Origin: Candidatus Methanoperedentaceae archaeon GB37
GTDB lineage: Archaea > Halobacteriota > Methanosarcinia > Methanosarcinales > EX4572-44
Length of the DNA: 64,000 bases
Direction of reading: 5' to 3'
Assembly: GCA_905171695.1 (NCBI GenBank)
Contig: LR991653.1
Span: 152,258 to 216,257 of the forward strand
Positions 1 through 64,000 of the stretch are shown here, piece after piece. Numbering within the stretch: the first letter of the stretch is position 1; every line of letters starts with the position of its first letter. Position numbers and translations under genes: made by a program. A model generated the notes under the pieces. The model searched no databases, had not been told where the DNA came from, and saw only the letters and a list, made by a program, of their open reading frames with translations.

Positions 1-4
1 AGTT

Positions 5-1342
5 ATGAGTATGGGTAAAATGAAAGGGGAAAAAATCCCACCCGGCTACAAGAAAACCGAAATCGGCATAATTCCGGAAGATTGGGAACTTGTAAAAATC
101 GGAGACGTATTTAATTTTAAAAATGGTCTGAACAAAGCAAAAGAATTTTTTGGCAAAGGAACTTCTATCGTTAACTATATGGATGTTTATCAGCATCCAG
201 GCATTACCAAAAAAGAGATAAAGGGTAAAGTAACAGTTACAAAAGACGAATTAAAAGCATATGAAGTCCGAAAGGGAGATACATTTTTTACTCGTACATC
301 TGAAACTGTAGAGGAAATCGGTATTGCATCTACCATTGTTGATGAAGTAAATGATACCGTGTTCAGCGGATTCATTTTAAGAGCACGACCAAAAAGTGAT
401 AGATTAAATCTAAATTTCAGGAAATATTGCTTTGCGTCACAAATAGTTAGAAAACAAATTATATCTACTAGTTCATATACCACACGAGCTCTGACAAATG
501 GCCGTTTATTATCAAATGTGTATGTCCCTGCACCAAAAACTCAAGAAGAGCAGTGCGCCATCGCCCGTGTTCTCTCGGATTTTGACCGCCTCATTGAGTC
601 GCTGGACAGGCTCATAGAGAAGAAGAAGCTCATCAAAAAGGGCGCGATGCAGCTTTTACTTACGGGTAAAAAGCGCCTGCCCGGATTTAAAGGCGAGTGG
701 GTGAGGAAGAAAACCGAAATCGGCATTATTCCAGAGGATTGGGAAGTGAGGAGGCTGGGGGAAGTTTGCAGAATCAATCCAGAATCTCTTTCCGAAAATA
801 CACCCAAAGAATTTGAATTTAATTATATTCCACTTGAATCAATAGATAAGGGACGTCTGAAGGGATTTAATAAGTTGAAATTTGAAAACGCTCCAAGTAG
901 GGCAAGAAGAGTGGTGAGAAAAGGAGACGTGTTACTTTCCACTGTAAGACCTTATCTTTTATCGCATTTTTATTATAACGGCTATCCCAAAAATACAGTT
1001 TGTTCAACTGGTTTTTCTGTATTACGGTGTAAATCGGACTTGTTAAGTAAGTATTTATATTTTCATTTGTTTTTTAAAACAATAAACAGGCAAATTGACA
1101 AAATTTTAGCGGGGTCTAATTATCCAGCAATTAATTCAAATGATGTTAAATCTTTCCAGATTTCCCTCCCACCCCTCCCCGAGCAGCGCGCCATCGCCCG
1201 CGTTCTCTCGGATATGGATGCAGAGATTGAAGCGCTTGAGAAGAAAAAGGAGAAGTGTGAGATGCTCAAAAAAGGTGCTATGCAGTCGCTTTTAACTGGG
1301 AAGGTGAGGTTGAAAGATCATATTGATGAGGTGCTAGCATGA
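5..1342 (+). CDS. hsdS: Type I restriction-modification specificity subunit HsdS
   Basis: Specificity subunit that selects the DNA target for a type I restriction-modification complex. The protein has the usual two-fold layout. Two target-recognition domains each open with a KKTEIGIIPEDWE-type motif (about residues 16-30 and 234-246). Each is followed by a conserved helical spacer with the EQxAIARVLSDxD motif (about 185-225 and 395-440) and a KKGAMQ-LLTGK end. About 445 residues is normal for a two-domain HsdS. The reading frame is open to the left window edge, so the true start could lie upstream, but the PPGYKKTEIG beginning is typical. Its stop overlaps the hsdR start (ATGA), so they are co-transcribed. 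HsdM is not in the window and probably lies just upstream. Confidence 0.93.
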   Translation: MSMGKMKGEKIPPGYKKTEIGIIPEDWELVKIGDVFNFKNGLNKAKEFFGKGTSIVNYMDVYQHPGITKKEIKGKVTVTKDELKAYEVRKGDTFFTRTSETVEEIGIASTIVDEVNDTVFSGFILRARPKSDRLNLNFRKYCFASQIVRKQIISTSSYTTRALTNGRLLSNVYVPAPKTQEEQCAIARVLSDFDRLIESLDRLIEKKKLIKKGAMQLLLTGKKRLPGFKGEWVRKKTEIGIIPEDWEVRRLGEVCRINPESLSENTPKEFEFNYIPLESIDKGRLKGFNKLKFENAPSRARRVVRKGDVLLSTVRPYLLSHFYYNGYPKNTVCSTGFSVLRCKSDLLSKYLYFHLFFKTINRQIDKILAGSNYPAINSNDVKSFQISLPPLPEQRAIARVLSDMDAEIEALEKKKEKCEMLKKGAMQSLLTGKVRLKDHIDEVLA

Positions 1343-4300
1343 GCCGTATAAGCGTTGGTCAGGCTGAATGGGAAACACAGAGGAGAGTTGTTAATTTTTT
1401 CAAGGATGTTTTGGGTTATGATTATCTTGGTAACTGGGAGTATAGGGAAGGAAATTCCAATATTGAGGAGGAGTATTTAACCGCCTTTCTTGAGAGACAG
1501 GGTTATAGTGATGAGATAATCAGAAAAGCCATAGAGAAGTTGAAGAAGTCTGCGACCCATCAGCACAAAAGCCTTTATGATAAAAACAGGGAGGTTTATC
1601 AGCTTCTGAGGTATGGCGTGGATGTTAAGCCAGGTCCTTCAGAGCAATCCATTCATGTCCATTTCATTGATTGGGATAATCCAGAAAACAATCACTTTGC
1701 AATTGCCGAGGAAGTGACGGTAAGGGGTAAACATGTAAAGAGACCAGATATTGTTATCTATGTAAATGGCATTGCTGTTGGTGTTCTGGAGCTTAAAAGA
1801 TCGAGGATTTCGATAAGTGAGGGGATAAGGCAGAATCTGGATAACCAGGAAAAGGAGTTTATTCAGGACTTCTTTGCCACGATTCAGCTTGTGATGGCTG
1901 GGAATGATACGCAGGGATTGAGATACGGCACAATAGAAACGCCTGAAAGGTATTATCTGGAATGGAAAGAGGAAGCCCCTGAGTATGATCACAACAGAAA
2001 ACTTGCCATACCAAGAGCCTTGCCAAGAGAGAGCTGTGAGAGATCGGATAACATACTGGACTGTGATATTTACAGGCTGCTAAAGAGGGAGAGATTGCTG
2101 GAAATAATACATGATTTTATAGTCTTTGATGCTGGAATTAAAAAAATTCCAAGGCACAACCAGTATTTTGCAGTTAAGGCGTCACAGGGGAGTTTAAGGA
2201 AGAGAGAGGGCGGTATAATCTGGCATACTCAGGGAAGCGGCAAGTCTCTCATAATGGTCTGGATTGCAAGGTGGATAATTGAAAATATTACAGATAGCAG
2301 GGTTTTAATTATAACAGACAGGATAGAGCTTGATGAACAGATTGAGAAGGTCTTCAAGGGAGTTGGCGAATCGATTTACAGAACAAAGTCTGCCAGGGAT
2401 TTGATAGGGCAACTGAATAAGAAAGACGAGAATTTAATCTGCTCACTGGTTCACAAATTCGGGAGGGTTGAAGCGACAGAGAGGGATTATGAGGATTATA
2501 TAGAGGAGTTAAAAAGACGACTTCCCAGAGACTTCGAGCCAAAGGGAAATATATTCGTATTTGTGGATGAATGCCATAGAACCCAATCTGGAAAACTTCA
2601 CAGGGCGATGAAGAAGATTTTACCCGGTGCGGTCTTCATAGGTTTTACAGGGACTCCTCTCTTAAAGAAGGATAAACCCGCAACGCTCGAAGCGTTTGGC
2701 AAGTATATCCACACCTACAAGTTTGATGAGGGCGTGCAGGATGGTGTAATACTTGATTTGAGATATGAAGCGAGAGATGTGGATATAAGGGTGGTTTCTG
2801 AAGGAAGGATAGATAAGTGGTTCGAGGTCAAAACAAAAGGTCTATCTGACATTGGCAGGGCAGAGTTAAAGAAGAGATGGGGGACACTGAAGAAACTCTA
2901 CAGCTCGAGGAGCAGAATGGAGAAGATCGTTGCAGACATCTTCTTTGATTTTGAAACAAAGCCAAGACTTGCCACTGGGCGAGGTAATGCCATGCTTGTG
3001 GCTGGAAGCATCTATGAAGCCTGTAAATACTATGAGATTTTCAAATCGAGAGGTTTTGATAAGGTTGCTGTTGTAACATCCTATCGCCCTGGCATCGCGA
3101 CTATAAAAGGAGAGGAGACAGGAGAAGAGGGAGAGGCTGAAAACATAAAGAAATATGAGATATACAGGAGAATGATTGCTGAATTCTATGATATATCAGA
3201 GGAGGAAGCAGTAAAAGATTACTGGATTGATAAGTTTGAAAAAGATGTGAAAACGAAGTTTGTGGAAGAACCGGGGCAGATGAAATTGTTAATTGTGGTT
3301 GATAAACTCCTCACAGGATTTGATGCTCCAAGCGCCACCTGTCTATATATCGACAAACCCATGAGGGATCACGGATTGTTTCAGGCGATTTGCAGAGTTA
3401 ACCGACTGGACGATAAAGACAGGGGTGACGAGCTGGATAAAGACTATGGCTACATTGTGGACTACAGAGATCTATTTAACTGCATGGAGAAAGCCATAAA
3501 AGATTATACTTCTGGCGCCTTTGCAGAATTTGAGAGAGAAGATATAGAGGGTCTGTTAAAAGACAGACTGACAGACGGAAAGAAAAAGCTTGACGAGGCT
3601 ATTGAAAAAGTTGAACTCTTAACTGAAGGTGTAAAGTATCCAAAGGGAATAAACGAATACAAGGATTATTTCATTGGTGATAATTCAGAAGAAAAACAGC
3701 AACTCAGGCTTGAATTTTATAAAAGAGTATCCTCTCTGGTGAGAGCATATACGAACATAGCCAATGAACTGGATGAAGCAGGGTATTCCAAAAAAGAACA
3801 GGAAGAAATAAAGGAGAAAATCAAACATTATACTGCAATACGAGATGAACTAAAGCTAATGAGCGGCGACTATTTAGATTTAAAGGTTTTTGATCCAGCA
3901 ATGAGATACCTGATAGATTCATATATTCAGGCAGAAGAAAGCAAAACTCTGGCATCCTTTGAAGATACATCACTGCTTGAAATAATAACACGCGAAGGTT
4001 TACAGAAAGCAATTGAATCATTACCAGAAGCCATTGGAAAAAATAAAGAAGCTTTGGCTGAGACCATAGAAAACAACATAAGAAGATTAATCATAGATAA
4101 AAGAGATGTTAATCCTGCCTACTATGATAAAATGTCTAAAATTCTCAAGGATTTGATTGAAAAGAGAAAGAGGGAGGTTATTGATTACGAAGATTATCTT
4201 AAAGAAATAGAAAAATTAACTAAATTACTCCTAAATAGAGAGAGTGTTGAATATTCTTATCCTCTGAGCATAAAAAATAGCATGGCAAAAAGGGCAATTT

Positions 4301-4500
4301 ACGATAATTTAGAAGGTGTAGAAGATAGAGAAGAAGTCACAAATAGAATAGATGAAGCTATAAGAAAAACCAAGAAAGATAACTGGAGAGGGCATAGCAT
4401 AAAGGAGAGGCAGGTAAAGAATGCCATCAGAAAGATTTTGAGGGACGAGGAACTCTCCGAAAAAATCTTTGAAATAGTTCTAAAACAGGGTGAGTATTAG
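1339..4500 (+). CDS. hsdR: Type I restriction endonuclease subunit HsdR
   Basis: ATP-dependent translocase and nuclease subunit of the type I system. The N-terminal PD-(D/E)XK nuclease shows RPDIVIY followed by LELK (E151, K153). The SF2 motor follows, with Walker A GSGKS at about 299-303, a DECH box at 410-413 and a FTGTPL motif III. A second RecA lobe contains VVDKLLTGFDAPSATCLY and QAICRVNR. The C-terminal third is helical and binds the methylase core. A length of 1053 residues is normal. The start overlaps the hsdS stop by four bases and the stop abuts the next ATG directly, giving a tight operon. No disruption is visible, so the enzyme looks intact. Confidence 0.96.
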   Translation: MSRISVGQAEWETQRRVVNFFKDVLGYDYLGNWEYREGNSNIEEEYLTAFLERQGYSDEIIRKAIEKLKKSATHQHKSLYDKNREVYQLLRYGVDVKPGPSEQSIHVHFIDWDNPENNHFAIAEEVTVRGKHVKRPDIVIYVNGIAVGVLELKRSRISISEGIRQNLDNQEKEFIQDFFATIQLVMAGNDTQGLRYGTIETPERYYLEWKEEAPEYDHNRKLAIPRALPRESCERSDNILDCDIYRLLKRERLLEIIHDFIVFDAGIKKIPRHNQYFAVKASQGSLRKREGGIIWHTQGSGKSLIMVWIARWIIENITDSRVLIITDRIELDEQIEKVFKGVGESIYRTKSARDLIGQLNKKDENLICSLVHKFGRVEATERDYEDYIEELKRRLPRDFEPKGNIFVFVDECHRTQSGKLHRAMKKILPGAVFIGFTGTPLLKKDKPATLEAFGKYIHTYKFDEGVQDGVILDLRYEARDVDIRVVSEGRIDKWFEVKTKGLSDIGRAELKKRWGTLKKLYSSRSRMEKIVADIFFDFETKPRLATGRGNAMLVAGSIYEACKYYEIFKSRGFDKVAVVTSYRPGIATIKGEETGEEGEAENIKKYEIYRRMIAEFYDISEEEAVKDYWIDKFEKDVKTKFVEEPGQMKLLIVVDKLLTGFDAPSATCLYIDKPMRDHGLFQAICRVNRLDDKDRGDELDKDYGYIVDYRDLFNCMEKAIKDYTSGAFAEFEREDIEGLLKDRLTDGKKKLDEAIEKVELLTEGVKYPKGINEYKDYFIGDNSEEKQQLRLEFYKRVSSLVRAYTNIANELDEAGYSKKEQEEIKEKIKHYTAIRDELKLMSGDYLDLKVFDPAMRYLIDSYIQAEESKTLASFEDTSLLEIITREGLQKAIESLPEAIGKNKEALAETIENNIRRLIIDKRDVNPAYYDKMSKILKDLIEKRKREVIDYEDYLKEIEKLTKLLLNRESVEYSYPLSIKNSMAKRAIYDNLEGVEDREEVTNRIDEAIRKTKKDNWRGHSIKERQVKNAIRKILRDEELSEKIFEIVLKQGEY

Positions 4501-5202
4501 ATGAACGAAGTAAAGGATATGATGGTTAGAGAGTTCGAAGTTCTGGTTTATAAAAAGGATATTAAGAATTTTCATTTGAACGTCTTACCACCGAACGGAA
4601 AAGTAAGAGTCTCTGTCCCGAGAAATGTTTCAGACGATGCTATCCGAACGTTTGTCATCAAAAAATATCACTGGATTAAGAAACATGTTGAGTCATTTCA
4701 GGAACAGGAGAGACAGACCAAAAGAGAGTATGTTTCAGGGGAAAGTCATTATTTTAAGGGGAAAAGATACACGCTACGGGTAGAACAGGCTAAAAGACTG
4801 AAAATAGAGGTAAGGAATAAAAGATATATTTATTTCCACGTACCTGAACATTACACTCTTCAGCAAAGGCAAAACTATTATGAGAGATGGTTAAGAAATG
4901 AGCTAAAAAAAGAACTGGAGATTTTAGTGCCAAAGTGGGAGAAAATCATCGGGGTAAAAGTAAATCAGGTTAGAATAAAAAAGATGAAGACCAAATGGGG
5001 GAGCTGCAACCCCGATGCTAAGAGGATCTGGATAAATCTGGAACTCATAAAGAAACCAAGAGAATATCTGGAATATATAATAGTACACGAACTCGTTCAC
5101 TTATTGGAAAGAAATCATACCAGAAGATTTAAAGAAATTATGGATAAATATCTACCCAGATGGAGAATATACAAAAGACAGTTGAACGAATTTATATTAT
5201 AA
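4501..5202 (+). CDS. YgjP-like (DUF45) zinc metallopeptidase
   Basis: Member of the YgjP/DUF45 family of SprT/WLM-like metallopeptidases. The signature zinc site VHELVH lies at residues 195-200 (H196, E197, H200), followed by a third ligand region ERNHTRRF. Upstream is the family motif KTKWGSCNP. At 233 residues it has the family's normal length. It starts at the base after the hsdR stop codon, so it is translated with the restriction genes. DUF45 genes are frequent companions of type I systems, but their role there is not settled. Proteolytic control of the restriction complex is a guess. Confidence 0.9.
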   Translation: MNEVKDMMVREFEVLVYKKDIKNFHLNVLPPNGKVRVSVPRNVSDDAIRTFVIKKYHWIKKHVESFQEQERQTKREYVSGESHYFKGKRYTLRVEQAKRLKIEVRNKRYIYFHVPEHYTLQQRQNYYERWLRNELKKELEILVPKWEKIIGVKVNQVRIKKMKTKWGSCNPDAKRIWINLELIKKPREYLEYIIVHELVHLLERNHTRRFKEIMDKYLPRWRIYKRQLNEFIL

Positions 5203-5279
5203 TTGTAGTATGATTGATTTTGGCGGCGTGCGAAACTCCTCTGAAGCCTTCGCTCTTCTCGCCCTTCGCTCATCGGGTC

Positions 5280-5368
5280 TGCTAACAGGTGGATATATAG
5301 CTTCGCCGTTGGCTACTCCCAGATTCCTTGTTTCGCTCAGAACTTTGGATATGCTCAGAGTGTTAAAT
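5280..5368 (+). other. Possible degenerate attC-like site after the restriction operon
   Basis: The 3' part reads GATATGCTCAGA, two bases, then GTTA. That matches the L'/R' half of the clear attC at 50792-50882 over twelve consecutive bases plus the core start. The R'-like core GTTAAAT (5362-5368) fits GTTRRRY. An R''-like TGCTAAC sits at 5280-5286, giving 89 bp overall, close to the 91 bp of the clear site. The inner arms do not pair well, so this is either an eroded recombination site or coincidence. It overlaps the stop codon of the convergent glycosyltransferase. Confidence 0.25.
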
Positions 5369-6481
5369 AGCTCGATTATACACGTCCATGTATAATTTCA
5401 TCGTCTCTTCTGCGACCCGGCTCCAGTCGATCACGTTCTCTGGTCTCTTCGCGTGCATTCCGGAGAGTTGTTGAACTGTGTCTGTGAGTTCTCTCACTAT
5501 ATCCTTGTCTGGGTCGATTCCGATACAGGTCTCATTGTCTATGAACTCTTCAAGGGCGCTGCCTCTCAGGACGACGCATGGCGTTCCTGCTGCGAGTGCT
5601 TCGGCTGTCGTGATCCCGTATGCTTCGAGTCGTGAGGGCATTAGGAAGACGCCTGCTCTCTGGTATGCTTTGATCAGATCTTCACGTGCCACGCTCTGCT
5701 GCCAGGTTATCCGTTCTCTAACACCGAGTCGTTCTGCGAGTTTCATGAGCTTTCCTTCATACACGCCTCTTCCGATTATTGTGAGGTGGTGGGCTGGGAG
5801 GTTGGTGAGGGCGTGTATTATGTGCTGCACGCCCTTGTACTCTTCGAGCCTTCCGACGAAGAGGAGCATCTTTGGGTCCTTCTCAACAAGATTCTTCTCA
5901 AACTCGCTGAGGTCTATTCCATTCAGTATAACGGCAAACTTCTCTTCAGGAACCCTGAAATCCTCTTTTACCATCTTCTTTTCATGGTTTGATACGCAGA
6001 TGATTCGATCGGCACGGTTGAAGATTCTCCTGCCCTTGATCCGATAGGGGTAGAGCATGAGGTTTCGGATCCATGATTGGCTTCTCCCGTGATAGTGTGG
6101 TGTGAAGATGAAGATGCGGCTTCGTGACTCTGCTGCGTATAGCGCTGGCAGCGCGTGGTAGTTGTGGGCGTGAAGGATCTCGAATGTGTTCTCTCTTAGG
6201 TATTCTCTGAGGCTCTTTGAGCGAAAGATCGAGTCTTGGGGGGCGTACGAGTTGAATCGTCTCACTGTAACACCGTTTATCTCTTCTACCCTGGGCAGTT
6301 TTCCACTTGGGTCTGTTGTGAGCACTTCCACTCTGCAGCCCTTCTCTGCGAGGTGCTCGCTTATCTTCTGGACGTGCTGCTCAACGCCTCCGATCTCCGG
6401 GTGGTAGCGGTGGCAGACCTGTGTTATCTCTAGGTCGCTCAGCGTACGTATGCCTCCCGAAGCTCTCGATCGACCTCCCAC
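5363..6481 (-). CDS. Family 4 (GT-B) glycosyltransferase
   Basis: Retaining GT-B glycosyltransferase of the GT4 type, probably adding sugars to a surface glycan or lipid-linked oligosaccharide. The N-terminal part has the substrate-side GGVEQHV glycine loop typical of GT4 enzymes. The C-terminal nucleotide-sugar domain has LLFVGRLEEYKG and the EX7E region RLEAYGITTAEALAAG. No membrane segment or signal peptide is seen. The start is a GTG that overlaps the upstream glycosyltransferase by 43 bp; no better in-frame start is available, so the N-terminus is uncertain. It forms an operon with the family 2 enzyme upstream. Donor and acceptor cannot be read from sequence. Confidence 0.9.
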   Translation of the reverse strand: MGGRSRASGGIRTLSDLEITQVCHRYHPEIGGVEQHVQKISEHLAEKGCRVEVLTTDPSGKLPRVEEINGVTVRRFNSYAPQDSIFRSKSLREYLRENTFEILHAHNYHALPALYAAESRSRIFIFTPHYHGRSQSWIRNLMLYPYRIKGRRIFNRADRIICVSNHEKKMVKEDFRVPEEKFAVILNGIDLSEFEKNLVEKDPKMLLFVGRLEEYKGVQHIIHALTNLPAHHLTIIGRGVYEGKLMKLAERLGVRERITWQQSVAREDLIKAYQRAGVFLMPSRLEAYGITTAEALAAGTPCVVLRGSALEEFIDNETCIGIDPDKDIVRELTDTVQQLSGMHAKRPENVIDWSRVAEETMKLYMDVYNRAI

Positions 6482-7578
6482 TTCCCGTCTCCACGGCGAA
6501 GGAGTGCAAGACCGCCGAGAAGAAGCGATATCTGTGAGTCCATGAAGGAGTAGAGTGCTTCGAGCCTCCCAAGCCTGTTGGCTTGTCCCAGATAGACGAA
6601 TACGAGAAGGCTTGTCGTTGCGAGAGCGCCATAGATGAGATTGGTGGTGAAGAGTGAGTACAGGCCTAAAAGAAGGATTGTTATGAAGAGAGCTGGCGAT
6701 ACGATCATCATGAAGTAGTTCATTGGGAATACGATGCGCCCGAACCTGCCATACTCACTCTTGAAGAGAATATCTCTCTCTCGTAGGAGGAGGCGTATCA
6801 GACCCGTGCCACGTCTGTCCTTCTGCATGCGGCGCTTGAAGAATTGGCTCTGGCTTGCCTCAAAGAAGCGGATACTTGGGTCGATGATGCTCCGATAGCC
6901 CTGCCTTCGTATCTTCACAGCGAGCTCACTATCATCGGCAAGCGAGTCAGGGTCGATTGGAACGATGAGATCTTTTCTGAAAGCTGAGAAGGGTCCGTGG
7001 AATATCACTGTTGAGTCAAGGTATGATTCAAGCATCTGAGCCCTCAACTGGAGGCTCCGATATCCCTCTTCAACCCTTGACTCGTTGAGCACCACCTGAC
7101 GCCCACTGACAGCTCCAATGCTCGGATCTGCAAAGTTTGCAACGGCGTGAGAGAGAGCCTCCTTATCAAGGAGACTGTCGCAGTCGGTCTTTACCACCAC
7201 GTCTCCACGAGCCGCGGCATACCCCTCATTCAATGCGACTGCAAGCCCTCTCCTCTCGTTCTCCTCAATGATCCGTATGCTTGGAAACTTCTCTCTGTAC
7301 TCGCCTATTATCTGACGTGTGGAGTCTGTTGACGAGTCAACAAAGATTATCTCTATCATTTCTCTCGGATAGTCAAGCTCGAAGATATTATCAAGCTTTC
7401 TTGCAACGATCAACTCCTCATTGAACGTTGGTATCACGATGCTGACCTTGAGGCGACGGCTCAAGCTCTTCTCAGCAGGCGAGAGGTCGAGATCGACTCT
7501 CGTCGATAGTAGGAGATAGAATATGTAAGGCGCTCCAAATAAGACTGTTAAGAGCAAGAGAGATTCGATCACAAGCAC
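6439..7578 (-). CDS. Membrane-anchored family 2 glycosyltransferase
   Basis: Inverting GT-A glycosyltransferase with an N-terminal membrane helix (about residues 3-25) and two or three C-terminal helices (about 285-355). The catalytic domain begins VSIVIPTFNEE, has the FVDSSTDST segment, a DxD in KTDCDSL and a distal acidic pair in ADDSELAVKIRRQGY. A KRRMQKDRRG stretch stands where processive enzymes carry QxxRW. The layout resembles polysaccharide or dolichol-phosphate-type synthases acting on the cytoplasmic face of the membrane. It is the first gene of a two-gene operon. With aglB elsewhere in the window, a role in glycoprotein or exopolysaccharide assembly is plausible but not shown. Confidence 0.9.
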   Translation of the reverse strand: MLVIESLLLLTVLFGAPYIFYLLLSTRVDLDLSPAEKSLSRRLKVSIVIPTFNEELIVARKLDNIFELDYPREMIEIIFVDSSTDSTRQIIGEYREKFPSIRIIEENERRGLAVALNEGYAAARGDVVVKTDCDSLLDKEALSHAVANFADPSIGAVSGRQVVLNESRVEEGYRSLQLRAQMLESYLDSTVIFHGPFSAFRKDLIVPIDPDSLADDSELAVKIRRQGYRSIIDPSIRFFEASQSQFFKRRMQKDRRGTGLIRLLLRERDILFKSEYGRFGRIVFPMNYFMMIVSPALFITILLLGLYSLFTTNLIYGALATTSLLVFVYLGQANRLGRLEALYSFMDSQISLLLGGLALLRRGDGKWEVDRELREAYVR

Positions 7579-7641
7579 GCCTTCTCTATCTCACTCTGCA
7601 GGTAAAAGAAGCTTGTGCCAGCAAACCTTGCACCAGAAAAC

Positions 7642-7649
7642 TATATATC
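7642..7649 (+). promoter_or_regulatory. TATA box of tRNA-Pro
   Basis: TATATATC-type box centred about 36 bases before the mature tRNA 5' end. This fits a transcription start roughly ten bases upstream of the tRNA. A second TATAAAT at about 7659-7665 is too close to serve it. Confidence 0.5.
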
Positions 7650-7681
7650 GTCCAGTGCTATAAATCAACATCTTAAGTAGC

Positions 7682-7756
7682 GGGATAGTAGGGTAGCCTG
7701 GACGATCCTCGGGCCTTTGGGAGGCTCTGACCGCGGTTCAAATCCGCGCTATCCCA
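7682..7756 (+). tRNA. tRNA-Pro (anticodon TGG)
   Basis: Complete cloverleaf. The acceptor stem GGGATAG pairs with CTATCCC, and the discriminator is A. The D stem is GGGT/ATCC. The anticodon stem GGGCC/GGCTC has one G-U pair and the loop TTTGGGA places TGG at 7718-7720. The T arm is CGCGG TTCAAAT CCGCG. CCA is not encoded and no intron is present. An AT-rich accessory gene pair begins less than 100 bp downstream, which is a common position for integrated elements. Confidence 0.93.
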
Positions 7757-7841
7757 CTCAAAGATCATTTAACGAACCGAGCTTTTGCAAGGGCAAATCC
7801 CGAGGGGATTTGAGTGCTAGCGAAGGCGTCGAAATTTAGAC

Positions 7842-8651
7842 TTAGACTACTTTATTTGGAGTTACTATTCTTATTGGTTTTCCCTTCTCAACTTCTTTAT
7901 TCTTAATAGCATTAATCGTGTTTGAACTTAAAGGATGATATGATATAACAATAAGTGAATCTAAGTAAGGGATATATCTATCAATTTGTCCAAGTAATCT
8001 TTGAAGTTTTGATGTTTCCTTTAAATCATACTTAACTTCTATTCCAATTTTTGCACCACCTTTTGCACCACCAACAGAAACAACAGAAACCAATAAATCT
8101 ATTCTTTCATTTGAAGGTAATTTATATTCTCTATTCACATTAGCTTTCCGACCAAATTTAGTTAAGGAAGTTTCCATTACAGAAACTACTCCGTTAAGGA
8201 ATGGTTCTATTTGTTTGTGGAAATCAATTTCATCTCTCGGTTTAAATGACATAGAATATAATCTCCACATATGACTAATTATCTCGTCTACTACCACACC
8301 CAAATCTCCCATAGTTTCTTCTTTCTTCCCATCAATTTCCTTAAGCATTTCATCGTATTTTCCGTTTATATATTCTATCTCGTTCCAAAACTCATCTGCC
8401 AATCTATGCTTACCTAGACGAATAAGTGCCTGACGAGTCTGTTTTGTAGAGAGTTGTCTTGAAAGGATACCGATAAGTTTCACCTTTGGTATTTTATTGG
8501 GATCTATCTTTTTCTGTTCTGGAGGACCAAGATCTAAAGAAGGTATTTCTATTTCAGGAATCTCAATTTTTGGAATATCAATGTCTAAACCAAAGATGTC
8601 TTCTTCTCTTCTACTTTTTCTATTCGTTTTTCTTGTCTTTTTTCTTGGCAT
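7842..8651 (-). CDS. Putative PD-(D/E)XK nuclease-fold protein
   Basis: The C-terminal 80 residues look like a restriction-endonuclease fold: an NERIDLLVS strand with the acidic residue, then GIEVKYD giving E205 and K207, then a helix with QIDRY and the strand SLIVIS. This order is that of Holliday-junction-resolvase or restriction-like nucleases. The N-terminus is very basic (KKTRKTNRKSRR) followed by an IEIPEIEIP acidic/proline segment; the middle is helical. No specific family is recognised. It lies three bases after a tiny gene in the same orientation and is AT-rich compared with flanking genes, suggesting acquired DNA next to tRNA-Pro. Defence or mobile-element function is inference. Confidence 0.65.
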   Translation of the reverse strand: MPRKKTRKTNRKSRREEDIFGLDIDIPKIEIPEIEIPSLDLGPPEQKKIDPNKIPKVKLIGILSRQLSTKQTRQALIRLGKHRLADEFWNEIEYINGKYDEMLKEIDGKKEETMGDLGVVVDEIISHMWRLYSMSFKPRDEIDFHKQIEPFLNGVVSVMETSLTKFGRKANVNREYKLPSNERIDLLVSVVSVGGAKGGAKIGIEVKYDLKETSKLQRLLGQIDRYIPYLDSLIVISYHPLSSNTINAIKNKEVEKGKPIRIVTPNKVV

Positions 8652-8654
8652 GTT

Positions 8655-8828
8655 TTACTCACCAAGGTAGGTTTTATAGATTTGAACCAATTCACGATGA
8701 GAAAGTTTGGAAAGATATTTTTCTTTTATAATTCTTATTTCTTCATTTCGTTTAGAATTAATCTGAGATTTCTTTACTTGTTTTCCGATTGCTGTTCCAA
8801 CTTCTTTAAAGAGCTTTCCGATGCCCAT
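8655..8828 (-). CDS. Small basic protein upstream of the nuclease-like gene
   Basis: About 57 residues starting MGIGKLFKEVGTAIGKQVKK and ending in a helical LSHRELVQIYKTYLG segment. I chose the ATG at 8828 because a TATA box is centred about 26 bases upstream, which predicts a leaderless message beginning at this codon; a farther ATG at 8843 would fall between the TATA box and the start. It is co-transcribed with the nuclease-like gene three bases downstream. No family is recognised. The short C-terminal helix resembles oligomerisation tails of the SHOCT kind, but this is weak. Confidence 0.55.
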   Translation of the reverse strand: MGIGKLFKEVGTAIGKQVKKSQINSKRNEEIRIIKEKYLSKLSHRELVQIYKTYLGE

Positions 8829-8850
8829 AATATTCACACCCATTTTTTAT

Positions 8851-8858
8851 TTTATAAA
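8851..8858 (-). promoter_or_regulatory. TATA box of the small gene / nuclease pair
   Basis: TTTATAAA on the minus strand, centred about 26 bases before the ATG at 8828, the normal archaeal TATA-to-start distance for a leaderless transcript. Confidence 0.55.
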
Positions 8859-8937
8859 TCTTTTGAAAAGGCGCTGGAGCGAGCATTTCATTGAACACCA
8901 CTCTTCACTTGTCGTCAACACGTCTCTCAAGCTCAGA

Positions 8938-9405
8938 TCACGTCAGATCGTCCATCATTCGGAGTTCACCGAGTTCTTCTATCTCCACTGTTGACTGGTT
9001 GAAGACCTCGCTCTTCACGAAGATCGGTATGCCCGTGCGGATTGCTATTGCTATACAATCACTTGGACGAGCATCGAGTTCGAAGCACCTCTTATCGTTC
9101 TCGAGGATCATCTTTGCATAGTATATGTTTCCTTTCAGCTCATCGATTATGATCTTCTGGATCTCATACTCGATGTTATTAAGGAGGGATACGAAGAGGT
9201 CGTGGGTGAGTGGACGAGACGGTACCTCGCTTCTCAGTGCCATGTGAATCGAGACTGCCTCAGCGGGTCCGATGTAGATCGGCATTATCTTCTCTTCATC
9301 ATCTTCAAGCAGCACTATAGGTACAGAACCGCCCTTGGTCTCAGCGATGAACACGCCTTTGACACTGATCGGCACGTCGTCACTACTACTTATCATTGTA
9401 TTCAT
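8938..9405 (-). CDS. Bifunctional nuclease (BFN/DUF151) family protein
   Basis: Member of the BFN/DUF151 family. Recognisable features are EEKIMPIYIGPAEA, RPLTHDL, and the hallmark FELDARPSDCIAIAIRTGIPIFV. The family was named for DNase/RNase activity reported in plants and is common in bacteria and archaea, where its role is largely unknown. The 155 residues comprise the core domain plus a short C-terminal tail. It is divergently arranged from gatE, the two sharing a 112 bp promoter region. No membrane segments are present. Confidence 0.88.
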   Translation of the reverse strand: MNTMISSSDDVPISVKGVFIAETKGGSVPIVLLEDDEEKIMPIYIGPAEAVSIHMALRSEVPSRPLTHDLFVSLLNNIEYEIQKIIIDELKGNIYYAKMILENDKRCFELDARPSDCIAIAIRTGIPIFVKSEVFNQSTVEIEELGELRMMDDLT

Positions 9406-9517
9406 CCACTTCTTCTTTCGTCGTGTATCTTAGATAAGTGTTTCGAGGAGTCACTCTCGTAGAGTCTGGAGTAAAGTGGAGTAAAGGTTATCTCCATAGA
9501 GATCTCTTCTCTATCTC

Positions 9518-11398
9518 ATGGATTATCACGCTCTTGGACTTAAATGCGGGATTGAGATTCACCAGCAACTCGACACCAGGGAGAAACTCTTCTGCAACTG
9601 CCCGACACGGCTTCGAGAGACGAGTGAATCAAACCTCGAGTTCTATCGATACCTTCGAGCTGCTCCGAGTGAGATGGGGGAGGTTGACAGGGCAGCGGCT
9701 GAAGAGGTGAAGATACAGAGGAAGTACATCTACAAGGCATACGATTCAACGTGCCTCGTTGAGAACGATGAGGAGCCGCCGAGGAGATTGAACCGCGACG
9801 CCCTCGATATCGCCCTCACACTCGCAAAGATGCTCAGGATGCAGACGGTGGACGAGCTTCACACGATGCGCAAGATCGTGGTCGACGGATCCAACACCAC
9901 AGGGTTTCAACGCACAGCCCTCGTTGCAACCGACGGGTTCATCGAGTGCGATGGGAGGGTTGGGATAGACGTGCTCTGCCTCGAAGAGGAGGCAGCACAG
10001 AAGATCAGTGAGGATGGTGAGAGCGTGACCTACTCGCTCGACCGTCTCGGAATACCTCTCGTTGAGATCGGTACAGCACCTGATATCAGAACGCCGCGCC
10101 AGGCAAGAGAGGTGGCAGCGTACATCGGGATGGTACTCCGCTCAACAGGGAGGGTGAAGCGAGGGCTTGGAACGATCAGACAGGACGTCAATATCTCGAT
10201 AGCCAATGGTGCACGGGTCGAGATAAAGGGCGTGCAGGAGCTTGATCTCCTCCCTCTGATAGTTGAGCGCGAGGTTGAGCGGCAGGTGAACCTCCTCAAG
10301 GTGAGAGATGAACTCTTGAGGCGCAATGCGCGTGTTCCAAGCGAGATCGTTGATCTTACAGACGTCTTTCAGGAGACTGGATCCAGGGTTCTGAGGCGCA
10401 CACTCGATGGGGGCGGTGTGATACTCGGAGTGAGGCTTGAAGGCTTTGGAGGACTTGTTGGAAGAGAGTTAGTGAGTGGTCGCAGACTCGGAAGTGAGTT
10501 CTCTGACCATGCAAAGAAGTCAGGTGCTGGTGGAATATTTCATACTGACGAACTCCCAGGCTACGGGATAACGGAAGAAGAGGTTGAACGGGTGAGAGGC
10601 GTACTTGGCGCAGGTCAGGACGACTGTGTGGTGCTTGTAGGGGATGAAGAGAGTCGGGCGATGGGCGCCATCAGGTCTGTCTTGGATCGTGCGCGAGCTG
10701 CTATCAGGGGCGTTCCAGAGGAGGTGCGACGCGCCCTTCCGAATGGGAGTTCAGCCTATATGCGCCCGCTACCCGGTGCTGCACGCATGTACCCTGAGAC
10801 CGATGTACCACCTGTAGCCATAACAGAGGAGTACCTTGAGGGAATCACTGTACCAGAGTTACTTGCCGAGAAAAAAGAGCGTTTTAAAGAGGAATATGGC
10901 TTGAACGAGGAACTCGCACGTCTAATCGCACTATCAGACCATGCCGAAACCTTTGAAACGATAATTAAAGCCGTTCCAGAGGCGAAACCAGGCATGATAA
11001 TAAGAACGCTCCACACGACACTCGAAGAACTTGCCAAGACCGGGCACAAGACCGAGAGAATCAGAAGAGAAGACCTGATCGAACTCTTCAGAGAGAACGC
11101 ACGAGGAAAGATCCCGAACGAAGCGATCGAGGATCTTCTGAAGAGGGTGACCGAAGACCCGCCACGTCGAATGAGCGAAGTGCTCAGAGAGTTCGAGTCC
11201 ACCAGTCTCGAGCGAGATGATATTAACGAGCTGATAGAGCGAGTCGTCACTGAACGGAGCGAGTTTGTAAGAGAACATGGACTCCACGCGGTAGGTCCCT
11301 TGATGGGGGTTCTCATGAAGGACCTCAGAGGTAAGATGAGTGGTGAAGAGGTTAGCAGGATGCTGAGAGAGAGAATAGAGGCACACCTCAACGAATGA
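9518..11398 (+). CDS. gatE: Glu-tRNA(Gln) amidotransferase subunit E
   Basis: tRNA-binding and kinase subunit of the archaeal GatDE complex, which converts Glu-tRNA(Gln) to Gln-tRNA(Gln). The N-terminal GatB-like catalytic core shows GLKCGIEIHQQLDT, the cysteine pair in LFCNCPT, and RQDVNISI. A central GAD/AspRS-like insertion (about residues 285-400), which distinguishes GatE from GatB, is present, as are the C-terminal helical and YqeY-like tail domains. The length of 626 residues is typical. The ATG at 9518 fits the family start. Its partner gatD is not in the window. The dehydratase-like gene begins six bases after its stop, suggesting read-through transcription. Confidence 0.95.
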   Translation: MDYHALGLKCGIEIHQQLDTREKLFCNCPTRLRETSESNLEFYRYLRAAPSEMGEVDRAAAEEVKIQRKYIYKAYDSTCLVENDEEPPRRLNRDALDIALTLAKMLRMQTVDELHTMRKIVVDGSNTTGFQRTALVATDGFIECDGRVGIDVLCLEEEAAQKISEDGESVTYSLDRLGIPLVEIGTAPDIRTPRQAREVAAYIGMVLRSTGRVKRGLGTIRQDVNISIANGARVEIKGVQELDLLPLIVEREVERQVNLLKVRDELLRRNARVPSEIVDLTDVFQETGSRVLRRTLDGGGVILGVRLEGFGGLVGRELVSGRRLGSEFSDHAKKSGAGGIFHTDELPGYGITEEEVERVRGVLGAGQDDCVVLVGDEESRAMGAIRSVLDRARAAIRGVPEEVRRALPNGSSAYMRPLPGAARMYPETDVPPVAITEEYLEGITVPELLAEKKERFKEEYGLNEELARLIALSDHAETFETIIKAVPEAKPGMIIRTLHTTLEELAKTGHKTERIRREDLIELFRENARGKIPNEAIEDLLKRVTEDPPRRMSEVLREFESTSLERDDINELIERVVTERSEFVREHGLHAVGPLMGVLMKDLRGKMSGEEVSRMLRERIEAHLNE

Positions 11399-11404
11399 TG
11401 CCTG

Positions 11405-12346
11405 ATGAAGACGGTCGGCATAACCGCACTCGTACCACCCGAACTCGTATTTGCCTGTGGCTTCAAGCCGTTCGACCTGAACAACATAGTGCCAACCTCA
11501 GATGTAAGACCGAGGAACAAGCTCTGCGCATGGACCGCTATATGGCGAGAGGAGATCATGAACGGCAAACTGGATCTCGATTCGCTCGTCGTTGTTGCCG
11601 GTGGAGACTGTCACAACGCACTCGTGGACGGAGAGCGGGCAGCAGAGAAGATACCTGCATTCTACCTCTTCTACCCATTTGACGGTGATAAAGACTACCT
11701 GAAATCCCAGTTTGAGAGACTTTCAAGCTTTCTTGGAGGGATAATCGATCCAGAGATGATGAAAACCGTGAAAAATGTGAAAAAAGAACTGATTAAACTC
11801 GATCAGATGCGAGTCCGTGGCATGGTATCATCAGAGCTTGGATTCCAGTACCTGATCTCTGGATCTGATCTTCAGGGCGATCCAACCGCCTTCAGAGAAG
11901 AGCTCTCCCGCATCCCACAAGAGAAGGGTGATAGATCGAGCATGCACCGTGTGGCACTCCTCGGAGTCCCACCGATCCACCACGACTTTCACAGAGAAGC
12001 AGAGAAGCTCGGACTCCACATCGCATTCGACGAGATGCCATTCGAGTTCATCCGCCACACAGGAGCGAGCCTGAACGAGCTTGCACGTGACTATGCAGAC
12101 TATACATTCGCAAGAGAGCTCAAGTACCGCTTCAACTTCCTTGAAGAAGAACTTAAGAGGCGAAGGGTCGACGCGATCATCCACTGCACCCAGTTCGCAT
12201 GCCACCACACATTGGAAGACGGAATGCTCAGAGAATACCTCCAATACCCGACACTGACCGTCCACTCAGACCTGCCCGGACCGGTTCCAGAACAGTTAAA
12301 ACTGCGGCTTGAAGCGTTCTCAGAGATCCTGTGGAGAAGAAGATAG
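11405..12346 (+). CDS. 2-hydroxyacyl-CoA dehydratase / HgdB-like iron-sulfur protein
   Basis: Related to the HgdB/BcrB subunits of 2-hydroxyglutaryl-CoA dehydratase and benzoyl-CoA reductase. Seen: the start MKTVGITALVPPELVFACGF, with C18, C41, C69 (GGDCHN), C261 and C266 (HCTQFACHH) as candidate Fe-S ligands. At 313 residues it is shorter than classical dehydratase subunits. The next gene abuts it and encodes the matching ATP-dependent activase, which injects electrons into such proteins. No second dehydratase subunit is present, so a dehydratase reaction is unlikely. The pair resembles minimal HgdB/activase systems found in methanogen-related archaea, whose substrates are unknown. Confidence 0.8.
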   Translation: MKTVGITALVPPELVFACGFKPFDLNNIVPTSDVRPRNKLCAWTAIWREEIMNGKLDLDSLVVVAGGDCHNALVDGERAAEKIPAFYLFYPFDGDKDYLKSQFERLSSFLGGIIDPEMMKTVKNVKKELIKLDQMRVRGMVSSELGFQYLISGSDLQGDPTAFREELSRIPQEKGDRSSMHRVALLGVPPIHHDFHREAEKLGLHIAFDEMPFEFIRHTGASLNELARDYADYTFARELKYRFNFLEEELKRRRVDAIIHCTQFACHHTLEDGMLREYLQYPTLTVHSDLPGPVPEQLKLRLEAFSEILWRRR

Positions 12347-13054
12347 ATGATACGATACGGCGTTGATGTTGGAAGCACCACTGCAAAGATCGTGAGCCTC
12401 ACACCAGAACTCAGATATAGGATTAGAGAGACCCGAGAGTGGGAGACGCTCCTTGAAGGAATCCCCTCCCATGAGATCGCATCAACAGGCTACTTCCGCC
12501 ACAAGATCCCTCACAGAGTCGCAGCAACAGAGATCACAACAGCCATCTACGGAGTCAGAGAGTACATAAGCGACCCGGAGGTGATAGTCGACATCGGTGG
12601 CCAGGACACGAAGGTGATAGACGTGCAAAGGAACAACTTTATCGTGAACGACAAATGCAGTGCAGGAACCGGTGCATTCCTCGAGTTCATAGCCCACCAC
12701 TTCGGCTTGAGAGTGACCGACCTATCAGAGATCCACGAGAAGGCGACGCGGACAATAAAGATAAACCATACCTGCAGCGTCTTCGCACTCTCAGAGGTGG
12801 TATCTCACCTCGTCGACGGTTGCAGAGTGGAAGACCTGATCGCAAGCATCCACCAGGCATTTGCAGAGCGCATAGCACAGATGATACCCGACGATGCGGG
12901 TGAGATCGTTCTCATCGGTGGCACAGCTCAGAACAGGGGTATCATCAGAGCACTCGAAGAGATACTCGGAGAGAGGATATACACGCCACCGAACCCGCAG
13001 ATCATAAATGCACTCGGAGCGCTGCGATACGGAGAGGAGAGAGAGGAATGGTGA
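12347..13054 (+). CDS. HgdC/BcrD-type ATPase activase
   Basis: ASKHA-fold ATPase that reduces its partner Fe-S protein in an ATP-driven step. Motifs: phosphate-1 loop YGVDVGSTTAKIV, VDIGGQDTKVI, NDKCSAGTGAFLE with C104, CSVFALSE with C143, and the adenosine loop VLIGGTAQN. C104 and C143 correspond to the cysteines that, in the activase dimer, hold a bridging [4Fe-4S] cluster. At 235 residues it is the minimal activase without an extra domain. It starts immediately after the stop of the HgdB-like gene and overlaps the JAMM gene at its end, so three genes are translationally linked. Confidence 0.9.
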   Translation: MIRYGVDVGSTTAKIVSLTPELRYRIRETREWETLLEGIPSHEIASTGYFRHKIPHRVAATEITTAIYGVREYISDPEVIVDIGGQDTKVIDVQRNNFIVNDKCSAGTGAFLEFIAHHFGLRVTDLSEIHEKATRTIKINHTCSVFALSEVVSHLVDGCRVEDLIASIHQAFAERIAQMIPDDAGEIVLIGGTAQNRGIIRALEEILGERIYTPPNPQIINALGALRYGEEREEW

Positions 13055-13422
13055 AGAAGATGGTGAAGAAGATAGAGAGGGATGCCCTGAGCTTCATACT
13101 CGAGGTCTCGAAGTCCACAGCACCCCGCGAGTTCGCAGGACTCCTTCGCGCCGAGAAGGATACGATTGTGGAAGTATTATTCCTACCTGGCACAACCTCG
13201 TCCGAGGTCTTAGCAGTACTCCACCTCTACATGCTCCCGAACATGCGGATCGCAGGAACGGTCCACAGCCACCCAACCTCGAGGAGGGAGCCATCACAGG
13301 CAGACCTCCAGCTCTTCGCAAGAACGGGCAACTGCCACATAATCGTAGGCGCACCCTACACACTCAATAGCTGGACGTGCTATGATAAAAACGGAACCCC
13401 GCGCAAGCTCGAGGTCGTATAA
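13048..13422 (+). CDS. JAMM/MPN+ metalloprotease
   Basis: Single-domain JAMM zinc peptidase of the type that removes ubiquitin-like SAMP proteins in archaea. The full motif is visible: E28, then H73-S-H75, seven residues, S83 and D86 (HxHx7SxxD). At 124 residues it matches archaeal JAMM1-type desampylases. The ATG at 13048 overlaps the activase stop; an internal ATG at 13060 is an alternative start. The window also encodes a ubiquitin-like protein with a GG tail at 61205-61483, a possible substrate. Coupling to the HgdB/activase pair is unexplained. Confidence 0.88.
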   Translation: MVKKMVKKIERDALSFILEVSKSTAPREFAGLLRAEKDTIVEVLFLPGTTSSEVLAVLHLYMLPNMRIAGTVHSHPTSRREPSQADLQLFARTGNCHIIVGAPYTLNSWTCYDKNGTPRKLEVV

Positions 13423-13514
13423 ACACCCATACACCTGAAAGCCTATTAGAGTTAAGGGCTTCGGTCTTCGTCTGTCAAAGGTATTATCTATTCGTGCAGA
13501 TGTGATCGATATCT

Positions 13515-14186
13515 ATGATCACGGTCGGCGTCATCACACGTGGAAAATACGGGCTGCAAACGATCGAAACCCTGAAGAAGCGAACGCCTTTTCACCTGAA
13601 GGTGGCAGCAGTGCCAGATGCGCTCCCCCTCATAATCGAAGATACTGGACCAGTGGTCGAAGACCTTGCTGGGGGGAGCGTCTTCGATTGCGATCTCCTT
13701 ATCACATACTCGTTACACCCTGATCTTACAACAGGGATCGTGGAAGAAGCCTCGAAGAGAGGTGTTAAGACGATCATAATTCCAGGAGGCACTCGACTCT
13801 GTGACGTGAGTCGTGTTGAACAGATTGCAGGTGAGAATGGCGTCCATCTCGTGATCGATGAGATCTGCTGTGCACTCGAAAGTTCCGATGACCCGGTGAT
13901 GAAGGAGCTAACAGCGTATATTGGCAAGCCCGATCTCGCGGTCACCGTGGAAGATGGTCTCGTCACCAGCGTCCGCGTGCTTCGTGGCGCGCCATGCGGG
14001 AGTACGTGGCATTCCGCAGAGAGGATCGTTGGCTTGAGCGTGAATGAAGCCGCCTCACGAGCAGGGCTCTACGTCCAACAGTATCCATGCAGAGCAGTCA
14101 GAGGCAGGAAGAACGGGATACACACATCTGCCATGCTTCACAAAGAGGCAGTGGAGAAGGCACTGAAGGATGCGAAGAGATCATAG
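13515..14186 (+). CDS. DUF166 family protein
   Basis: Archaeal DUF166 protein (223 residues), a family of methanogens and relatives without assigned biochemical function. Visible are an N-terminal Rossmann-like strand ITVGVITRGKYG, a central VKTIIIPGGTRLCDVSRV, EICCALE with paired cysteines, and a conserved VLRGAPCGSTWHSAE motif near the C-terminus. The cysteines suggest metal or cofactor binding. It follows the JAMM gene by about 90 bp in the same direction. An older database label linking the family to thymidylate synthesis is not supported by anything I can see. Confidence 0.72.
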   Translation: MITVGVITRGKYGLQTIETLKKRTPFHLKVAAVPDALPLIIEDTGPVVEDLAGGSVFDCDLLITYSLHPDLTTGIVEEASKRGVKTIIIPGGTRLCDVSRVEQIAGENGVHLVIDEICCALESSDDPVMKELTAYIGKPDLAVTVEDGLVTSVRVLRGAPCGSTWHSAERIVGLSVNEAASRAGLYVQQYPCRAVRGRKNGIHTSAMLHKEAVEKALKDAKRS

Positions 14187-14321
14187 AAATAATCGCCATG
14201 CGGTGGGAAGCGACTTCAGGACAAAATTGTTTCATAGCTCTGATGGTAAGTATGTGTTGTGCTATAGACGGATTGCAAGCAGAGTTGTTTCTCTTTTGTC
14301 TTCTCTTTTTTGTCTCAGTAA

Positions 14322-14723
14322 CTAATTGAATCTTCTTTTATCGGCGGAGAAGGTTGATTTGTTCGATTTTCTTTTAGAATATCTCTTTAGAATCTGGTAG
14401 GGTGTTTCAGTAGTTTTCTTGATAATTCTCAGCCAGTCATTTGGAATCATGTAAACGGCTGTTTCCTTGTCAAATAGATTTGAAGTTTTTCTTGTGCTAT
14501 AGTGCTTGTTTAAGGAGATTGAGTTGATTCTTATTCCCGTGTTTTTAATCATTTTCATCGCTTCGATTAATACAGTCTTTCTTTGTAGGGTAGTGTGATC
14601 TCTCCTACTTTGCTCAGGTCTTCCAGCTTTCTTCTCAATGTTAAGATTGCTTACAGCATCTCTAACATACTCAGGGAGTTTTCTCAACCTCTGCTTGACA
14701 ATCTCCCTCTTTTTCTTTCCCAC
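14322..14723 (-). CDS. Unrecognised basic ORF, possible transposase remnant
   Basis: A 133-residue lysine-rich reading frame (starting MGKKKREIVKQRLRKLPEYV, containing KKAGRPEQSRRD). It is AT-rich and lies in an eroded mobile region beside an insertion sequence. The basic N-terminus and a GRPEQSR-like motif are reminiscent of the beginning of a transposase, but no catalytic triad is present and I cannot assign a family. A tiny frame beginning MTLDFRVMKKFVKELLEVV precedes it on the same strand (around 14850). It may be an intact small gene or a fragment. Confidence 0.4.
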   Translation of the reverse strand: MGKKKREIVKQRLRKLPEYVRDAVSNLNIEKKAGRPEQSRRDHTTLQRKTVLIEAMKMIKNTGIRINSISLNKHYSTRKTSNLFDKETAVYMIPNDWLRIIKKTTETPYQILKRYSKRKSNKSTFSADKRRFN

Positions 14724-15115
14724 TCTGCATAGAGGTATCTATCACCATTTCTTTTATTTTCATCTCTTATCTCTTCTCTTCAGCTATTTCATCAACAACC
14801 TCTAACAATTCTTTTACAAACTTCTTCATCACTCTAAAATCTAAAGTCATATTCTATACCACAACCACAAAGCACATAAGGATATTTATGAATATCCTAA
14901 CCATGAGACGAGGGGAAGTTAAAAAAGGCGACTTTATGCTAACAGAAAAAATAGACGTCATATTCGATCGAGAAAAAAGTAACCCCATTTGGCAATTCCG
15001 CTAAAGCAGATATCCCTAAAAAAATACAATGGACAAAGAACATATGTAACATATTGTACAAGACTAGCCGAGAGTTTTGTTCCAATGCCCAGAGAACTAG
15101 CTTCGCAGAAAAGTG
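14724..15115. other. Eroded intergenic DNA with a perfect hairpin
   Basis: No convincing gene. It contains a perfect palindrome at 14879-14898 (AGGATATT, loop TATG, AATATCCT) a few bases before an ATG at 14903 that opens a 33-codon frame (MRRGEVKKGDFMLTEK...). It ends with the target duplication of the adjacent insertion sequence. The broken frames suggest a decayed gene. Confidence 0.4.
15108..15115 (+). repeat. 8-bp target-site duplication, left copy
   Basis: GAAAAGTG here is repeated exactly at 15815-15822, immediately outside the two ends of the insertion sequence. An 8-bp duplication is characteristic of IS6-family transposition. Confidence 0.85.
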
Positions 15116-15814
15116 GGACCCGTCCACATAGGATTATAAATATGGGAGACTATCTTTTATTTATGCTGAGGGTAAGGGAAATTGTTGAAGAGTTGAAGGT
15201 GTTTGAGAGGAATAAGGTTCCTTTTGAGGTTAAGGTTCTCGGTGTTGCAACCTATATTCAGACGTCTTCTGTGAGAAGGACTGCTAGAATTCTCTCTGAG
15301 CTTCATCCAGTCTCTAAAACCTCTGTTTGGAACTGGATACGGAAGTTTGAAGAGAAATTGCCTGTTGTATCAGAGAAGAAGAGAAGATACTCTATAGCAT
15401 TGGACGAAACAGTTGTTAAATCAAATAAAAAGGCGTACTATGTCTATTCTGCGGTAGATGTTGAGAAGAACGAGTTAATTCTGATGAGAGTTTATACAAA
15501 CAGAAATTATCTTGTTTCAAGGTCTTTTCTCAAAGAAGTGCTAAAGTTCTGCGAGAACAAGCCAAGATTCATCGTTGATAAAGCTCCCTGGCTTATAGAT
15601 GCACTGAAAAGCCTGGATCTGGAATTTGAGCATCAAACCTTTCGGAGAGAGAAGCCTGGTTGAATCAGTGTTTTCTTCGCTAAAGCAGAGAATAAAGATA
15701 TTCTTTTACTCAATTAACTCTTTTAATCCTGTTAAAAACTGGAATTTATTCTGTAAGCTATTTATGCTTTATTATAATCGGTTGAGGTGGTGTTTATGTT
15801 AAGTGGACACGTCC
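15116..15814 (+). mobile_element. IS6-like insertion sequence, copy A
   Basis: A 699 bp element bounded by 12-bp imperfect terminal inverted repeats: GGACCCGTCCAC on the left and GTGGACACGTCC on the right. It is flanked by an exact 8-bp target duplication (GAAAAGTG). It carries one DDE transposase gene, which is frameshifted. A decayed inverted copy with the same ends lies at 17237-17931. Size, repeat structure and duplication length agree with the IS6 group; the exact IS name would need a database. Confidence 0.85.
15142..15802 (+). pseudogene. Frameshifted IS6-like DDE transposase
   Basis: Transposase gene of copy A. The first frame runs from the ATG at 15142 with a helix-turn-helix region (RRTARILSELHPVSKTSV), the first catalytic Asp in SIALDET and the second in FIVDKAP. 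It stops at 15661-15663. The protein resumes in another frame from about 15660 (VESVFSSLKQRI, with the catalytic Glu) and ends at 15802. A single-base shift near 15655 therefore inactivates an otherwise complete gene, unless it is a recoding site or an assembly error. Confidence 0.8.
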
Positions 15815-16070
15815 GAAAAGTGGATAGAAAAGTTCTTAAATTTTGGTTAAGTGGGTTATGTTAGGTACTATAATTGACAAGGTCTCATCAATAATTCACA
15901 GAGAGGGCTACACCGCACAGATCACAGATAACCAAAAAAATTATGACTAAATTATAATTAATACGCCTTGTAAGCCTGTAATTGAGATAAAAACCATGAG
16001 AAGAGATTACATTCAACCAAAGATTCATATAATATTGGTGTCAAGAAAAATGTCAGGATGGTGAAGTTAA

Positions 16071-17015
16071 TTGAGCGAAAAAAGCTACAGAGACGCAACC
16101 GATAAGATCTCATCGATCTTTAACGAGGTCGGAAAGGTGATCGTGGGTCAGAGAGAAGCCATCGAACAGATAATGGCAGCAATACTCTGCAACGGCCACG
16201 CACTCGTTGAAAGCTACCCAGGACTTGGCAAAACACTCACTATCAGCACACTATCAAAGGTCATGGACCTGAAATTCAACCGCATCCAGTGCACACCAGA
16301 CCTCATGCCTTCAGACATCACAGGTACATACGTTGTGGAAGAGCGCGCTGGAGGCAAAGAATTCAGATTCGAACCAGGACCGATCTTCGCAAACATCGTA
16401 CTCGCAGACGAGATAAACCGCGCATCGCCAAAGACACAGAGCGCACTACTCGAATCAATGCAGGAGCGACAGGTCACCGCAGGAAAAGAGACATACCCTC
16501 TTGACCAACCATTCTTCGTCCTCGCAACACAGAACCCAATCGAGATGGAAGGCACATACCCACTCCCAGAAGCACAACTCGACCGATTCCTCCTGAAAAT
16601 ACTACTCGGATACCCCAGCCCAGAAGAAGAGACAGAGATCGTTGAACGATACACCGGAAACATCACACCAACCGTGGAGAAAATACTCACCCGCGAGACA
16701 CTGCTCAACCTCCAGCAGATCACCAGAGACGTCCCGATCGCAAACGACCTCCGAGAACGAGTGATACAGATAGTCGCCGCAACCCGAGAGAACCGAGAAG
16801 ACGTAGAGTACGGAGCATCACCACGCGCCTCGATCGGACTCATACTCGCAGCAAAAGCACACGCACTGATACACGGGCAAAACTACGTATCAACAAGAGA
16901 CATCGAGAAAATGGCATACCCAGTACTCCGCCACAGAATCATACTCACATTCGAAGCCGAGCGAAAAGGCAGAAGCACAGACGACGTGATACAAGAGATA
17001 CTGAAAGAGAAGTGA
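16071..17015 (+). CDS. MoxR-family AAA+ ATPase
   Basis: MoxR-type AAA+ chaperone (314 residues). Walker A is SYPGLGKTLT, Walker B region VLADEINRASPKTQSALLESMQE, sensor 1 ATQNPIEMEGTYPLPEAQLDRF. The start is a TTG at 16071 preceded by a GGTGAAG ribosome-binding site. MoxR ATPases normally precede a DUF58 gene and VWA-domain genes. Here only a 16-codon frame follows before the inverted IS copy, so the partner gene seems lost. MoxR proteins assist assembly or metal loading of partner complexes; what this orphan serves is unknown. It is sandwiched between two inverted insertion sequences. Confidence 0.9.
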   Translation: MSEKSYRDATDKISSIFNEVGKVIVGQREAIEQIMAAILCNGHALVESYPGLGKTLTISTLSKVMDLKFNRIQCTPDLMPSDITGTYVVEERAGGKEFRFEPGPIFANIVLADEINRASPKTQSALLESMQERQVTAGKETYPLDQPFFVLATQNPIEMEGTYPLPEAQLDRFLLKILLGYPSPEEETEIVERYTGNITPTVEKILTRETLLNLQQITRDVPIANDLRERVIQIVAATRENREDVEYGASPRASIGLILAAKAHALIHGQNYVSTRDIEKMAYPVLRHRIILTFEAERKGRSTDDVIQEILKEK

Positions 17016-17032
17016 GAAAAAGGAAGTGAAGA

Positions 17033-17083
17033 ATGCCAAATATAGATATGACAGGAAAACTCCATGAAAATACCTCTTCTTGA
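17033..17083 (+). pseudogene. Possible 5' stub of the gene that followed moxR
   Basis: An ATG with the upstream sequence AGGAAGTGAAG opens MPNIDMTGKLHENTSS and stops. Its position and ribosome-binding site match the gene (usually DUF58) expected after a MoxR ATPase. Downstream sequence is non-coding with a 16-bp tandem repeat (about 17100-17133) and then the IS end. Interpretation as a truncated gene is tentative. Confidence 0.35.
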
Positions 17084-17236
17084 AAGGATTATTCGAGGAT
17101 CAGGTAGAGCTATTACCAGGTAGAGCTATTACCCTCTGTAAATGAGCTCTTTTCAACAGGATACCACACATCGTCTCTCTCCATATCGTGAAAAATTTTA
17201 CCCCCAGTTAATCAAGAATTTGATTAATGAGAACGG

Positions 17237-17931
17237 ACGTGTCCACTTAACATAAACACCACCTCAACCGATTACAATAAAGCATAAACAGCTTACAGAA
17301 TAAATTCCAGTCTTTAACAGGATTAAAAGAGATAATTGAGCAGAAGAATATCTTTATTCTCTGTTTTAGTTAGAAAAACACTGATTCAACAAGATTTCTC
17401 CCTCCGAAAGGACTGATCGCTCAAATTCCAGATCCAGGCTTTTCAGTGCATCTATAAGTCAAGGGGCTTTATCAACGATGAATTTTGGCTTCTTCCAACA
17501 GAACTCTTAGCACTTCTCTGAAGGACCTTGTAACAAGATAATTCCTGTTTGTATAAACTCTCATCAGGATTAATTCGTTCTTCTCAAGATCTACAGCAGA
17601 ATAGACATAGTACGCCTTTTTATCTTGCTTTAACAACTCTTTCGTCCAATGCTATTCAAGTATCTTCTCTTCTTCTCTCGATGCAACAGGCAATCTCTCT
17701 TCAAACTTCCCTGTTCCAAAGATAGGTTTTAGAGACCGGATGAATCCAGAGAGAGAACTCTAGCAGTCCTCCCGAGAGAAGACGTCTGAATATAGGTTGC
17801 AATACCGAGAATCTTAACCTCAAAAGGCACCTTACTCCTCTCAAACACCCTCAACTCTTCAACAATTTCCCTTACCTTCAGCATAAATAAAAGATGGTCT
17901 CCCGCATTTATAATTTTATGTGGACGGGTCC
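17237..17931 (-). mobile_element. Decayed inverted IS6-like copy B
   Basis: A 695 bp element with ends GGACGTGTCCAC (17237-17248) and GTGGACGGGTCC (17920-17931), the same repeats as copy A but in opposite orientation. Aligned to copy A, the transposase has in-frame stops around the first catalytic Asp region and several frameshifts, so it is dead. The flanks (ATGAGAAC and ATCCCTGG) do not form a duplication, so the original insertion context has been rearranged or lost. Together with copy A it frames the MoxR gene like an old composite transposon. Confidence 0.8.
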
Positions 17932-18074
17932 ATCCCTGGTCTCCTCACCTCTCTTCCATGATTGAAGCAGATGTGTGGTCATGGATGTGAGAGTAAATCA
18001 CAATGCTTGTATAGAATATGTTTAAAATATTCTCTGATATAATAATTCATGATTATTAATTACAAATCGCAAGG

Positions 18075-18092
18075 TTTATATGGTATAATATA
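18075..18092 (+). promoter_or_regulatory. TATA region of the surface-protein cluster
   Basis: Overlapping TTTATATGG and TATAATATA boxes lie 70-90 bases before the first exported-protein gene, giving a leader of roughly 50 bases. The gene start is preceded by a GAGGT ribosome-binding site. Confidence 0.5.
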
Positions 18093-18163
18093 CAGAGGGC
18101 ATTATTACTATTCATATCAAAAGTAACAATGGATGTTACAATACATGCAAGAAAGAGGTAAAG

Positions 18164-21100
18164 ATGATCATGAACAAAGTTTATATATTACCAGTTGTGC
18201 TGCTGGTAGCGCTTGTGGTATGCAGCGCGGCAGTCTCTGCTGAGTATTGTGAGGATCTGAATACGAAGATAAACGGCACAGTCCACGGCGGGGTCTATGT
18301 TGGAGGAGGGCACGGCAGTGATGGCAACGGTCCGATCGATAAGGATCCCTGGACGCCTTATGAGCAGGATTTCTCTGTCCCATCTGGAACGATCAAGTGG
18401 GCACGACTCTACACCGGGGTCTGGGCATCAGGAAACAGTGATGGATGGATCAATATAACCTTCTACAACGGGACAGGATACACGAGTCATAATGCATACG
18501 TGAGTACCGGTTATACCGGAGGAGATAATGATGAGGAGGACGGCTACTATGTGGCATGCGGATACGGTAACTACTGGTACTACTGGAATGTGACAGATAT
18601 CGTACGTAATGGGTTCAACAATGCGTCGGTTGCAACGAACGGGTTCGATGTTGGAACGGTTCACGGCGTCTCACTTGTCGTCGTCTATGATGATGGTGGG
18701 GATGAGATAACCTACTGGATCAACCAGGGCTTGGTCTACCTTGGGACAGGTGATACAACCTGTTCTTGCAGGCGAGCCGAGAGCACAACATGGTTCAACG
18801 GGACGATGCCTACAACACAGAATGCAACGCTCTGGACCGAGTACTTTGTTGCTGAGCCATCTCCAGAGAATGATTATCTCGAGTTCAATGGATACAACTT
18901 CACTCTGCTCGGTGTCGCTGATACAGCAGATGGTGGCGGGACGACCCCGGATGCCACATGGACGAATGCAAGGCTTGACATCGATAAATGGGTGATCGAC
19001 AAAGACTGGATAGACCCATCATCGAACAGTCTGAGGTTCATCCGCGGGAGTGACACGGCAACTAGGGCTGTTCTTGCGGTGTTCCTGAGCAAGCCGCCAG
19101 CGCCTGATCTCAAGGTCAGCGAGATCGATACACTCGTTGAAAGAGACGGACAGACGCCGATGGCACTCGTTGCAAACCATACCTACACGATAAACGCAAC
19201 GATACTTAACGCTGGAAACCTTGATGCAGGTGGGTTCAACGTGACACTTGAGGAGGACGGGGCGCTGAAGAACGATACAGGGCTTACAGGACTTGATGCA
19301 GGCAGTGAGAGAATTGTTCAGTTTGACTGGTCGAATTTGAGCGGGAGCTATAGCCTGAAGGTCACAGCAGATGCATACAACACTGTAACCGAGTCAGATG
19401 AGACGAACAACGAAAGTACTGCCCCGGTCACGGTCTATCCTGATACCGGTCTTGCAGATCTTGCAATAAACAGCGATGATATAACGTTCCACCCGGCACA
19501 CGCGAATCATGCCGCAAACAACAAGACGATTGTGCGAGTGAAGGTTAGAAACGAGGGAACAGCAGATGCAGGAAGTCCAGGCAGCGTTTTCAAGGTGCAG
19601 CTCACAACTGGAGCGACATCGATAGATAAGACAACATGGCTTCGTGCAAAGTGCTATAGGTTCGTGGAGTTCGAAGTAAGCCTGCCCGATGGATCAAACA
19701 GCGTGACCGTTACGCTTGATCCTGACGGCAACATCACAGAGAGCAGTACTGCCAACAACGTGGCTTCCGAATCTGTGAATATAATCCCGTGCAGGATACT
19801 GGATACCCACGAGTACGGTGATAATTCCACATACAACGGTCCACTCTCAGGCTACACCGATGTTGAGATGTTTGATGTTGTGAAGCTTGCACCAGAGGGA
19901 ACATCTCCAGTAGAACTTTTGAAGTCAGTTGCGATAACGACAGAAGAAGGTGCATCGACACCGATAAAATCGATCGATGGACTTGAACAGAGCTCCACGC
20001 TTAGATACTACTGGTATCCATTCGTAAACGGGATTCCGATTCCATGGGGTGACTGGGAAACATATCCACTCCATGCAGGAGACACCATACACTGGGACAT
20101 TCTGAAATGGGTGAACTCACCCTCTCCAGACTCGTACAAGGCGAGACCCATCCAGGATTACCCGGAGCCGTTCCTGCATGGATACAACGGCACGATATAC
20201 AACACCACCATCGTCTACCCTGATGAACTCTGCTATCCGGCGAAGGCAGATGCCATCGAGTCAAGGTTGCTCGCTGCAGGTGTGCCTGCTGATCGCATAA
20301 GCAAGAAAGCGGTTGGAGCTCTCACTCAGGCAGAGAAGCAGAACAACAACCTGATACTCATTGGAACGCCATCGAACAATCCGATCATTGCAGAGCTCAA
20401 CGCACGGCACGCGGATGTCGGGATGCCAGTATACTTCAACGGAAGCCAGATGACCGATGATTATGATGACACCACCTGGGTTGGTGGGGTGATCGAAGCA
20501 TGTGACAACCCATACGACAACGGTTGGACTGACGCATGGAAGGACACAGGTCCAAGTATCTGGCTTGCAGCAGCAGTCGAAGACTACTGGGCATACAAGG
20601 CTGCTGAGATGCTCGCAAGTGATAGCTTTGATCGATTCTGGAAGAACCGAAAGCCGTATCTGACTCCAATATGGGACGGCACAAATGTGACCCTTGACTG
20701 GAGCAACTGGACAGGAACATGCACATCGTTTGACATATACATCACAGAGAACCTCACAGCAGGATTCCCAGCAACACCAAATGTAACTGGAGTCACTGGA
20801 ACATCATGGACAGACACAAACGCAGGAGCAAGCAACCAGCGATACTACAAGGTGACATGCAACACAACAGGCGAACAGATCGAGGGCAATGTGACAAAGA
20901 TCACATACGAGCTTGAGAAGCGTGGTAGTAAAGGCATCAATTGGATTACCCCTCCCAGTACTAATCCACCGCTAACAAACGCAGACGAGTTGATAAAGGC
21001 GATACCGAATCACGAGAATGTGAAGTGGTGGAACTCAACGAGTCAGTTGCTGGAGAGCTATTCAAAGATGCCGTGGGGATATGTCGGTGATAACTTCGAG

Positions 21101-21439
21101 GTAAAACCAACAAGAGGATATGAGGCAGTGGTCAATGCAAACACAATATGGACTGTTGTTGGATGGGTACCACCTGACTGTCCAATTGGGCTAAAGAAGA
21201 TCGGTACCAAAGGGATTAACTGGATAGGAATGCCGTTCAATACAACAATCGATGATGCGGACGAGTTGATAAAGGCGATACCGAATCACGAGAATGTGAA
21301 GTGGTGGAACTCAACGAGTCAGTTGCTGGAGAGCTATTCAAAGATGCCGTGGGGATATGTCGGTGATAACTTCGAGGTAAAACCAACAAGAGGATACGAG
21401 GCAGTGGTCAATGCAAACACAATATGGACACCGCGGTAG
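18164..21439 (+). CDS. Large exported surface protein with DUF3344, CARDB and C-terminal repeats
   Basis: Secreted protein of 1091 residues. Signal peptide at residues 1-27 (MNKVYILPVVLL...VSA|EYC). A DUF3344-type beta domain follows (about 38-315; VSLVVVYDDGGDEITYW), then two CARDB-like repeats (about 320-425 and 432-545) with LKVSEIDTLVE and NNES / TANNVAS ends. A region with LILIGTPSNNPIIAELN (about 690-760) resembles archaeal S-layer-associated repeats. A fibronectin-like segment comes near 830-925. The C-terminus carries two near-identical copies of a KGINWI...WWNSTSQLLES module (about 930-1089). No membrane anchor or dockerin is seen. It is the first gene of the exported-protein cluster. 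Adhesive or structural cell-surface function is inferred from domain types. Confidence 0.85.
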   Translation: MIMNKVYILPVVLLVALVVCSAAVSAEYCEDLNTKINGTVHGGVYVGGGHGSDGNGPIDKDPWTPYEQDFSVPSGTIKWARLYTGVWASGNSDGWINITFYNGTGYTSHNAYVSTGYTGGDNDEEDGYYVACGYGNYWYYWNVTDIVRNGFNNASVATNGFDVGTVHGVSLVVVYDDGGDEITYWINQGLVYLGTGDTTCSCRRAESTTWFNGTMPTTQNATLWTEYFVAEPSPENDYLEFNGYNFTLLGVADTADGGGTTPDATWTNARLDIDKWVIDKDWIDPSSNSLRFIRGSDTATRAVLAVFLSKPPAPDLKVSEIDTLVERDGQTPMALVANHTYTINATILNAGNLDAGGFNVTLEEDGALKNDTGLTGLDAGSERIVQFDWSNLSGSYSLKVTADAYNTVTESDETNNESTAPVTVYPDTGLADLAINSDDITFHPAHANHAANNKTIVRVKVRNEGTADAGSPGSVFKVQLTTGATSIDKTTWLRAKCYRFVEFEVSLPDGSNSVTVTLDPDGNITESSTANNVASESVNIIPCRILDTHEYGDNSTYNGPLSGYTDVEMFDVVKLAPEGTSPVELLKSVAITTEEGASTPIKSIDGLEQSSTLRYYWYPFVNGIPIPWGDWETYPLHAGDTIHWDILKWVNSPSPDSYKARPIQDYPEPFLHGYNGTIYNTTIVYPDELCYPAKADAIESRLLAAGVPADRISKKAVGALTQAEKQNNNLILIGTPSNNPIIAELNARHADVGMPVYFNGSQMTDDYDDTTWVGGVIEACDNPYDNGWTDAWKDTGPSIWLAAAVEDYWAYKAAEMLASDSFDRFWKNRKPYLTPIWDGTNVTLDWSNWTGTCTSFDIYITENLTAGFPATPNVTGVTGTSWTDTNAGASNQRYYKVTCNTTGEQIEGNVTKITYELEKRGSKGINWITPPSTNPPLTNADELIKAIPNHENVKWWNSTSQLLESYSKMPWGYVGDNFEVKPTRGYEAVVNANTIWTVVGWVPPDCPIGLKKIGTKGINWIGMPFNTTIDDADELIKAIPNHENVKWWNSTSQLLESYSKMPWGYVGDNFEVKPTRGYEAVVNANTIWTPR
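20984..21153 (+). repeat. 170-bp intragenic direct repeat, copy 1
   Basis: Repeated at 21260-21429 (offset 276 bp) with a single silent difference. It encodes the duplicated C-terminal module of the large surface protein. Such near-identity implies very recent duplication or ongoing gene conversion. Confidence 0.9.
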
Positions 21440-21455
21440 AACTACAGAGGATTAA

Positions 21456-22421
21456 GTGATGCATATAGATGGAAACATGAGAACAACAAGAAATAGCATT
21501 GTCATTGCCATCATCACGCTGATAGCCATGATAGCGATGGCAGGAAGTGCATCTGCAGATCCAGCTGGAGGACAGGTGAACTCAACTGCTGCAGAGGGAC
21601 AGATTGTAACGCTGTATCTTGATGTAAACCCATCTGATTATGTGACCACAAGAGTGCGAGATGGAGGTTCAGGAAATATCGATTACTACTACTTCAGTTC
21701 ACTTGCTCCGTTGCTTAACAGGAATGGATTCTCAATGAACCCACCGAACAACTACTATAACGCAACGATAGAGATGCGGTGCACAGGGTATGAACGCGAC
21801 ATAGATGGCAATATTGGCAGTGCATACACTAATACACTCAAAAACACCACACCAACAACCGCACACATCGTGAATGCATGCTATGATGGTACTCAGGATG
21901 TTGCGACACTGATGGAACTGGAGCAGTGTGCAGCCGGGGAAACCTTCAGCAAACCCCTCTGTGAGGGCTGGAATCTGATATCGCTTCCGCTTGTTCCAGA
22001 GAATAACAGTGCAGGTGCTGTGCTCTCAGGAGTATCGTGCGATGCGGTGTACAGGTACAATGCAACGTCAAAGCAGTTCGAGGTTGCTGATGTGATGAAT
22101 CTTGGAACCGGCTACTTTGTGCATGCCACTGCAGATTGTACATGGGAGTACAGTGGCACGCCGTATACTTCCATGGATGTATCACTGGAGCAGGGTTTGA
22201 ATATGGTTGGCTGGCTGAACTGCTCGAAGGATATCGACGATGCGTTATCTTCGATATCCGGGGATTACTACTATGTTGCACGGTGGAATGCGACAGTACA
22301 GCGATTCGAGATGTACAATCCAAGGGCTCCAGCAGTCTTCAACGACTTCACGACAATCGATCGAGGTACAGGGTACTTCATATCTGCAAGAGAGGGGTGT
22401 ACGTTATCTGAGAGTTGCTGA
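21456..22421 (+). CDS. Exported protein sharing an N-terminal domain with the cohesin/dockerin gene
   Basis: Secreted protein of about 321 residues. The signal peptide ends in MAGSASA|DPAGGQ. The domain at about 30-158 is identical to the N-terminus of the gene at 22827. The second half has two S-layer-like modules, CEGWNLISLPLVPE and QGLNMVGWLNCSKDI, similar to the WNLIS/GINWI modules ending the upstream protein. It is cysteine-rich, suggesting disulfides. No cohesin, dockerin or anchor. The start could be either of two nearby ATGs (21456 or 21477). It lies 16 bp after the preceding gene and is probably co-transcribed. Confidence 0.8.
   Translation: MMHIDGNMRTTRNSIVIAIITLIAMIAMAGSASADPAGGQVNSTAAEGQIVTLYLDVNPSDYVTTRVRDGGSGNIDYYYFSSLAPLLNRNGFSMNPPNNYYNATIEMRCTGYERDIDGNIGSAYTNTLKNTTPTTAHIVNACYDGTQDVATLMELEQCAAGETFSKPLCEGWNLISLPLVPENNSAGAVLSGVSCDAVYRYNATSKQFEVADVMNLGTGYFVHATADCTWEYSGTPYTSMDVSLEQGLNMVGWLNCSKDIDDALSSISGDYYYVARWNATVQRFEMYNPRAPAVFNDFTTIDRGTGYFISAREGCTLSESC
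21519..21928 (+). repeat. 410-bp identical duplication between two exported-protein genes, copy 1
   Basis: Matches 22866-23275 (offset 1347 bp) with no difference I can find. It covers the end of the signal peptide and the whole N-terminal domain. The two genes diverge abruptly on both sides. Confidence 0.9.
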
Positions 22422-22826
22422 ACGCCGTTAAGGCGTCCAGCCATCTATTTCAAAGGAGGGATGAGGAAGATCCACACAAAGATTGGTGTTACGAAGATAA
22501 AATTTAGTATGAGAATATGTGAATAAAATCAAACCACGGTTTAAAAGATTCGAGATGCACGGGAATCTGCCCCACAAACTTTTATCAAAAGTTTGATCAA
22601 AAACCATTGATCAAAAACCTGAAAACTCACGATTATCACGATTAAAATGTCCCACTCGCCTGGTGGGTCGGGGTACCGTGGTAAGTGCATCAAAATACAC
22701 AAACCGAAGCAAAGGAGGTCGATAGAAAGCCATGCAAATGGAATCCAGAAGAGCGCCAAAGGGGAGCGCAATGACACCAAATACCCGAAGAAGCGCGAAT
22801 ATGAACACAAAAGAGGGTGAAAAGAT
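22422..22826. other. Intergenic region with palindromes
   Basis: About 405 bp without a convincing gene. The start holds a CGCCGTTAAGGCG hairpin right after the stop codon (possible transcript end). Around 22577-22595 there is a palindrome AAACTTTT-ATC-AAAAGTTT followed by two GATCAAAAACC repeats. An antisense open frame across this region is hydrophobic and reads into the next gene's start; I do not consider it real. A GAGGGTGAAAAG ribosome-binding site precedes the next gene. Confidence 0.5.
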
Positions 22827-25454
22827 ATGAAAAGAAATAATAGTATATTGTTTGCTATCACGGCACTGATAGCCATGATAGCGATGGCAGGAAGTGCATC
22901 TGCAGATCCAGCTGGAGGACAGGTGAACTCAACTGCTGCAGAGGGACAGATTGTAACGCTGTATCTTGATGTAAACCCATCTGATTATGTGACCACAAGA
23001 GTGCGAGATGGAGGTTCAGGAAATATCGATTACTACTACTTCAGTTCACTTGCTCCGTTGCTTAACAGGAATGGATTCTCAATGAACCCACCGAACAACT
23101 ACTATAACGCAACGATAGAGATGCGGTGCACAGGGTATGAACGCGACATAGATGGCAATATTGGCAGTGCATACACTAATACACTCAAAAACACCACACC
23201 AACAACCGCACACATCGTGAATGCATGCTATGATGGTACTCAGGATGTTGCGACACTGATGGAACTGGAGCAGTGCCCGACAGCAACCCATCCTGATCTT
23301 GTCGTAAGCAACATTTACCCACAGTACATCTTCTCTGATCTGACGAATGTGCTCTCTGTGAATGTGACGAATCAGGGCAACGCCAGTGCTGTCAGTTGCA
23401 AAGTAAGTTTGACCATCACGCATACAGGCGGACCGACTGTGTTGACCGGAACGGTGCCTGCACTGGGCGCTGGTAGTAGCGCGGTGGTAGAGGTTGGTAA
23501 CTGGAAGCCAACAGTTCTTGAGAACATCTCGATGACGGCGTTTGCTGATTGTGACAATGATGAGCCTACTGAATGGGACGAAGGCAACAACAATCTTACT
23601 GAGTACAGAACCACTACAGGAGATTGTGCTGTTGATGATATGCTGCCTGATACGTGCTATGGTTACCGTGGAGATAATCCGATGACTACTGTATATGAGG
23701 GTACGGGTGGTGTGATCTACTCGGTTGGAGATTACAAGTACAAGAACAATACAGTGAACTTCAATATCGGGCCATCCGGAGATGAGAATCAGGCAGATGG
23801 ATCGACTGCAGACGTTCCTGACGGTGCAACGGTAAAGAACGCAACGCTGTACGTGTACTACTGCTGGCGAAAGTCGGTGACCGGTCCAAATCCTGGTGCT
23901 GACCCGAGACCAGACTTCGAGATGTCGATCAACGGCAACCAGCTCACGACAAATGAGTACTATACTGACATTAAAGGATTCGCCGGATCCGAGTATCAAT
24001 ACGGAACGCTGGTATACGATGTGACAGCCTATGTCACGGGAGATGGTACCTATCAGGCAGTCAGATCAAACTACACATATGGTAAAGGATACGTATCAGG
24101 TATGGCTCTCTTGATCATCTACGATGATGGCAGTGGTGACACATACAGAATAGCCCATGGATACGATCGACTTGCCACATTCTACAAGACACAGTACAAG
24201 GTGTTGCCAGAGGATGCAACCACAACCGCCACACTAACAGATGTTGATCCCAATCAGATAGCAACAGCGAATCTCTTCACTGTTACGGTCGATGCCGTAC
24301 CGCCTGGAAGCGAATCAGAGCAGTTCAACCTCCGCCCATGGGAAGTGGGTGCATGGGACTGCGTTGCCGGAGTACCTTCATGTGGTTACAACTATCCGCT
24401 CGGTATCAACAGGGGCGCTGTTGACAAGAGTGACATAACCGCATCTGGCACTGACGAAGTAGTTAAATTCCAAGAGAGAACCAACAATGGATTTGGCGCG
24501 CTCTTTGCATGCCTGCAGGCAAAGGGTGGAGCACCAGAAGTAGTTGTTGATGCACCAGATACCTGTGTCAGCGGCACGTTCACGGTGGATATCGATGTCG
24601 AGACAAATGGAAATGAGATCTATGCTGTGCAGTATGATCTCTCATTCGATCCAGATGTGATCCGAATCCTTGATCAGCACCAGGGAACATTCCTCTCAGA
24701 GAATGGTACGGTTGATACGATGGTTGTCATCAACGAGTTCGACAATGTAGCAGGTACAGCCTCCTACAGCGAGACAAGAAGGGACACACTGACAGGTACA
24801 TCAACGCCTGGGCCACTGGCATCGATAACCTTCACAACGGTTGGAGATCCACTGGACTGCTCAAATATCACGCTGAGTGGCGTGGTTGTATCTGATGCGG
24901 GTGCCCAAGAGATCAGTGCTGTGATAGAGAACGACTCAGTCTGCATCTGTGAACCTAACATTGGGCCAACAGCAGTAGCAAAGTCTGATCACAAGTACAA
25001 CAATGTTGGATCGGTCTTCACATGCGAGGCAACGCTCAACGGTTCAGAATCTTATGACCCAGATGGAGTGATCGTCCAGTGGAGCTGGGCGTGCGGTGAT
25101 GGCGGTTACGAGTCTGGAGAGATCGCTCAACACATCTACAACACATACCAGTGGAATGGCAGCACATATACACCGTTTACTGCAACCCTGACGGTAACAG
25201 ATGATGACAGTGCAACAGACGATGATGACTGTGAGGTTATCGTCTACATCGCAGGGGATGCAAACGGTGATGGCACGGTGAACATCCTTGATGCCGCGAT
25301 GATCGGTCTGAGATGGATGAAGACGTGCAATGACTACCCAGGTGTGTGCTGGGGCGCTGAGGAGATGGCAGACAGGGCAGACCTTAACAACGACTGTGAG
25401 GTAAACATACTCGATGCTGTAATCGTTGGAACACAATGGGGGAACAACGCCTGA
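22827..25454 (+). CDS. Exported cohesin-PKD-dockerin protein with DUF3344 domain
   Basis: Secreted protein of 875 residues. Order: signal peptide (to about residue 27); the duplicated N-terminal domain (about 30-150); a CARDB-like repeat (about 152-262, HPDLVVSNIYP); a DUF3344 domain (about 280-560); a type-I-like cohesin (about 570-705, EIYAVQYDLSFDPDVIRIL ... SYSETR); a PKD domain (about 712-805, SYDPDGVIVQWSWACGDG); and a C-terminal dockerin (about 808-875). The dockerin has two calcium loops, GDANGDGTVNILDA and ADLNNDCEVNILDAV. Having both interaction partners on one chain allows polymerisation with the other cohesin proteins of the cluster. A terminator follows it. Confidence 0.9.
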   Translation: MKRNNSILFAITALIAMIAMAGSASADPAGGQVNSTAAEGQIVTLYLDVNPSDYVTTRVRDGGSGNIDYYYFSSLAPLLNRNGFSMNPPNNYYNATIEMRCTGYERDIDGNIGSAYTNTLKNTTPTTAHIVNACYDGTQDVATLMELEQCPTATHPDLVVSNIYPQYIFSDLTNVLSVNVTNQGNASAVSCKVSLTITHTGGPTVLTGTVPALGAGSSAVVEVGNWKPTVLENISMTAFADCDNDEPTEWDEGNNNLTEYRTTTGDCAVDDMLPDTCYGYRGDNPMTTVYEGTGGVIYSVGDYKYKNNTVNFNIGPSGDENQADGSTADVPDGATVKNATLYVYYCWRKSVTGPNPGADPRPDFEMSINGNQLTTNEYYTDIKGFAGSEYQYGTLVYDVTAYVTGDGTYQAVRSNYTYGKGYVSGMALLIIYDDGSGDTYRIAHGYDRLATFYKTQYKVLPEDATTTATLTDVDPNQIATANLFTVTVDAVPPGSESEQFNLRPWEVGAWDCVAGVPSCGYNYPLGINRGAVDKSDITASGTDEVVKFQERTNNGFGALFACLQAKGGAPEVVVDAPDTCVSGTFTVDIDVETNGNEIYAVQYDLSFDPDVIRILDQHQGTFLSENGTVDTMVVINEFDNVAGTASYSETRRDTLTGTSTPGPLASITFTTVGDPLDCSNITLSGVVVSDAGAQEISAVIENDSVCICEPNIGPTAVAKSDHKYNNVGSVFTCEATLNGSESYDPDGVIVQWSWACGDGGYESGEIAQHIYNTYQWNGSTYTPFTATLTVTDDDSATDDDDCEVIVYIAGDANGDGTVNILDAAMIGLRWMKTCNDYPGVCWGAEEMADRADLNNDCEVNILDAVIVGTQWGNNA

Positions 25455-25456
25455 GT

Positions 25457-25497
25457 GAGTGGTTTAACACCCACTCTCCCCCTTTTATTTTATTTTG
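25457..25497 (+). terminator. Hairpin plus T-tract terminator
   Basis: Stem GAGTGG (25457-25462) / CCACTC (25471-25476), then CCCCC and a T-rich run to 25497. It follows the dockerin gene's stop directly. Confidence 0.6.
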
Positions 25498-25535
25498 AGG
25501 TTTAAGACGATAAAAATGAAGAACGGTGGTGCAAT

Positions 25536-25994
25536 TCAGATGGGTGATAAGATAGAGAGCAGATCAGAGGTTGAAAAGACCTTGATTATGGATTGTTTCT
25601 TCAATCTCTTATCATTGGACCAGAGAGCAGCATCAAATCTCATCGCTAATGCGAGGTATTCAGTATCATCCAGCCCGAAGGCTGGAGGTCTACCAGCTCT
25701 TCGAGCTGGTATATCATCATGGTCTGGACTTACCTTATTTGCTTCCTGCAGGAATCGTTCAAATTCCTGTCTTGGAATAATATCTATTCTTTCCTTTAAT
25801 AAATTTACAAACTCGTTGAAATCATCCTCAGAAAGCGAAGATTTTGCTATGATTTCATCCTTATGCTCTTCTAACTCTATAAATAAGAATTCAGGAGAAA
25901 TTAATTGGATCCTTTCGGAAAACATCAGATTACATGTCTTGCTTCTGGAGATTATCGCTGAAAATAGGACGTTGGCATCCACGACCAGCAACAT
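25536..25994 (-). CDS. vapC: PIN-domain ribonuclease toxin (VapC-like)
   Basis: PIN-fold RNase toxin. Acidic residues are in place: D6 (VVDANVLFSA), the Glu in FIELEEH, the DDTEYLALA Asp, and the Asp in ALWSNDKRL. It sits nine bases after its antitoxin gene, as in VapBC operons. A 48-bp in-frame palindromic insertion adds IPARRAGRPPAFGLDD just before the third acidic site, duplicating the GATGAT it landed in. Activity may be kept, since a DD is present on both sides. The pair is antisense to the surrounding exported-protein genes and was probably acquired separately. Confidence 0.87.
   Translation of the reverse strand: MLLVVDANVLFSAIISRSKTCNLMFSERIQLISPEFLFIELEEHKDEIIAKSSLSEDDFNEFVNLLKERIDIIPRQEFERFLQEANKVSPDHDDIPARRAGRPPAFGLDDTEYLALAMRFDAALWSNDKRLKKQSIIKVFSTSDLLSILSPI
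25665..25712 (+). repeat. 48-bp double-hairpin element inserted in frame in vapC
   Basis: Two adjacent perfect hairpins: CCAGCC-CGAA-GGCTGG (25671-25686) and ACCAGCTC-TTC-GAGCTGGT (25692-25710). The unit is bounded by direct repeats ATCATC at 25665-25670 and 25713-25718. The length is a multiple of three and keeps the toxin frame open, like protein-coding palindromic elements known from some bacteria. Confidence 0.7.
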
Positions 25995-26003
25995 CTTAAG
26001 ATC

Positions 26004-26249
26004 TCACTTTAACCCAGGATACAGTTCTTTGTATCGTTCGTGTAATCCCCTGTTTATTTTTCTTCCGAGTTCCAGAGCATCCTTCTCGGTTAATTTGCTC
26101 TTAGATGCTATGGACTTTAATCTGGCTAATTTTGAAGCCTGCTCACGAATAGCATCTCTTGCCACCTTTGACCAGTCTATAAATGATGTTTTATCCATCT
26201 CCTGCTTCAAATCCTCTGGTATCACAACCTTTAACTCCGCCATTCTCAT
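26004..26249 (-). CDS. vapB: VapB-like antitoxin
   Basis: 81-residue basic protein with a ribbon-helix-helix-type beginning, MAELKVVIPEDLKQEMD, and a helical tail (KLTEKDALELGRKINRGLHERY). Many archaeal antitoxins paired with PIN toxins have this form. It overlaps nothing and precedes the toxin by nine bases on the same strand. It presumably binds and inhibits the toxin and autoregulates the operon from a promoter in the 26250-26348 gap. Confidence 0.82.
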   Translation of the reverse strand: MRMAELKVVIPEDLKQEMDKTSFIDWSKVARDAIREQASKLARLKSIASKSKLTEKDALELGRKINRGLHERYKELYPGLK

Positions 26250-26348
26250 CGCCTGTAACTATATTGATCATGTCTGCATAAATAATCTCTCATCGGGTGC
26301 GATCAATATCGCATATCAGGATAGCCTGGTAGGAATGGGAGGTGCTGC

Positions 26349-27383
26349 ATGTTAGCCCAGCTTGAGCAGTTTAAACCACGTACTGTCATATTTATCCTTC
26401 TGATCGGCTTAATGCTCCTATCGATCATGATAACAGGTGCTGAGGCTGCCATCATTGAGGTTGTACCATTAGATCAGGATATACATGAGGGTGATGAGTT
26501 CGCGGTGGATGTTGTGGTTAAGCCGGGGGGTGGTGAGGTCTTTGGTGTTCAGTATCTGCTTGTATTCAATATGAGTGTGGTGAGAGCGGAGACGCAGGTT
26601 AAGGGTGGATTTCTGACGTCGGATGGTAATGAGTCAGAGGTTGTTGTGAACGCACTTAACAATACTGAAGGTTGGGTTGAGTATTCAGAGACGAGAATTA
26701 ATTCGACGGCTGGTGTAACGGTGAATGGGACGCTTGCAACCGTGACGTTTACAGCAAGAGGTGATAAAGGGGCTTTATCATATCTGAACTTGAGTGAGGT
26801 GATCATGACAGATCTTAGCTTCAGCGTGATCAATTGCACGAGAGTGAATGGTAGTGTCACGATCGCAGAGAATGAGTCACCGGTTGCAAACGCAACTGTC
26901 TATGATGATTTTAATAATGTTGGGTCAAAGCATCTCTGTAAGGTTTACTTTGATGGTTCGGGATCGCATGATCCGGATGGTGAGATCGCTTCTTATACTT
27001 GGAGCTTTGGAGACGGTACGTATGATACGGGTGTGAGATGTGAGCATGTATATGGATCCTGGAACTGGAATGGTTCTGGTTATGAGCCGTTTCACGCTTC
27101 GCTCACCGTTACAGATGATGGGATTCTCCCGCAGGTGAACACGTCTTACTTTGATGTGGTGGTTTATATTGCTGGTGATGCGAACGGTGACGGCACTGTG
27201 AATATCGTGGATGCTTCGATCGTTGGCTATGAGTGGGGGAGGTCCTCTTCGCCGCCTGATACGTGCTGGCGAGATCTTCCACTGGGTGAGTGGGCAGATC
27301 GTGCAGATCTCAACAATGATCATGAGGTGAACATCCTTGACATGGTCATCATCGGAACACGGTGGAAGGATACGGCATGGTGA
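26349..27383 (+). CDS. Exported cohesin-PKD-dockerin protein
   Basis: Secreted protein of 344 residues. The signal peptide ends about residue 34 (MLLSIMITGAEAA). A cohesin spans about 36-172 (VEVVPL-like start, GVQYLLVFNMSVVRAE, EYSETRINSTAGV). A PKD domain spans about 178-272 (GSGSHDPDGEIASYTWSFGDG). A dockerin spans about 277-344 with GDANGDGTVNIVDAS and ADLNNDHEVNILDMV calcium loops. It is a compact version of the C-terminal half of the 22827 protein. A GGAGGTG ribosome-binding site supports the ATG. It is the first gene of a four-gene run after the VapBC interruption. Confidence 0.9.
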   Translation: MLAQLEQFKPRTVIFILLIGLMLLSIMITGAEAAIIEVVPLDQDIHEGDEFAVDVVVKPGGGEVFGVQYLLVFNMSVVRAETQVKGGFLTSDGNESEVVVNALNNTEGWVEYSETRINSTAGVTVNGTLATVTFTARGDKGALSYLNLSEVIMTDLSFSVINCTRVNGSVTIAENESPVANATVYDDFNNVGSKHLCKVYFDGSGSHDPDGEIASYTWSFGDGTYDTGVRCEHVYGSWNWNGSGYEPFHASLTVTDDGILPQVNTSYFDVVVYIAGDANGDGTVNIVDASIVGYEWGRSSSPPDTCWRDLPLGEWADRADLNNDHEVNILDMVIIGTRWKDTAW

Positions 27384-27461
27384 GATGGATTATAATAGAG
27401 TTAAGAAGGAAAGATTAGGCTTGTCATGGAATTACAAAGGACGGATAAAGAGGTTTTTGGA

Positions 27462-28238
27462 ATGATGAGACGAGTGTTAATAATGGCAATGCTTGTGAGC
27501 ATGATTGTGTTTCCCGCAGTGGCTGATGGTGTCTTGGTAGAGGTCACACCGTCTTCTGTTGACTGTGAGACTGGTGACACGTTCACGGTTGAGATACTCG
27601 TTGATCCAGGAGGATATGAGGTCTATGGTGCACAGTACAATCTGATATTTGACCCATCAGCGCTTGAGTGTGTGAGCCAGACCGCAGGCGACTTCCTGAC
27701 ACAGGACGGTGCAAGCTCGATCGAGGTCGTGAACACGATCGACAACACGATTGGTAGGCTTGAGTACGCTGAGACACGGATGGGAGCCGAGAGCGGTGTC
27801 ACCGGGGCTGGAACACTTGCACAGGTCACGTTTAAGGTGATAGGTGAGAGTGGATCAAACCTTGAGCTAAAAGATGTGATCGTGAGCAATCCAAGCGCAC
27901 AGGAACTGGAGACCTCGGTTGAGGATGGAGTCTGTCTCGTTAATGGAAACACACCAACACCTACACCTACACCTACACCAACGCCGACTGTAACAGCAAC
28001 TACAACCGATGCAGGAGAACCGCCAAATCCAACCATAACTGTGACCGAGACCATACCAGAGACACCAGCTGTGACTGTAACAGCAACTGATGCAGCTTCA
28101 ACACCCGAATCGGCAGATACCCCTGCATCCACACCCGAGACTGCAGAAACGGGACCACCAAGATCTGCACCAGGCTTCGGCATCTTCACGATATGCGCTA
28201 TCATCCTCTCGATCTACATCGTTAAAAGGAGGTCTTAA
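27462..28238 (+). CDS. Cell-surface-anchored cohesin with PGF-CTERM signal
   Basis: Protein of 258 residues. The signal peptide is MMRRVLIMAMLVSMIVFPAVA. One cohesin follows (EVYGAQYNLIFDPSALECV ... LEYAETRMGAESGVTGAGTLAQVTF). Then comes a Thr/Pro-rich stalk of TPTPTP type that is likely O-glycosylated. The C-terminus is SAPGFGIF, a hydrophobic stretch and KRRS, which is a PGF-CTERM archaeosortase signal. This is the only cluster member with a surface anchor and the only cohesin protein without a dockerin, so it could be the base scaffold to which dockerin proteins attach. I chose the ATG at 27462, seven bases after a GAGGT site, over an ATG 36 bp upstream. Confidence 0.87.
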   Translation: MMRRVLIMAMLVSMIVFPAVADGVLVEVTPSSVDCETGDTFTVEILVDPGGYEVYGAQYNLIFDPSALECVSQTAGDFLTQDGASSIEVVNTIDNTIGRLEYAETRMGAESGVTGAGTLAQVTFKVIGESGSNLELKDVIVSNPSAQELETSVEDGVCLVNGNTPTPTPTPTPTPTVTATTTDAGEPPNPTITVTETIPETPAVTVTATDAASTPESADTPASTPETAETGPPRSAPGFGIFTICAIILSIYIVKRRS

Positions 28239-29270
28239 GTGAGACAGGAGGTAACGGTCGCTTTTATCGCCGCACTCTGCCTTATTGTATTGCTAACAGC
28301 TTCAGGAGTAAGCGAACCTGCAGAGACAGACACCCTGCCAGAGGCTCCATTCCTGATAGATGGATACGTCTTCTATGAAGACGGGAGTGAGTGTAACGAT
28401 CCAATGGTTAACATAACAAACCTGAATCAGAGTGAAACATGGAAGGCAGAGACAGATGAAACCTCTAACTACTATCAGCTTCTGCTCTCCCAGCGTGCTG
28501 AGGTAACAGCAGGCGATATCCTGAAGTTCAATGCTATAAGCCCGAGTGAGAGCCAGTTGAATATCACAGAGCATGCGACAACCCTTGATGAACTGGAGAG
28601 TGGCAGGCTTTCCATCAACCTGACCCTGTCACCACCACCGTGTGTGAGCATTGACCCATCAGATCTCACAGTCCTGAGAGGAGAGACGTTCACCGTTAAT
28701 ATAACGGTTGATCCACACGGTAGAGAGGTCTTTGGTGCAGAGTACACGCTAACATTCAACCCTGCGATCCTGCAGGTTGCAAATCAAAGAAAGGGTAATT
28801 TCTTGAGGCAGGATGGAAGCGACTCATACGTGGTTGTTAACAGGTTCAACAACACGCTTGGAAAGCTTGAGTATGGTGAGATGAGGATAGGAACATCCGA
28901 TGGCGTGACTGGTGCAGGTGTGCTTGCCATGATCACGTTCAATCTTGCAGGCTGCGGATCAACCAGTCTCACACTCTCAAACGTGCTCTTAAGCGATCCG
29001 TCACCAGCACCGATCCCAGGTATCAAGACCAGCAATGGGAGCGTGAGAGGATGTATCTATGGCGATCTCGCACCATACCCTGCTGGTAACTGTGTAGTGG
29101 ATATGGGAGATGTAATCCGGTTGTTAAATCACGTTCATGACAAGAAGAAGTACCCGATAAACGAGGATCTCGCTGACCTTGACCGTGATGGCGAGATCGA
29201 TATGGATGATGTGATGCTCCTGCTACTCGTAGTGGGAGATCCAGATGAGTATGAACCTGAATCTCATTAA
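28239..29270 (+). CDS. Exported cohesin-dockerin protein
   Basis: Secreted protein of 343 residues starting with GTG immediately after the preceding stop codon; the GGAGGT site lies inside the upstream gene, so the two are translationally coupled. Signal peptide about 1-28, then a carboxypeptidase-regulatory-like beta domain (about 40-125, GYVFYEDGSECNDPMV). A cohesin occupies about 130-268 (EVFGAEYTLTFNPAILQV, LEYGEMRIGTSDGV). A C-terminal dockerin (about 275-340) has divergent calcium loops, NCVVDMGDVIRLL and ADLDRDGEIDMDDVM; the first lacks the usual leading Asp pattern, so binding may be altered. Confidence 0.87.
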   Translation: MRQEVTVAFIAALCLIVLLTASGVSEPAETDTLPEAPFLIDGYVFYEDGSECNDPMVNITNLNQSETWKAETDETSNYYQLLLSQRAEVTAGDILKFNAISPSESQLNITEHATTLDELESGRLSINLTLSPPPCVSIDPSDLTVLRGETFTVNITVDPHGREVFGAEYTLTFNPAILQVANQRKGNFLRQDGSDSYVVVNRFNNTLGKLEYGEMRIGTSDGVTGAGVLAMITFNLAGCGSTSLTLSNVLLSDPSPAPIPGIKTSNGSVRGCIYGDLAPYPAGNCVVDMGDVIRLLNHVHDKKKYPINEDLADLDRDGEIDMDDVMLLLLVVGDPDEYEPESH

Positions 29271-29300
29271 AAAATAAGAAAAATTTGGAGGTAGATTGAA

Positions 29301-31208
29301 TTGAGACAGATTGGAAGAGATGTGTTGATGGCTATAGCAGTCATCGTCTGTGTATTGCAGCTTGTACCATTAGCTTGTGCGGCAGGACCAAGTGTTACGG
29401 TTGATAGCCGTGATGTATCCCTTGGTGAGACGTTCACTCTCGATGTGAGAGTTGATCCGTGTGGCGCTGAGGTCTATGGTGCACAGTACACGCTAACATT
29501 CGACCCAGCAATCTTACAGGTTGTAAGTCAGACAAAAGGCGACTTCTTGACACAGGACGGTGCAAGCTCGATCGAAGTCGTGAACACGATCAACAACACC
29601 CTTGGAAAGCTTGAGTACGGTGAGACACGGATGGGAGTGGAGAATGGCGTGACTCGGGCAGGCGTTCTCGCCACGATCGAATTCGAGGCTGTTGGAACCG
29701 GATCAACCGGTCTCACACTCTCAAACGTGCTCTTAAGCGATCCAAGTGCCCAGCCCATTGCCGGTGTTGTGCAAAATAATGGGACGGTCAATGTTGGAGA
29801 ATCACCGCCGACTGTGGTAGATCTCACGCCAACCGCTCTTAGCATCCCTGATCCAGCTTATGTGAACCATGACTATACGCTGGATGTAACGGTATCAAAT
29901 CTTGAATCAGGTGATGCTTCAGCCTTCAACGTCACGTTAAAGGCTGATGGAATGATTGTGGATGATAAAAGAGTTAACAGTCTTACCGGGGATAGCGATA
30001 CCACTGTGATCTTTAACTGGAAGCCAGCTACTGTTGGAACCAGTACACTTCTCGTTGAAGTCGATCCAGATGACGAGATTGCTGAAACCGACGAGCTTAA
30101 CAATACACTGAGTGCAACCGTGGACGTAGTTGAAGCAGCAGGACCGAGTGTCACGGTTGATAGCCGTGATGTATCCCTTGGTGAGACGTTCACGATCAAT
30201 ATAACCGTCGATCCACGGGGCGAGGAGATTTACGGAGCACAGTATGACCTTTACTTCGACCCTACGATCCTGCAGGTTGTAAGCCAGACAAAAGGTGATT
30301 TCCTGACACAGGACGGCGCAAGCTCGATCGAGATCGTGAATAAGTTCAACAACACGCTTGGAAAGCTCGAGTACGGTGAGACACGGATGGGAGTGGAGAA
30401 TGGCGCGACTGGCACAGGCGTTCTCACCACAATCGAATTCGAGGCTGTTGGAACCGGATCAACCGGTCTCACGCTATCAAACGTGCTCTTAAGCGATCCA
30501 AGTGCACATGAGATTGGAGGAGTCGTGCTGAACGATGGAGCGGTCAACGTAGCAGGGACGCCAACTCCCACCCCAACACCTACGCCTACACCAACGCCGC
30601 CACCACCAGGTGGGGCAATCGTAACGATCCCTGACGTCGCAGCAACAGGAACACTCACAGTCCCGATCAGAATCGAGAACGTGACAGACGCAGGCGCAAT
30701 CCATCTGACACTCACCTATGACCCGGGCGTTGTCATCGTATCAAGAGCGTGCTGCAACTCAGACTTTGACACACTACTCGCAAACACCGAAGACGCCGCA
30801 AGAGGATCTATCACCCTCATCGCATACCAGACCCAAAACCCAGGTCTGAACGGCAATGTACTCGTCGCAAACGTGACTTTCATGGCACTCGGCCCCATCG
30901 GATCATCAACCCCACTCAACCTAAAGGTCACAACACTCACCGACGCAACACCAGAGTGCAACCCGATCCCACACTCAATCAGCAACGGAAGCTTCACGAT
31001 ACTCCTAAACGGCGACGTGAACGGTGACGGCAGAGTCGATGCCGCAGACTGCATGTACCTCGCAAAACACCTACTCGGAGTCTCAGGCTTTGAGACAATC
31101 ATTGAAGACGCCGCAGACGTAAACGGCAACGGCAAGATCGAAGCAGGAGACTGCATGTACCTTGCAAAACACCTCGCAGGAATAAACGGATTCGAGGAGC
31201 TGAAATAG
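29301..31208 (+). CDS. Exported multi-cohesin scaffoldin-like protein with dockerin
   Basis: Secreted protein of 635 residues starting at a TTG with a GGAGGT site. After the signal peptide (about 1-27) come cohesin 1 (about 30-167), a CARDB-like spacer (about 172-275), cohesin 2 (about 281-415), a TPTPTP...PPPP linker (about 420-437), a third, divergent cohesin-like domain (about 438-568, DAGAIHLTLTYDPGVVIV) and a dockerin (about 572-633). The dockerin loops are GDVNGDGRVDAADCMYLAKH and DVNGNGKIEAGDCMYLAKH. Cohesins 1 and 2 are nearly identical in places. Several cohesins on one chain is the definition of a scaffoldin; its own dockerin could dock to the anchored cohesin encoded two genes upstream. 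Confidence 0.9.
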   Translation: MRQIGRDVLMAIAVIVCVLQLVPLACAAGPSVTVDSRDVSLGETFTLDVRVDPCGAEVYGAQYTLTFDPAILQVVSQTKGDFLTQDGASSIEVVNTINNTLGKLEYGETRMGVENGVTRAGVLATIEFEAVGTGSTGLTLSNVLLSDPSAQPIAGVVQNNGTVNVGESPPTVVDLTPTALSIPDPAYVNHDYTLDVTVSNLESGDASAFNVTLKADGMIVDDKRVNSLTGDSDTTVIFNWKPATVGTSTLLVEVDPDDEIAETDELNNTLSATVDVVEAAGPSVTVDSRDVSLGETFTINITVDPRGEEIYGAQYDLYFDPTILQVVSQTKGDFLTQDGASSIEIVNKFNNTLGKLEYGETRMGVENGATGTGVLTTIEFEAVGTGSTGLTLSNVLLSDPSAHEIGGVVLNDGAVNVAGTPTPTPTPTPTPTPPPPGGAIVTIPDVAATGTLTVPIRIENVTDAGAIHLTLTYDPGVVIVSRACCNSDFDTLLANTEDAARGSITLIAYQTQNPGLNGNVLVANVTFMALGPIGSSTPLNLKVTTLTDATPECNPIPHSISNGSFTILLNGDVNGDGRVDAADCMYLAKHLLGVSGFETIIEDAADVNGNGKIEAGDCMYLAKHLAGINGFEELK

Positions 31209-31650
31209 AGGATGAGATCGATCTGGAATCGCGGACTGTCTCCATCTTTTATTCCTTGCCTGTCTTGGCATGGTAGCGGGATGGAGCATTGTTGTGGAGT
31301 ACCATGAGGCGCCGTGTGAACAATGCGATCCAGATACTGGAACTCTTGGAATTCTCTCGAGTTCCAGATGCACATCGGCGCTTTTGAAAGCCTGCGCTAC
31401 CGATAGAACTCCACTCATGGAGAGTGTCAAAAACTCAGCACATAAACGGTCAAGTAGGCCCTTTAGGAATGGCTTTCGCCCCGCTAATAGAACTCTAACT
31501 CCCAACTCGACCAAGAGATTTCGGCATCCTGGTTCATATAGATCCTGAAGGATCTCTTGGATCTTCAGTGACGGTCTCTCTTTCACGCGTGGATATGTGC
31601 TTTGCGCTGGTTATCTATTAATACTTGGTTATGGGATAGATGGGTTTTTG
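31209..31650. other. Intergenic region without a supported gene
   Basis: About 440 bp. It contains short inverted repeats, for example AGATCC-TGAA-GGATCT around 31540-31555. Both strands have open frames (a 167-codon frame on the minus strand overlapping the scaffoldin 3' end, and a 92-codon frame on the plus strand), but neither has a recognisable domain or credible composition. Confidence 0.4.
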
Positions 31651-32598
31651 ATGATACGGATTGTCACGCCTTCGCGCTTGCATCTCACTCTTATTGACCT
31701 GAATGCGTCGATCGGGCGTGTTGATGGGGGTGTTGGAATCGCTCTCGAAGAGCCTCGTATCTCCATCGTGGCAGAGCCGGCGGCGACCACTGTTGTGAGT
31801 GGTAATGATCTCCTTGGAGAGCGTATGAAGCGTGCTGTGAAGGCGGTTCATCGAGAGGCAGGTCTTCGTATCCAGATTGAGGAGTCGTATCCCGCTCATG
31901 TTGGGCTTGGTTCTGGCACGCAGGCAGCGCTTGCAGCTGGGACGGCGGTGAGTGAACTCTGCGATCTTCACCTTGACGCGGTGGAGGTTGGGCGAAGGGT
32001 TGGGCGTGGCGGCACGTCCGGGATTGGGATTGCAGCTTTTGAAAGAGGTGGTTTCATACTTGACGGTGGGCATCGTTTCGCTGATAAAATGGCTTTTTCA
32101 CCTTCATCTGCCAGCAATGTCGACCCAGCGCCTCTTCTTCTTCACCACGACTTTCCAGACTGGGAGATCGTCCTTGCCATACCTGATGTGAAGGGGGCGT
32201 CGAGTAGAGAGGAGGTTGATATATTCAGGAGGGTCTGCCCGATACCACTCAGGGATGTTCAGGCTCTCTCGCATGTAATACTCATGAAGATGCTGCCAGC
32301 GGTTGTGGAGCGTGATTTTGAAGCTTTTAGCGATGCGGTTAACAGAGTACAGGAGATTGGATTCAAGAGACATGAGATAAGCCTCCAGAGAGAGGAGGTA
32401 AGGGAGTTGATGAGGGTTATGAGAGACGCTGGTGGTGAGGGTGTTGGGATGAGCTCGTTCGGTCCCACTGTCTACGCCCTGACCGATGCACCTAGAGACG
32501 TGCAGATGGCTGCCCAGGAATTTCTTGACCGAACGATCGGCGGGAGAGTGATTCTCACCCATGCGAGAAATCAGGGTGCAACAATCTCCTCACTCTAA
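31651..32598 (+). CDS. mptG: Beta-ribofuranosylaminobenzene 5'-phosphate synthase
   Basis: Catalyses the first committed step of tetrahydromethanopterin biosynthesis, joining 4-hydroxybenzoate or p-aminobenzoate with PRPP. It belongs to the GHMP-kinase-like superfamily: the start is MIRIVTPSRLHLTLIDLN, the glycine loop is HVGLGSGTQAALAAG, followed by GRGGTSGIGIAAFERGGFI and a late GEGVGMSSFGPTVY motif. I place the start at 31651, where the family N-terminus begins, rather than at an upstream in-frame codon. It is convergent with the next gene. Its presence shows a C1 pathway of the methanogen type. Confidence 0.92.
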   Translation: MIRIVTPSRLHLTLIDLNASIGRVDGGVGIALEEPRISIVAEPAATTVVSGNDLLGERMKRAVKAVHREAGLRIQIEESYPAHVGLGSGTQAALAAGTAVSELCDLHLDAVEVGRRVGRGGTSGIGIAAFERGGFILDGGHRFADKMAFSPSSASNVDPAPLLLHHDFPDWEIVLAIPDVKGASSREEVDIFRRVCPIPLRDVQALSHVILMKMLPAVVERDFEAFSDAVNRVQEIGFKRHEISLQREEVRELMRVMRDAGGEGVGMSSFGPTVYALTDAPRDVQMAAQEFLDRTIGGRVILTHARNQGATISSL

Positions 32599-32607
32599 AT
32601 TCCACAC

Positions 32608-33333
32608 TCATAATCCACGAAAGATGGCAAGGATTGCCTCCTCGCATCTCGCTACTGCAGACTCTATATCCCACCTCTGCAACTCTCTATCGACCACGAG
32701 ATTGCTGATGCCGCGGACCTCAAGCAACGGAATACCGTAGAGCGCACAAACATGAGCAGCAGCAGCACCCTCCATATTCTCACATATCCCATGAAAACGA
32801 CGTTGTAGAATCTTACCACGTTCTTCTCTTCCAGACGAACACGAAACCGTGATAAAAGTGCCAGTAACAGGTTTAAAACCCTCAGCGCCAAGAATCGTCT
32901 CGGCACGCTCAACCAGATCTTTATCCAGCGGAAACCTGTTATAGTATCTCATCGTTGACGTCTCAATCACCGGGAGATTCATCCCCTCAAGATCGAGGAA
33001 ACCACTCGGTGTAGAGAGACCCTCATCCCCATACACCTCTTCAGACGCAAGAACGAGGTCGCCAACCCCGATGCCCAAGCCCGGGTACGCCCCGCCACAA
33101 CCAAAGACGATCACCATCTCAGGCTTCACGGACTCAAGGATTGCGGTCAAGAGATGGCTCATATTAACCTTCCCAACCCCAGTCACGCCAAAGAGAAGAT
33201 TGTGACCTTCAAGCCGCCCGGTGAAGAGCCAACGATGTCCAACCACGTGGCGTCTCAGATCCTCGATCCTTCTTTGCAACCACACTCCTTCAACCGAGTG
33301 AGAACACAGCAAGAGAAGAGGATTCTTCATCAA
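32608..33333 (-). CDS. mqnB: Futalosine hydrolase-like nucleosidase
   Basis: Nucleoside phosphorylase/hydrolase superfamily member of 241 residues. VTGVGKVNMSHLLTAIL, VFGCGGAYPGLGIGVGDLVLA and the late ENMEGAAAAHVCALYGIPLLEVRGISN with the catalytic Asp region fit futalosine hydrolase (menaquinone biosynthesis by the futalosine route) better than MTA/SAH nucleosidase. If correct, the organism can make menaquinone. No other mqn gene is in the window, so a purine nucleosidase role remains possible. It is convergent with mptG, nine bases apart. Confidence 0.75.
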   Translation of the reverse strand: MMKNPLLLLCSHSVEGVWLQRRIEDLRRHVVGHRWLFTGRLEGHNLLFGVTGVGKVNMSHLLTAILESVKPEMVIVFGCGGAYPGLGIGVGDLVLASEEVYGDEGLSTPSGFLDLEGMNLPVIETSTMRYYNRFPLDKDLVERAETILGAEGFKPVTGTFITVSCSSGREERGKILQRRFHGICENMEGAAAAHVCALYGIPLLEVRGISNLVVDRELQRWDIESAVARCEEAILAIFRGL

Positions 33334-33445
33334 AAAACCCTATTTCACCCTCCAGAACTTGGCTTGTACTATCCAACCGTTAACAACTCCCGATTCAACA
33401 ACACTAACAGTATTAAACCTTTTGTCCAGCAGATGATGTTGTGAA

Positions 33446-33462
33446 AAATATTTATATAATTT
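33446..33462 (+). promoter_or_regulatory. TATA box of the EVE-like gene
   Basis: AATATTTATATAATTTT centred about 26 bases upstream of the ATG at 33481, predicting a leaderless transcript. Confidence 0.55.
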
Positions 33463-33480
33463 TCTACATACAAGTGGAGT

Positions 33481-33999
33481 ATGAAACCTGAATCACTACT
33501 TAAATCACTATTAGACGAGAAGGAAAAAGAATATTTCTACATCATGCACCTAAGTTATGATGGGGGTTGCAAAGAACCTCTTTGGGAGTGTGCTAAAGAA
33601 AATAATATCATAGGTCTTAACCACTGCAGGATTATTGAGCACGACTGGAGAACAGAGCGGGAATTGGTGAAAAACTGTATCTCAAAAGTATGGGCAAGAC
33701 AGCTTGATATGTTCTGTGAGCTGAAAAAAGATGACATTGTAGTTGTATTGGATGGTTGGTATTACATTCTGGGAATTGCGGAGAAGCCTGGTGAATGCAA
33801 TTATAACAAAAATCTCTCCAACTGCAAAGACTATAGCGGTGGCTTTTTTGGGTACACGAGAAAAGTTGAATGGGCAGAATCTTATGAGTGGGGTAAACGT
33901 TGTCGTCTTTCAAATCCGGTCAGGGGGTTTAATAATACACTGAACATTGCAAATAAAGATACAAAGTGGTGGACGAGTCTGACAAATTCAAATGTTTGA
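33481..33999 (+). CDS. EVE/PUA-like domain protein
   Basis: A 172-residue AT-rich gene standing alone. The region DDIVVVLDGWYYILGIAE and the preceding WARQLDMFCELKK are reminiscent of EVE-type domains of the PUA-like fold, which bind modified DNA or RNA bases and often accompany restriction systems. The assignment rests on pattern and is not certain. The protein is cysteine-rich near the N-terminus. Low GC compared with neighbours suggests acquisition. A T-rich stretch between 34000 and 34098 probably terminates it against the convergent aglB. Confidence 0.5.
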   Translation: MKPESLLKSLLDEKEKEYFYIMHLSYDGGCKEPLWECAKENNIIGLNHCRIIEHDWRTERELVKNCISKVWARQLDMFCELKKDDIVVVLDGWYYILGIAEKPGECNYNKNLSNCKDYSGGFFGYTRKVEWAESYEWGKRCRLSNPVRGFNNTLNIANKDTKWWTSLTNSNV

Positions 34000-34098
34000 A
34001 ATTATATTATACTTTAGACAATTATAATATTGATTTAATCACTGTAACCCGCAACTCTACTGCAATTTTTGACCTATTCAGAAATTTTTTTAGATTTT

Positions 34099-36720
34099 TT
34101 ATGTCATGTTCACTGTGATGGTTTCGCCTTTCATCACTGCTTCTTCTGGTACTTGGACTTCAACTGTTTTGTTGCCTGCCTGGAGAGTGTATGCTTCTCT
34201 TGGTTTTGTGTCAAAGTTTGTGTAGCCTTCTCTTTTGATGGGTCCTTCTGTTGAGTATGGGACTGTGAGGGTGTAGGTTCCGTTCACCGCCTTGGTTCTC
34301 TGTCTGTAGGTGAAGGTTCGTCCGATGTTTGTCTCTATGGCATTTGTTATCGTTACCGTGGCTCCATCGGGTGCGTTTCCGGTTATATTTGCGCCTTTGA
34401 CGTACTCGAATAGTTTTGCGTATCCGCTCTCCTCGAGCTTCAGGTCTCCACCGTAGACCTGGTTGTATATGTATTTGTATTGGGTCTCCATGTTGCCGCC
34501 CCGTGTATGGGGGTTAGGGGTTGATTCGTGGATGAGTCTATAGTGTTTGAGTCCGCTTCCGTCGAGGATGTGCAGTCTTGACGTCATTGTGTTGTAGTAC
34601 TTCTCTGTTGGGATTGTGACCGTTCTCATCTCTCCGTCCTGCGGTACTTCTATTGTTCTGTAGTATCCAGCGGTATCCATGTTCCATTCTGCAAAGACTG
34701 GTTGGATTGCGTATGCCATGTATGCGTTGGTTGCAACGTAGCGTGCCCCGGGTTTTCCGTTCACGCCGAGGGCATCGAGCACCTTGTTTGCCTCTTCCTC
34801 GCTCTGTGCGGTGAGGTAGGTTGATGCGCCTGGCGCGTGACTCTCTCCGCCGCCGATTCCTGCCTGGAATGGGTTTGCGTTCGGTATTCGGTGTCCCCAG
34901 TATGTGATGATGTGCCCGTAGTCCCACCAGCTCATAACACCATAGGCTGTCTCAGGGTATGGGTATTTCTCGCCACGGGGTGGCATCTCATAGGTTCCGT
35001 AGTAGTCAAGTCCAGGGTCAGGTGTGTTCTCACGCATCCATGTCAGGGTTTCATACCACTCATAGTAGCCCTCTGATATGGACCCGCCTCTCGTTGCACC
35101 TTTCAGAATGGTTGCGTCTGCTGGTGGGTAGATGAAGACTGCGAGGATTACGAAGAGTGCTATTATGTGCCAGATCCTGATGCCCTTGAGTGCATCGATT
35201 GGATTTTTATTATATGCCTCTTCGAGTTTATTCCACTCTGCAACCCTCAGTATGAGACTTCCGATTCCGGCAGAGAGGACTGCGACGTTCACGGCATAGT
35301 AGTAGGCGAATCTGTTCTGTGCAAGCGTTATGAAGAGCATGATTAGACTCCAGACGAGCAAGAGCGTGTGTCCTGGTTTTGAGTCCTTGAAGAGTCTGTA
35401 ACCTGCATAGACGATGCCTGCAAGTGCAATATGGTAGAGCGTGGTGAAGTTGCCCTTTATACTTGGGGAGAGCTTGTAGAAGTGGTACCAGTGGTCTACC
35501 ATCGGCATTGCCTCTGCTATGGTCAGCCCGCCACCGGTTCGCCCTTTGAATATGAAGCTGAACTGTCCGACGCTTGAAGCATACATCTCTGGAAGCAATA
35601 TCTTCATCAGTGCCAGTCCGAGCAGAGCGCTGCCAGCTATGAAAATCGGATAGTACCTCGCAAGATCTTTTTGGGTCAATAACCTGAGGAGGAGTAAGAG
35701 GCTGAGTAATAATACCACACCAAACCCTGTGAATACAAGGTGTAGGTACGAGTAGTGTCCTGGATCGAAGCCGTTTGCAGGGTCAAATACAGAAAGTATC
35801 ATCAGAAATGCGACGCCATAGAATACGCTCCCAACTATGCTCAGATATTCTATGTTGCGCCCTCTTATCTGGTTTATCACTGCCTGGAGGACGAAGAATA
35901 TCCCCACGATGACCGAGAAGAGGACGCCTGGTGGCCAGGTCAGAAGATACGCTCCGAAGGCGATACCTGCGAAGAAGGTGTAAGTCATGGGTCTTTTTAA
36001 GGATTGCCACTCCTTTCTTCGCACCATATCGAGTGTGATGTCTTTTGAGCGGTTCAATGCCATCACGAGAAGTGCCATCATCAGGGTTGTGAAGAAGATC
36101 TCCCAGACATGGTTGTCTGTGAACCCCATGGTGGTGCGTGAGAGGTATTGTCCAGGGAGTACCACTGCAAGGGTAGCTGATATAAGTCCAGCCTTCCTGT
36201 CAAAGAGTTCGCGTGCGATGAAGTATGCCGGGAAGACGATGAGCGCGCCCATTGCAGCGGGGAAGTATGCGCCAACGGTGTTGATCGTCTCCTGAGTCGG
36301 GTTTCCACCGCCGATGATGATTGCAAAGAGCGCTATCACCTGGTCAAAGAGTGGTCCCCAGTGAAGATGGCTTCCATATGGGTAGTGTGTGAAGGCATCG
36401 TAGGTTAAGCGGTGCGGGAAGTTTGCGATCGTGTTCTCCACAAGCCGCATGTGGAAGACTGCATCGTCATAGGCAAATCCAACGATTCCCCCTCTGAAGG
36501 TGATATCATGCGGCACCACCGCCCTGATATAGTATGAGATGAAGAATAGTATTATCAGTAGTGCGTATTCGATCTGATCTGGGAGGGATCTCATGGATAC
36601 TATTTTATCAGATATCTTTGACCCTTTCACCACTTCTTCTCTTCCCTCTCTTTTTACAGGATCATCACTGGACTCTGTTTTCGTCTTTTTCCTGGTTTTA
36701 TCCCGTCTTTTATGGCTCAT
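34099..36720 (-). CDS. aglB: Oligosaccharyltransferase AglB (STT3 family)
   Basis: Membrane enzyme that transfers lipid-linked glycans to Asn in secreted proteins. Start MSHKRRDKTRKKTK, then about a dozen membrane helices between residues 45 and 520. The first acidic motif, YDDAVFHMRLVENT, lies in the first external loop. The catalytic WWDYG motif is at 598-602, followed by the extracellular globular domain. Length 873 is normal for euryarchaeal AglB. It lies 16 bases downstream of thrS in the same direction. The many exported proteins in this window, rich in NxS/T sequons, are obvious substrates. Confidence 0.95.
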   Translation of the reverse strand: MSHKRRDKTRKKTKTESSDDPVKREGREEVVKGSKISDKIVSMRSLPDQIEYALLIILFFISYYIRAVVPHDITFRGGIVGFAYDDAVFHMRLVENTIANFPHRLTYDAFTHYPYGSHLHWGPLFDQVIALFAIIIGGGNPTQETINTVGAYFPAAMGALIVFPAYFIARELFDRKAGLISATLAVVLPGQYLSRTTMGFTDNHVWEIFFTTLMMALLVMALNRSKDITLDMVRRKEWQSLKRPMTYTFFAGIAFGAYLLTWPPGVLFSVIVGIFFVLQAVINQIRGRNIEYLSIVGSVFYGVAFLMILSVFDPANGFDPGHYSYLHLVFTGFGVVLLLSLLLLLRLLTQKDLARYYPIFIAGSALLGLALMKILLPEMYASSVGQFSFIFKGRTGGGLTIAEAMPMVDHWYHFYKLSPSIKGNFTTLYHIALAGIVYAGYRLFKDSKPGHTLLLVWSLIMLFITLAQNRFAYYYAVNVAVLSAGIGSLILRVAEWNKLEEAYNKNPIDALKGIRIWHIIALFVILAVFIYPPADATILKGATRGGSISEGYYEWYETLTWMRENTPDPGLDYYGTYEMPPRGEKYPYPETAYGVMSWWDYGHIITYWGHRIPNANPFQAGIGGGESHAPGASTYLTAQSEEEANKVLDALGVNGKPGARYVATNAYMAYAIQPVFAEWNMDTAGYYRTIEVPQDGEMRTVTIPTEKYYNTMTSRLHILDGSGLKHYRLIHESTPNPHTRGGNMETQYKYIYNQVYGGDLKLEESGYAKLFEYVKGANITGNAPDGATVTITNAIETNIGRTFTYRQRTKAVNGTYTLTVPYSTEGPIKREGYTNFDTKPREAYTLQAGNKTVEVQVPEEAVMKGETITVNMT

Positions 36721-36736
36721 ATGTATCCGATTCTCC

Positions 36737-38611
36737 TTACACGAACTTTGGTCTTAAAGATACGAAGGTGTTGAGTGGCAATGGCTTGTACGGCCGTCCT
36801 CTCATCCTATCCTTTATAATATCTCTCAGTTCTTCTACGCGCATAACCACTCTTCTGGGTTTCTTTGGAGTCGACTCTTCCCTGATCGTGAGAGAGAGGG
36901 TCTGACTCTCAACCTCGCTATCGCCAACCACCGCGAGATACGGTATCCATTCTCTACCAGCATCACGTATCTTCCTCTTCACGCTCTCGTCCCGATCATC
37001 GATGTCCACACGGCACGGGAGCTCTGCTGCAACCGCTTCAGCATACTTGCGGTGGCGGTCAGCCACAGGGATTATGCGCAGTTGTGTCGGTGATAACCAG
37101 AACGGTAGTACTGGAAGCCCGCCTGAGTCTCTAATCTTCTCTGCCTTCTCAAGGAGAGCGTAGATGCAACGCTCGATGGCACCACTCGGAGAGCAGTGGA
37201 GTATGGTAGGTCTCAGAGTCTCCCCACCAGGACCAGTGTAGCTGATATCGTATCGCTCGGCATTCTCAACGTCAATCTGCACGGTCGAGAGCGCGCTCGC
37301 CTTGCCGAGGCAGTCGATGTAGTTGAACTCGAACTTCAAAACAAAGTAGAAGAATCTCTCATCCCAGACCTCAACGAGGATGGGTTTTTTCACGGTCTCG
37401 GCAAGCTTCACTATGAACTCTCTCCTATCCTCGTAGAAGTCGCGTGTGAATCGGAGTGCAACCTCGTAGTCGTCAAGTTCGAGTCCTATAGTCTCCATCA
37501 AGCGTATGCACATCTTGTACTGCTCGTAGAACTCATAAATCGCTTCTTCCATGTCAGAGCAGAGCGTGTGCATATCAGGCATGGTGAAAGCTCTGAGACG
37601 CCGCAGTCCAACGAGCTCACCGCTCTGCTCCTTTCGGAAGCTGTACCTCGTGAGCTCGAACATTCTGAGCGGTAAACTGCGATAGGAGATTGTCATATCA
37701 TGGTTCATGAGAAACTGCCCAAAACACGCTGAAAACCGCAGAAAAAAACTCCTTTTATCGGATTCGATAGAATACTGCCTTGCAGGAAACCTCTCAAGGT
37801 ACTTCTTCAACGTCGGGTGGTTCATGTCATACATGAGAGGTGTCTCAACCTCCATCGCACCGGCATCGATGACGAGATCGGTCACACACTCTTCGAGAAG
37901 AGACTTCAAGAGCCGACCCTTAGGATAAAACCGCATATTCCCCTGATCGGATGCGGGCTCATAATCGGCAATCTCAAGCCTCCGCATAAGCTCAACGTGT
38001 GGAGGGATTCTCTCAACTATACGGCTCTTCTTCACCTCGTAATCGGCAAAGATCTTGAGATTCGGGTGTCCTGTGAAATCAAACTCGGAAAGCTCCACGA
38101 GATCGCCATCCGGTGAAAGGACATACCAGGTGGACGTCCCCTTCTCATCAGCCAGAAGAGCCTCAGAGACCACCTCACAACGAGCATCACCAGTGGGTCG
38201 GATGGTCCGTGAGAGCTCTGAGAGCGGGTGCCCCTTACACTTGAGGGTGAAGCCCTTATACCAGCCGAACGGAGCACGCATCACCTCAAAATCGGAATCA
38301 AGTCCAGCTTCCAATCCTTTCAGAACCGAGATTGCAACATCAGGTGATGAGAGATCAGAGCTGAGATGTGCATACGGATAGAGCACAATACGCCGAACCC
38401 CCAGATCATTGGCGAGACCCCGTATCTCAGAAGACCCACGCTCAATCACGCTCATCATCTCAGCCTCGTCCACACTCTCAACCGCAATGAAGGCAACAAG
38501 CGCATCGTCCATCCTCCCAGAACGCATCCCCTCCTCTATATCCTCCCCAAGAGGTGTCCTCTTCTTTACATCATACTCCAGAAAGTCAGAATGGATCAGT
38601 AACAGCTGCAT
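36737..38611 (-). CDS. thrS: Threonyl-tRNA synthetase, archaeal type
   Basis: Charges tRNA-Thr. The archaeal N-terminal editing domain begins [17 protein letters not shown], which fixes the start at 38611 rather than at a codon 33 bases upstream. Class II motifs follow: motif 2 [22 protein letters not shown], then TMPDMH, and motif 3 in [20 protein letters not shown]-terminal anticodon-binding domain has [15 protein letters not shown] and [19 protein letters not shown]. The 624-residue length is normal. Confidence 0.95.
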
Positions 38612-38706
38612 ACCACTTTCACCAAAATTCGACCTCTTATGCAATCTTATAACAGATAAATCTCACCATCGCTACTCGATCCACTGTGGAATGATCTCAC
38701 TTGATC

Positions 38707-39354
38707 TCACACACCACTCGCGCTGAGTGAGAGGTAGATGTTCCAGAGGCCCGATGTGATGAACTGGACTGCTATCGCACCGAGAATAAGTCCCATCATC
38801 CGCGTGATGACCCTGAGACCGGTAACGCCGAGCAGACGATGAATCTCTTCAGATGCCACAAAGAGTATCCAGGTTATGAAGAAGGTGAGGACGATTGCGA
38901 CAAGAACAAGAATATCAAATACAAGCGAACGTGCAGCCTCCATCAAGAGGATAACAGTCGTTATGGCACCAGGACCTGCAAGCATCGGAACGGCAAGCGG
39001 AAAGAACGCGATATCCTCACGTACACCAGATTCTAACGCTTCTTCGGGTGTATATCCCTCTCTCGACAGCCTCCCGTAGAGCATATCCATTGCAATTGCA
39101 AGTATCAGAATCCCGCCGATTACACGGAGCGAATCTATTGTGATGTGGAAGAAAGAGAGAATAAAGTCGCCAAAAATTGCAAAGATCAGAAGAATCAGGC
39201 ATCCAAAGAGAGCAGCTTTGAGAGAGATACGCTTTCTTTCACCTGCACTCTTGCCCTCGGTGAGTGAGAGAAAGACCATGATATTCGCAACAGGATCAAC
39301 AATGATGAAGATAGCGACGAAGGTCTGTAAGAAGAAGGCATGAAAGTCACCCAC
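38707..39354 (-). CDS. MarC family integral membrane protein
   Basis: Six-helix membrane protein of the MarC/NAAT family. Visible are DPVANIMVFLSLTEGKS in the first helix-loop, AIAMDMLYGR, and the FFPLAVPMLAGPGAITTVI signature. The function of the family is unsettled; some members were proposed as amino-acid transporters. I chose the GTG at 39354, which follows a GAGGGGAGA ribosome-binding site and matches the family N-terminus; an ATG 57 bp upstream extends the frame. It is divergent from the ATP synthase operon. Confidence 0.87.
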   Translation of the reverse strand: MGDFHAFFLQTFVAIFIIVDPVANIMVFLSLTEGKSAGERKRISLKAALFGCLILLIFAIFGDFILSFFHITIDSLRVIGGILILAIAMDMLYGRLSREGYTPEEALESGVREDIAFFPLAVPMLAGPGAITTVILLMEAARSLVFDILVLVAIVLTFFITWILFVASEEIHRLLGVTGLRVITRMMGLILGAIAVQFITSGLWNIYLSLSASGV

Positions 39355-39461
39355 AGATCTCCCCTCTTCCACACGGCACGATATAAAACTAACGTGCAGG
39401 TTGGAAATCATTCTGGAACGAGACTGGTGGACGCAGACGCCAACAGATTAAAACCGAATGG

Positions 39462-39469
39462 TTTATGTA
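39462..39469 (+). promoter_or_regulatory. Probable TATA box of the ATP synthase operon
   Basis: TTTATGTA about 65 bases before ahaH, giving a leader of roughly 40 bases. It lies in the divergent region between marC and the operon. Confidence 0.4.
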
Positions 39470-39531
39470 TTGGATGCAGTATGTATGGACTGAATTTTGA
39501 TATGTACTGAGATCGTAACCGAGGATTTAGG

Positions 39532-39861
39532 ATGGGCAAGGTTGAGATATTGTCGCAGATAAAGAAAGCAGAGGAAGATGCAAAGCGAATGGTCACTGAA
39601 GCTCTGGACGAGAAGAAACGGAAGATTCAGGCTGCAAAAGAGAGAGCACAGGAGATCAAGAAGACCGCAGAGCGTGAAGCTGAAGAGTACATAGAGAGAA
39701 CGAGGGCGAAGATGAAGGAGACGATCGAGAAGGAACGGGAAGAGATACTGGCAAAGGGGAGAAGAGAGGCTGAACTGCTCAGAAGAAAATCCTCTGATAA
39801 GCTGGATGAAGCGACTACTTTCTTGGTAAACGAGTTTGAGAGGGCAGTGCTAGATGCTTAA
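39532..39861 (+). CDS. ahaH: A-type ATP synthase subunit H
   Basis: Peripheral-stalk subunit, 109 residues, almost entirely charged coiled coil (KAEEDAKRMVTEALDEKKRK...). It pairs with subunit E to form the stator linking the catalytic head to subunit I. It is the first gene of the operon and overlaps ahaI by eight bases. A GAGGATTTAGG sequence sits just ahead of the ATG. Confidence 0.88.
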   Translation: MGKVEILSQIKKAEEDAKRMVTEALDEKKRKIQAAKERAQEIKKTAEREAEEYIERTRAKMKETIEKEREEILAKGRREAELLRRKSSDKLDEATTFLVNEFERAVLDA

Positions 39862-41809
39862 ACCTGAAGAGATGACCAAGGTAGTGGTTGTCGGTACAAA
39901 GGACATACTTGAAGAGACAGTGGATACACTCCACAGGTTGAACCTCCTTCACATCACGGATTATGATGGGAGCGAGAGTGGTTTCAGTATAGGGAAACCC
40001 CACAGGATAGCATCAAAGCTCTCTGAGTATCTTGTGACACTCCGTTCAATCTCCAACCAGCTCAGAATATCTGAGAAGGACTCGGTTGAAAAGAAGGTCT
40101 CGGTGAAAGAGATTCCATCCATGATAGAATCGAAGCTCGCAGAGCTTGAAGAAGAAGTATCGAAGAGGCAGGATGCGATACGAGCTGTTGAGGCGGAGCT
40201 TAAGGCACAAGAGGATCTTGAAGATGCAATAAAACCGCTTGCAGCGCTCCCTCTTTCACTTGAAGATTATAGAGGCTATGAATCAATAAGAGTATTTGTT
40301 GGCTTTGTAGATAGCGAGATTGAGGATCTGATACGGGACAAGACCGAGCAGTATGAACTATACACCGGGACTTTCGAGGGCAGAAGAGTGATTGCTCTTG
40401 CAGTGCCAGTGGAGAAAGAGGCTGAAGTGAGTAAGATACTTCAAGACGAGAGTACGTTTGTGGAACTGAGACCACCGAATCTTGAAGGCAGCCCAGAGTC
40501 GCTCCTTGAAGGTATCAGGAGTAAGAAAGAAGAACTTTCAGCAAAGCTTACAGAACTTGAGTCTGAACGTGAACGAATCAAAGAGGAGTATGCCGAGTTC
40601 ATACTCTCGTCAGAGGAGTATCTGACGATAGAGACACAGAAAGCGGAAGCACCCCTGAGATTTGCTACGAGCGAGAATTCGTTCGTTGCAGAGGGGTGGA
40701 TACCGCTCGAGAGGTACGACGAGTTCGAGAGAAGACTGAGTGAAAGTACTGGTGGTAAGATCTACGTCTCCAAGCTGGAAGTGGACGAAGAGGTAAAAGA
40801 CGTTCCAATAGCACTCAAAAATCCAAAAATAGCAAAACCGTTCGAGTTACTTGTAAATACATTCTCAACTCCGAAATACAAAGAAATTGACCCATCCATA
40901 ATTCTGTTCATAACATTCCCACTCTTCTATGGTCTTATGCTTGGAGACATTGGTTATGGTGTGCTCCTGATCTTCCTTTCATGGATTATAATGTCAAAGG
41001 TTAAATCTGGAGGGCTGCACGAGCTTTCAATTATTCTCCTCTACTCAGCCTTCTCAACGATATTCTTTGGCATAATATACGGCGAAGTCTTTGGACTTCC
41101 ACTCTTTAACATAGTCCATCATGGCGCGGTGGAGTATGGCATTCTCGGCATCAACGGTCCCCAGATCGGGATGTTGCACCTTCCTGTGCACCGATTCGCA
41201 GAAGTGGAGTCACTGCTAACCCTGGTACTTGTTGTAGGCATACTTCATGTGACACTCGGCTTGCTCATCGGAATCAGGAATGTGACCGTTGAGCATGGAT
41301 TCAAAGCAGCAGTGCTTGAGAAACTCTGCTGGCTCTTGATACTATTCGGTGGAATTATGGCAATTGTAACTGCCATGCCAGCAATAATGGGTGGTGCTGC
41401 CCTGAATACAGAGAATCCGATATTTGCAGGTGGCATCGTGCTTGTGATAATTGGGCTTATCATGCTGGTCAAAGGAGAGGGGCCTATTGCGATAATGGAG
41501 ATTCCAACACTCCTCAGTAATATCTTCTCCTATGCAAGGATTCTTGCAATAGGGCTCTCATCGGCAGGTATCGCGCTTGCTGTTAATACCATCTGCAAGG
41601 ATGTGCTCTTTGCACAAGGTGGAGTCTTCTTTGCAGCGGGCATCTTGGTGCTGATACTTGGACACACCATCAACTTGCTCCTTGGCATCATCGGTCCAGG
41701 ACTTCACTCGCTAAGATTGCAGTACGTGGAGTTTTTCACTAAATTTTATGAAGGCGGCGGAACACAATATAATCCGTTCGGCTTTATACGAAAATATACG
41801 GAGGAATGA
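39854..41809 (+). CDS. ahaI: A-type ATP synthase subunit I (a subunit)
   Basis: Membrane stator and ion channel subunit, 651 residues. A soluble N-terminal half with two coiled-coil stretches (about 80-120 and 215-260) precedes seven or eight membrane helices from about residue 345. Typical are FYGLMLGDIGYGVLLI, IFFGIIYGEVFG, and near the C-terminus SYARILAIGLSSAGIALA and GHTINLLLGIIGPGLHSLRLQYVEFF; the conserved Arg in SLRLQYVEF is a candidate ion-path residue. Confidence 0.95.
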   Translation: MLKPEEMTKVVVVGTKDILEETVDTLHRLNLLHITDYDGSESGFSIGKPHRIASKLSEYLVTLRSISNQLRISEKDSVEKKVSVKEIPSMIESKLAELEEEVSKRQDAIRAVEAELKAQEDLEDAIKPLAALPLSLEDYRGYESIRVFVGFVDSEIEDLIRDKTEQYELYTGTFEGRRVIALAVPVEKEAEVSKILQDESTFVELRPPNLEGSPESLLEGIRSKKEELSAKLTELESERERIKEEYAEFILSSEEYLTIETQKAEAPLRFATSENSFVAEGWIPLERYDEFERRLSESTGGKIYVSKLEVDEEVKDVPIALKNPKIAKPFELLVNTFSTPKYKEIDPSIILFITFPLFYGLMLGDIGYGVLLIFLSWIIMSKVKSGGLHELSIILLYSAFSTIFFGIIYGEVFGLPLFNIVHHGAVEYGILGINGPQIGMLHLPVHRFAEVESLLTLVLVVGILHVTLGLLIGIRNVTVEHGFKAAVLEKLCWLLILFGGIMAIVTAMPAIMGGAALNTENPIFAGGIVLVIIGLIMLVKGEGPIAIMEIPTLLSNIFSYARILAIGLSSAGIALAVNTICKDVLFAQGGVFFAAGILVLILGHTINLLLGIIGPGLHSLRLQYVEFFTKFYEGGGTQYNPFGFIRKYTEE

Positions 41810-41815
41810 AGAAAT

Positions 41816-42043
41816 ATGGTAGAAGCTGAAGCAGCAGGATTGATTGCAATTGGTGCAGGTATAGCAGTTGGACTTACAGGTATTGGTGCAGCCATAGGTG
41901 AGCAGAGCATTGGCGCTGCAGCTATCGGTGCCATGGCTGAAGATGAAAAGTTCTTTGGTAAAGGTCTTCTGATGACCGTTATACCAGAGTCGATCGTTAT
42001 CTTCGGTCTCGTGGTGGCATTGATACTGCTATTCGTGTTCTAA
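41816..42043 (+). CDS. ahaK: A-type ATP synthase proteolipid subunit K (c ring)
   Basis: Single-hairpin proteolipid of 75 residues with two glycine/alanine-rich helices. The ion-binding carboxylate is E58 in VIPESIVIFG. One hairpin per subunit is the simple form; some archaea have fused multi-hairpin versions. Whether H+ or Na+ is carried cannot be decided from motifs with confidence. Confidence 0.94.
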   Translation: MVEAEAAGLIAIGAGIAVGLTGIGAAIGEQSIGAAAIGAMAEDEKFFGKGLLMTVIPESIVIFGLVVALILLFVF

Positions 42044-42086
42044 GAAAAAAGAACACGACTGAAATCTTTTACAGGGACTTAGGCCT

Positions 42087-42650
42087 ATGGGACTCGAACC
42101 GATTGTAGACGAGATCTTGAAGAAGGGGAAAGAAGAGTCAGAGAGGATACTGAAGGAGGCAGAGAGAGAAGCAAACGAGATTCTTGAAAAAGCAGAGAAT
42201 GACGCTGCAAAACTTCGGAGAGAGAAAGAAGAAGCGGTCAGAATTGAGGTTGAACAGCTCAAGAAACAGGAAATATCGAGTGCACACCTCCAAGTGAAAC
42301 GAGCAATGCTCAACGCACGCCAGAGCCTCCTTGAGGAGGTGCAGAGGAATGTGGCAGAGCAGATAAGAGAGATGCCCCTTGAGAAGAATGAGAAGATTCT
42401 GAGGGCGCTCATAGAGAAGCACGCCGAGCCAGGTTCGAAGATCTACTCCAACGAGAAGGACAGAGAGATTGTTGAAAAGCTTCTTAAAGAGATATCTGGG
42501 TGCTCCTATGGAGGGAATATCCAGTGTATCGGTGGTGTTGTCATCGAGAACAGCGACGGATCGGTGCAGTACGACTATACATACGATACGCTGCTGAAAG
42601 ATCTGAGTGAGCGATCGTTGAAGCAGATATCAGATATACTCTCAGGGTGA
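42087..42650 (+). CDS. ahaE: A-type ATP synthase subunit E
   Basis: Peripheral stalk subunit, 187 residues: N-terminal coiled coil (about 1-85) followed by a globular domain with CIGGVVIENSDGSVQYDYTYDTLL, the family signature. It forms a heterodimer with subunit H and binds the catalytic head. It lies 43 bases after ahaK. Confidence 0.93.
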   Translation: MGLEPIVDEILKKGKEESERILKEAEREANEILEKAENDAAKLRREKEEAVRIEVEQLKKQEISSAHLQVKRAMLNARQSLLEEVQRNVAEQIREMPLEKNEKILRALIEKHAEPGSKIYSNEKDREIVEKLLKEISGCSYGGNIQCIGGVVIENSDGSVQYDYTYDTLLKDLSERSLKQISDILSG

Positions 42651-42657
42651 AGATCGA

Positions 42658-43686
42658 ATGGGACTCTTCAGTGCCCCAGCCTATGCATATATAACTGCTC
42701 GTGTACGTGCGCGAAAGAAGAAACTCATTCCGAGGGATACCTATCCAAAGCTCTTGAACATGGAACTCCCGGAGATTATCAGGTTCATAGAAGAGACTGA
42801 GTATAAGAAAGATGTTGACGAACTCTCAGCAAGATTCAGAGGCATCGATCTCCTTGAGCATGCTCTCAACAGGAACCTTGGTGCGTCATACAGGAAGCTC
42901 ATCGAGATCTCTCGGGGACAGGTCAATTACTTGGTTACAGAGTACATGCGCAGATGGGATATATGGAATATAAAGACGATACTCCGGGGCAAATATTACG
43001 GTGCATCCGAGGAAGAGATACTTGATTACGTGGTCTCAGCCGGTGAGCTGCACTATCCAGACCTTGAATCGATGGCGAGAAGAGAGAGTGTGGAGGCTGT
43101 AATAGATTCTCTTCAGAACAGACCGTGTTACCAGGTATTGAAGGATTATGAAGGTGGCATGCTGAACAGGATAGAGGATGAACTTGACAAGTTCTATTAT
43201 GCCAGACTGCTCGATGCGATCGGCGACTCTCCTGGTGAGAAACTATTCTTGAAGTTTCTCCAGACCGAGATAGATATAAAGAACCTGAAGACACTCTTCA
43301 GATTGAAGCGAGCAGGAGTTGATCGCGAAGGAGTTCAGAATGCAATCATCCCAGGAGGTCTGGAACTGAGAGGACCTGATCTGATCAGGCTCTTAGGACT
43401 CTCGTTCTCTGAGCTCATCCATTCTCTGGATGGATATTCATACTGGAGTTCTATAGCTGACATTGTCAGTGAAGAGGGTACCAGTCTGACCGATGTTGAG
43501 ACAAAACTGGATGCATATCTGATGAATTTTGCATCACGAATCTCTCACTACTATCCTTTGTCCATACTACCAGTACTTGATTACATACTGCACAAGAAGA
43601 TCGAAGTAGACAACCTGAGGATTATATCGCGGGGAAAAGAGTTGAAATTGAGCAATGATGTGATACAGAACAACCTGGTGATGTAA
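42658..43686 (+). CDS. ahaC: A-type ATP synthase subunit C
   Basis: Central-rotor coupling subunit (yeast d equivalent), 342 residues, all-helical funnel that seats on the c ring. The characteristic start [19 protein letters not shown] and the three-fold repeated helical bundle with [30 protein letters not shown] and [15 protein letters not shown] motifs are all visible. Confidence 0.94.
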
Positions 43687-43688
43687 TA

Positions 43689-43988
43689 ATGGAGCTGGCA
43701 GTCATTGGAAAGAGCGAATTCACGCTTGGATTCAGGCTTGCAGGAGTTAAAAAGGTGTATGAGGTGACAAGTGGCGACGACCTGAGCGAGAAGGTGCGAG
43801 AGGTAATGCGTGATCCTGAGGTTGGAATAATAGTAATGCATAATGATGATTTAGCCAATCTACCATCTCAACTGAGATACGAGCTTGACGAATCGGTTGA
43901 GCCGACTTTAGTCGCGATCGGAGGGGAAGGTGAAAGCAATTTGAGAGAAAAGATAAAACAAGCAGTAGGTGTTGATCTGTGGAAGTGA
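43689..43988 (+). CDS. ahaF: A-type ATP synthase subunit F
   Basis: Small rotor subunit, 99 residues, with a Rossmann-like fold: [26 protein letters not shown] and [15 protein letters not shown]. It overlaps the beginning of ahaA by ten bases, implying translational coupling. Confidence 0.93.
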
Positions 43989-45715
43989 AAGGTGAAATTT
44001 ATCGAGTTTCAGGTCCCGTCGTAACTGCCATTGGCATAAACGCCCGCATGTACGATGTGGTGAAAGTCGGAGACGACGGCCTGATGGGTGAGGTAATCGG
44101 AATAGAGAGTGAGAAGACAATCATACAGGTATACGAGGATACGTCATCTGTAAAACCAGGTGAACCTGTTATTGACACTGGCATGCCACTATCGGTGGAA
44201 CTTGGACCAGGTCTCCTTGAGAGCATATACGATGGTATCCAGCGACCGCTACCTGTCTTAGTGGAGAAGATGGGCGATTTCATCCAGCGTGGTGTGAGCG
44301 CCAGCGGCTTGGATCACGATAAGAAGTGGGCGTTCAAGCCTCTTGTGAACAAAGGCGAGAAGGTCAGTGGCGGCGATATACTTGGAAGTGTGCAGGAGAC
44401 TGAGAATATCGAGCACCGAATACTTGTCCCACCACTCGTCTCAGGTGTGATCGATGAGATCGATGCGGGCACGTTCACGGTCGATGATGTGATCGGTCAG
44501 CTATCCGATGGAACCGAACTGAAGCTTATGCACTACTGGCCAGTGAGGCTTCCAAGACCTGTTACTGAGAAACTACGACCAACAATACCACTTATCACTG
44601 GTCAGCGAATCTTTGACGGGCTCTTCCCGCTTGCAAAAGGCGGCACAGCCGCAATCCCAGGACCGTTCGGCAGTGGAAAGACCGTTATGCAGCAGCAGCT
44701 TGCAAAGTGGAGTGATGCTGAGATCGTGGTCTACATCGGGTGCGGCGAGCGTGGCAATGAGATGGCTGACGTCTTAAACGAGTTCCCTCTGCTCGAGGAT
44801 CCCAAGACCGGTCGCCCACTCATGGAGAGAACAGTGCTCATTGCAAACACCTCCAACATGCCAGTTGCAGCAAGAGAGGCGTCTGTTTACACAGGGATAA
44901 CGATTGCAGAGTATTATCGTGACATGGGTTATGATGTCTCTCTCATGGCAGATTCGACATCGAGATGGGCTGAGGCGATGAGAGAGATCTCATCGAGGCT
45001 CGAGGAGATGCCTGGTGAAGAGGGGTATCCAGCGTACCTTGCAGCAAAGCTTGCAGAGTTCTACGAGCGTGCAGGTCGTGCCAGGGCGCTCTGTGGTCGA
45101 GACGGATCGGTCACGGTGATCGGAGCAGTATCGCCACCAGGTGGAGACTTCTCAGAGCCTGTCACACAGAATACACTCCGCATCGTCAAGGTCTTCTGGG
45201 CTCTCGATGCAAAGCTTGCACAGCGCCGACACTTCCCGGCTATAAACTGGCTCACCAGTTACTCGCTCTATGGCAGGGTCTTTGATGAATGGTATGAGAA
45301 GAACATCTCCCCTGAGTGGACGAAGCTGAGAGGCGATGCGATGAACCTGCTCCAGGTCGAGGCAGAACTCCAGGATATCGTGCAGCTCGTAGGGTCAGAT
45401 GCGCTGCCTGAAGACCAGCAGCTCACACTGGAGGTGGCACGGATGGTGCGAGAGTACTTCCTCCAGCAGAACGCATATCACGAGGTTGACAGCTACTGCC
45501 CAATGAAGAATCAGTACAAGATGCTGAAGGCGATCCTTACATGGGGTGAGAAGGCTGTGGCAGCACTCGAATCGGGTGTGCCAGTGGCAGATATTCTCTC
45601 GCTTGAATCGAAGGACACACTTGCAAAGGTCAGATTCGAGGCGGATCTGGATGCAGCTCTCGATACCGTAATGAAGAAGGCAGATCTGGAATTTGCAGGA
45701 CTACGGGGTGAGTAA
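43979..45715 (+). CDS. ahaA: A-type ATP synthase catalytic subunit A
   Basis: Catalytic subunit, 578 residues, starting with GTG inside the end of ahaF. Walker A is GPFGSGKT (228-235). The bulge or non-homologous region typical of A subunits (about 110-190) is present, as are [33 protein letters not shown] and [11 protein letters not shown]. No intein interrupts it. All residues needed for catalysis appear intact. Confidence 0.97.
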
Positions 45716-45720
45716 AGAGT

Positions 45721-47163
45721 ATGACAAAGGAATATAAGACTATTAGAGATGTTTCAGGACCACTTATATTCGTTGAGAAGACAGAGCCTGTTGGTTACGC
45801 CGAGCTTGTGAACGTCACACTCGATGACGGCTCTGTTAAACGGGGTCAGGTGCTTGACACGTCAAAGGATATGGTTGTGGTCCAGATATTCGAAGGAACA
45901 GGCGGATTGAACCGGGGTTCTGGCGTGCGATTTACAGGCGAGACGATCAAGCTACCTGTATCACAAGACATGCTCGGGCGCATCCTCTCAGGTTCAGGAG
46001 AACCACTCGATGGTGGACCACGAATAGTCCCTGAGGATCGATGGGATATCACGGGCGCAGCCATCAACCCGTACTCGAGAAATCCACCTGCAGAGTTTAT
46101 CCAGACAGGCATCTCAACGATCGATGGGATGAACACGCTCGTTCGTGGGCAGAAACTCCCGATCTTCTCAGGCTCTGGCCTGCCACATAACGAGATAGCT
46201 CTCCAGATTGCTCGACAGGCAAAGGTGCTCGGTGCAGAAGAAGAGTTCTCTGTTGTATTTGCAGCGATGGGTATCACGAATGAGGAGGCTCAGCACTTCA
46301 TGCACGACTTCGAGCGAACAGGTGCACTTGAGCGCGCGGTCGTCTTCATGAACCTTGCAGACGACCCTGCAGTCGAACGATTGATCACGCCACGACTCGC
46401 GCTCACAGCAGCAGAATACCTTGCATACGAGCATGACATGCACGTGCTTGTTATACTCACCGATATCACCAACTACTGTGAGGCACTCCGCCAGATGGGC
46501 GCGGCACGAGAAGAGGTTCCTGGGCGGCGTGGCTATCCTGGTTACATGTACACAGATCTCGCATCCAATTATGAGCGAGCTGGGGTGATAAAAGGCAGAA
46601 AAGGATCTGTTACCCAGTTCTCGATACTATCGATGCCAGGAGACGATATCACCCACCCAATACCTGATCTCAGCGGCTACATCACAGAGGGTCAGATAGT
46701 GATCTCACGAGAGCTTCACATGAAAGGCATCTACCCGCCTGTGAATGTCCTCCCATCACTCTCACGGTTGATGAACTCAGGAATCGGTCCTGGCAGGACG
46801 CGCGAGGACCACAAGGCGGTCTCTGACCAGCTCTACGCAGCCTATGCAGAGGGCAAGGATCTCCGCGGGCTCGTTGCGATCGTTGGGAAAGAAGCACTCT
46901 CAGAGAGGGATCGGAAGTTCCTCGAGTTTGCAGACCTCTTCGAAGATCGTTTCGTAAGACAGGGGATGGAAGAGGATAGAAGCATCGAAGAGACGCTTGA
47001 TCTTGGCTGGGAACTCCTCTCATCGCTCCCAGAGGCACAGCTCACGAGGATCGATAACAAGTTCATCGAGAAGTACCATCCAGCGCACAGAGGCAAGGCA
47101 CGCGGAGAAGCACCACCGAGAGAGTCCACTGGCGATGCTGAAGCCGAAGCCACAGCCGAGTAA
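45721..47163 (+). CDS. ahaB: A-type ATP synthase regulatory subunit B
   Basis: Non-catalytic head subunit, 480 residues. The Walker A position is replaced by [12 protein letters not shown], as usual for B subunits. [21 protein letters not shown] and [14 protein letters not shown] are conserved. The C-terminal tail (about 455-480) is an unusually acidic, alanine-rich extension. It follows ahaA by five bases. Confidence 0.97.
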
Positions 47164-47198
47164 TATATAAATCAGATATCGAGACGATCGGTGTTCAC

Positions 47199-47825
47199 AT
47201 GGCGATAAAAGACACGATTAAACCGACTCGCTCAGAGCTGATAGGGTTAAAGAAGAAGATTAAACTATCAGAGAGCGGTCATAAACTTCTCAAGATGAAG
47301 CGAGACGGACTCATAATAGAGATGTTTGAGATTCTTGAGAAGGCAAAGGACGTGCGCAGTGAACTTGAACGGGACTATGCAGTCGCTCAGGAGAAACTGA
47401 ACATTGCAAAGACGATCGAGGGAACAGTTGCGGTAAACTCCACAGCCTTCTCTCTCATGGACACGCCCAAGATAGAGCTTGAGAGCAAGAATGTGATGGG
47501 GGTCGTTGTTCCCAAGATCGAGTCCACAAGTGTTAAAAAGAGCATAACCGAGCGTGGCTACGGCATCATAGGCACAAGCTCGCGCATAGACGAAGCGGCT
47601 GACGCCTATGAAAGTCTCGTAGAGAAGATCATCCTCGCAGCAGAGATCGAGACCACGATGAAGAGACTGCTCGACGACATCGAGAAGACGAAACGCCGTG
47701 TGAACGCTCTCGAGTTCAAACTCATACCTGAACTCTATGAAGCATTAGCCTTCATAACACTGCGACTCGAAGAGATGGAAAGAGAAGAGATATTCAGACT
47801 GAAAAAGATAAAACTAAAAGAATAA
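47199..47825 (+). CDS. ahaD: A-type ATP synthase subunit D
   Basis: Central shaft subunit, 208 residues, two long helices forming the rotor axle. Start [33 protein letters not shown] and end [32 protein letters not shown] are diagnostic. It is the last gene of the operon; no subunit G gene follows. The foreign cassette array begins about 160 bases downstream. Confidence 0.95.
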
Positions 47826-47913
47826 GCACCGAAAAGGATCTATCTTTGGGAGCATCTACAGGTCTGATCTCTATAATCTCTAGATAGATACTTACTCCAT
47901 CTATCGTTTCCAG

Positions 47914-47993
47914 CATATACGACGTTGCGACCGTAGGGAGCAATCTCCCGAAGGGCGAAGGCGTTAGCCCGTAGCGTATACACTCTGTTAGGC
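47914..47993 (+). other. Left boundary recombination site (degenerate attC or attI/secondary site)
   Basis: It ends in a perfect core GTTAGGC (47987-47993). Upstream it has partial arm pairing (TATACG near 47917 with CGTATA near 47975) and two inner hairpins, GGGAG-CAAT-CTCCC (47936-47949) and GGGC...GCCC (47953-47970). The complementary R'' core is not recognisable. It could therefore be an eroded attC, an attI, or a chromosomal site used once for insertion. Confidence 0.5.
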
Positions 47994-48031
47994 GATATTG
48001 TTGGTTCAAAACTCAATAAATGGGATGAAAA

Positions 48032-48406
48032 ATGAGCAAGACAAATACATGGTTTAATAAAATAGATCGATTGTTTTTACTTTCTCCTTCCTTTTATACG
48101 ATTCTTTCAGGGGCTTTGATTGGTGCAGCAATAAATTTGCTAACTGGTTTAATCTTTACAAAAGAAGCCTCATCAATATATGTGATATTGGTAATTATTT
48201 TTCTGCTATGCTCTTCGGGATTACTGGCTTATATAGGTCTTATTCTTGAAGATTTACGTAACAAAGCTGGGGAAGATGCTGATTCTTTACTACGCATGGT
48301 TCTTCATCGACGAAAAAAACTTTATCCAATAGCCTTTACAGGCTTTACCTTTCTACTAGTTGGTGTATGTTTACTAGTAAGTATTTTATGCTCTATAAAT
48401 CAATGA
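48032..48406 (+). CDS. Small membrane protein, cassette 1 gene 1
   Basis: Protein of 124 residues with three predicted membrane helices (about 22-42, 48-70, 100-121) and a basic/acidic loop with LEDLRNKAGEDADSLLRMVLHRRKK between the second and third. No family recognised. It starts 44 bases inside the cassette after GGGATG and ends ten bases before the ATPase gene, so the two form one transcription unit. In defence systems, a small membrane protein next to a STAND-like ATPase is often the membrane-damaging effector; that role is inference here. Confidence 0.7.
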   Translation: MSKTNTWFNKIDRLFLLSPSFYTILSGALIGAAINLLTGLIFTKEASSIYVILVIIFLLCSSGLLAYIGLILEDLRNKAGEDADSLLRMVLHRRKKLYPIAFTGFTFLLVGVCLLVSILCSINQ

Positions 48407-48416
48407 GGGGTGGAAA

Positions 48417-50756
48417 ATGGCAGCCTTAGGAGCGTTTAAAGTTTTTGGAAAAGAAGTAATCCTAAAAGAATCAAGATATAAATGGACTGATAGAAAAATT
48501 AAAGAACGAGAATTAAAACCAAGCTGGGAAGATCTTACCCAAAAACGCATTGCTGTTCCTGATCATCTTCTCACTAAAGTATTACGCTACCTTGAACAAA
48601 AACATTTTGTAATTCTTGTAGGAAACAAAGATACTGGAAAGACATGGTTATCTTATATCGTAGGTTACAACCTTGTTGAAAAACAGGGGAAAGAAGTATT
48701 TTATGCTAAAGTAGATGATAACTTTAAGGCAGATAATGCTTGGACCGAAATTGTTAAAAAAGAAATAAGATCTAAAGGGGGACGGCTAAGATATATTATC
48801 CTTGATGATTGTCACACAAATCCTGAGGAGAGCGAATCCTTTTTCCAAAGAATTTTAGACGAAGGAATTTTAGACGAACCTGAACAAAATCTCAGATTTT
48901 TATTTACTATGCGAAAGATAGACAAACTTCTTTTAGAGAATGTTGAAGAAGAGGACACATTCTATAACGAAGGGCGAAAGAGAGAGAGTATAGTGTGGTT
49001 ATTACCGGACGAAGCAAGCAAAGAGCATGTTAAAAATATCATCAAGAAGTTTATAGAAGTAAAAGAAATAAGCTATGAAGTCTCAGAAAGAGAATTAGAT
49101 GAGGTAGCCGAAAGATGGGGCAACGATCTCTATTGGGTTTGGTTGCGTCATATTTCATGGAATTATTCTAAAGGTCAGAGATTATCCGATATTACTGACG
49201 ATCAAGTATACGAACATATATGGTCACACCGTGGTGAAATAAGACTATCTTCGCCAGAACGTAGAAAAATCCTATTTCCCTTATCAGTACTTTGTCAGTT
49301 TGAACCTTTGAAGGTTTATGAGCTTGCAAATTTTTTAGAAGACAATAGGGAAATGTTAAATGAATTAATTAATGAAGGACTTGTAAATTTATCCAGTTGG
49401 GGAAGATACGACTTTGTAAGCGTTCCAGAAAATTTTGCTGAACTCATCTTAAAAACTATGTTACAAAAAGACATTTCTTTTAAAGAAAATGAGATACTTA
49501 AACAAATACAAATATTCAAGGATTATCTTAAATCAAAACCACCCAACTGGTACACAGTTTTCTATGCACTTTATCTTGCAAAAGAGAGTGATAAGTCTGA
49601 TCTTGCAAAAGAGATTCTGATTTCTCTTTGGAATGATACTGATATATGGAAAATTGTAAAGGAAAATGTAAAAAACTTACCAGTGGGAAGAAGGCTCTTC
49701 TTAATTATTGATAGTTTACTATGGAGTGAAGGAAAAAGTTCTTGGAAGGAAAGTCTAAAAGCAACGGAAATTAGATCATGTTATCTTAAACATAATTACA
49801 GAAGTATGCAAAACAAACTGAGATTTTCATCCGCTACAACTATAAGGAAATATTTACCTTTTCTCAGCCGCATAGTTGATCTAAATAAGTTTTTTGATGA
49901 TTTTACCCCTGACGACTATAAACGCATCATTAATCAATCCACTATAAGTACCATCCGTTGGTTATTATTTTACGGCTTTCAGAAACGGAAACTGTATTCT
50001 GCAGCAAAGAAAATAGCAGAAGCATTGCCTGATGCCGATTTATCTCGTCTAATATCTCAAGAAAATACCTCTCTATACAGGCTCGGCGGACTTATTGGAA
50101 ATGTTATGCAGGTTGATTGCTCAGCAACTAAAAGATTCGTTGAAAAATTGAGTGAAATAGATTTAAGTGAATTATTTTCTCGAAAAGACCCGATAGCTGA
50201 GGAAAAAGGATATACTAAGGTAGAAAATATAAATTTCTTCTTATCAAAGTGGCTCTCATTCGCTCCTGATGTCAGGAAAAAAATCGTGGACCGAATCAAT
50301 GATGATACATGGTGTGGTCTTATTCGATCTGCATCTCTTGACGAAGGTTCTTACCTTCTCTGGAATATTTATATAAACGATCACAGCAAAGCAAAGCGCA
50401 TTGTTAAAAATGGCATAGGAGACTTTTTGCTTCAGAAATATATTAAAGAACGAAAGGAAATATCATTCTTACCATTACTTGGTATTCTGCATCTCTGTGA
50501 TTTTGTAATTCGCAATATGCCACTTGAAACAGACATTACAGGAATTAAGCAAATGCTTGTGAAGTTTAAGGAAGAGAAGAGACCTAGATCCACCCTCTTG
50601 GTTTTGTCACTGGTAGCGCTTAAGGTTAAGTTATCTCCGCAACAATTCAAAAATATCAAAGAAGAAATACTCGATGAACAATTAATAAAATTTATTCAGA
50701 GTGCTCCAGATCTTCAAATAAGAGAAGTTCTTAGCAATCTAATGAAAAATTTGTAA
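48417..50756 (+). CDS. STAND-like P-loop ATPase with helical repeats, cassette 1 gene 2
   Basis: Large protein of 779 residues. The NTPase domain has Walker A GNKDTGKT (69-76) and Walker B YIILDDCH (126-133), followed by a sensor-like FLFTMRK and a winged-helix-like region (about 270-345). Residues about 350-779 are helical and repeat-like, as in sensor regions of STAND ATPases. It resembles novel STAND defence ATPases in layout, but I cannot name a family. It is large for an integron cassette. The stop is 36 bases before the attC. Antiphage function is plausible from its partner and setting, not demonstrated. Confidence 0.75.
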   Translation: MAALGAFKVFGKEVILKESRYKWTDRKIKERELKPSWEDLTQKRIAVPDHLLTKVLRYLEQKHFVILVGNKDTGKTWLSYIVGYNLVEKQGKEVFYAKVDDNFKADNAWTEIVKKEIRSKGGRLRYIILDDCHTNPEESESFFQRILDEGILDEPEQNLRFLFTMRKIDKLLLENVEEEDTFYNEGRKRESIVWLLPDEASKEHVKNIIKKFIEVKEISYEVSERELDEVAERWGNDLYWVWLRHISWNYSKGQRLSDITDDQVYEHIWSHRGEIRLSSPERRKILFPLSVLCQFEPLKVYELANFLEDNREMLNELINEGLVNLSSWGRYDFVSVPENFAELILKTMLQKDISFKENEILKQIQIFKDYLKSKPPNWYTVFYALYLAKESDKSDLAKEILISLWNDTDIWKIVKENVKNLPVGRRLFLIIDSLLWSEGKSSWKESLKATEIRSCYLKHNYRSMQNKLRFSSATTIRKYLPFLSRIVDLNKFFDDFTPDDYKRIINQSTISTIRWLLFYGFQKRKLYSAAKKIAEALPDADLSRLISQENTSLYRLGGLIGNVMQVDCSATKRFVEKLSEIDLSELFSRKDPIAEEKGYTKVENINFFLSKWLSFAPDVRKKIVDRINDDTWCGLIRSASLDEGSYLLWNIYINDHSKAKRIVKNGIGDFLLQKYIKERKEISFLPLLGILHLCDFVIRNMPLETDITGIKQMLVKFKEEKRPRSTLLVLSLVALKVKLSPQQFKNIKEEILDEQLIKFIQSAPDLQIREVLSNLMKNL

Positions 50757-50791
50757 ATGCGTAATTTAAGACTTCAAATACGAACAACGTC

Positions 50792-50882
50792 GCCTAACAG
50801 AGCATATCTGACTCCGTGCCTTCGGCACTCCACCCAAATCCAGCCTTACGGTTGGACTTCAGATATGCTCAGAACGTTAGGC
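50792..50882 (+). other. attC recombination site 1
   Basis: 91-bp imperfect palindrome with attC layout. R'' GCCTAAC (50792-50798) and R' GTTAGGC (50876-50882) both fit the consensus RYYYAAC / GTTRRRY and are perfectly complementary. L'' GCATATCTGA pairs with L' TCAGATATGC, separated from the cores by unpaired spacers of 3 and 7 bases. The centre contains further hairpins (GTGCC-TTCG-GGCAC-like). It follows the cassette 1 gene and precedes the cassette 2 gene by 25 bases. Confidence 0.85.
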
Positions 50883-50907
50883 GTAATCGCTAAAATGAGG
50901 TGATAAT

Positions 50908-51651
50908 ATGGCAACAAGGAGAGAAAAAATCATAGCAAAAGCGATAGAGATACTAAAATCAAATCCTGACAGCATTCGTTATTCGGTTCTTGTGAGAAAA
51001 ATATCCCAAGAGTTTCCAGAGATCCCTGTTAATACCATTCGTGGAACAGTTTGGAATTTAGAGACACGTGTGCCTAATGAGGTCTATAAACCTGCACGAG
51101 GACTTTTTCGCCATGTTGAATTCAAGGAAGAAGAGATTAGTGAAGAAGAGCAGAAGCCTCCTTTAGAAATTGAAAAGATAAAAGAAGAGGATTTTTATGA
51201 GCCTTTTGCAGATTGGCTTGTTAATGAATTGGAAGAATGCACCAAAGCAATAGCATTAGGAGGAAGTAGATTTAGAGATAAATGGGGAACACCAGATGTG
51301 ATAGGAAAACGAGAACCACGCAGAAGTGACATTGTTAAAGCACCTACTGAAATAGTATCAGCAGAAATAAAAGCAGACACGAGAGACTTAATCACAGCCT
51401 TTGGTCAAGCTTGCTCATATAAGCTATTCAGTCATAAATCTTACATAGTAATTCCAAAAAACTCCTCTCAGGACGATATTTCAAAGCTGGATGCCTTGTG
51501 TTTAATTTTTGGGATAGGATTAGTTTTATTCGATAATAGCAACCCCAATGACCCTCAATTTGAAATTAGAGTCCGACCACTCAGACATGAGCCTGATATG
51601 TTCTATGTAAATAAATACATGAAGCTGATAGAGAGAGAACTATGGGGGTGA
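50908..51651 (+). CDS. Winged-helix plus PD-(D/E)XK nuclease-like protein, cassette 2
   Basis: Protein of 247 residues. The N-terminal 70 residues (REKIIAKAIEILKSNPDSIRYSVLVRKISQEFPE...) form a HARE/winged-helix-like domain. The C-terminal domain has the restriction-nuclease signature: GTPDV with D130, SAEIKAD with E153 and K155, then FGQACSYKLFSHKSYIVIP. This pairing recalls restriction or DNA-modification-sensing enzymes. The gene fills its cassette in the classical way, starting 25 bases after one core site and ending 18 bases before the next R''. It has a GAGGTGATA ribosome-binding site of its own. Confidence 0.8.
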   Translation: MATRREKIIAKAIEILKSNPDSIRYSVLVRKISQEFPEIPVNTIRGTVWNLETRVPNEVYKPARGLFRHVEFKEEEISEEEQKPPLEIEKIKEEDFYEPFADWLVNELEECTKAIALGGSRFRDKWGTPDVIGKREPRRSDIVKAPTEIVSAEIKADTRDLITAFGQACSYKLFSHKSYIVIPKNSSQDDISKLDALCLIFGIGLVLFDNSNPNDPQFEIRVRPLRHEPDMFYVNKYMKLIERELWG

Positions 51652-51668
51652 ACAGATGAAGCGACTAC

Positions 51669-51749
51669 ACCTAACAGCGGATAAAGGGGCAATCAAAGAT
51701 TTCCCAAAATTGCCTTCGCTGAACTTCTTTTATCCGCAAAACGTTATCG
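51669..51749 (+). other. attC recombination site 2
   Basis: 81-bp imperfect palindrome. R'' ACCTAAC (51669-51675), L'' GCGGATAAA pairing with L' TTTATCCGC (51729-51737), spacer AAAAC, R' GTTATCG (51743-51749). An inner GGCAAT/ATTGCC stem is present. The R' differs from the consensus after GTTA because its last six bases belong to the next cassette, whose own distal core (CCGATAAC at 52162) is its exact complement. Read on the minus strand it also has a perfect R' (GTTAGGT), so its orientation is ambiguous. Confidence 0.8.
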
Positions 51750-51767
51750 GATGTGACAGCATATTTA

Positions 51768-52055
51768 TTACAATCCCAAAATATGTTTTAGATTATTAAT
51801 ATTGTTTCCGTTTTTAACAAATCTTGGAGGAATGCTTCTTTGAATAGAACCAGATATACCTAAAGAAATTTCCATTTCTTCTGAGACTGCCTGATACGGT
51901 CTACCATTTTTATCAAATTTCGTTTTACTGATTGAAATCGCCTCGTCTAGCAGCTTACTTTTGTTTTTGTGCCCAACAACTATAGCTAAATCTTCATGTC
52001 TTACAACTCTTACCTCTTTCGGCCCATTTCTCAACGGTAGCTTTCTTACATCCAC
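51768..52055 (-). CDS. Unrecognised ORF in cassette 3 (antisense), downstream part of a composite
   Basis: A 95-codon frame from a GTG at 52055 containing VRVVRHEDLAIVVGHKNKS and FDKNGRPYQAVSEE. No family recognised. It overlaps, in another frame, the end of the short Nmad2-like frame at 51994-52134. It may be the continuation of that gene after a frameshift, a fragment of a different gene joined to it, or a separate small protein. It reads opposite to the other cassette genes. Confidence 0.45.
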   Translation of the reverse strand: MDVRKLPLRNGPKEVRVVRHEDLAIVVGHKNKSKLLDEAISISKTKFDKNGRPYQAVSEEMEISLGISGSIQRSIPPRFVKNGNNINNLKHILGL

Positions 52056-52134
52056 TTAATGTACAAATCCCATAGTCTAGGTTTGGTGCAAACCCTGTAT
52101 CGTGGTCCAGTCTATAGACATAATTTTTTGGCAT
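51994..52134 (-). pseudogene. N-terminal fragment of an Nmad2-like (modified-nucleotide-associated) protein
   Basis: A 46-codon frame starting at an ATG (52134) with GTGAT ribosome-binding site. It contains YVYRLDHDTGFAPN, then YGICTLSGCKK and VEKWAERG, a pattern I associate with the Nmad2 family linked to base modification in phage and defence loci; full members run to about 200 residues. The frame stops where the family would continue with a DWVIG-like strand, so the gene is truncated or frameshifted. It begins 28 bases after the minus-strand core GTTATCGG, as a cassette gene should. Confidence 0.5.
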
Positions 52135-52161
52135 ATTTATCACATCAAGGTGCCACCATTT

Positions 52162-52169
52162 CCGATAAC
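52162..52169 (+). other. Right boundary core of the cassette array
   Basis: CCGATAAC, the exact complement of the core GTTATCGG at 51743-51750. On the plus strand it would be the R'' of cassette 3, but no matching L' or R' follows within 150 bp, so the attC is truncated. On the minus strand it is the leading core of an inverted cassette. Confidence 0.55.
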
Positions 52170-52237
52170 TTACCTTATCTTACCCTGTCACTCTCGTCTC
52201 TCAATCAAGAGGGTTTGAGTGGGTGTATAGCATAAAA

Positions 52238-52246
52238 TTATATAAT
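52238..52246 (+). promoter_or_regulatory. TATA box of the smc operon
   Basis: TTATATAATATAT region about 55 bases ahead of the first gene, leaving a leader of about 28 bases with a GAGGGT ribosome-binding site. Confidence 0.5.
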
Positions 52247-52295
52247 ATATTCGTGTGTATCTGATAGTATTGATCTGTTGTGAGGGTTCTATAGT

Positions 52296-52688
52296 ATGAG
52301 CAGTGATCGGGATATACTGATAGAACGGCTTGAGAACGAGCTGTATTCAAGGGATAAATTCTTGAAGGATGCTCGAGAGTCGATCGATCGTCTCTTGTCA
52401 GAACGGGAGAGAGATAGGGAGTCGTTGATCCGTCTTGAGAGGCGGGTCACAGAGCTTGAGAGGAGGGTGGCGAATATGAAGAGTGGCTACGATGGAGTGA
52501 TGAGGGAGCTTCTGGATCAGAAGTCGTTGATCCATGCTCAGAAGAGGGCGGCTCAGCCAAACTCTGATGATAGGTCTGATGTGGGACCTCGTAGTGACAA
52601 TATTATAGTTGCTGACGATTCGGATGATGCAGCGCCGCTTACCCAGAGGAGATCGCCCGATGACGAGAGTGAGATAATCGAGATATGA
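52296..52688 (+). CDS. Coiled-coil protein with acidic tail, upstream of smc
   Basis: Protein of 130 residues: a coiled coil over residues 1-75 (rich in ERERDRESLIRLERRVTELERR) and a disordered acidic tail (about 85-130). No enzyme motif. It begins the operon, and the smc start lies 18 bases after its stop. A small coiled-coil gene directly ahead of smc is a recurrent arrangement in euryarchaea as far as I recall, suggesting a chromosome-organisation accessory. Function unknown. Confidence 0.75.
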   Translation: MSSDRDILIERLENELYSRDKFLKDARESIDRLLSERERDRESLIRLERRVTELERRVANMKSGYDGVMRELLDQKSLIHAQKRAAQPNSDDRSDVGPRSDNIIVADDSDDAAPLTQRRSPDDESEIIEI

Positions 52689-52706
52689 TGTTAGTTGGGG
52701 TTATCG

Positions 52707-55700
52707 GTGCAGATAAGAGAGATAGTCTTTGAGAATTTTAAATCTTTTGGGAAAAAGACTAAACTATCTTTTTTTGACGGTTTTACAGCGATATCGGGTC
52801 CGAATGGGAGTGGTAAATCCAACATTATAGACGGAATTATCTTCTGTATGGGGCTCTCAGGCTCCCGTACGATGCGTGCAGAGAAACTGACAGACCTTAT
52901 ATACAACGATGGTGCGAGAAGCTCTGATTCTGCCGAGGTGAGTATAACGATCGATAACAGCACGGGTGAACTCTCTTGTCGAGCAGATCTTGTTACCATC
53001 ACCAGGCGGGTTAAGAAGACAAGCGCTGGGTACTACAGCTATTATTACATTGATGGTCGAGCAGTTACTCTAAGCGAGATACATGAGGAGCTTCGCAAGG
53101 CAAATATCACTCCAGAGGGTTATAATGTGATTATGCAGGGTGATGTTACGCGTATAATAGAGATGACTCCTTTTGAGCGGCGTAAGATAATCGATGAGAT
53201 TGCAGGCGTCAGTGAGTTCGATGAGAAGAAGAATCGAGCGCTTGGGGAGCTTGAGATTGTGCGTGAGCGCATCGAGCGCGTGGAGATCATACTTGAAGAG
53301 GTGCAGGCACAACTACAACGGTTGAAAGAGGAGAGAGACCACGCACTCAAGTATAGGGCTCTTCGAGATGAGAGGCGAAGATATGAGGGTTTCATAATAC
53401 TTGCACGGCTGAATGATTCAAAGAGAGAGCTTGGTTCTATAGAGAGAGAGCTTAACGAGAGATCAAGGAGGCGAGAGGCGGCATGTAGGGATTATGAGCA
53501 GATGAGAGGCGCGCTGGAGTCGCTCGAGGGTGAACTCAGCGGGTTAAATGAAGAGATTTTGAAAAAAGGTGGGTCTGAGCAGATACGGGTGAAAAAAGAG
53601 ATTGAAGAGATCAGACGGGAAAAAGAAGTATCTAAAAAGACGATTGATCTCTTATTGGACGAGATAAGTGATGTTGATACTGCTAAGCGCAAGGCTCTCC
53701 TCGAGATTGAGACGCTTCGGGAGAAGATTGAGGGCTTTGAGGGTCGACTGAAGGAGGAAGAGCTTCGAAGAGATACGTTGCGAAGCGAGATTGATGAGAG
53801 AAATAGAGAGATGGAGGGTGTTAAGAAGAGGATTGCTGAGGTAGATTCTGAGTATTCTGGTGTACAGGAAGTACTAAACGAGTTGAAAAAGAGAGTTGAA
53901 AGGATTAAAAGTGAAAAAAACGAGTTGATTCGGGAAGAAGATCGATTACTTGATGCTATCAGACGAAAAACACGTGATGCCACCGAGATCGAGGAGGAGA
54001 TCAGAGAGTCTCGTGAGAAGATATCGAGTGAAGAGAATGATAGGGAGAGGCTCGTAAGAGAGATGCAGGAGATTACCCGTGGGTTAGAGGATCTATCGAG
54101 CGACCTTGAAGACCTTGAGAGTAAGAGGGCAAGACTTCGAAGGGAGATAAGCGAGCTTGACGAAGAGCTGGTAAGAGAGCAGCAGATGTATATGAGGATA
54201 GAGGCAGAGGTGAAAGCCGCCCGTGATGCAGGTGGATATAGTCGAGCCGTTGAGAGCATAATCGAGGCAAAGAGGAATCGGGAGCTTGAAGGGATCTACG
54301 GCACCATAGCAGAGCTCGGAAGAACCGATAAACGCTATGCCACATCCCTCGAGATCGCTGCAGGAGCAGGGTTGCAGTTCATCGTTGTTGCAACCGATGA
54401 GGACGCAGCCTACGCGATAGCCCATCTGAAAGAACGAGGAAGCGGGCGTGCAACATTCCTCCCGCTCAACAGACTCGCTCCTAAAAGAGACCTTGAAAAG
54501 CCAGATCAGAAGGGTGTTATCGATTATGCCGTGAACCTCGTCGAGTACGATACAAGATTTGATCGAGCATTCTGGTACGTCTTCAGAGACACACTGATCG
54601 TTGAGAGACTAAGTGATGCACGGAGGCTCATGGGCAAATACCGCATGGTCACACTTGAGGGTGATCTCGTTGAACGCGGCGGGGCAATGACCGGTGGAAC
54701 GATCCGATCGAGATTGGGGTTTGCAAGGAGAGAGGATGAGAAGCTCTCAAGATTGAGGGAAAAGATAACAGAACTTGAATCCCGGAGAAAGACCACGGTA
54801 AAGAGGCTTGAAGAGACAGAATCACACATATACACACTGCATAAAGAGATAGCTCAGAGCGAGAAGACACTCTCAAAGAAGCAACTGGAGCTTGACGACC
54901 TGAAAGGCAGGGGAGACCGCCTCACAGAGCTTATCAAGAAGAGAGAAGAAGAGCTTGAACTCATTAAAAATGATAGAATTGCGATCAAAAGAGAGATGGA
55001 AGAGTTAGAAGAAGAGAAAACTCTTAAAAACAATAAAATAAGAGAGCTTGAAGGGGAAATACACAAACTTGAAGAGAAGATGGAAGGCTCACCAATCCCA
55101 GGACTCACAGAAGAGATCAGCCGTCTTCAGGAGAAGATAGACCACTTCAACCGTAGAATCGTTGATGTCGAAGGAACGATCAACAGCATAAACCTCGAGA
55201 AGAGATATGCAGAAGAGAGGATCGGTGAGATAAGAGAGAAGATCCACGAGCTTGATACCAGAAGAGAAGAGCGTCTGAAAAGAATAGAAGATCTGAGAGA
55301 GAAGATAAAAGAGTTCGACGAGAGACTGAGAGAAAGAAAGAAGCGCGAGGAAGAACTCTCCATCGAGCTTGCAGAACTCCAGAAAGAGAGAGAAAAAGTA
55401 GAGAAAACCTATGACGATACAAAAGAAAGAGTCATGCAGATTAAAATGACAATAAAAGAACTTGACTCCGAAATACTTGGATTAAATAGAACGATGGAAG
55501 CGATAAACGAGCAGATAATCGAGATGCAGAGAGAGGTAGAAGAACGAGGCCTGGACGAAGGTATGAGCGTTCCAACGAGTCACGAGATCCGCAATAGGAT
55601 CAAGAAGATCGAACGCGAGATGGAACGGCTCGAACCTGTTAACATGCGAGCAATCGACGAATACGACGAGGTGAGAGAGAGGGAAGAAGATCTACAATCA

Positions 55701-56219
55701 AGACGCGAGACACTATCACACGAGCGAAGAGAACTCCTGAAACGGATCAAACAGTACGAGGAGATGAAGCACGATGCATTCATGGAGTCATACAACTGCA
55801 TAAACAGACACTTCAAAGAGATATTCAGAGAGCTCTCAGGCGGCACAGGAGAGATCGTGCTCGAAAACCCAGAAGACCCATTCGCAGGCGGACTGACAAT
55901 AAGAGCAAGACCAGCAGGCAAGACAGAACAACGACTCGAAGCAATGTCAGGCGGCGAGAAGAGCCTCACAGCACTCGCACTCATATTCGCAATACAAGAG
56001 TACCGACCAGCACCTTTTTATGCCTTCGACGAGATAGACATGTTCCTCGACAGTTCAAACGTACAACGCGTGGCAGAACGCATAAAAAAATCCTCCAAAA
56101 AAGCACAATTCATCGTAGTAACACTCAGAAAACCGATGATAGAAGTATCAAACCGAATCATCGGAGTGACAATGCAAGAAAACAACATCACAACCATAAC
56201 AGGAGTGAAAACCAGATGA
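52707..56219 (+). CDS. smc: Chromosome segregation ATPase SMC
   Basis: Condensin-type SMC of 1170 residues. Walker A GPNGSGKS (31-38), Q-loop around IMQGDVTR, two long coiled-coil arms, a hinge near residues 505-665 (GGAMTGGTIRSR at its end), the ABC signature MSGGEKS (from 1080), Walker B FYAFDEIDMFLD and a D-loop. The GTG at 52707, six bases after GGGG, gives the family start VQIREIVFENFKSFGKK; a TTG 12 bases upstream is an alternative. No scpA or scpB gene is nearby. Confidence 0.96.
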   Translation: MQIREIVFENFKSFGKKTKLSFFDGFTAISGPNGSGKSNIIDGIIFCMGLSGSRTMRAEKLTDLIYNDGARSSDSAEVSITIDNSTGELSCRADLVTITRRVKKTSAGYYSYYYIDGRAVTLSEIHEELRKANITPEGYNVIMQGDVTRIIEMTPFERRKIIDEIAGVSEFDEKKNRALGELEIVRERIERVEIILEEVQAQLQRLKEERDHALKYRALRDERRRYEGFIILARLNDSKRELGSIERELNERSRRREAACRDYEQMRGALESLEGELSGLNEEILKKGGSEQIRVKKEIEEIRREKEVSKKTIDLLLDEISDVDTAKRKALLEIETLREKIEGFEGRLKEEELRRDTLRSEIDERNREMEGVKKRIAEVDSEYSGVQEVLNELKKRVERIKSEKNELIREEDRLLDAIRRKTRDATEIEEEIRESREKISSEENDRERLVREMQEITRGLEDLSSDLEDLESKRARLRREISELDEELVREQQMYMRIEAEVKAARDAGGYSRAVESIIEAKRNRELEGIYGTIAELGRTDKRYATSLEIAAGAGLQFIVVATDEDAAYAIAHLKERGSGRATFLPLNRLAPKRDLEKPDQKGVIDYAVNLVEYDTRFDRAFWYVFRDTLIVERLSDARRLMGKYRMVTLEGDLVERGGAMTGGTIRSRLGFARREDEKLSRLREKITELESRRKTTVKRLEETESHIYTLHKEIAQSEKTLSKKQLELDDLKGRGDRLTELIKKREEELELIKNDRIAIKREMEELEEEKTLKNNKIRELEGEIHKLEEKMEGSPIPGLTEEISRLQEKIDHFNRRIVDVEGTINSINLEKRYAEERIGEIREKIHELDTRREERLKRIEDLREKIKEFDERLRERKKREEELSIELAELQKEREKVEKTYDDTKERVMQIKMTIKELDSEILGLNRTMEAINEQIIEMQREVEERGLDEGMSVPTSHEIRNRIKKIEREMERLEPVNMRAIDEYDEVREREEDLQSRRETLSHERRELLKRIKQYEEMKHDAFMESYNCINRHFKEIFRELSGGTGEIVLENPEDPFAGGLTIRARPAGKTEQRLEAMSGGEKSLTALALIFAIQEYRPAPFYAFDEIDMFLDSSNVQRVAERIKKSSKKAQFIVVTLRKPMIEVSNRIIGVTMQENNITTITGVKTR

Positions 56220-56821
56220 ATATCGGGGTCATCGCAATACAGGGAAACATCGAAGAACACATCCACGCCTTGAGCCATGCAATGAAGAAGGAAGGGATAA
56301 ACGGCAGAATAATACCAATAAAACACAGAGGAATAGTACCAAGATGTGACGGCATAGTGATCCCAGGAGGCGAAAGCACCACGCTATGCCGCCTAATGAA
56401 AAGAGAGGGCATAGATATAGAGATCAAAGATGCAGCTCAAAAGAAGAAGCCAATACTCGCAACCTGCGCAGGACTGATCGCCATAGCAAAGAAAGGGGGA
56501 AGAGAGGCAGAAGAAACAAACCAGGAACTACTCGGAATAATCGACCTCGAAGTTGAAAGAAACGCCTTCGGACGCCAACGCGAGTCCTTCGAGACCGAGG
56601 TTGCGATAAGCTTCCTGGAAGAACCCTACAATGCAGTCTTCATCCGAGCGCCAAGAATCACACGAGTCGGAAAAGACGTAGAGATCATAGCCACACTCAA
56701 CAATAGCGAGGTCATAGCCGTAAAAGAGAAGAACATAATCGCCCTATCCTTCCACCCAGAACTAACAGACGACACCCGCATACACCAGTACTACATCAAG
56801 CTGATCAATCAGCAACCTTGA
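56216..56821 (+). CDS. pdxT: Pyridoxal 5'-phosphate synthase glutaminase subunit PdxT
   Basis: Supplies ammonia to PdxS for pyridoxal phosphate synthesis. A class I glutaminase with C84 in ATCAGL, H180 and E182 in SFHPEL, and an oxyanion region VIPGGEST. Length 201 is normal. It overlaps the smc stop by four bases (ATGA), an odd functional pairing that implies co-expression. pdxS is not in the window. Confidence 0.93.
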   Translation: MNIGVIAIQGNIEEHIHALSHAMKKEGINGRIIPIKHRGIVPRCDGIVIPGGESTTLCRLMKREGIDIEIKDAAQKKKPILATCAGLIAIAKKGGREAEETNQELLGIIDLEVERNAFGRQRESFETEVAISFLEEPYNAVFIRAPRITRVGKDVEIIATLNNSEVIAVKEKNIIALSFHPELTDDTRIHQYYIKLINQQP

Positions 56822-56963
56822 CTCTTGATCTTCTCTCTCTCCTGCTTCTTACCTCTCAGTAGACTCCGTCTACCTTCAAGCACTCTCGCATCAAAACGCA
56901 TGCCAAAACACATAAACTTGATCAATCTTGGTACATATATATTAATCGTATGATCACCGCTCC

Positions 56964-57707
56964 TCAGAGCGACTCAGAGAGGTGTCTTGTGATCTCGTCC
57001 AGCGCGTCAGCGAGCGCTCGCCTGTTGTCATAATCTTCAAGCATCTCTTCGAGCTCCGACCTCCCCTTCGAGGCAAACTCCTCCACAAGAGACCTCATCT
57101 CTGGCACTGCTCTCACGATGTTATCGACGATGGTTACATCTGCCGTTCTTGCCGTTCGCGATAGCGGGTTCAGATCGATCGCTACAACCGTCTTCCCCAT
57201 CCTTTTAAGAGCAGAGCACCGATCTCCATCCTCGAGTGGCACAAGCACGGTATCCGCGGCATAGATCCCATGTGAGTCCACAACTCCACGATTATGCGCA
57301 AGACCAGGGATCCGTGCATCAGACCCAACGTACAACTCGCCTGCACCCCGCTCCTCAAGATATCGGATGATCCGCTCCCTGCGCTCCTCACTATGGTAGA
57401 AGATATTCACCTCGATCCCAGCGCCCAGAGCATCTCCAAGCGCTATAAGGTCGTCCGCGGCAAGAGCCACTGCATTCCCATTAACAGAGATCACGGGGTG
57501 GTCTGCAAGGAGGAGTGCTGCAACACCCACGACCTCAGCCCGATGCGCCGAGGGAATCGTTCTCTCGCCAAGGAGGTAATCAAAAGCCTCGCCCCGTCCA
57601 TGCGCAATCAAACCGATAAGGCTGGTGATTCCCATCTCAACGCCTATCGCCACCCTTTCACGGAGAAGAAGAGACTGATAGCGTGGATGCGACTCAGGTA
57701 GATCCAT
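56964..57707 (-). CDS. 4-phosphopantoate--beta-alanine ligase
   Basis: Archaeal phosphopantothenate synthetase (DUF137), which makes 4'-phosphopantothenate for coenzyme A. Diagnostic stretches are HPRYQSLLLRERVAIGVE, the AHGRGEAFDYLLGE loop, SVNGNAVALA, VVDSHGIYAADTVLVPLEDGDR and AIDLNPLSRTARTADVTIVDN. Length 247 is normal. It is the last gene of a minus-strand run hemB-bud32-ligase. Confidence 0.93.
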   Translation of the reverse strand: MDLPESHPRYQSLLLRERVAIGVEMGITSLIGLIAHGRGEAFDYLLGERTIPSAHRAEVVGVAALLLADHPVISVNGNAVALAADDLIALGDALGAGIEVNIFYHSEERRERIIRYLEERGAGELYVGSDARIPGLAHNRGVVDSHGIYAADTVLVPLEDGDRCSALKRMGKTVVAIDLNPLSRTARTADVTIVDNIVRAVPEMRSLVEEFASKGRSELEEMLEDYDNRRALADALDEITRHLSESL

Positions 57708-57729
57708 ACTCTCTCACCACTATGTGTAT

Positions 57730-58302
57730 CTATGCGTATCGCCCGCGCCGAGCAATCTCATCGACGCGCGATAGGACTTCATCGGCACCATCAAAGGTGG
57801 TGCGATACCCGTTCATAAACGCAGTTGCAAGTCTCTCGGCGTCTTCGTGGCTGCTTTTGAGCGTCTGGAAGAAGACGTGGAGATCGACGCCCCGTGCCTC
57901 GGTTGAGGTGTCGAAGTATGCAAGTCCAAAGTCGATCAGGTATATTCTTCCCTGATAATGGAGGATGTTCGAGGTTGTGAGATCGCCGTGGATTATTCCA
58001 GCAGAGTGCAGGAGTCCTACCACACGACCGGTCTTATGCGAGAGATCTGCATCGATCTTCTCCTTCAGCGGTCTGCCGTCGATGTACTCCATCACAATAT
58101 CGAAATCTTCGAGATCGTGTATTATTGGCGTGGGAACCCCTATGCGGCGGGCAGCAGAGATGATCCGTGCCTCGGCTCGTGTTCTCTCACGCCTCAACCG
58201 CCTATCGATCTCTTCGAGGCGATACCTCTTCGAGACTCTCTCTTTTATCACCCTGCCGTCCACACGCTTGATCACAGCCTCGGCACCAGATGCGATGATC
58301 AT
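57730..58302 (-). CDS. bud32: KEOPS complex kinase Bud32
   Basis: Atypical small protein kinase/ATPase of the KEOPS complex needed for the t6A modification of tRNA. It has VIKERVSKRYRL, the catalytic HGDLTTSN loop and DFG. At 190 residues it is a standalone protein; many euryarchaea fuse it to Kae1. It overlaps the hemB stop by four bases. The Kae1 partner gene is not in the window. Confidence 0.93.
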   Translation of the reverse strand: MIIASGAEAVIKRVDGRVIKERVSKRYRLEEIDRRLRRERTRAEARIISAARRIGVPTPIIHDLEDFDIVMEYIDGRPLKEKIDADLSHKTGRVVGLLHSAGIIHGDLTTSNILHYQGRIYLIDFGLAYFDTSTEARGVDLHVFFQTLKSSHEDAERLATAFMNGYRTTFDGADEVLSRVDEIARRGRYA

Positions 58303-59279
58303 ACCGATCCGTCCATTGCGAGTTTTGAAAACTCCTTTGCAGCGTAGCTGATTATTATATCCGCGCCAGCCCTCTTGATGGAGAGGAGCATCTCATGCAT
58401 CACACGCTCGCCATCGATCCAGCCAAGCCTCTCAGCCGCCTTCACCATCGAGTACTCGCCACTCACGTGGTATGCCGCGGTGGGCACCCTGAACCGTTCC
58501 TTGACTCGATACAGCACATCAAGGTATGGAAGGGCAGGCTTCACCATTACGATATCTGCTCCTTCCTTCAGGTCAAGCTCCACTTCGTTAAGGGCTTCAT
58601 CAGTATTGGCAGGGTTCATCTGATAGGTGCTTCGATCGCCAAAGGCATAACCAGAGTCGGCAGCATCTCTGAAAGGCCCATAGAGGCTGGAAGCATACTT
58701 TGCTGCATAGGAGATGATCCCGGCATCAGAATAGCCCTCTCTATCGAGGCTGCTTCGAATTGCCTGAACCATTCCGTCCATCATTCCGGACGGCGCCACC
58801 ATGTCAGAGCCAGCCTCTACGTGGCTCACAGCTATTCTGCCAAGAATCTCAAGCGTTGGATCGTTCAGGATTCGCTCGCCCTCGACAACGCCACAATGGC
58901 CATGATCTGTGTACTCGCAGAGGCAGACATCTGTTATGATGTAGATCTCATCGCCAAAGTCGCGCTTTATCTTGCGAACAGCCCTCTGAACCACGTCATC
59001 ACGACCCCACGCATGAGTGCCCACCCTGTCCTTTGCTGACGGTATGCCAAAGAGGATCACAGCAGGAATTCCAAGCTCGCAGATCTCAGATACCTCCCCC
59101 GTGAGAGAATCGAGAGGGAGGCGGTGCACGCCTGGCATGGACGGCACCTCCACAGGACTTTGAATACTCTCATCAACAAAGAGGGGGTAGACAAGGTCAG
59201 ATGTCCTGAGTTCTGTCTCAGCAAGCATCTCCCGGATCCTGCCAGTGCGCAGCCTGCGCATCCGAGTGAGAGGGAACAT
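58299..59279 (-). CDS. hemB: Delta-aminolevulinic acid dehydratase (porphobilinogen synthase)
   Basis: Condenses two aminolevulinate molecules to porphobilinogen for tetrapyrroles (heme, siroheme, cobamide, F430). A zinc-type metal site is seen in CLCEYTDHGHCG. Active-site lysine regions are ISYAAKYAS and IVMVKPALPYLDVL. Length 326 is normal. It is the first gene of a run with bud32 and the phosphopantoate ligase. Confidence 0.96.
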   Translation of the reverse strand: MFPLTRMRRLRTGRIREMLAETELRTSDLVYPLFVDESIQSPVEVPSMPGVHRLPLDSLTGEVSEICELGIPAVILFGIPSAKDRVGTHAWGRDDVVQRAVRKIKRDFGDEIYIITDVCLCEYTDHGHCGVVEGERILNDPTLEILGRIAVSHVEAGSDMVAPSGMMDGMVQAIRSSLDREGYSDAGIISYAAKYASSLYGPFRDAADSGYAFGDRSTYQMNPANTDEALNEVELDLKEGADIVMVKPALPYLDVLYRVKERFRVPTAAYHVSGEYSMVKAAERLGWIDGERVMHEMLLSIKRAGADIIISYAAKEFSKLAMDGSV

Positions 59280-59342
59280 GATCGATCACAATTTTAATCA
59301 CGTGTTCTAATAGATTAAGTATCTTTTGCCGAGTAGAGACTC

Positions 59343-59783
59343 TCACTCATCCTTCATGGGTTCACAGATATCGCACCCTATAGACCCTTCGCTTTTGGTT
59401 CCTGATTCGATGGCTCTCGTGCCTTCTGCAAGCACTGACGCGTTCGCGATGGAGGCTGCGAGCAGTATGGTGTCAAATATCTCTTCTCTCGTTGCACCCA
59501 TGCGTTGTGCAACACGTGTATGGAGTTCGAGACAGTGAGTGCACCGCAGTGCTGCCGCGACTGCAATGGTTATCAGTTCTATAATCTTTGGATCGAGGTG
59601 TCTCATCTCTCGATTCAGTGCGGTCTCATAGCGCATTCTTTGGAGTAGTAAGCTTGGAGACCCTCTCATAGCCTCGAGTATATACGGTACTTCACCATAG
59701 TACTGCTTCACAATGGAGAGCATCTCATCCACTGCTCTCTCAGGGTCTTTCTCGATGAGTTTCTCAATTTCGTTAAAATTCAC
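59343..59783 (-). CDS. Carboxymuconolactone decarboxylase / AhpD-like protein
   Basis: Helical protein of 146 residues with the AhpD-type redox motif: C81 and C84 in RCTHCLELH with H88, followed by GATREEIFDTILLAA. Such proteins use the CxxC for peroxide or disulfide reduction. An added C-terminal tail carries a second cysteine pair (GCDICEP). It is monocistronic, between hemB and thrC. Confidence 0.88.
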   Translation of the reverse strand: MNFNEIEKLIEKDPERAVDEMLSIVKQYYGEVPYILEAMRGSPSLLLQRMRYETALNREMRHLDPKIIELITIAVAAALRCTHCLELHTRVAQRMGATREEIFDTILLAASIANASVLAEGTRAIESGTKSEGSIGCDICEPMKDE

Positions 59784-59893
59784 ATCAATCTGCCCTCTAA
59801 TTCTAATCTCAGGTATGCAATAATACCCTATTTAATCCTTCGCACCTCTGTGAAGGACGATATTATTAACAGTTATTACAGTTGATAGTAAAT

Positions 59894-59902
59894 ATTATAT
59901 AT
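59894..59902 (+). promoter_or_regulatory. TATA box of thrC
   Basis: ATTATATATAG centred about 34 bases ahead of the ATG at 59932, placing the transcript start a few bases before it. Confidence 0.5.
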
Positions 59903-59931
59903 AGTAATTGCGTTATCTCCTGGGATTACTC

Positions 59932-61191
59932 ATGAGCCATATAATCGGTTTGAAATGCACACACTGCGGTGAAGAATACCCTGCAACCATCCAGAACACA
60001 TGCCATGAATGCTTTGGACTGCTTGCAGTAAACTATGATTGGGACTATATCCAGGATCATATCAGCAAGGAGAAGATCAAATCAGGCCCAAATTCAATAT
60101 GGAGATACGCCGACCTCTTACCGGTAGAGACCACAGATTACGTAGATCTTGGAACCGGTTACAATCGGTTGCAGAGGGCAAGACACCTTGAAGAAGCGAT
60201 CGGTCTTGACGAACTGTATCTTATAGACGACTCGGTCAACCCCACCTACTCATTCAAGGACCGAGTAACCTCGGTTGCGGTCACAAAGGCACTCGAGTTC
60301 GGTGCAAAAGCAATCGGATGTGCCAGCACAGGAAACCTTGCAGCATCTGTCGGCGCACACGCAGCAAGAGCAGGCATTCCAGCGTACATCCTGATCCCAT
60401 CAACGATCGAACTCGGGAAGATCACCCAGATCATGATCTATGGGCCACGGGTAATAGCCATAGACGGAAACTACGATGACGCCAACCGCCTCGCAAACGA
60501 GGTGGTAGACCTCCACCCTGACTGGGCGTTCGTCAACCTGAACATACGCCCATACTATACCGAAGGCTCAAAGACTCTTGCATACGAGACAGCAGAGCAA
60601 CTGGGCTGGAATGCACCAGACCACTTCGTAGCACCCATGGCGAGCGGATCACTACTCTCAGCCATACACCGCGGATACAAAGAACTGATGAAAGTAGGAC
60701 TCATCCCTGAAAAGGATGTCCGAGCATCAGGCTCACAGCCACTCAACTGCTCACCAATCTCAACAGCAGTCCAAAGAGAGAGCGAGATCACCCCGGTCAG
60801 AGACTACCAGACCATCGTTCACAGCCTAGCGATCGGAAACCCTTCAGAAGGAGAGAACGCAAAAGAGACAATCCAGAGATCACACGGCTACGCCGCAACA
60901 CCAACAGACGAAGAAGTACTCGAAGCAATACACCTACTCGCAAAGACAGAAGGCATATTCACAGAACCAGCAGGCGGAACAACAGTTGCAGGATTGAAAA
61001 AACTCGTTGAAGAAGGCTACATCGAAAAAGACGAAAAAACAGTAGTGTACATCACAGGAAACGGATTAAAAGCACAGGACACAATCATGAGAACACTCAA
61101 ACAACCCGAAGCAATCAAACCAACACTGACCAACTTCGAAGAACTGATCAGCAAAATAAGCAGAAAAGAAAAAGAGATAATAATAGCATGA
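59932..61191 (+). CDS. thrC: Threonine synthase
   Basis: PLP enzyme that converts phosphohomoserine to threonine; 419 residues. It opens with a zinc ribbon (CTHCGEEYPATIQNTCHECFG). The PLP lysine is K109 in TYSFKDR, and ASTGNLAASVGAHAARAG binds the phosphate. The ATG at 59932 was chosen because the upstream in-frame TTG lies too near the TATA box. It is followed closely by a ubiquitin-like gene. Confidence 0.92.
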   Translation: MSHIIGLKCTHCGEEYPATIQNTCHECFGLLAVNYDWDYIQDHISKEKIKSGPNSIWRYADLLPVETTDYVDLGTGYNRLQRARHLEEAIGLDELYLIDDSVNPTYSFKDRVTSVAVTKALEFGAKAIGCASTGNLAASVGAHAARAGIPAYILIPSTIELGKITQIMIYGPRVIAIDGNYDDANRLANEVVDLHPDWAFVNLNIRPYYTEGSKTLAYETAEQLGWNAPDHFVAPMASGSLLSAIHRGYKELMKVGLIPEKDVRASGSQPLNCSPISTAVQRESEITPVRDYQTIVHSLAIGNPSEGENAKETIQRSHGYAATPTDEEVLEAIHLLAKTEGIFTEPAGGTTVAGLKKLVEEGYIEKDEKTVVYITGNGLKAQDTIMRTLKQPEAIKPTLTNFEELISKISRKEKEIIIA

Positions 61192-61204
61192 GGCAAAGAA
61201 AGAG

Positions 61205-61483
61205 ATGGTACGAATACGATTCTCACAAGCACTAAGAAACACAACAAAAGAACGCGAGACAAACATAGAGATAACAAACGAGATAACAGTCAGAGAACTG
61301 ATCAACAAACTAACAGAAAAATACGGAAAAGAGATAGAGAGACGCCTGCTAGAAGATGGAGAGCTCAAACGCTTCATCAACATATACATTGATGGTGAAG
61401 ACATTCGATATCACAACAAACTCGAAACAACACTCAAAGAGACCAATGAAGTATCTATCCTCCCGGCAATAAGCGGCGGATAG
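61205..61483 (+). CDS. Ubiquitin-like beta-grasp protein (MoaD/SAMP type)
   Basis: 92-residue beta-grasp protein ending in the ISGG tail needed for thiocarboxylation or conjugation. Members act as sulfur carriers (molybdopterin, thiolated tRNA) or as archaeal ubiquitin-like modifiers. It is 13 bases downstream of thrC. No E1-like gene is in the window. The JAMM protease at 13048-13422 is a candidate deconjugase for proteins of this class. Confidence 0.88.
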   Translation: MVRIRFSQALRNTTKERETNIEITNEITVRELINKLTEKYGKEIERRLLEDGELKRFINIYIDGEDIRYHNKLETTLKETNEVSILPAISGG

Positions 61484-61627
61484 AAAAGCCTCGAAGAATT
61501 ACGAAAAGCTAAAATAAAGTGATGCACAGTGTAGTGAGTAGCCAGTAGCATGGAAGAGATGAGACTGGAGTAATGATAGTATGGAAAAGAATGACGCCCG
61601 ATATGATCAGGGAAGAAGGTGATAGTT

Positions 61628-62137
61628 ATGAGTAAAGAGAAAGAATTAAATGAGTTATATGAGAGATGGGAAGAATTTATAGGGGAAAATCCAACAAGCG
61701 AGGATATACGGGAAGTTATCGAGAAGATAAAGCCTCTCAGAGAGGTGGTAGCCATGGAGAAGATAGAATTTCTCGTTGAGGAGATAGGACCTATCTCTCA
61801 GTATCTCTTCAATGAGATGGTCACAAAGATAATAGAATTTTATCTTGAGACGATCGAACCTCTTATCAAGGAGCTACTGCCCCCCATACCCAAAGAGGTG
61901 ATAGAATTTCTCGACTCACTCGTTGAGAAGATAGCACTCTTCATTAAGGAGCTACTACCCCCAGAGATGACAGAATTTCTCATGGAAGAGATAGCCCGTC
62001 TCATTAAGGATTTGCCCATAGAAATAACAGAATCTCTCAGAGAGAAAACTTACCAGGGACTGATGATGAGCTACGGCAGATCATTAAGCGGGTACAACAT
62101 CGTGGAAAAAAAGCTACAAGCTATTAAAACGGAATAA
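61628..62137 (+). CDS. Helical-repeat protein of unknown function
   Basis: About 169 residues, entirely helical. Three related stretches recur with a period near 30 residues: a PLIKELLPPIPKEVIEFL type, a FIKELLPPEMTEFLMEEI type and a LIKDLPIEITESL type. No catalytic motif, signal peptide or membrane helix. I chose the ATG after GGTGATAG over a GTG nine bases upstream. The internal repetition suggests a scaffold or amphipathic protein. Nothing similar is known to me. Confidence 0.6.
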   Translation: MSKEKELNELYERWEEFIGENPTSEDIREVIEKIKPLREVVAMEKIEFLVEEIGPISQYLFNEMVTKIIEFYLETIEPLIKELLPPIPKEVIEFLDSLVEKIALFIKELLPPEMTEFLMEEIARLIKDLPIEITESLREKTYQGLMMSYGRSLSGYNIVEKKLQAIKTE

Positions 62138-62155
62138 ACGAGATTTCAAAAGAGG

Positions 62156-62977
62156 TTACATCGTTCTCTTGAGCAGTCTTCCAAGGTATGTCAATGGTAG
62201 AAGAATGATTAAGAACTCGATTAAAAGACCGATGAGTCCATAGTCTCGATAGAGGAGGAGAGCCACAGGGTCTCCTCTATCTCGTTGTGGTATGAAGAGG
62301 TGTGGGAGTATCTCTCCCATGAAGTTCTTGACTCGTCTCTCTGATGCACCGAGCCCGTTCTCTACCATCGTCTCTCCCCTGACGATCGTGATCATCTCAG
62401 GGGAGCTTGCAAATATGAGTTCTTTTAAGTAGAAGTACATTATGAGTCGTTCTCGATCGTTCTTCTCGATGAGCAGCCTGTTCACCATTATCACGGCATC
62501 GCCCCTATCCCCACCTCTATCTTTGGATACCCATTTGCTCCCGTTCAGTGTGAGCGGGACCCGGGTCTCGTTCACAACGCTCCAGCCAGAGCCTCTGTAG
62601 CAGATCTTTGGATCGTGGAAGGCTGATCTGTTCTCTGCCCGTATGATGAGAAGCCATACAGGGTTTGGGCTCTCTGGTGTGTAGTATGCCCGCTCCATCA
62701 TCATATCGGGCTTAAGTGTTTCGATCACGTTCTCTTCCACTTCCACCCTGTAGCCTTTCCATTCGCCGATCTCAAGGGGGAGTCTCTCGATCGCTTCACT
62801 CTCCCCAAGCTCCATCACCGTCTTTACCCATGATCTCTCGGTTGATGTGTAGGATGGTGTGGTGTCGACCATGATTCCTCGCTGGAGGAGGACATCTGGA
62901 GGAGATAGGAGAATGATTATAATAACTGTCAGGAGCAGTATTAGAGCTACTGTTCTGTACTGATCTTTCTCGTCCAT
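62156..62977 (-). CDS. EpsI-like exosortase-associated protein (DUF3485)
   Basis: About 273 residues with one N-terminal membrane helix (about 8-27) and one near the C-terminus. The external domain has the EpsI hallmark HDPKICYRGSGWSV and the earlier PLEIGEWKG. EpsI proteins accompany exosortases in bacterial PEP-CTERM systems and are often fused to them. Here the gene overlaps the exosortase gene's end by about 30 bases and has its own GGTGT ribosome-binding site. Its function in sorting or exopolysaccharide production is not established. Confidence 0.85.
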   Translation of the reverse strand: MDEKDQYRTVALILLLTVIIIILLSPPDVLLQRGIMVDTTPSYTSTERSWVKTVMELGESEAIERLPLEIGEWKGYRVEVEENVIETLKPDMMMERAYYTPESPNPVWLLIIRAENRSAFHDPKICYRGSGWSVVNETRVPLTLNGSKWVSKDRGGDRGDAVIMVNRLLIEKNDRERLIMYFYLKELIFASSPEMITIVRGETMVENGLGASERRVKNFMGEILPHLFIPQRDRGDPVALLLYRDYGLIGLLIEFLIILLPLTYLGRLLKRTM

Positions 62978-63786
62978 CGTATACACCCGAGAAGTGCAAA
63001 TATTGAGAGGAGTGCAATGATGTAAAAGGTGAGTCCACCCCAGCCGTGAAAGTACTTCATCCCGGTCTCAACTCCATACTGCGACGCCACGATGAGCGTG
63101 ATTCCAATCCTGAGCCCGTTTGTGAATATCGCAATCGGGAGAGTCGCTGCGAAGAGAATAACCTTGTCCATCAGCGGGTCGGGTATGAGGTAGGATAGGA
63201 GTGCGACTATGGTGTAGAGTGATATGATCGAGTTGAAGCCGCTGCAGGCAGGGGCGATCTCGAATATCGTTCCATCGAGGAGGATCTGGCAACCCTCGAA
63301 GCTCGATTCAACTCCTGCGAGGTGTGAGATCGCTGTTGCAAGGATCGTCGATACGCTCTGAAGGGTGAGTGTCGCCAGATCGACTGCCGGGAGCGGGATT
63401 GCAAATATCAGAAAAGAGATCGGGAATGCGAGTCCGCGTGCCGCCTCGTAGCCTTTGAAGAGAAGGATGAGTCCGAGAAGGAAGGGTATCAGTGAGAGCG
63501 TGGCTATGAATACAGCGCCTGTGAGTTGTCCTGCAAGATAGAGCAGAACGGCTCCGATGAAGAGTAGAGGGCTTCTCCTGCTTGAAGCCTCGTGAAGGAG
63601 GTTGCGCTTCTGCCATACAAGAAACCCGGATACGAATGGGATGAGGAATCCATGGCTATAGGCATCCATCGTGAGCCATGAGCGAAGAAGCCACTCGAAT
63701 GAGCCAATGTAGAGGAGGAGAGTGGTTATGGTGAGTACTGCAAGCCAGATTCTCTTCTTCTCGATTCGCATAGTAGCACTGCGCAT
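62947..63786 (-). CDS. Exosortase/archaeosortase family transpeptidase
   Basis: Membrane protease/transpeptidase that cleaves C-terminal sorting signals. About 279 residues with eight or so helices. Catalytic triad positions: C181 in APACSGFNS, R226 in NGLRIGITL, H247 in YFHGWGG; the family start motif DAYSHGFLIPF is present. I placed the start at 63786 because a minus-strand TATA box is centred about 30 bases upstream and no ribosome-binding site is needed; 63771 is an alternative. Its likely substrate is encoded immediately upstream. Confidence 0.92.
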   Translation of the reverse strand: MRSATMRIEKKRIWLAVLTITTLLLYIGSFEWLLRSWLTMDAYSHGFLIPFVSGFLVWQKRNLLHEASSRRSPLLFIGAVLLYLAGQLTGAVFIATLSLIPFLLGLILLFKGYEAARGLAFPISFLIFAIPLPAVDLATLTLQSVSTILATAISHLAGVESSFEGCQILLDGTIFEIAPACSGFNSIISLYTIVALLSYLIPDPLMDKVILFAATLPIAIFTNGLRIGITLIVASQYGVETGMKYFHGWGGLTFYIIALLSIFALLGCIRWTRKISTEQ

Positions 63787-63859
63787 ATCAATCCAATCAA
63801 TGCTTTTAAAAATATAATGTAAATTGAAAGAATGAATAAAAAAGTGTGGATGAGATACT

Positions 63860-64000
63860 CTATCTCCTCTCACGCTTCAAAGAGGTAAAGCCGAGCACTC
63901 CGAGTATCCCCAGCGTGGTCATCGCGAGAGTGATCGGCTCCGGGACGCACTCCGCTGTATCATTGTCACCCTCGGTCTGGTCGCAGCAGCATGCACACTC
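63860..64000 (-). CDS. PEP-CTERM-like sorting-signal protein (partial, 3' end)
   Basis: The last 46 codons of a gene running off the window edge. A cysteine-rich segment (CACCCDQTEGDND) is followed by VPEPITL, a hydrophobic stretch of about 16 residues and the basic end KRERR. This is the tripartite form of a PEP-CTERM signal. It lies directly upstream of the exosortase and is very probably its substrate, an exported surface or matrix protein. Confidence 0.8.
   Translation of the reverse strand, partial: ECACCCDQTEGDNDTAECVPEPITLAMTTLGILGVLGFTSLKRERR

Follow-up and report, generated by a model that had tools for sequence, protein, structure and literature searches.

Exosortases were first described in bacteria, where a multi-transmembrane (TM) enzyme with Cys, Arg and His residues is encoded directly upstream of EpsI and is accompanied by secreted substrates, encoded next door, that end in a tripartite tail with a PE motif; the locus analyzed here shares all of these traits. 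The founding 2006 paper reported no PEP-CTERM proteins in Archaea and proposed export across the outer membrane into exopolysaccharide (PMC1569441). In Archaea the superfamily is represented by the archaeosortases: ArtA with its PGF-CTERM substrates (TIGR04125/TIGR04126), which has the superfamily signature TIGR04178 and a tripartite substrate tail in common with our system and whose processing in Haloferax comprises cleavage and lipid anchoring (PMC7157517), ArtB with VPXXXP tails (TIGR04144), and ArtC. A 2017 domain survey tabulates, without discussion, one EpsH hit each in one ANME-1 and one ANME-2d dataset, the former containing many bacterial genes according to its authors; archaeosortase A was absent from the survey's ANME-1 data, as were sorting signals from ANME-1 cytochromes (PMC5244752). 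A precedent linking CPBP proteases to exosortases and C-terminal sorting comes from four exosortase-CAAX protease fusions reported in 2006 (PMC1569441) and from the myxosortase MrtX, a CPBP enzyme acting as a C-terminal sorting protease (PMC11980579).

The window, a 64,000-nucleotide stretch (C1:152258-216257) of a single-contig genome of 1,922,745 bases from an ethane-oxidising archaeon, carries an exosortase locus at its edge, which we completed with the sequence beyond:

62156-62986, minus strand: EpsI (DUF3485), with a PF11984 match and an invariant His and Cys
62947-63873, minus strand: exosortase, 308 aa counted from a GTG at 63873
63860-~64327 (L019:2117-2584), minus strand: PEP-CTERM substrate gene (TIGR02595), with its 3' part, 63860-64000, inside the window
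~64474-65220 (L019:2731-3477), plus strand: CPBP (Rce1-like) intramembrane protease, past the window edge and divergent to the substrate gene
~65252-65482 (L019:3509-3739), minus strand: 76-aa membrane protein, beyond the CPBP gene

We assign a probability of roughly 0.8 to the reading that this locus is a complete archaeal exosortase sorting module, with sorting itself predicted from the genes, the catalytic residues, the conserved neighborhood, the recurring substrate families and the co-occurrence of tails with the sortase. Judged by sequence, the archaeon carries a genuine exosortase kit, and this kit, together with two extra parts, recurs across methane- and ethane-oxidising archaea.

The exosortase exceeds the cut-offs of both general family profiles (PF09721, 187 against 25.7 bits; TIGR02602, 154 against a curated 105.6 bits), and its triad C181/R226/H247 is invariant in an alignment of 46 archaeal and bacterial exosortases. 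These residue numbers count from an ATG at 63786 (279 aa), the start favored over the GTG by alignment with relatives; from the GTG they become C210/R255/H276. The substrate gene would overlap the exosortase gene only if the latter began at the GTG, and we reject such an overlap, as the favored ATG leaves a gap of ~73 nt. In profile searches the enzyme lies below the cut-off of every named exosortase class, the best-scoring being XrtA (TIGR03109; 155.6 against 208 bits), for which one relative from Methanoperedens reaches 192.9 bits. An AlphaFold2 model is confident (pLDDT 94.8, pTM 0.87), and searches of solved structures gave neither a sequence relative nor a usable PDB fold match. An ArtA-type identity was ruled out: the window exosortase has no TIGR04125 match at E<=1 (cut-off 75 bits), and ArtA is a separate gene in the same genome with a different tail motif. 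Likewise, the exosortase scores 20 bits with the ArtC profile, far below its cut-off of 100, and no ArtB match was listed for it. Features elsewhere in the window and genome that bear on sorting are:

27426-28238, plus strand: cohesin-domain protein in the window (PF00963, 48 bits), with the PGF-type tail SAPGFGIFTICAIILSIYIVKRRS
G000:C1:775537-776301: ArtA (TIGR04125, 230 bits)
C1:1224448-1225071: ArtB-like sortase (L024)
C1:1231673-1232110: ArtB-like sortase (L023)
C1:1422198-1423235: NosD-like beta-helix protein, the second PEP-tailed protein, with tail EIPEPVTLVMVTIGLLSLIGILYRSGVSGR

ArtA presumably serves the genome's ~8 PGF-type tails, including that of the cohesin-domain protein. A length of only 173-190 aa sets the ArtB-like proteins apart from the window exosortase, and no VPXXXP tail in the genome exceeds its cut-off. 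One ArtB-like gene (C1:1224448) lies directly downstream of a gene for a 459-aa secreted protein with the tail PAPVPALTPLGILALIGLTGLVLVVGSLGLRRKKE / VPALTPLGILALIGLTGLVLVVGSLGLRRKKE, a type missed by both the PGF and the VPXXXP profile searches. The reading of a third sortase as degenerate, with four stops, was discarded: its frame is intact, and the profile match had extended past the gene start. The genome thus encodes four sortase genes in all and at least three tail types. The sequence-only reading, which had credited the organism with two sorting systems, was correct in placing a PGF system beside the PEP system and undercounted the total, there being at least three.

The EpsI gene overlaps the end of the exosortase gene by ~30-40 nt. 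Its product passes the gathering cut-off of PF11984 (60.9 against 26.1 bits) and barely misses that of the narrower TIGR02914 (37.1 against a curated 42.8 bits); gene position and the His/Cys motif, with H124 and C129 invariant over 52 aligned sequences, agree with the assignment. The predicted structure (pLDDT 90.3) consists of a TM helix (residues 6-27), an extracytoplasmic alpha/beta domain and a second TM helix (251-275). EpsI has no sequence relatives among solved structures; its best PDB fold matches (E >= 2e-3) include Mog1/PsbP-like proteins and SciW/EagT6. The last two are effector chaperones, which bind the transmembrane segments of their secreted clients. Since these structural matches are weak, we put forward only as a hypothesis that EpsI would hold the tail helix of the substrate.

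Past the window edge, the truncated gene proved to encode a complete protein of 155 aa with a signal peptide, a Cys-rich acidic double-disulfide repeat and the tail CVPEPITLAMTTLGILGVLGFTSLKRERR. TIGR02595 matches it above the cut-off of 16 (20.9 bits in the genome search, 19.7 in the protein scan), and with a tail profile trained without the host genome it ranks first of 171 ORFs (E 0.0011). The three genes that the sequence-only reading had proposed, namely an exosortase with the C181/R226/H247 triad, an overlapping DUF3485-type EpsI and an upstream partial gene ending in VPEP, a hydrophobic stretch and KRERR, are accordingly all borne out by their profiles. The NosD-like protein falls short of the TIGR02595 cut-off (14.1 bits); its homolog in the distant archaeal family f20 is 58% identical, has the tail TEPLTLVMVTLGILGVIGAVYRKREQ and is encoded inside the f20 exosortase locus. 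By profile and pattern searches, on which the genome-wide tail counts rest, these two are the only PEP-tailed proteins recognized in the genome: a PEPxT[hydrophobic] pattern occurs in six places, against eight in a reversed control, and only in these two proteins does it form a C-terminal tail. The VPEP protein is thus not a solitary instance, in line with the earlier reading.

To see how the module is distributed, we searched relatives and public genomes. Within the order, 12 of 40 genomes (39 relatives and the host) have an exosortase match; none was found in the one other genome of the host's genus, which is 61% complete. A phylum-wide draw recovered an exosortase in 37 of 394 genomes, with no match among the listed members of family f4, to which most complete genomes of the order belong. 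Among the best 80 hits in public genomes, 29 loci are archaeal and the other 51 bacterial, the archaeal ones coming from Methanoperedens, ANME-2, Argoarchaeum/GoM-Arc1, Methanophagales (ANME-1) and Altiarchaeales. EpsI lies within 4 kb of the exosortase, fused and overlapping cases included, at all 29 archaeal and 49 of the 51 bacterial loci. Tailed proteins are encoded inside the locus in 14/29 archaeal cases, and their tails follow the consensus [VI]PE[LAP]x[TA], a hydrophobic stretch with a conserved Gly, and a basic end. Unlike bacterial tails, most archaeal ones are PEL or PEA rather than PEP; archaeal EpsI is also longer, with a C-terminal TM helix, and the host is taken to lack an outer membrane.

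Two further components distinguish the archaeal loci from the bacterial ones. A CPBP protease gene is present at 18/29 of the archaeal loci against 0/51 of the bacterial (p=1e-10), and the 76-77-aa membrane protein at 14/29 and 0/51, counts obtained among the best 80 hits with profiles built from archaeal sequences; a motif scan of the compared bacterial loci likewise found none. In contrast to the exosortase-CAAX fusions and MrtX, the CPBP protease is encoded by its own gene next to the exosortase, and in profile searches it reaches none of the cut-offs set for the named Mrt families. The gene order in f20 is 76-aa protein, CPBP, two VPEP proteins, exosortase, EpsI and glycosyltransferase; in ANME-2 and Methanoperedens it runs from exosortase through EpsI and the 77-aa protein to CPBP, followed in some by DUF1616. 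In both the host and f20 (L200:7000-7764) the CPBP retains the EExxxR and HxxxN motifs (DE replacing EE in f20), whereas the motif-2 His, retained elsewhere in the archaeal alignment, is gone from both; because of this missing residue, the two copies may be inactive. Our literature search, which did not extend to the 2012 archaeosortase paper, found no description of EpsI, PEL tails or CPBP at archaeal exosortase loci; the occurrence there of CPBP and the 76-77-aa protein is new here, and both are named as parts for testing.

Tails and enzyme co-occur across the 40 genomes: with our tail profile A5 at E<=1e-6, tails are found in 9/12 genomes with an exosortase and 2/28 without (Fisher p=4e-5), and in 7/12 against 2/28 (p=0.001) when the host (G000) and G029, whose only tails are those in the A5 training set, are scored as negative; as genomes within one family are not independent, these p-values are optimistic. 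The mismatches are G035, with an exosortase and no recognized tail, and G004 and G031, with tails and no exosortase, for which incomplete assemblies may be part of the explanation. G031 has three tails (E down to 2e-11); it belongs to the same family as G035, both are fairly complete, and the enzyme may have been lost, its gene missed or another sortase used. Substrates at the archaeal loci comprise subtilases, Ig-like proteins, NosD-like beta-helix proteins and a papain-like protease that bears a lectin domain. Two kinds recur: the NosD-like substrate is shared by the host, f20 and ANME-1, and the acidic double-disulfide repeat preceding the tail by the host, ANME-1 and ANME-2. At loci L072, L096, L107 and L122, from ANME-1 and relatives, the exosortase is accompanied by genes for subtilases with PEL tails and for the papain-like/lectin protease, which suggests surface-anchored proteases.

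Family f10 corresponds to ANME-1, as its sequences include some identical to Methanophagales contigs, and its genomes carry the exosortase and, mostly, ArtA. We considered whether the exosortase might replace ArtA in ANME-1 and dismissed this, ArtA being a separate gene in 19/22 exosortase-bearing archaeal genomes. These data on the archaeal exosortase and ArtA in ANME-1 extend the 2017 domain survey (PMC5244752).

By analogy with work on EpsH and ArtA, substrates of the module would be exported via an N-terminal signal peptide through Sec and held in the membrane by the C-terminal tail, with its [VI]PE(P/L/A) motif, hydrophobic helix and basic residues; the exosortase Cys would then attack and cleave at the PE motif, and transfer of the cleaved protein to a cell-surface acceptor, either lipid or glycan, would follow. 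EpsI, the constant partner with its two TM helices and extracytoplasmic domain, may present the tail or the acceptor, and the CPBP protease and the 76-77-aa protein would be parts of the module as archaea carry it, with a role for each only presumed. We tentatively extend this to a broader picture, which we hold at slightly less than even odds, in which alkane-oxidising anaerobic archaea would share an archaeal-only module of four components (exosortase, EpsI, CPBP and 76-77-aa protein) that works beside ArtA without an outer membrane, anchors its own set of surface proteins (beta-helix, subtilase, papain-like and acidic disulfide-repeat) to glycan or lipid, employs EpsI to shield the tail helix, and travels as one block from one archaeal lineage to another. 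An archaeal module that appears to work would make the outer membrane and bacterial peptidoglycan non-essential to exosortase function, and it offers a candidate route for surface proteins of methane- and ethane-oxidising consortium archaea, in which cell contact matters.

A complete module has to be weighed against the survival of the locus as a degenerate or orphan sortase that no longer sorts. That only two substrates are recognized, that the CPBP has lost its motif-2 His and that the 61% complete same-genus genome has no detected exosortase would fit such decay; however, the catalytic residues and all reading frames are intact, and exosortase, EpsI, CPBP and the NosD-like substrate are conserved with f20, so that we regard loss of sorting as quite improbable. 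About equally improbable is that a bacterial exosortase operon was transferred recently, for instance from a sulfate-reducing partner, and has no archaeal history. The bacterial definition of the family and the founding paper's lack of archaeal PEP-CTERM proteins (PMC1569441) would favor it, as would the ~30-35% identity of Desulfobacterota exosortases, but the trees point elsewhere. In unrooted trees, whose bacterial sequences are those closest to the archaeal motifs, a branch with 99/95 support has the archaeal exosortases on one side and, on the other, 48 bacterial rows plus an unassigned one that is bacterial by its title; only two long-branched Chloroflexi sequences fall among the archaeal ones, and a single archaeal clade is not rejected (p-AU 0.149). 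The window enzyme groups with the set from ANME-1, ANME-2, Methanoperedens, GoM-Arc1 (Argoarchaeum) and Altiarchaeales. Its nearest full-length relatives are in f20 (exosortase 66%, EpsI 65%, CPBP 60%, NosD 58% identical), and a further close relative is a fragment in G021; the compared bacterial loci, moreover, have neither CPBP nor the small protein. The patterns used to scan public genomes did not fit the window/f20 subclade (motif ACSGFNS), which makes the case against a bacterial source somewhat less firm. The label of a bacterial-style trio in an archaeon therefore holds insofar as the family was described in bacteria as exosortase/EpsI/PEP-CTERM and is not ArtA, and is not supported as a mark of oddity or recent import, given the archaeal grouping and the mostly PEL/PEA tails. 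A viral origin was also set aside, no relative having been found in viral contigs by a search sensitive to close relatives only.

A separate matter, compatible with a complete working module since it concerns origin and not function, is how the host came by its version. We consider it probable that a different archaeal lineage, close to f20, passed the module horizontally to the host, where it replaced the version native to the host's family or serves in its stead: it is 58-66% identical to that of f20, whereas the exosortase of Argoarchaeum, from the host's own family, is only 36% identical to the window enzyme, and aglJ, taken as a control, tracks species relatedness (68% to Argoarchaeum, 58-62% to f20). 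A single control gene was compared, and differential loss among module types that are ancient paralogs would look alike; the sequences suggest transfer as the simplest reading, with ancient paralogy as the alternative.

As regards wider genomic context, the window locus, unlike bacterial systems, has no large exopolysaccharide cluster adjacent to the exosortase, the nearest glycosyltransferase found being AglJ, ~4.6 kb upstream, while the exosortase loci of relatives are flanked by glycosyltransferase (GT2) and DUF1616 genes. One small contig assigned to an archaeal bin (L202:5895-7427; G113:C46) encodes an exosortase of 510 aa, extended at its C-terminus by what is likely a fused EpsI; the neighbors of this gene are sugar and asparagine-synthase-like genes, and it looks bacterial and may be bin contamination. 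In Argoarchaeum (L042, L043, L046), one exosortase copy directly follows a gene for a Bud32-like kinase, and in the window a Bud32-like gene (57730-58302) lies ~4 kb from the EpsI gene. Two further sites in the host genome involve CcmF-like genes (L019:11434-17913 and L055:7709-11236, both plus strand). At the first, one such gene and a multihaem cytochrome of 2159 aa are found ~9-18 kb away from the exosortase; at the second, a CcmF-like and a thioredoxin-like gene directly precede the gene for the NosD-like PEP-tailed protein.
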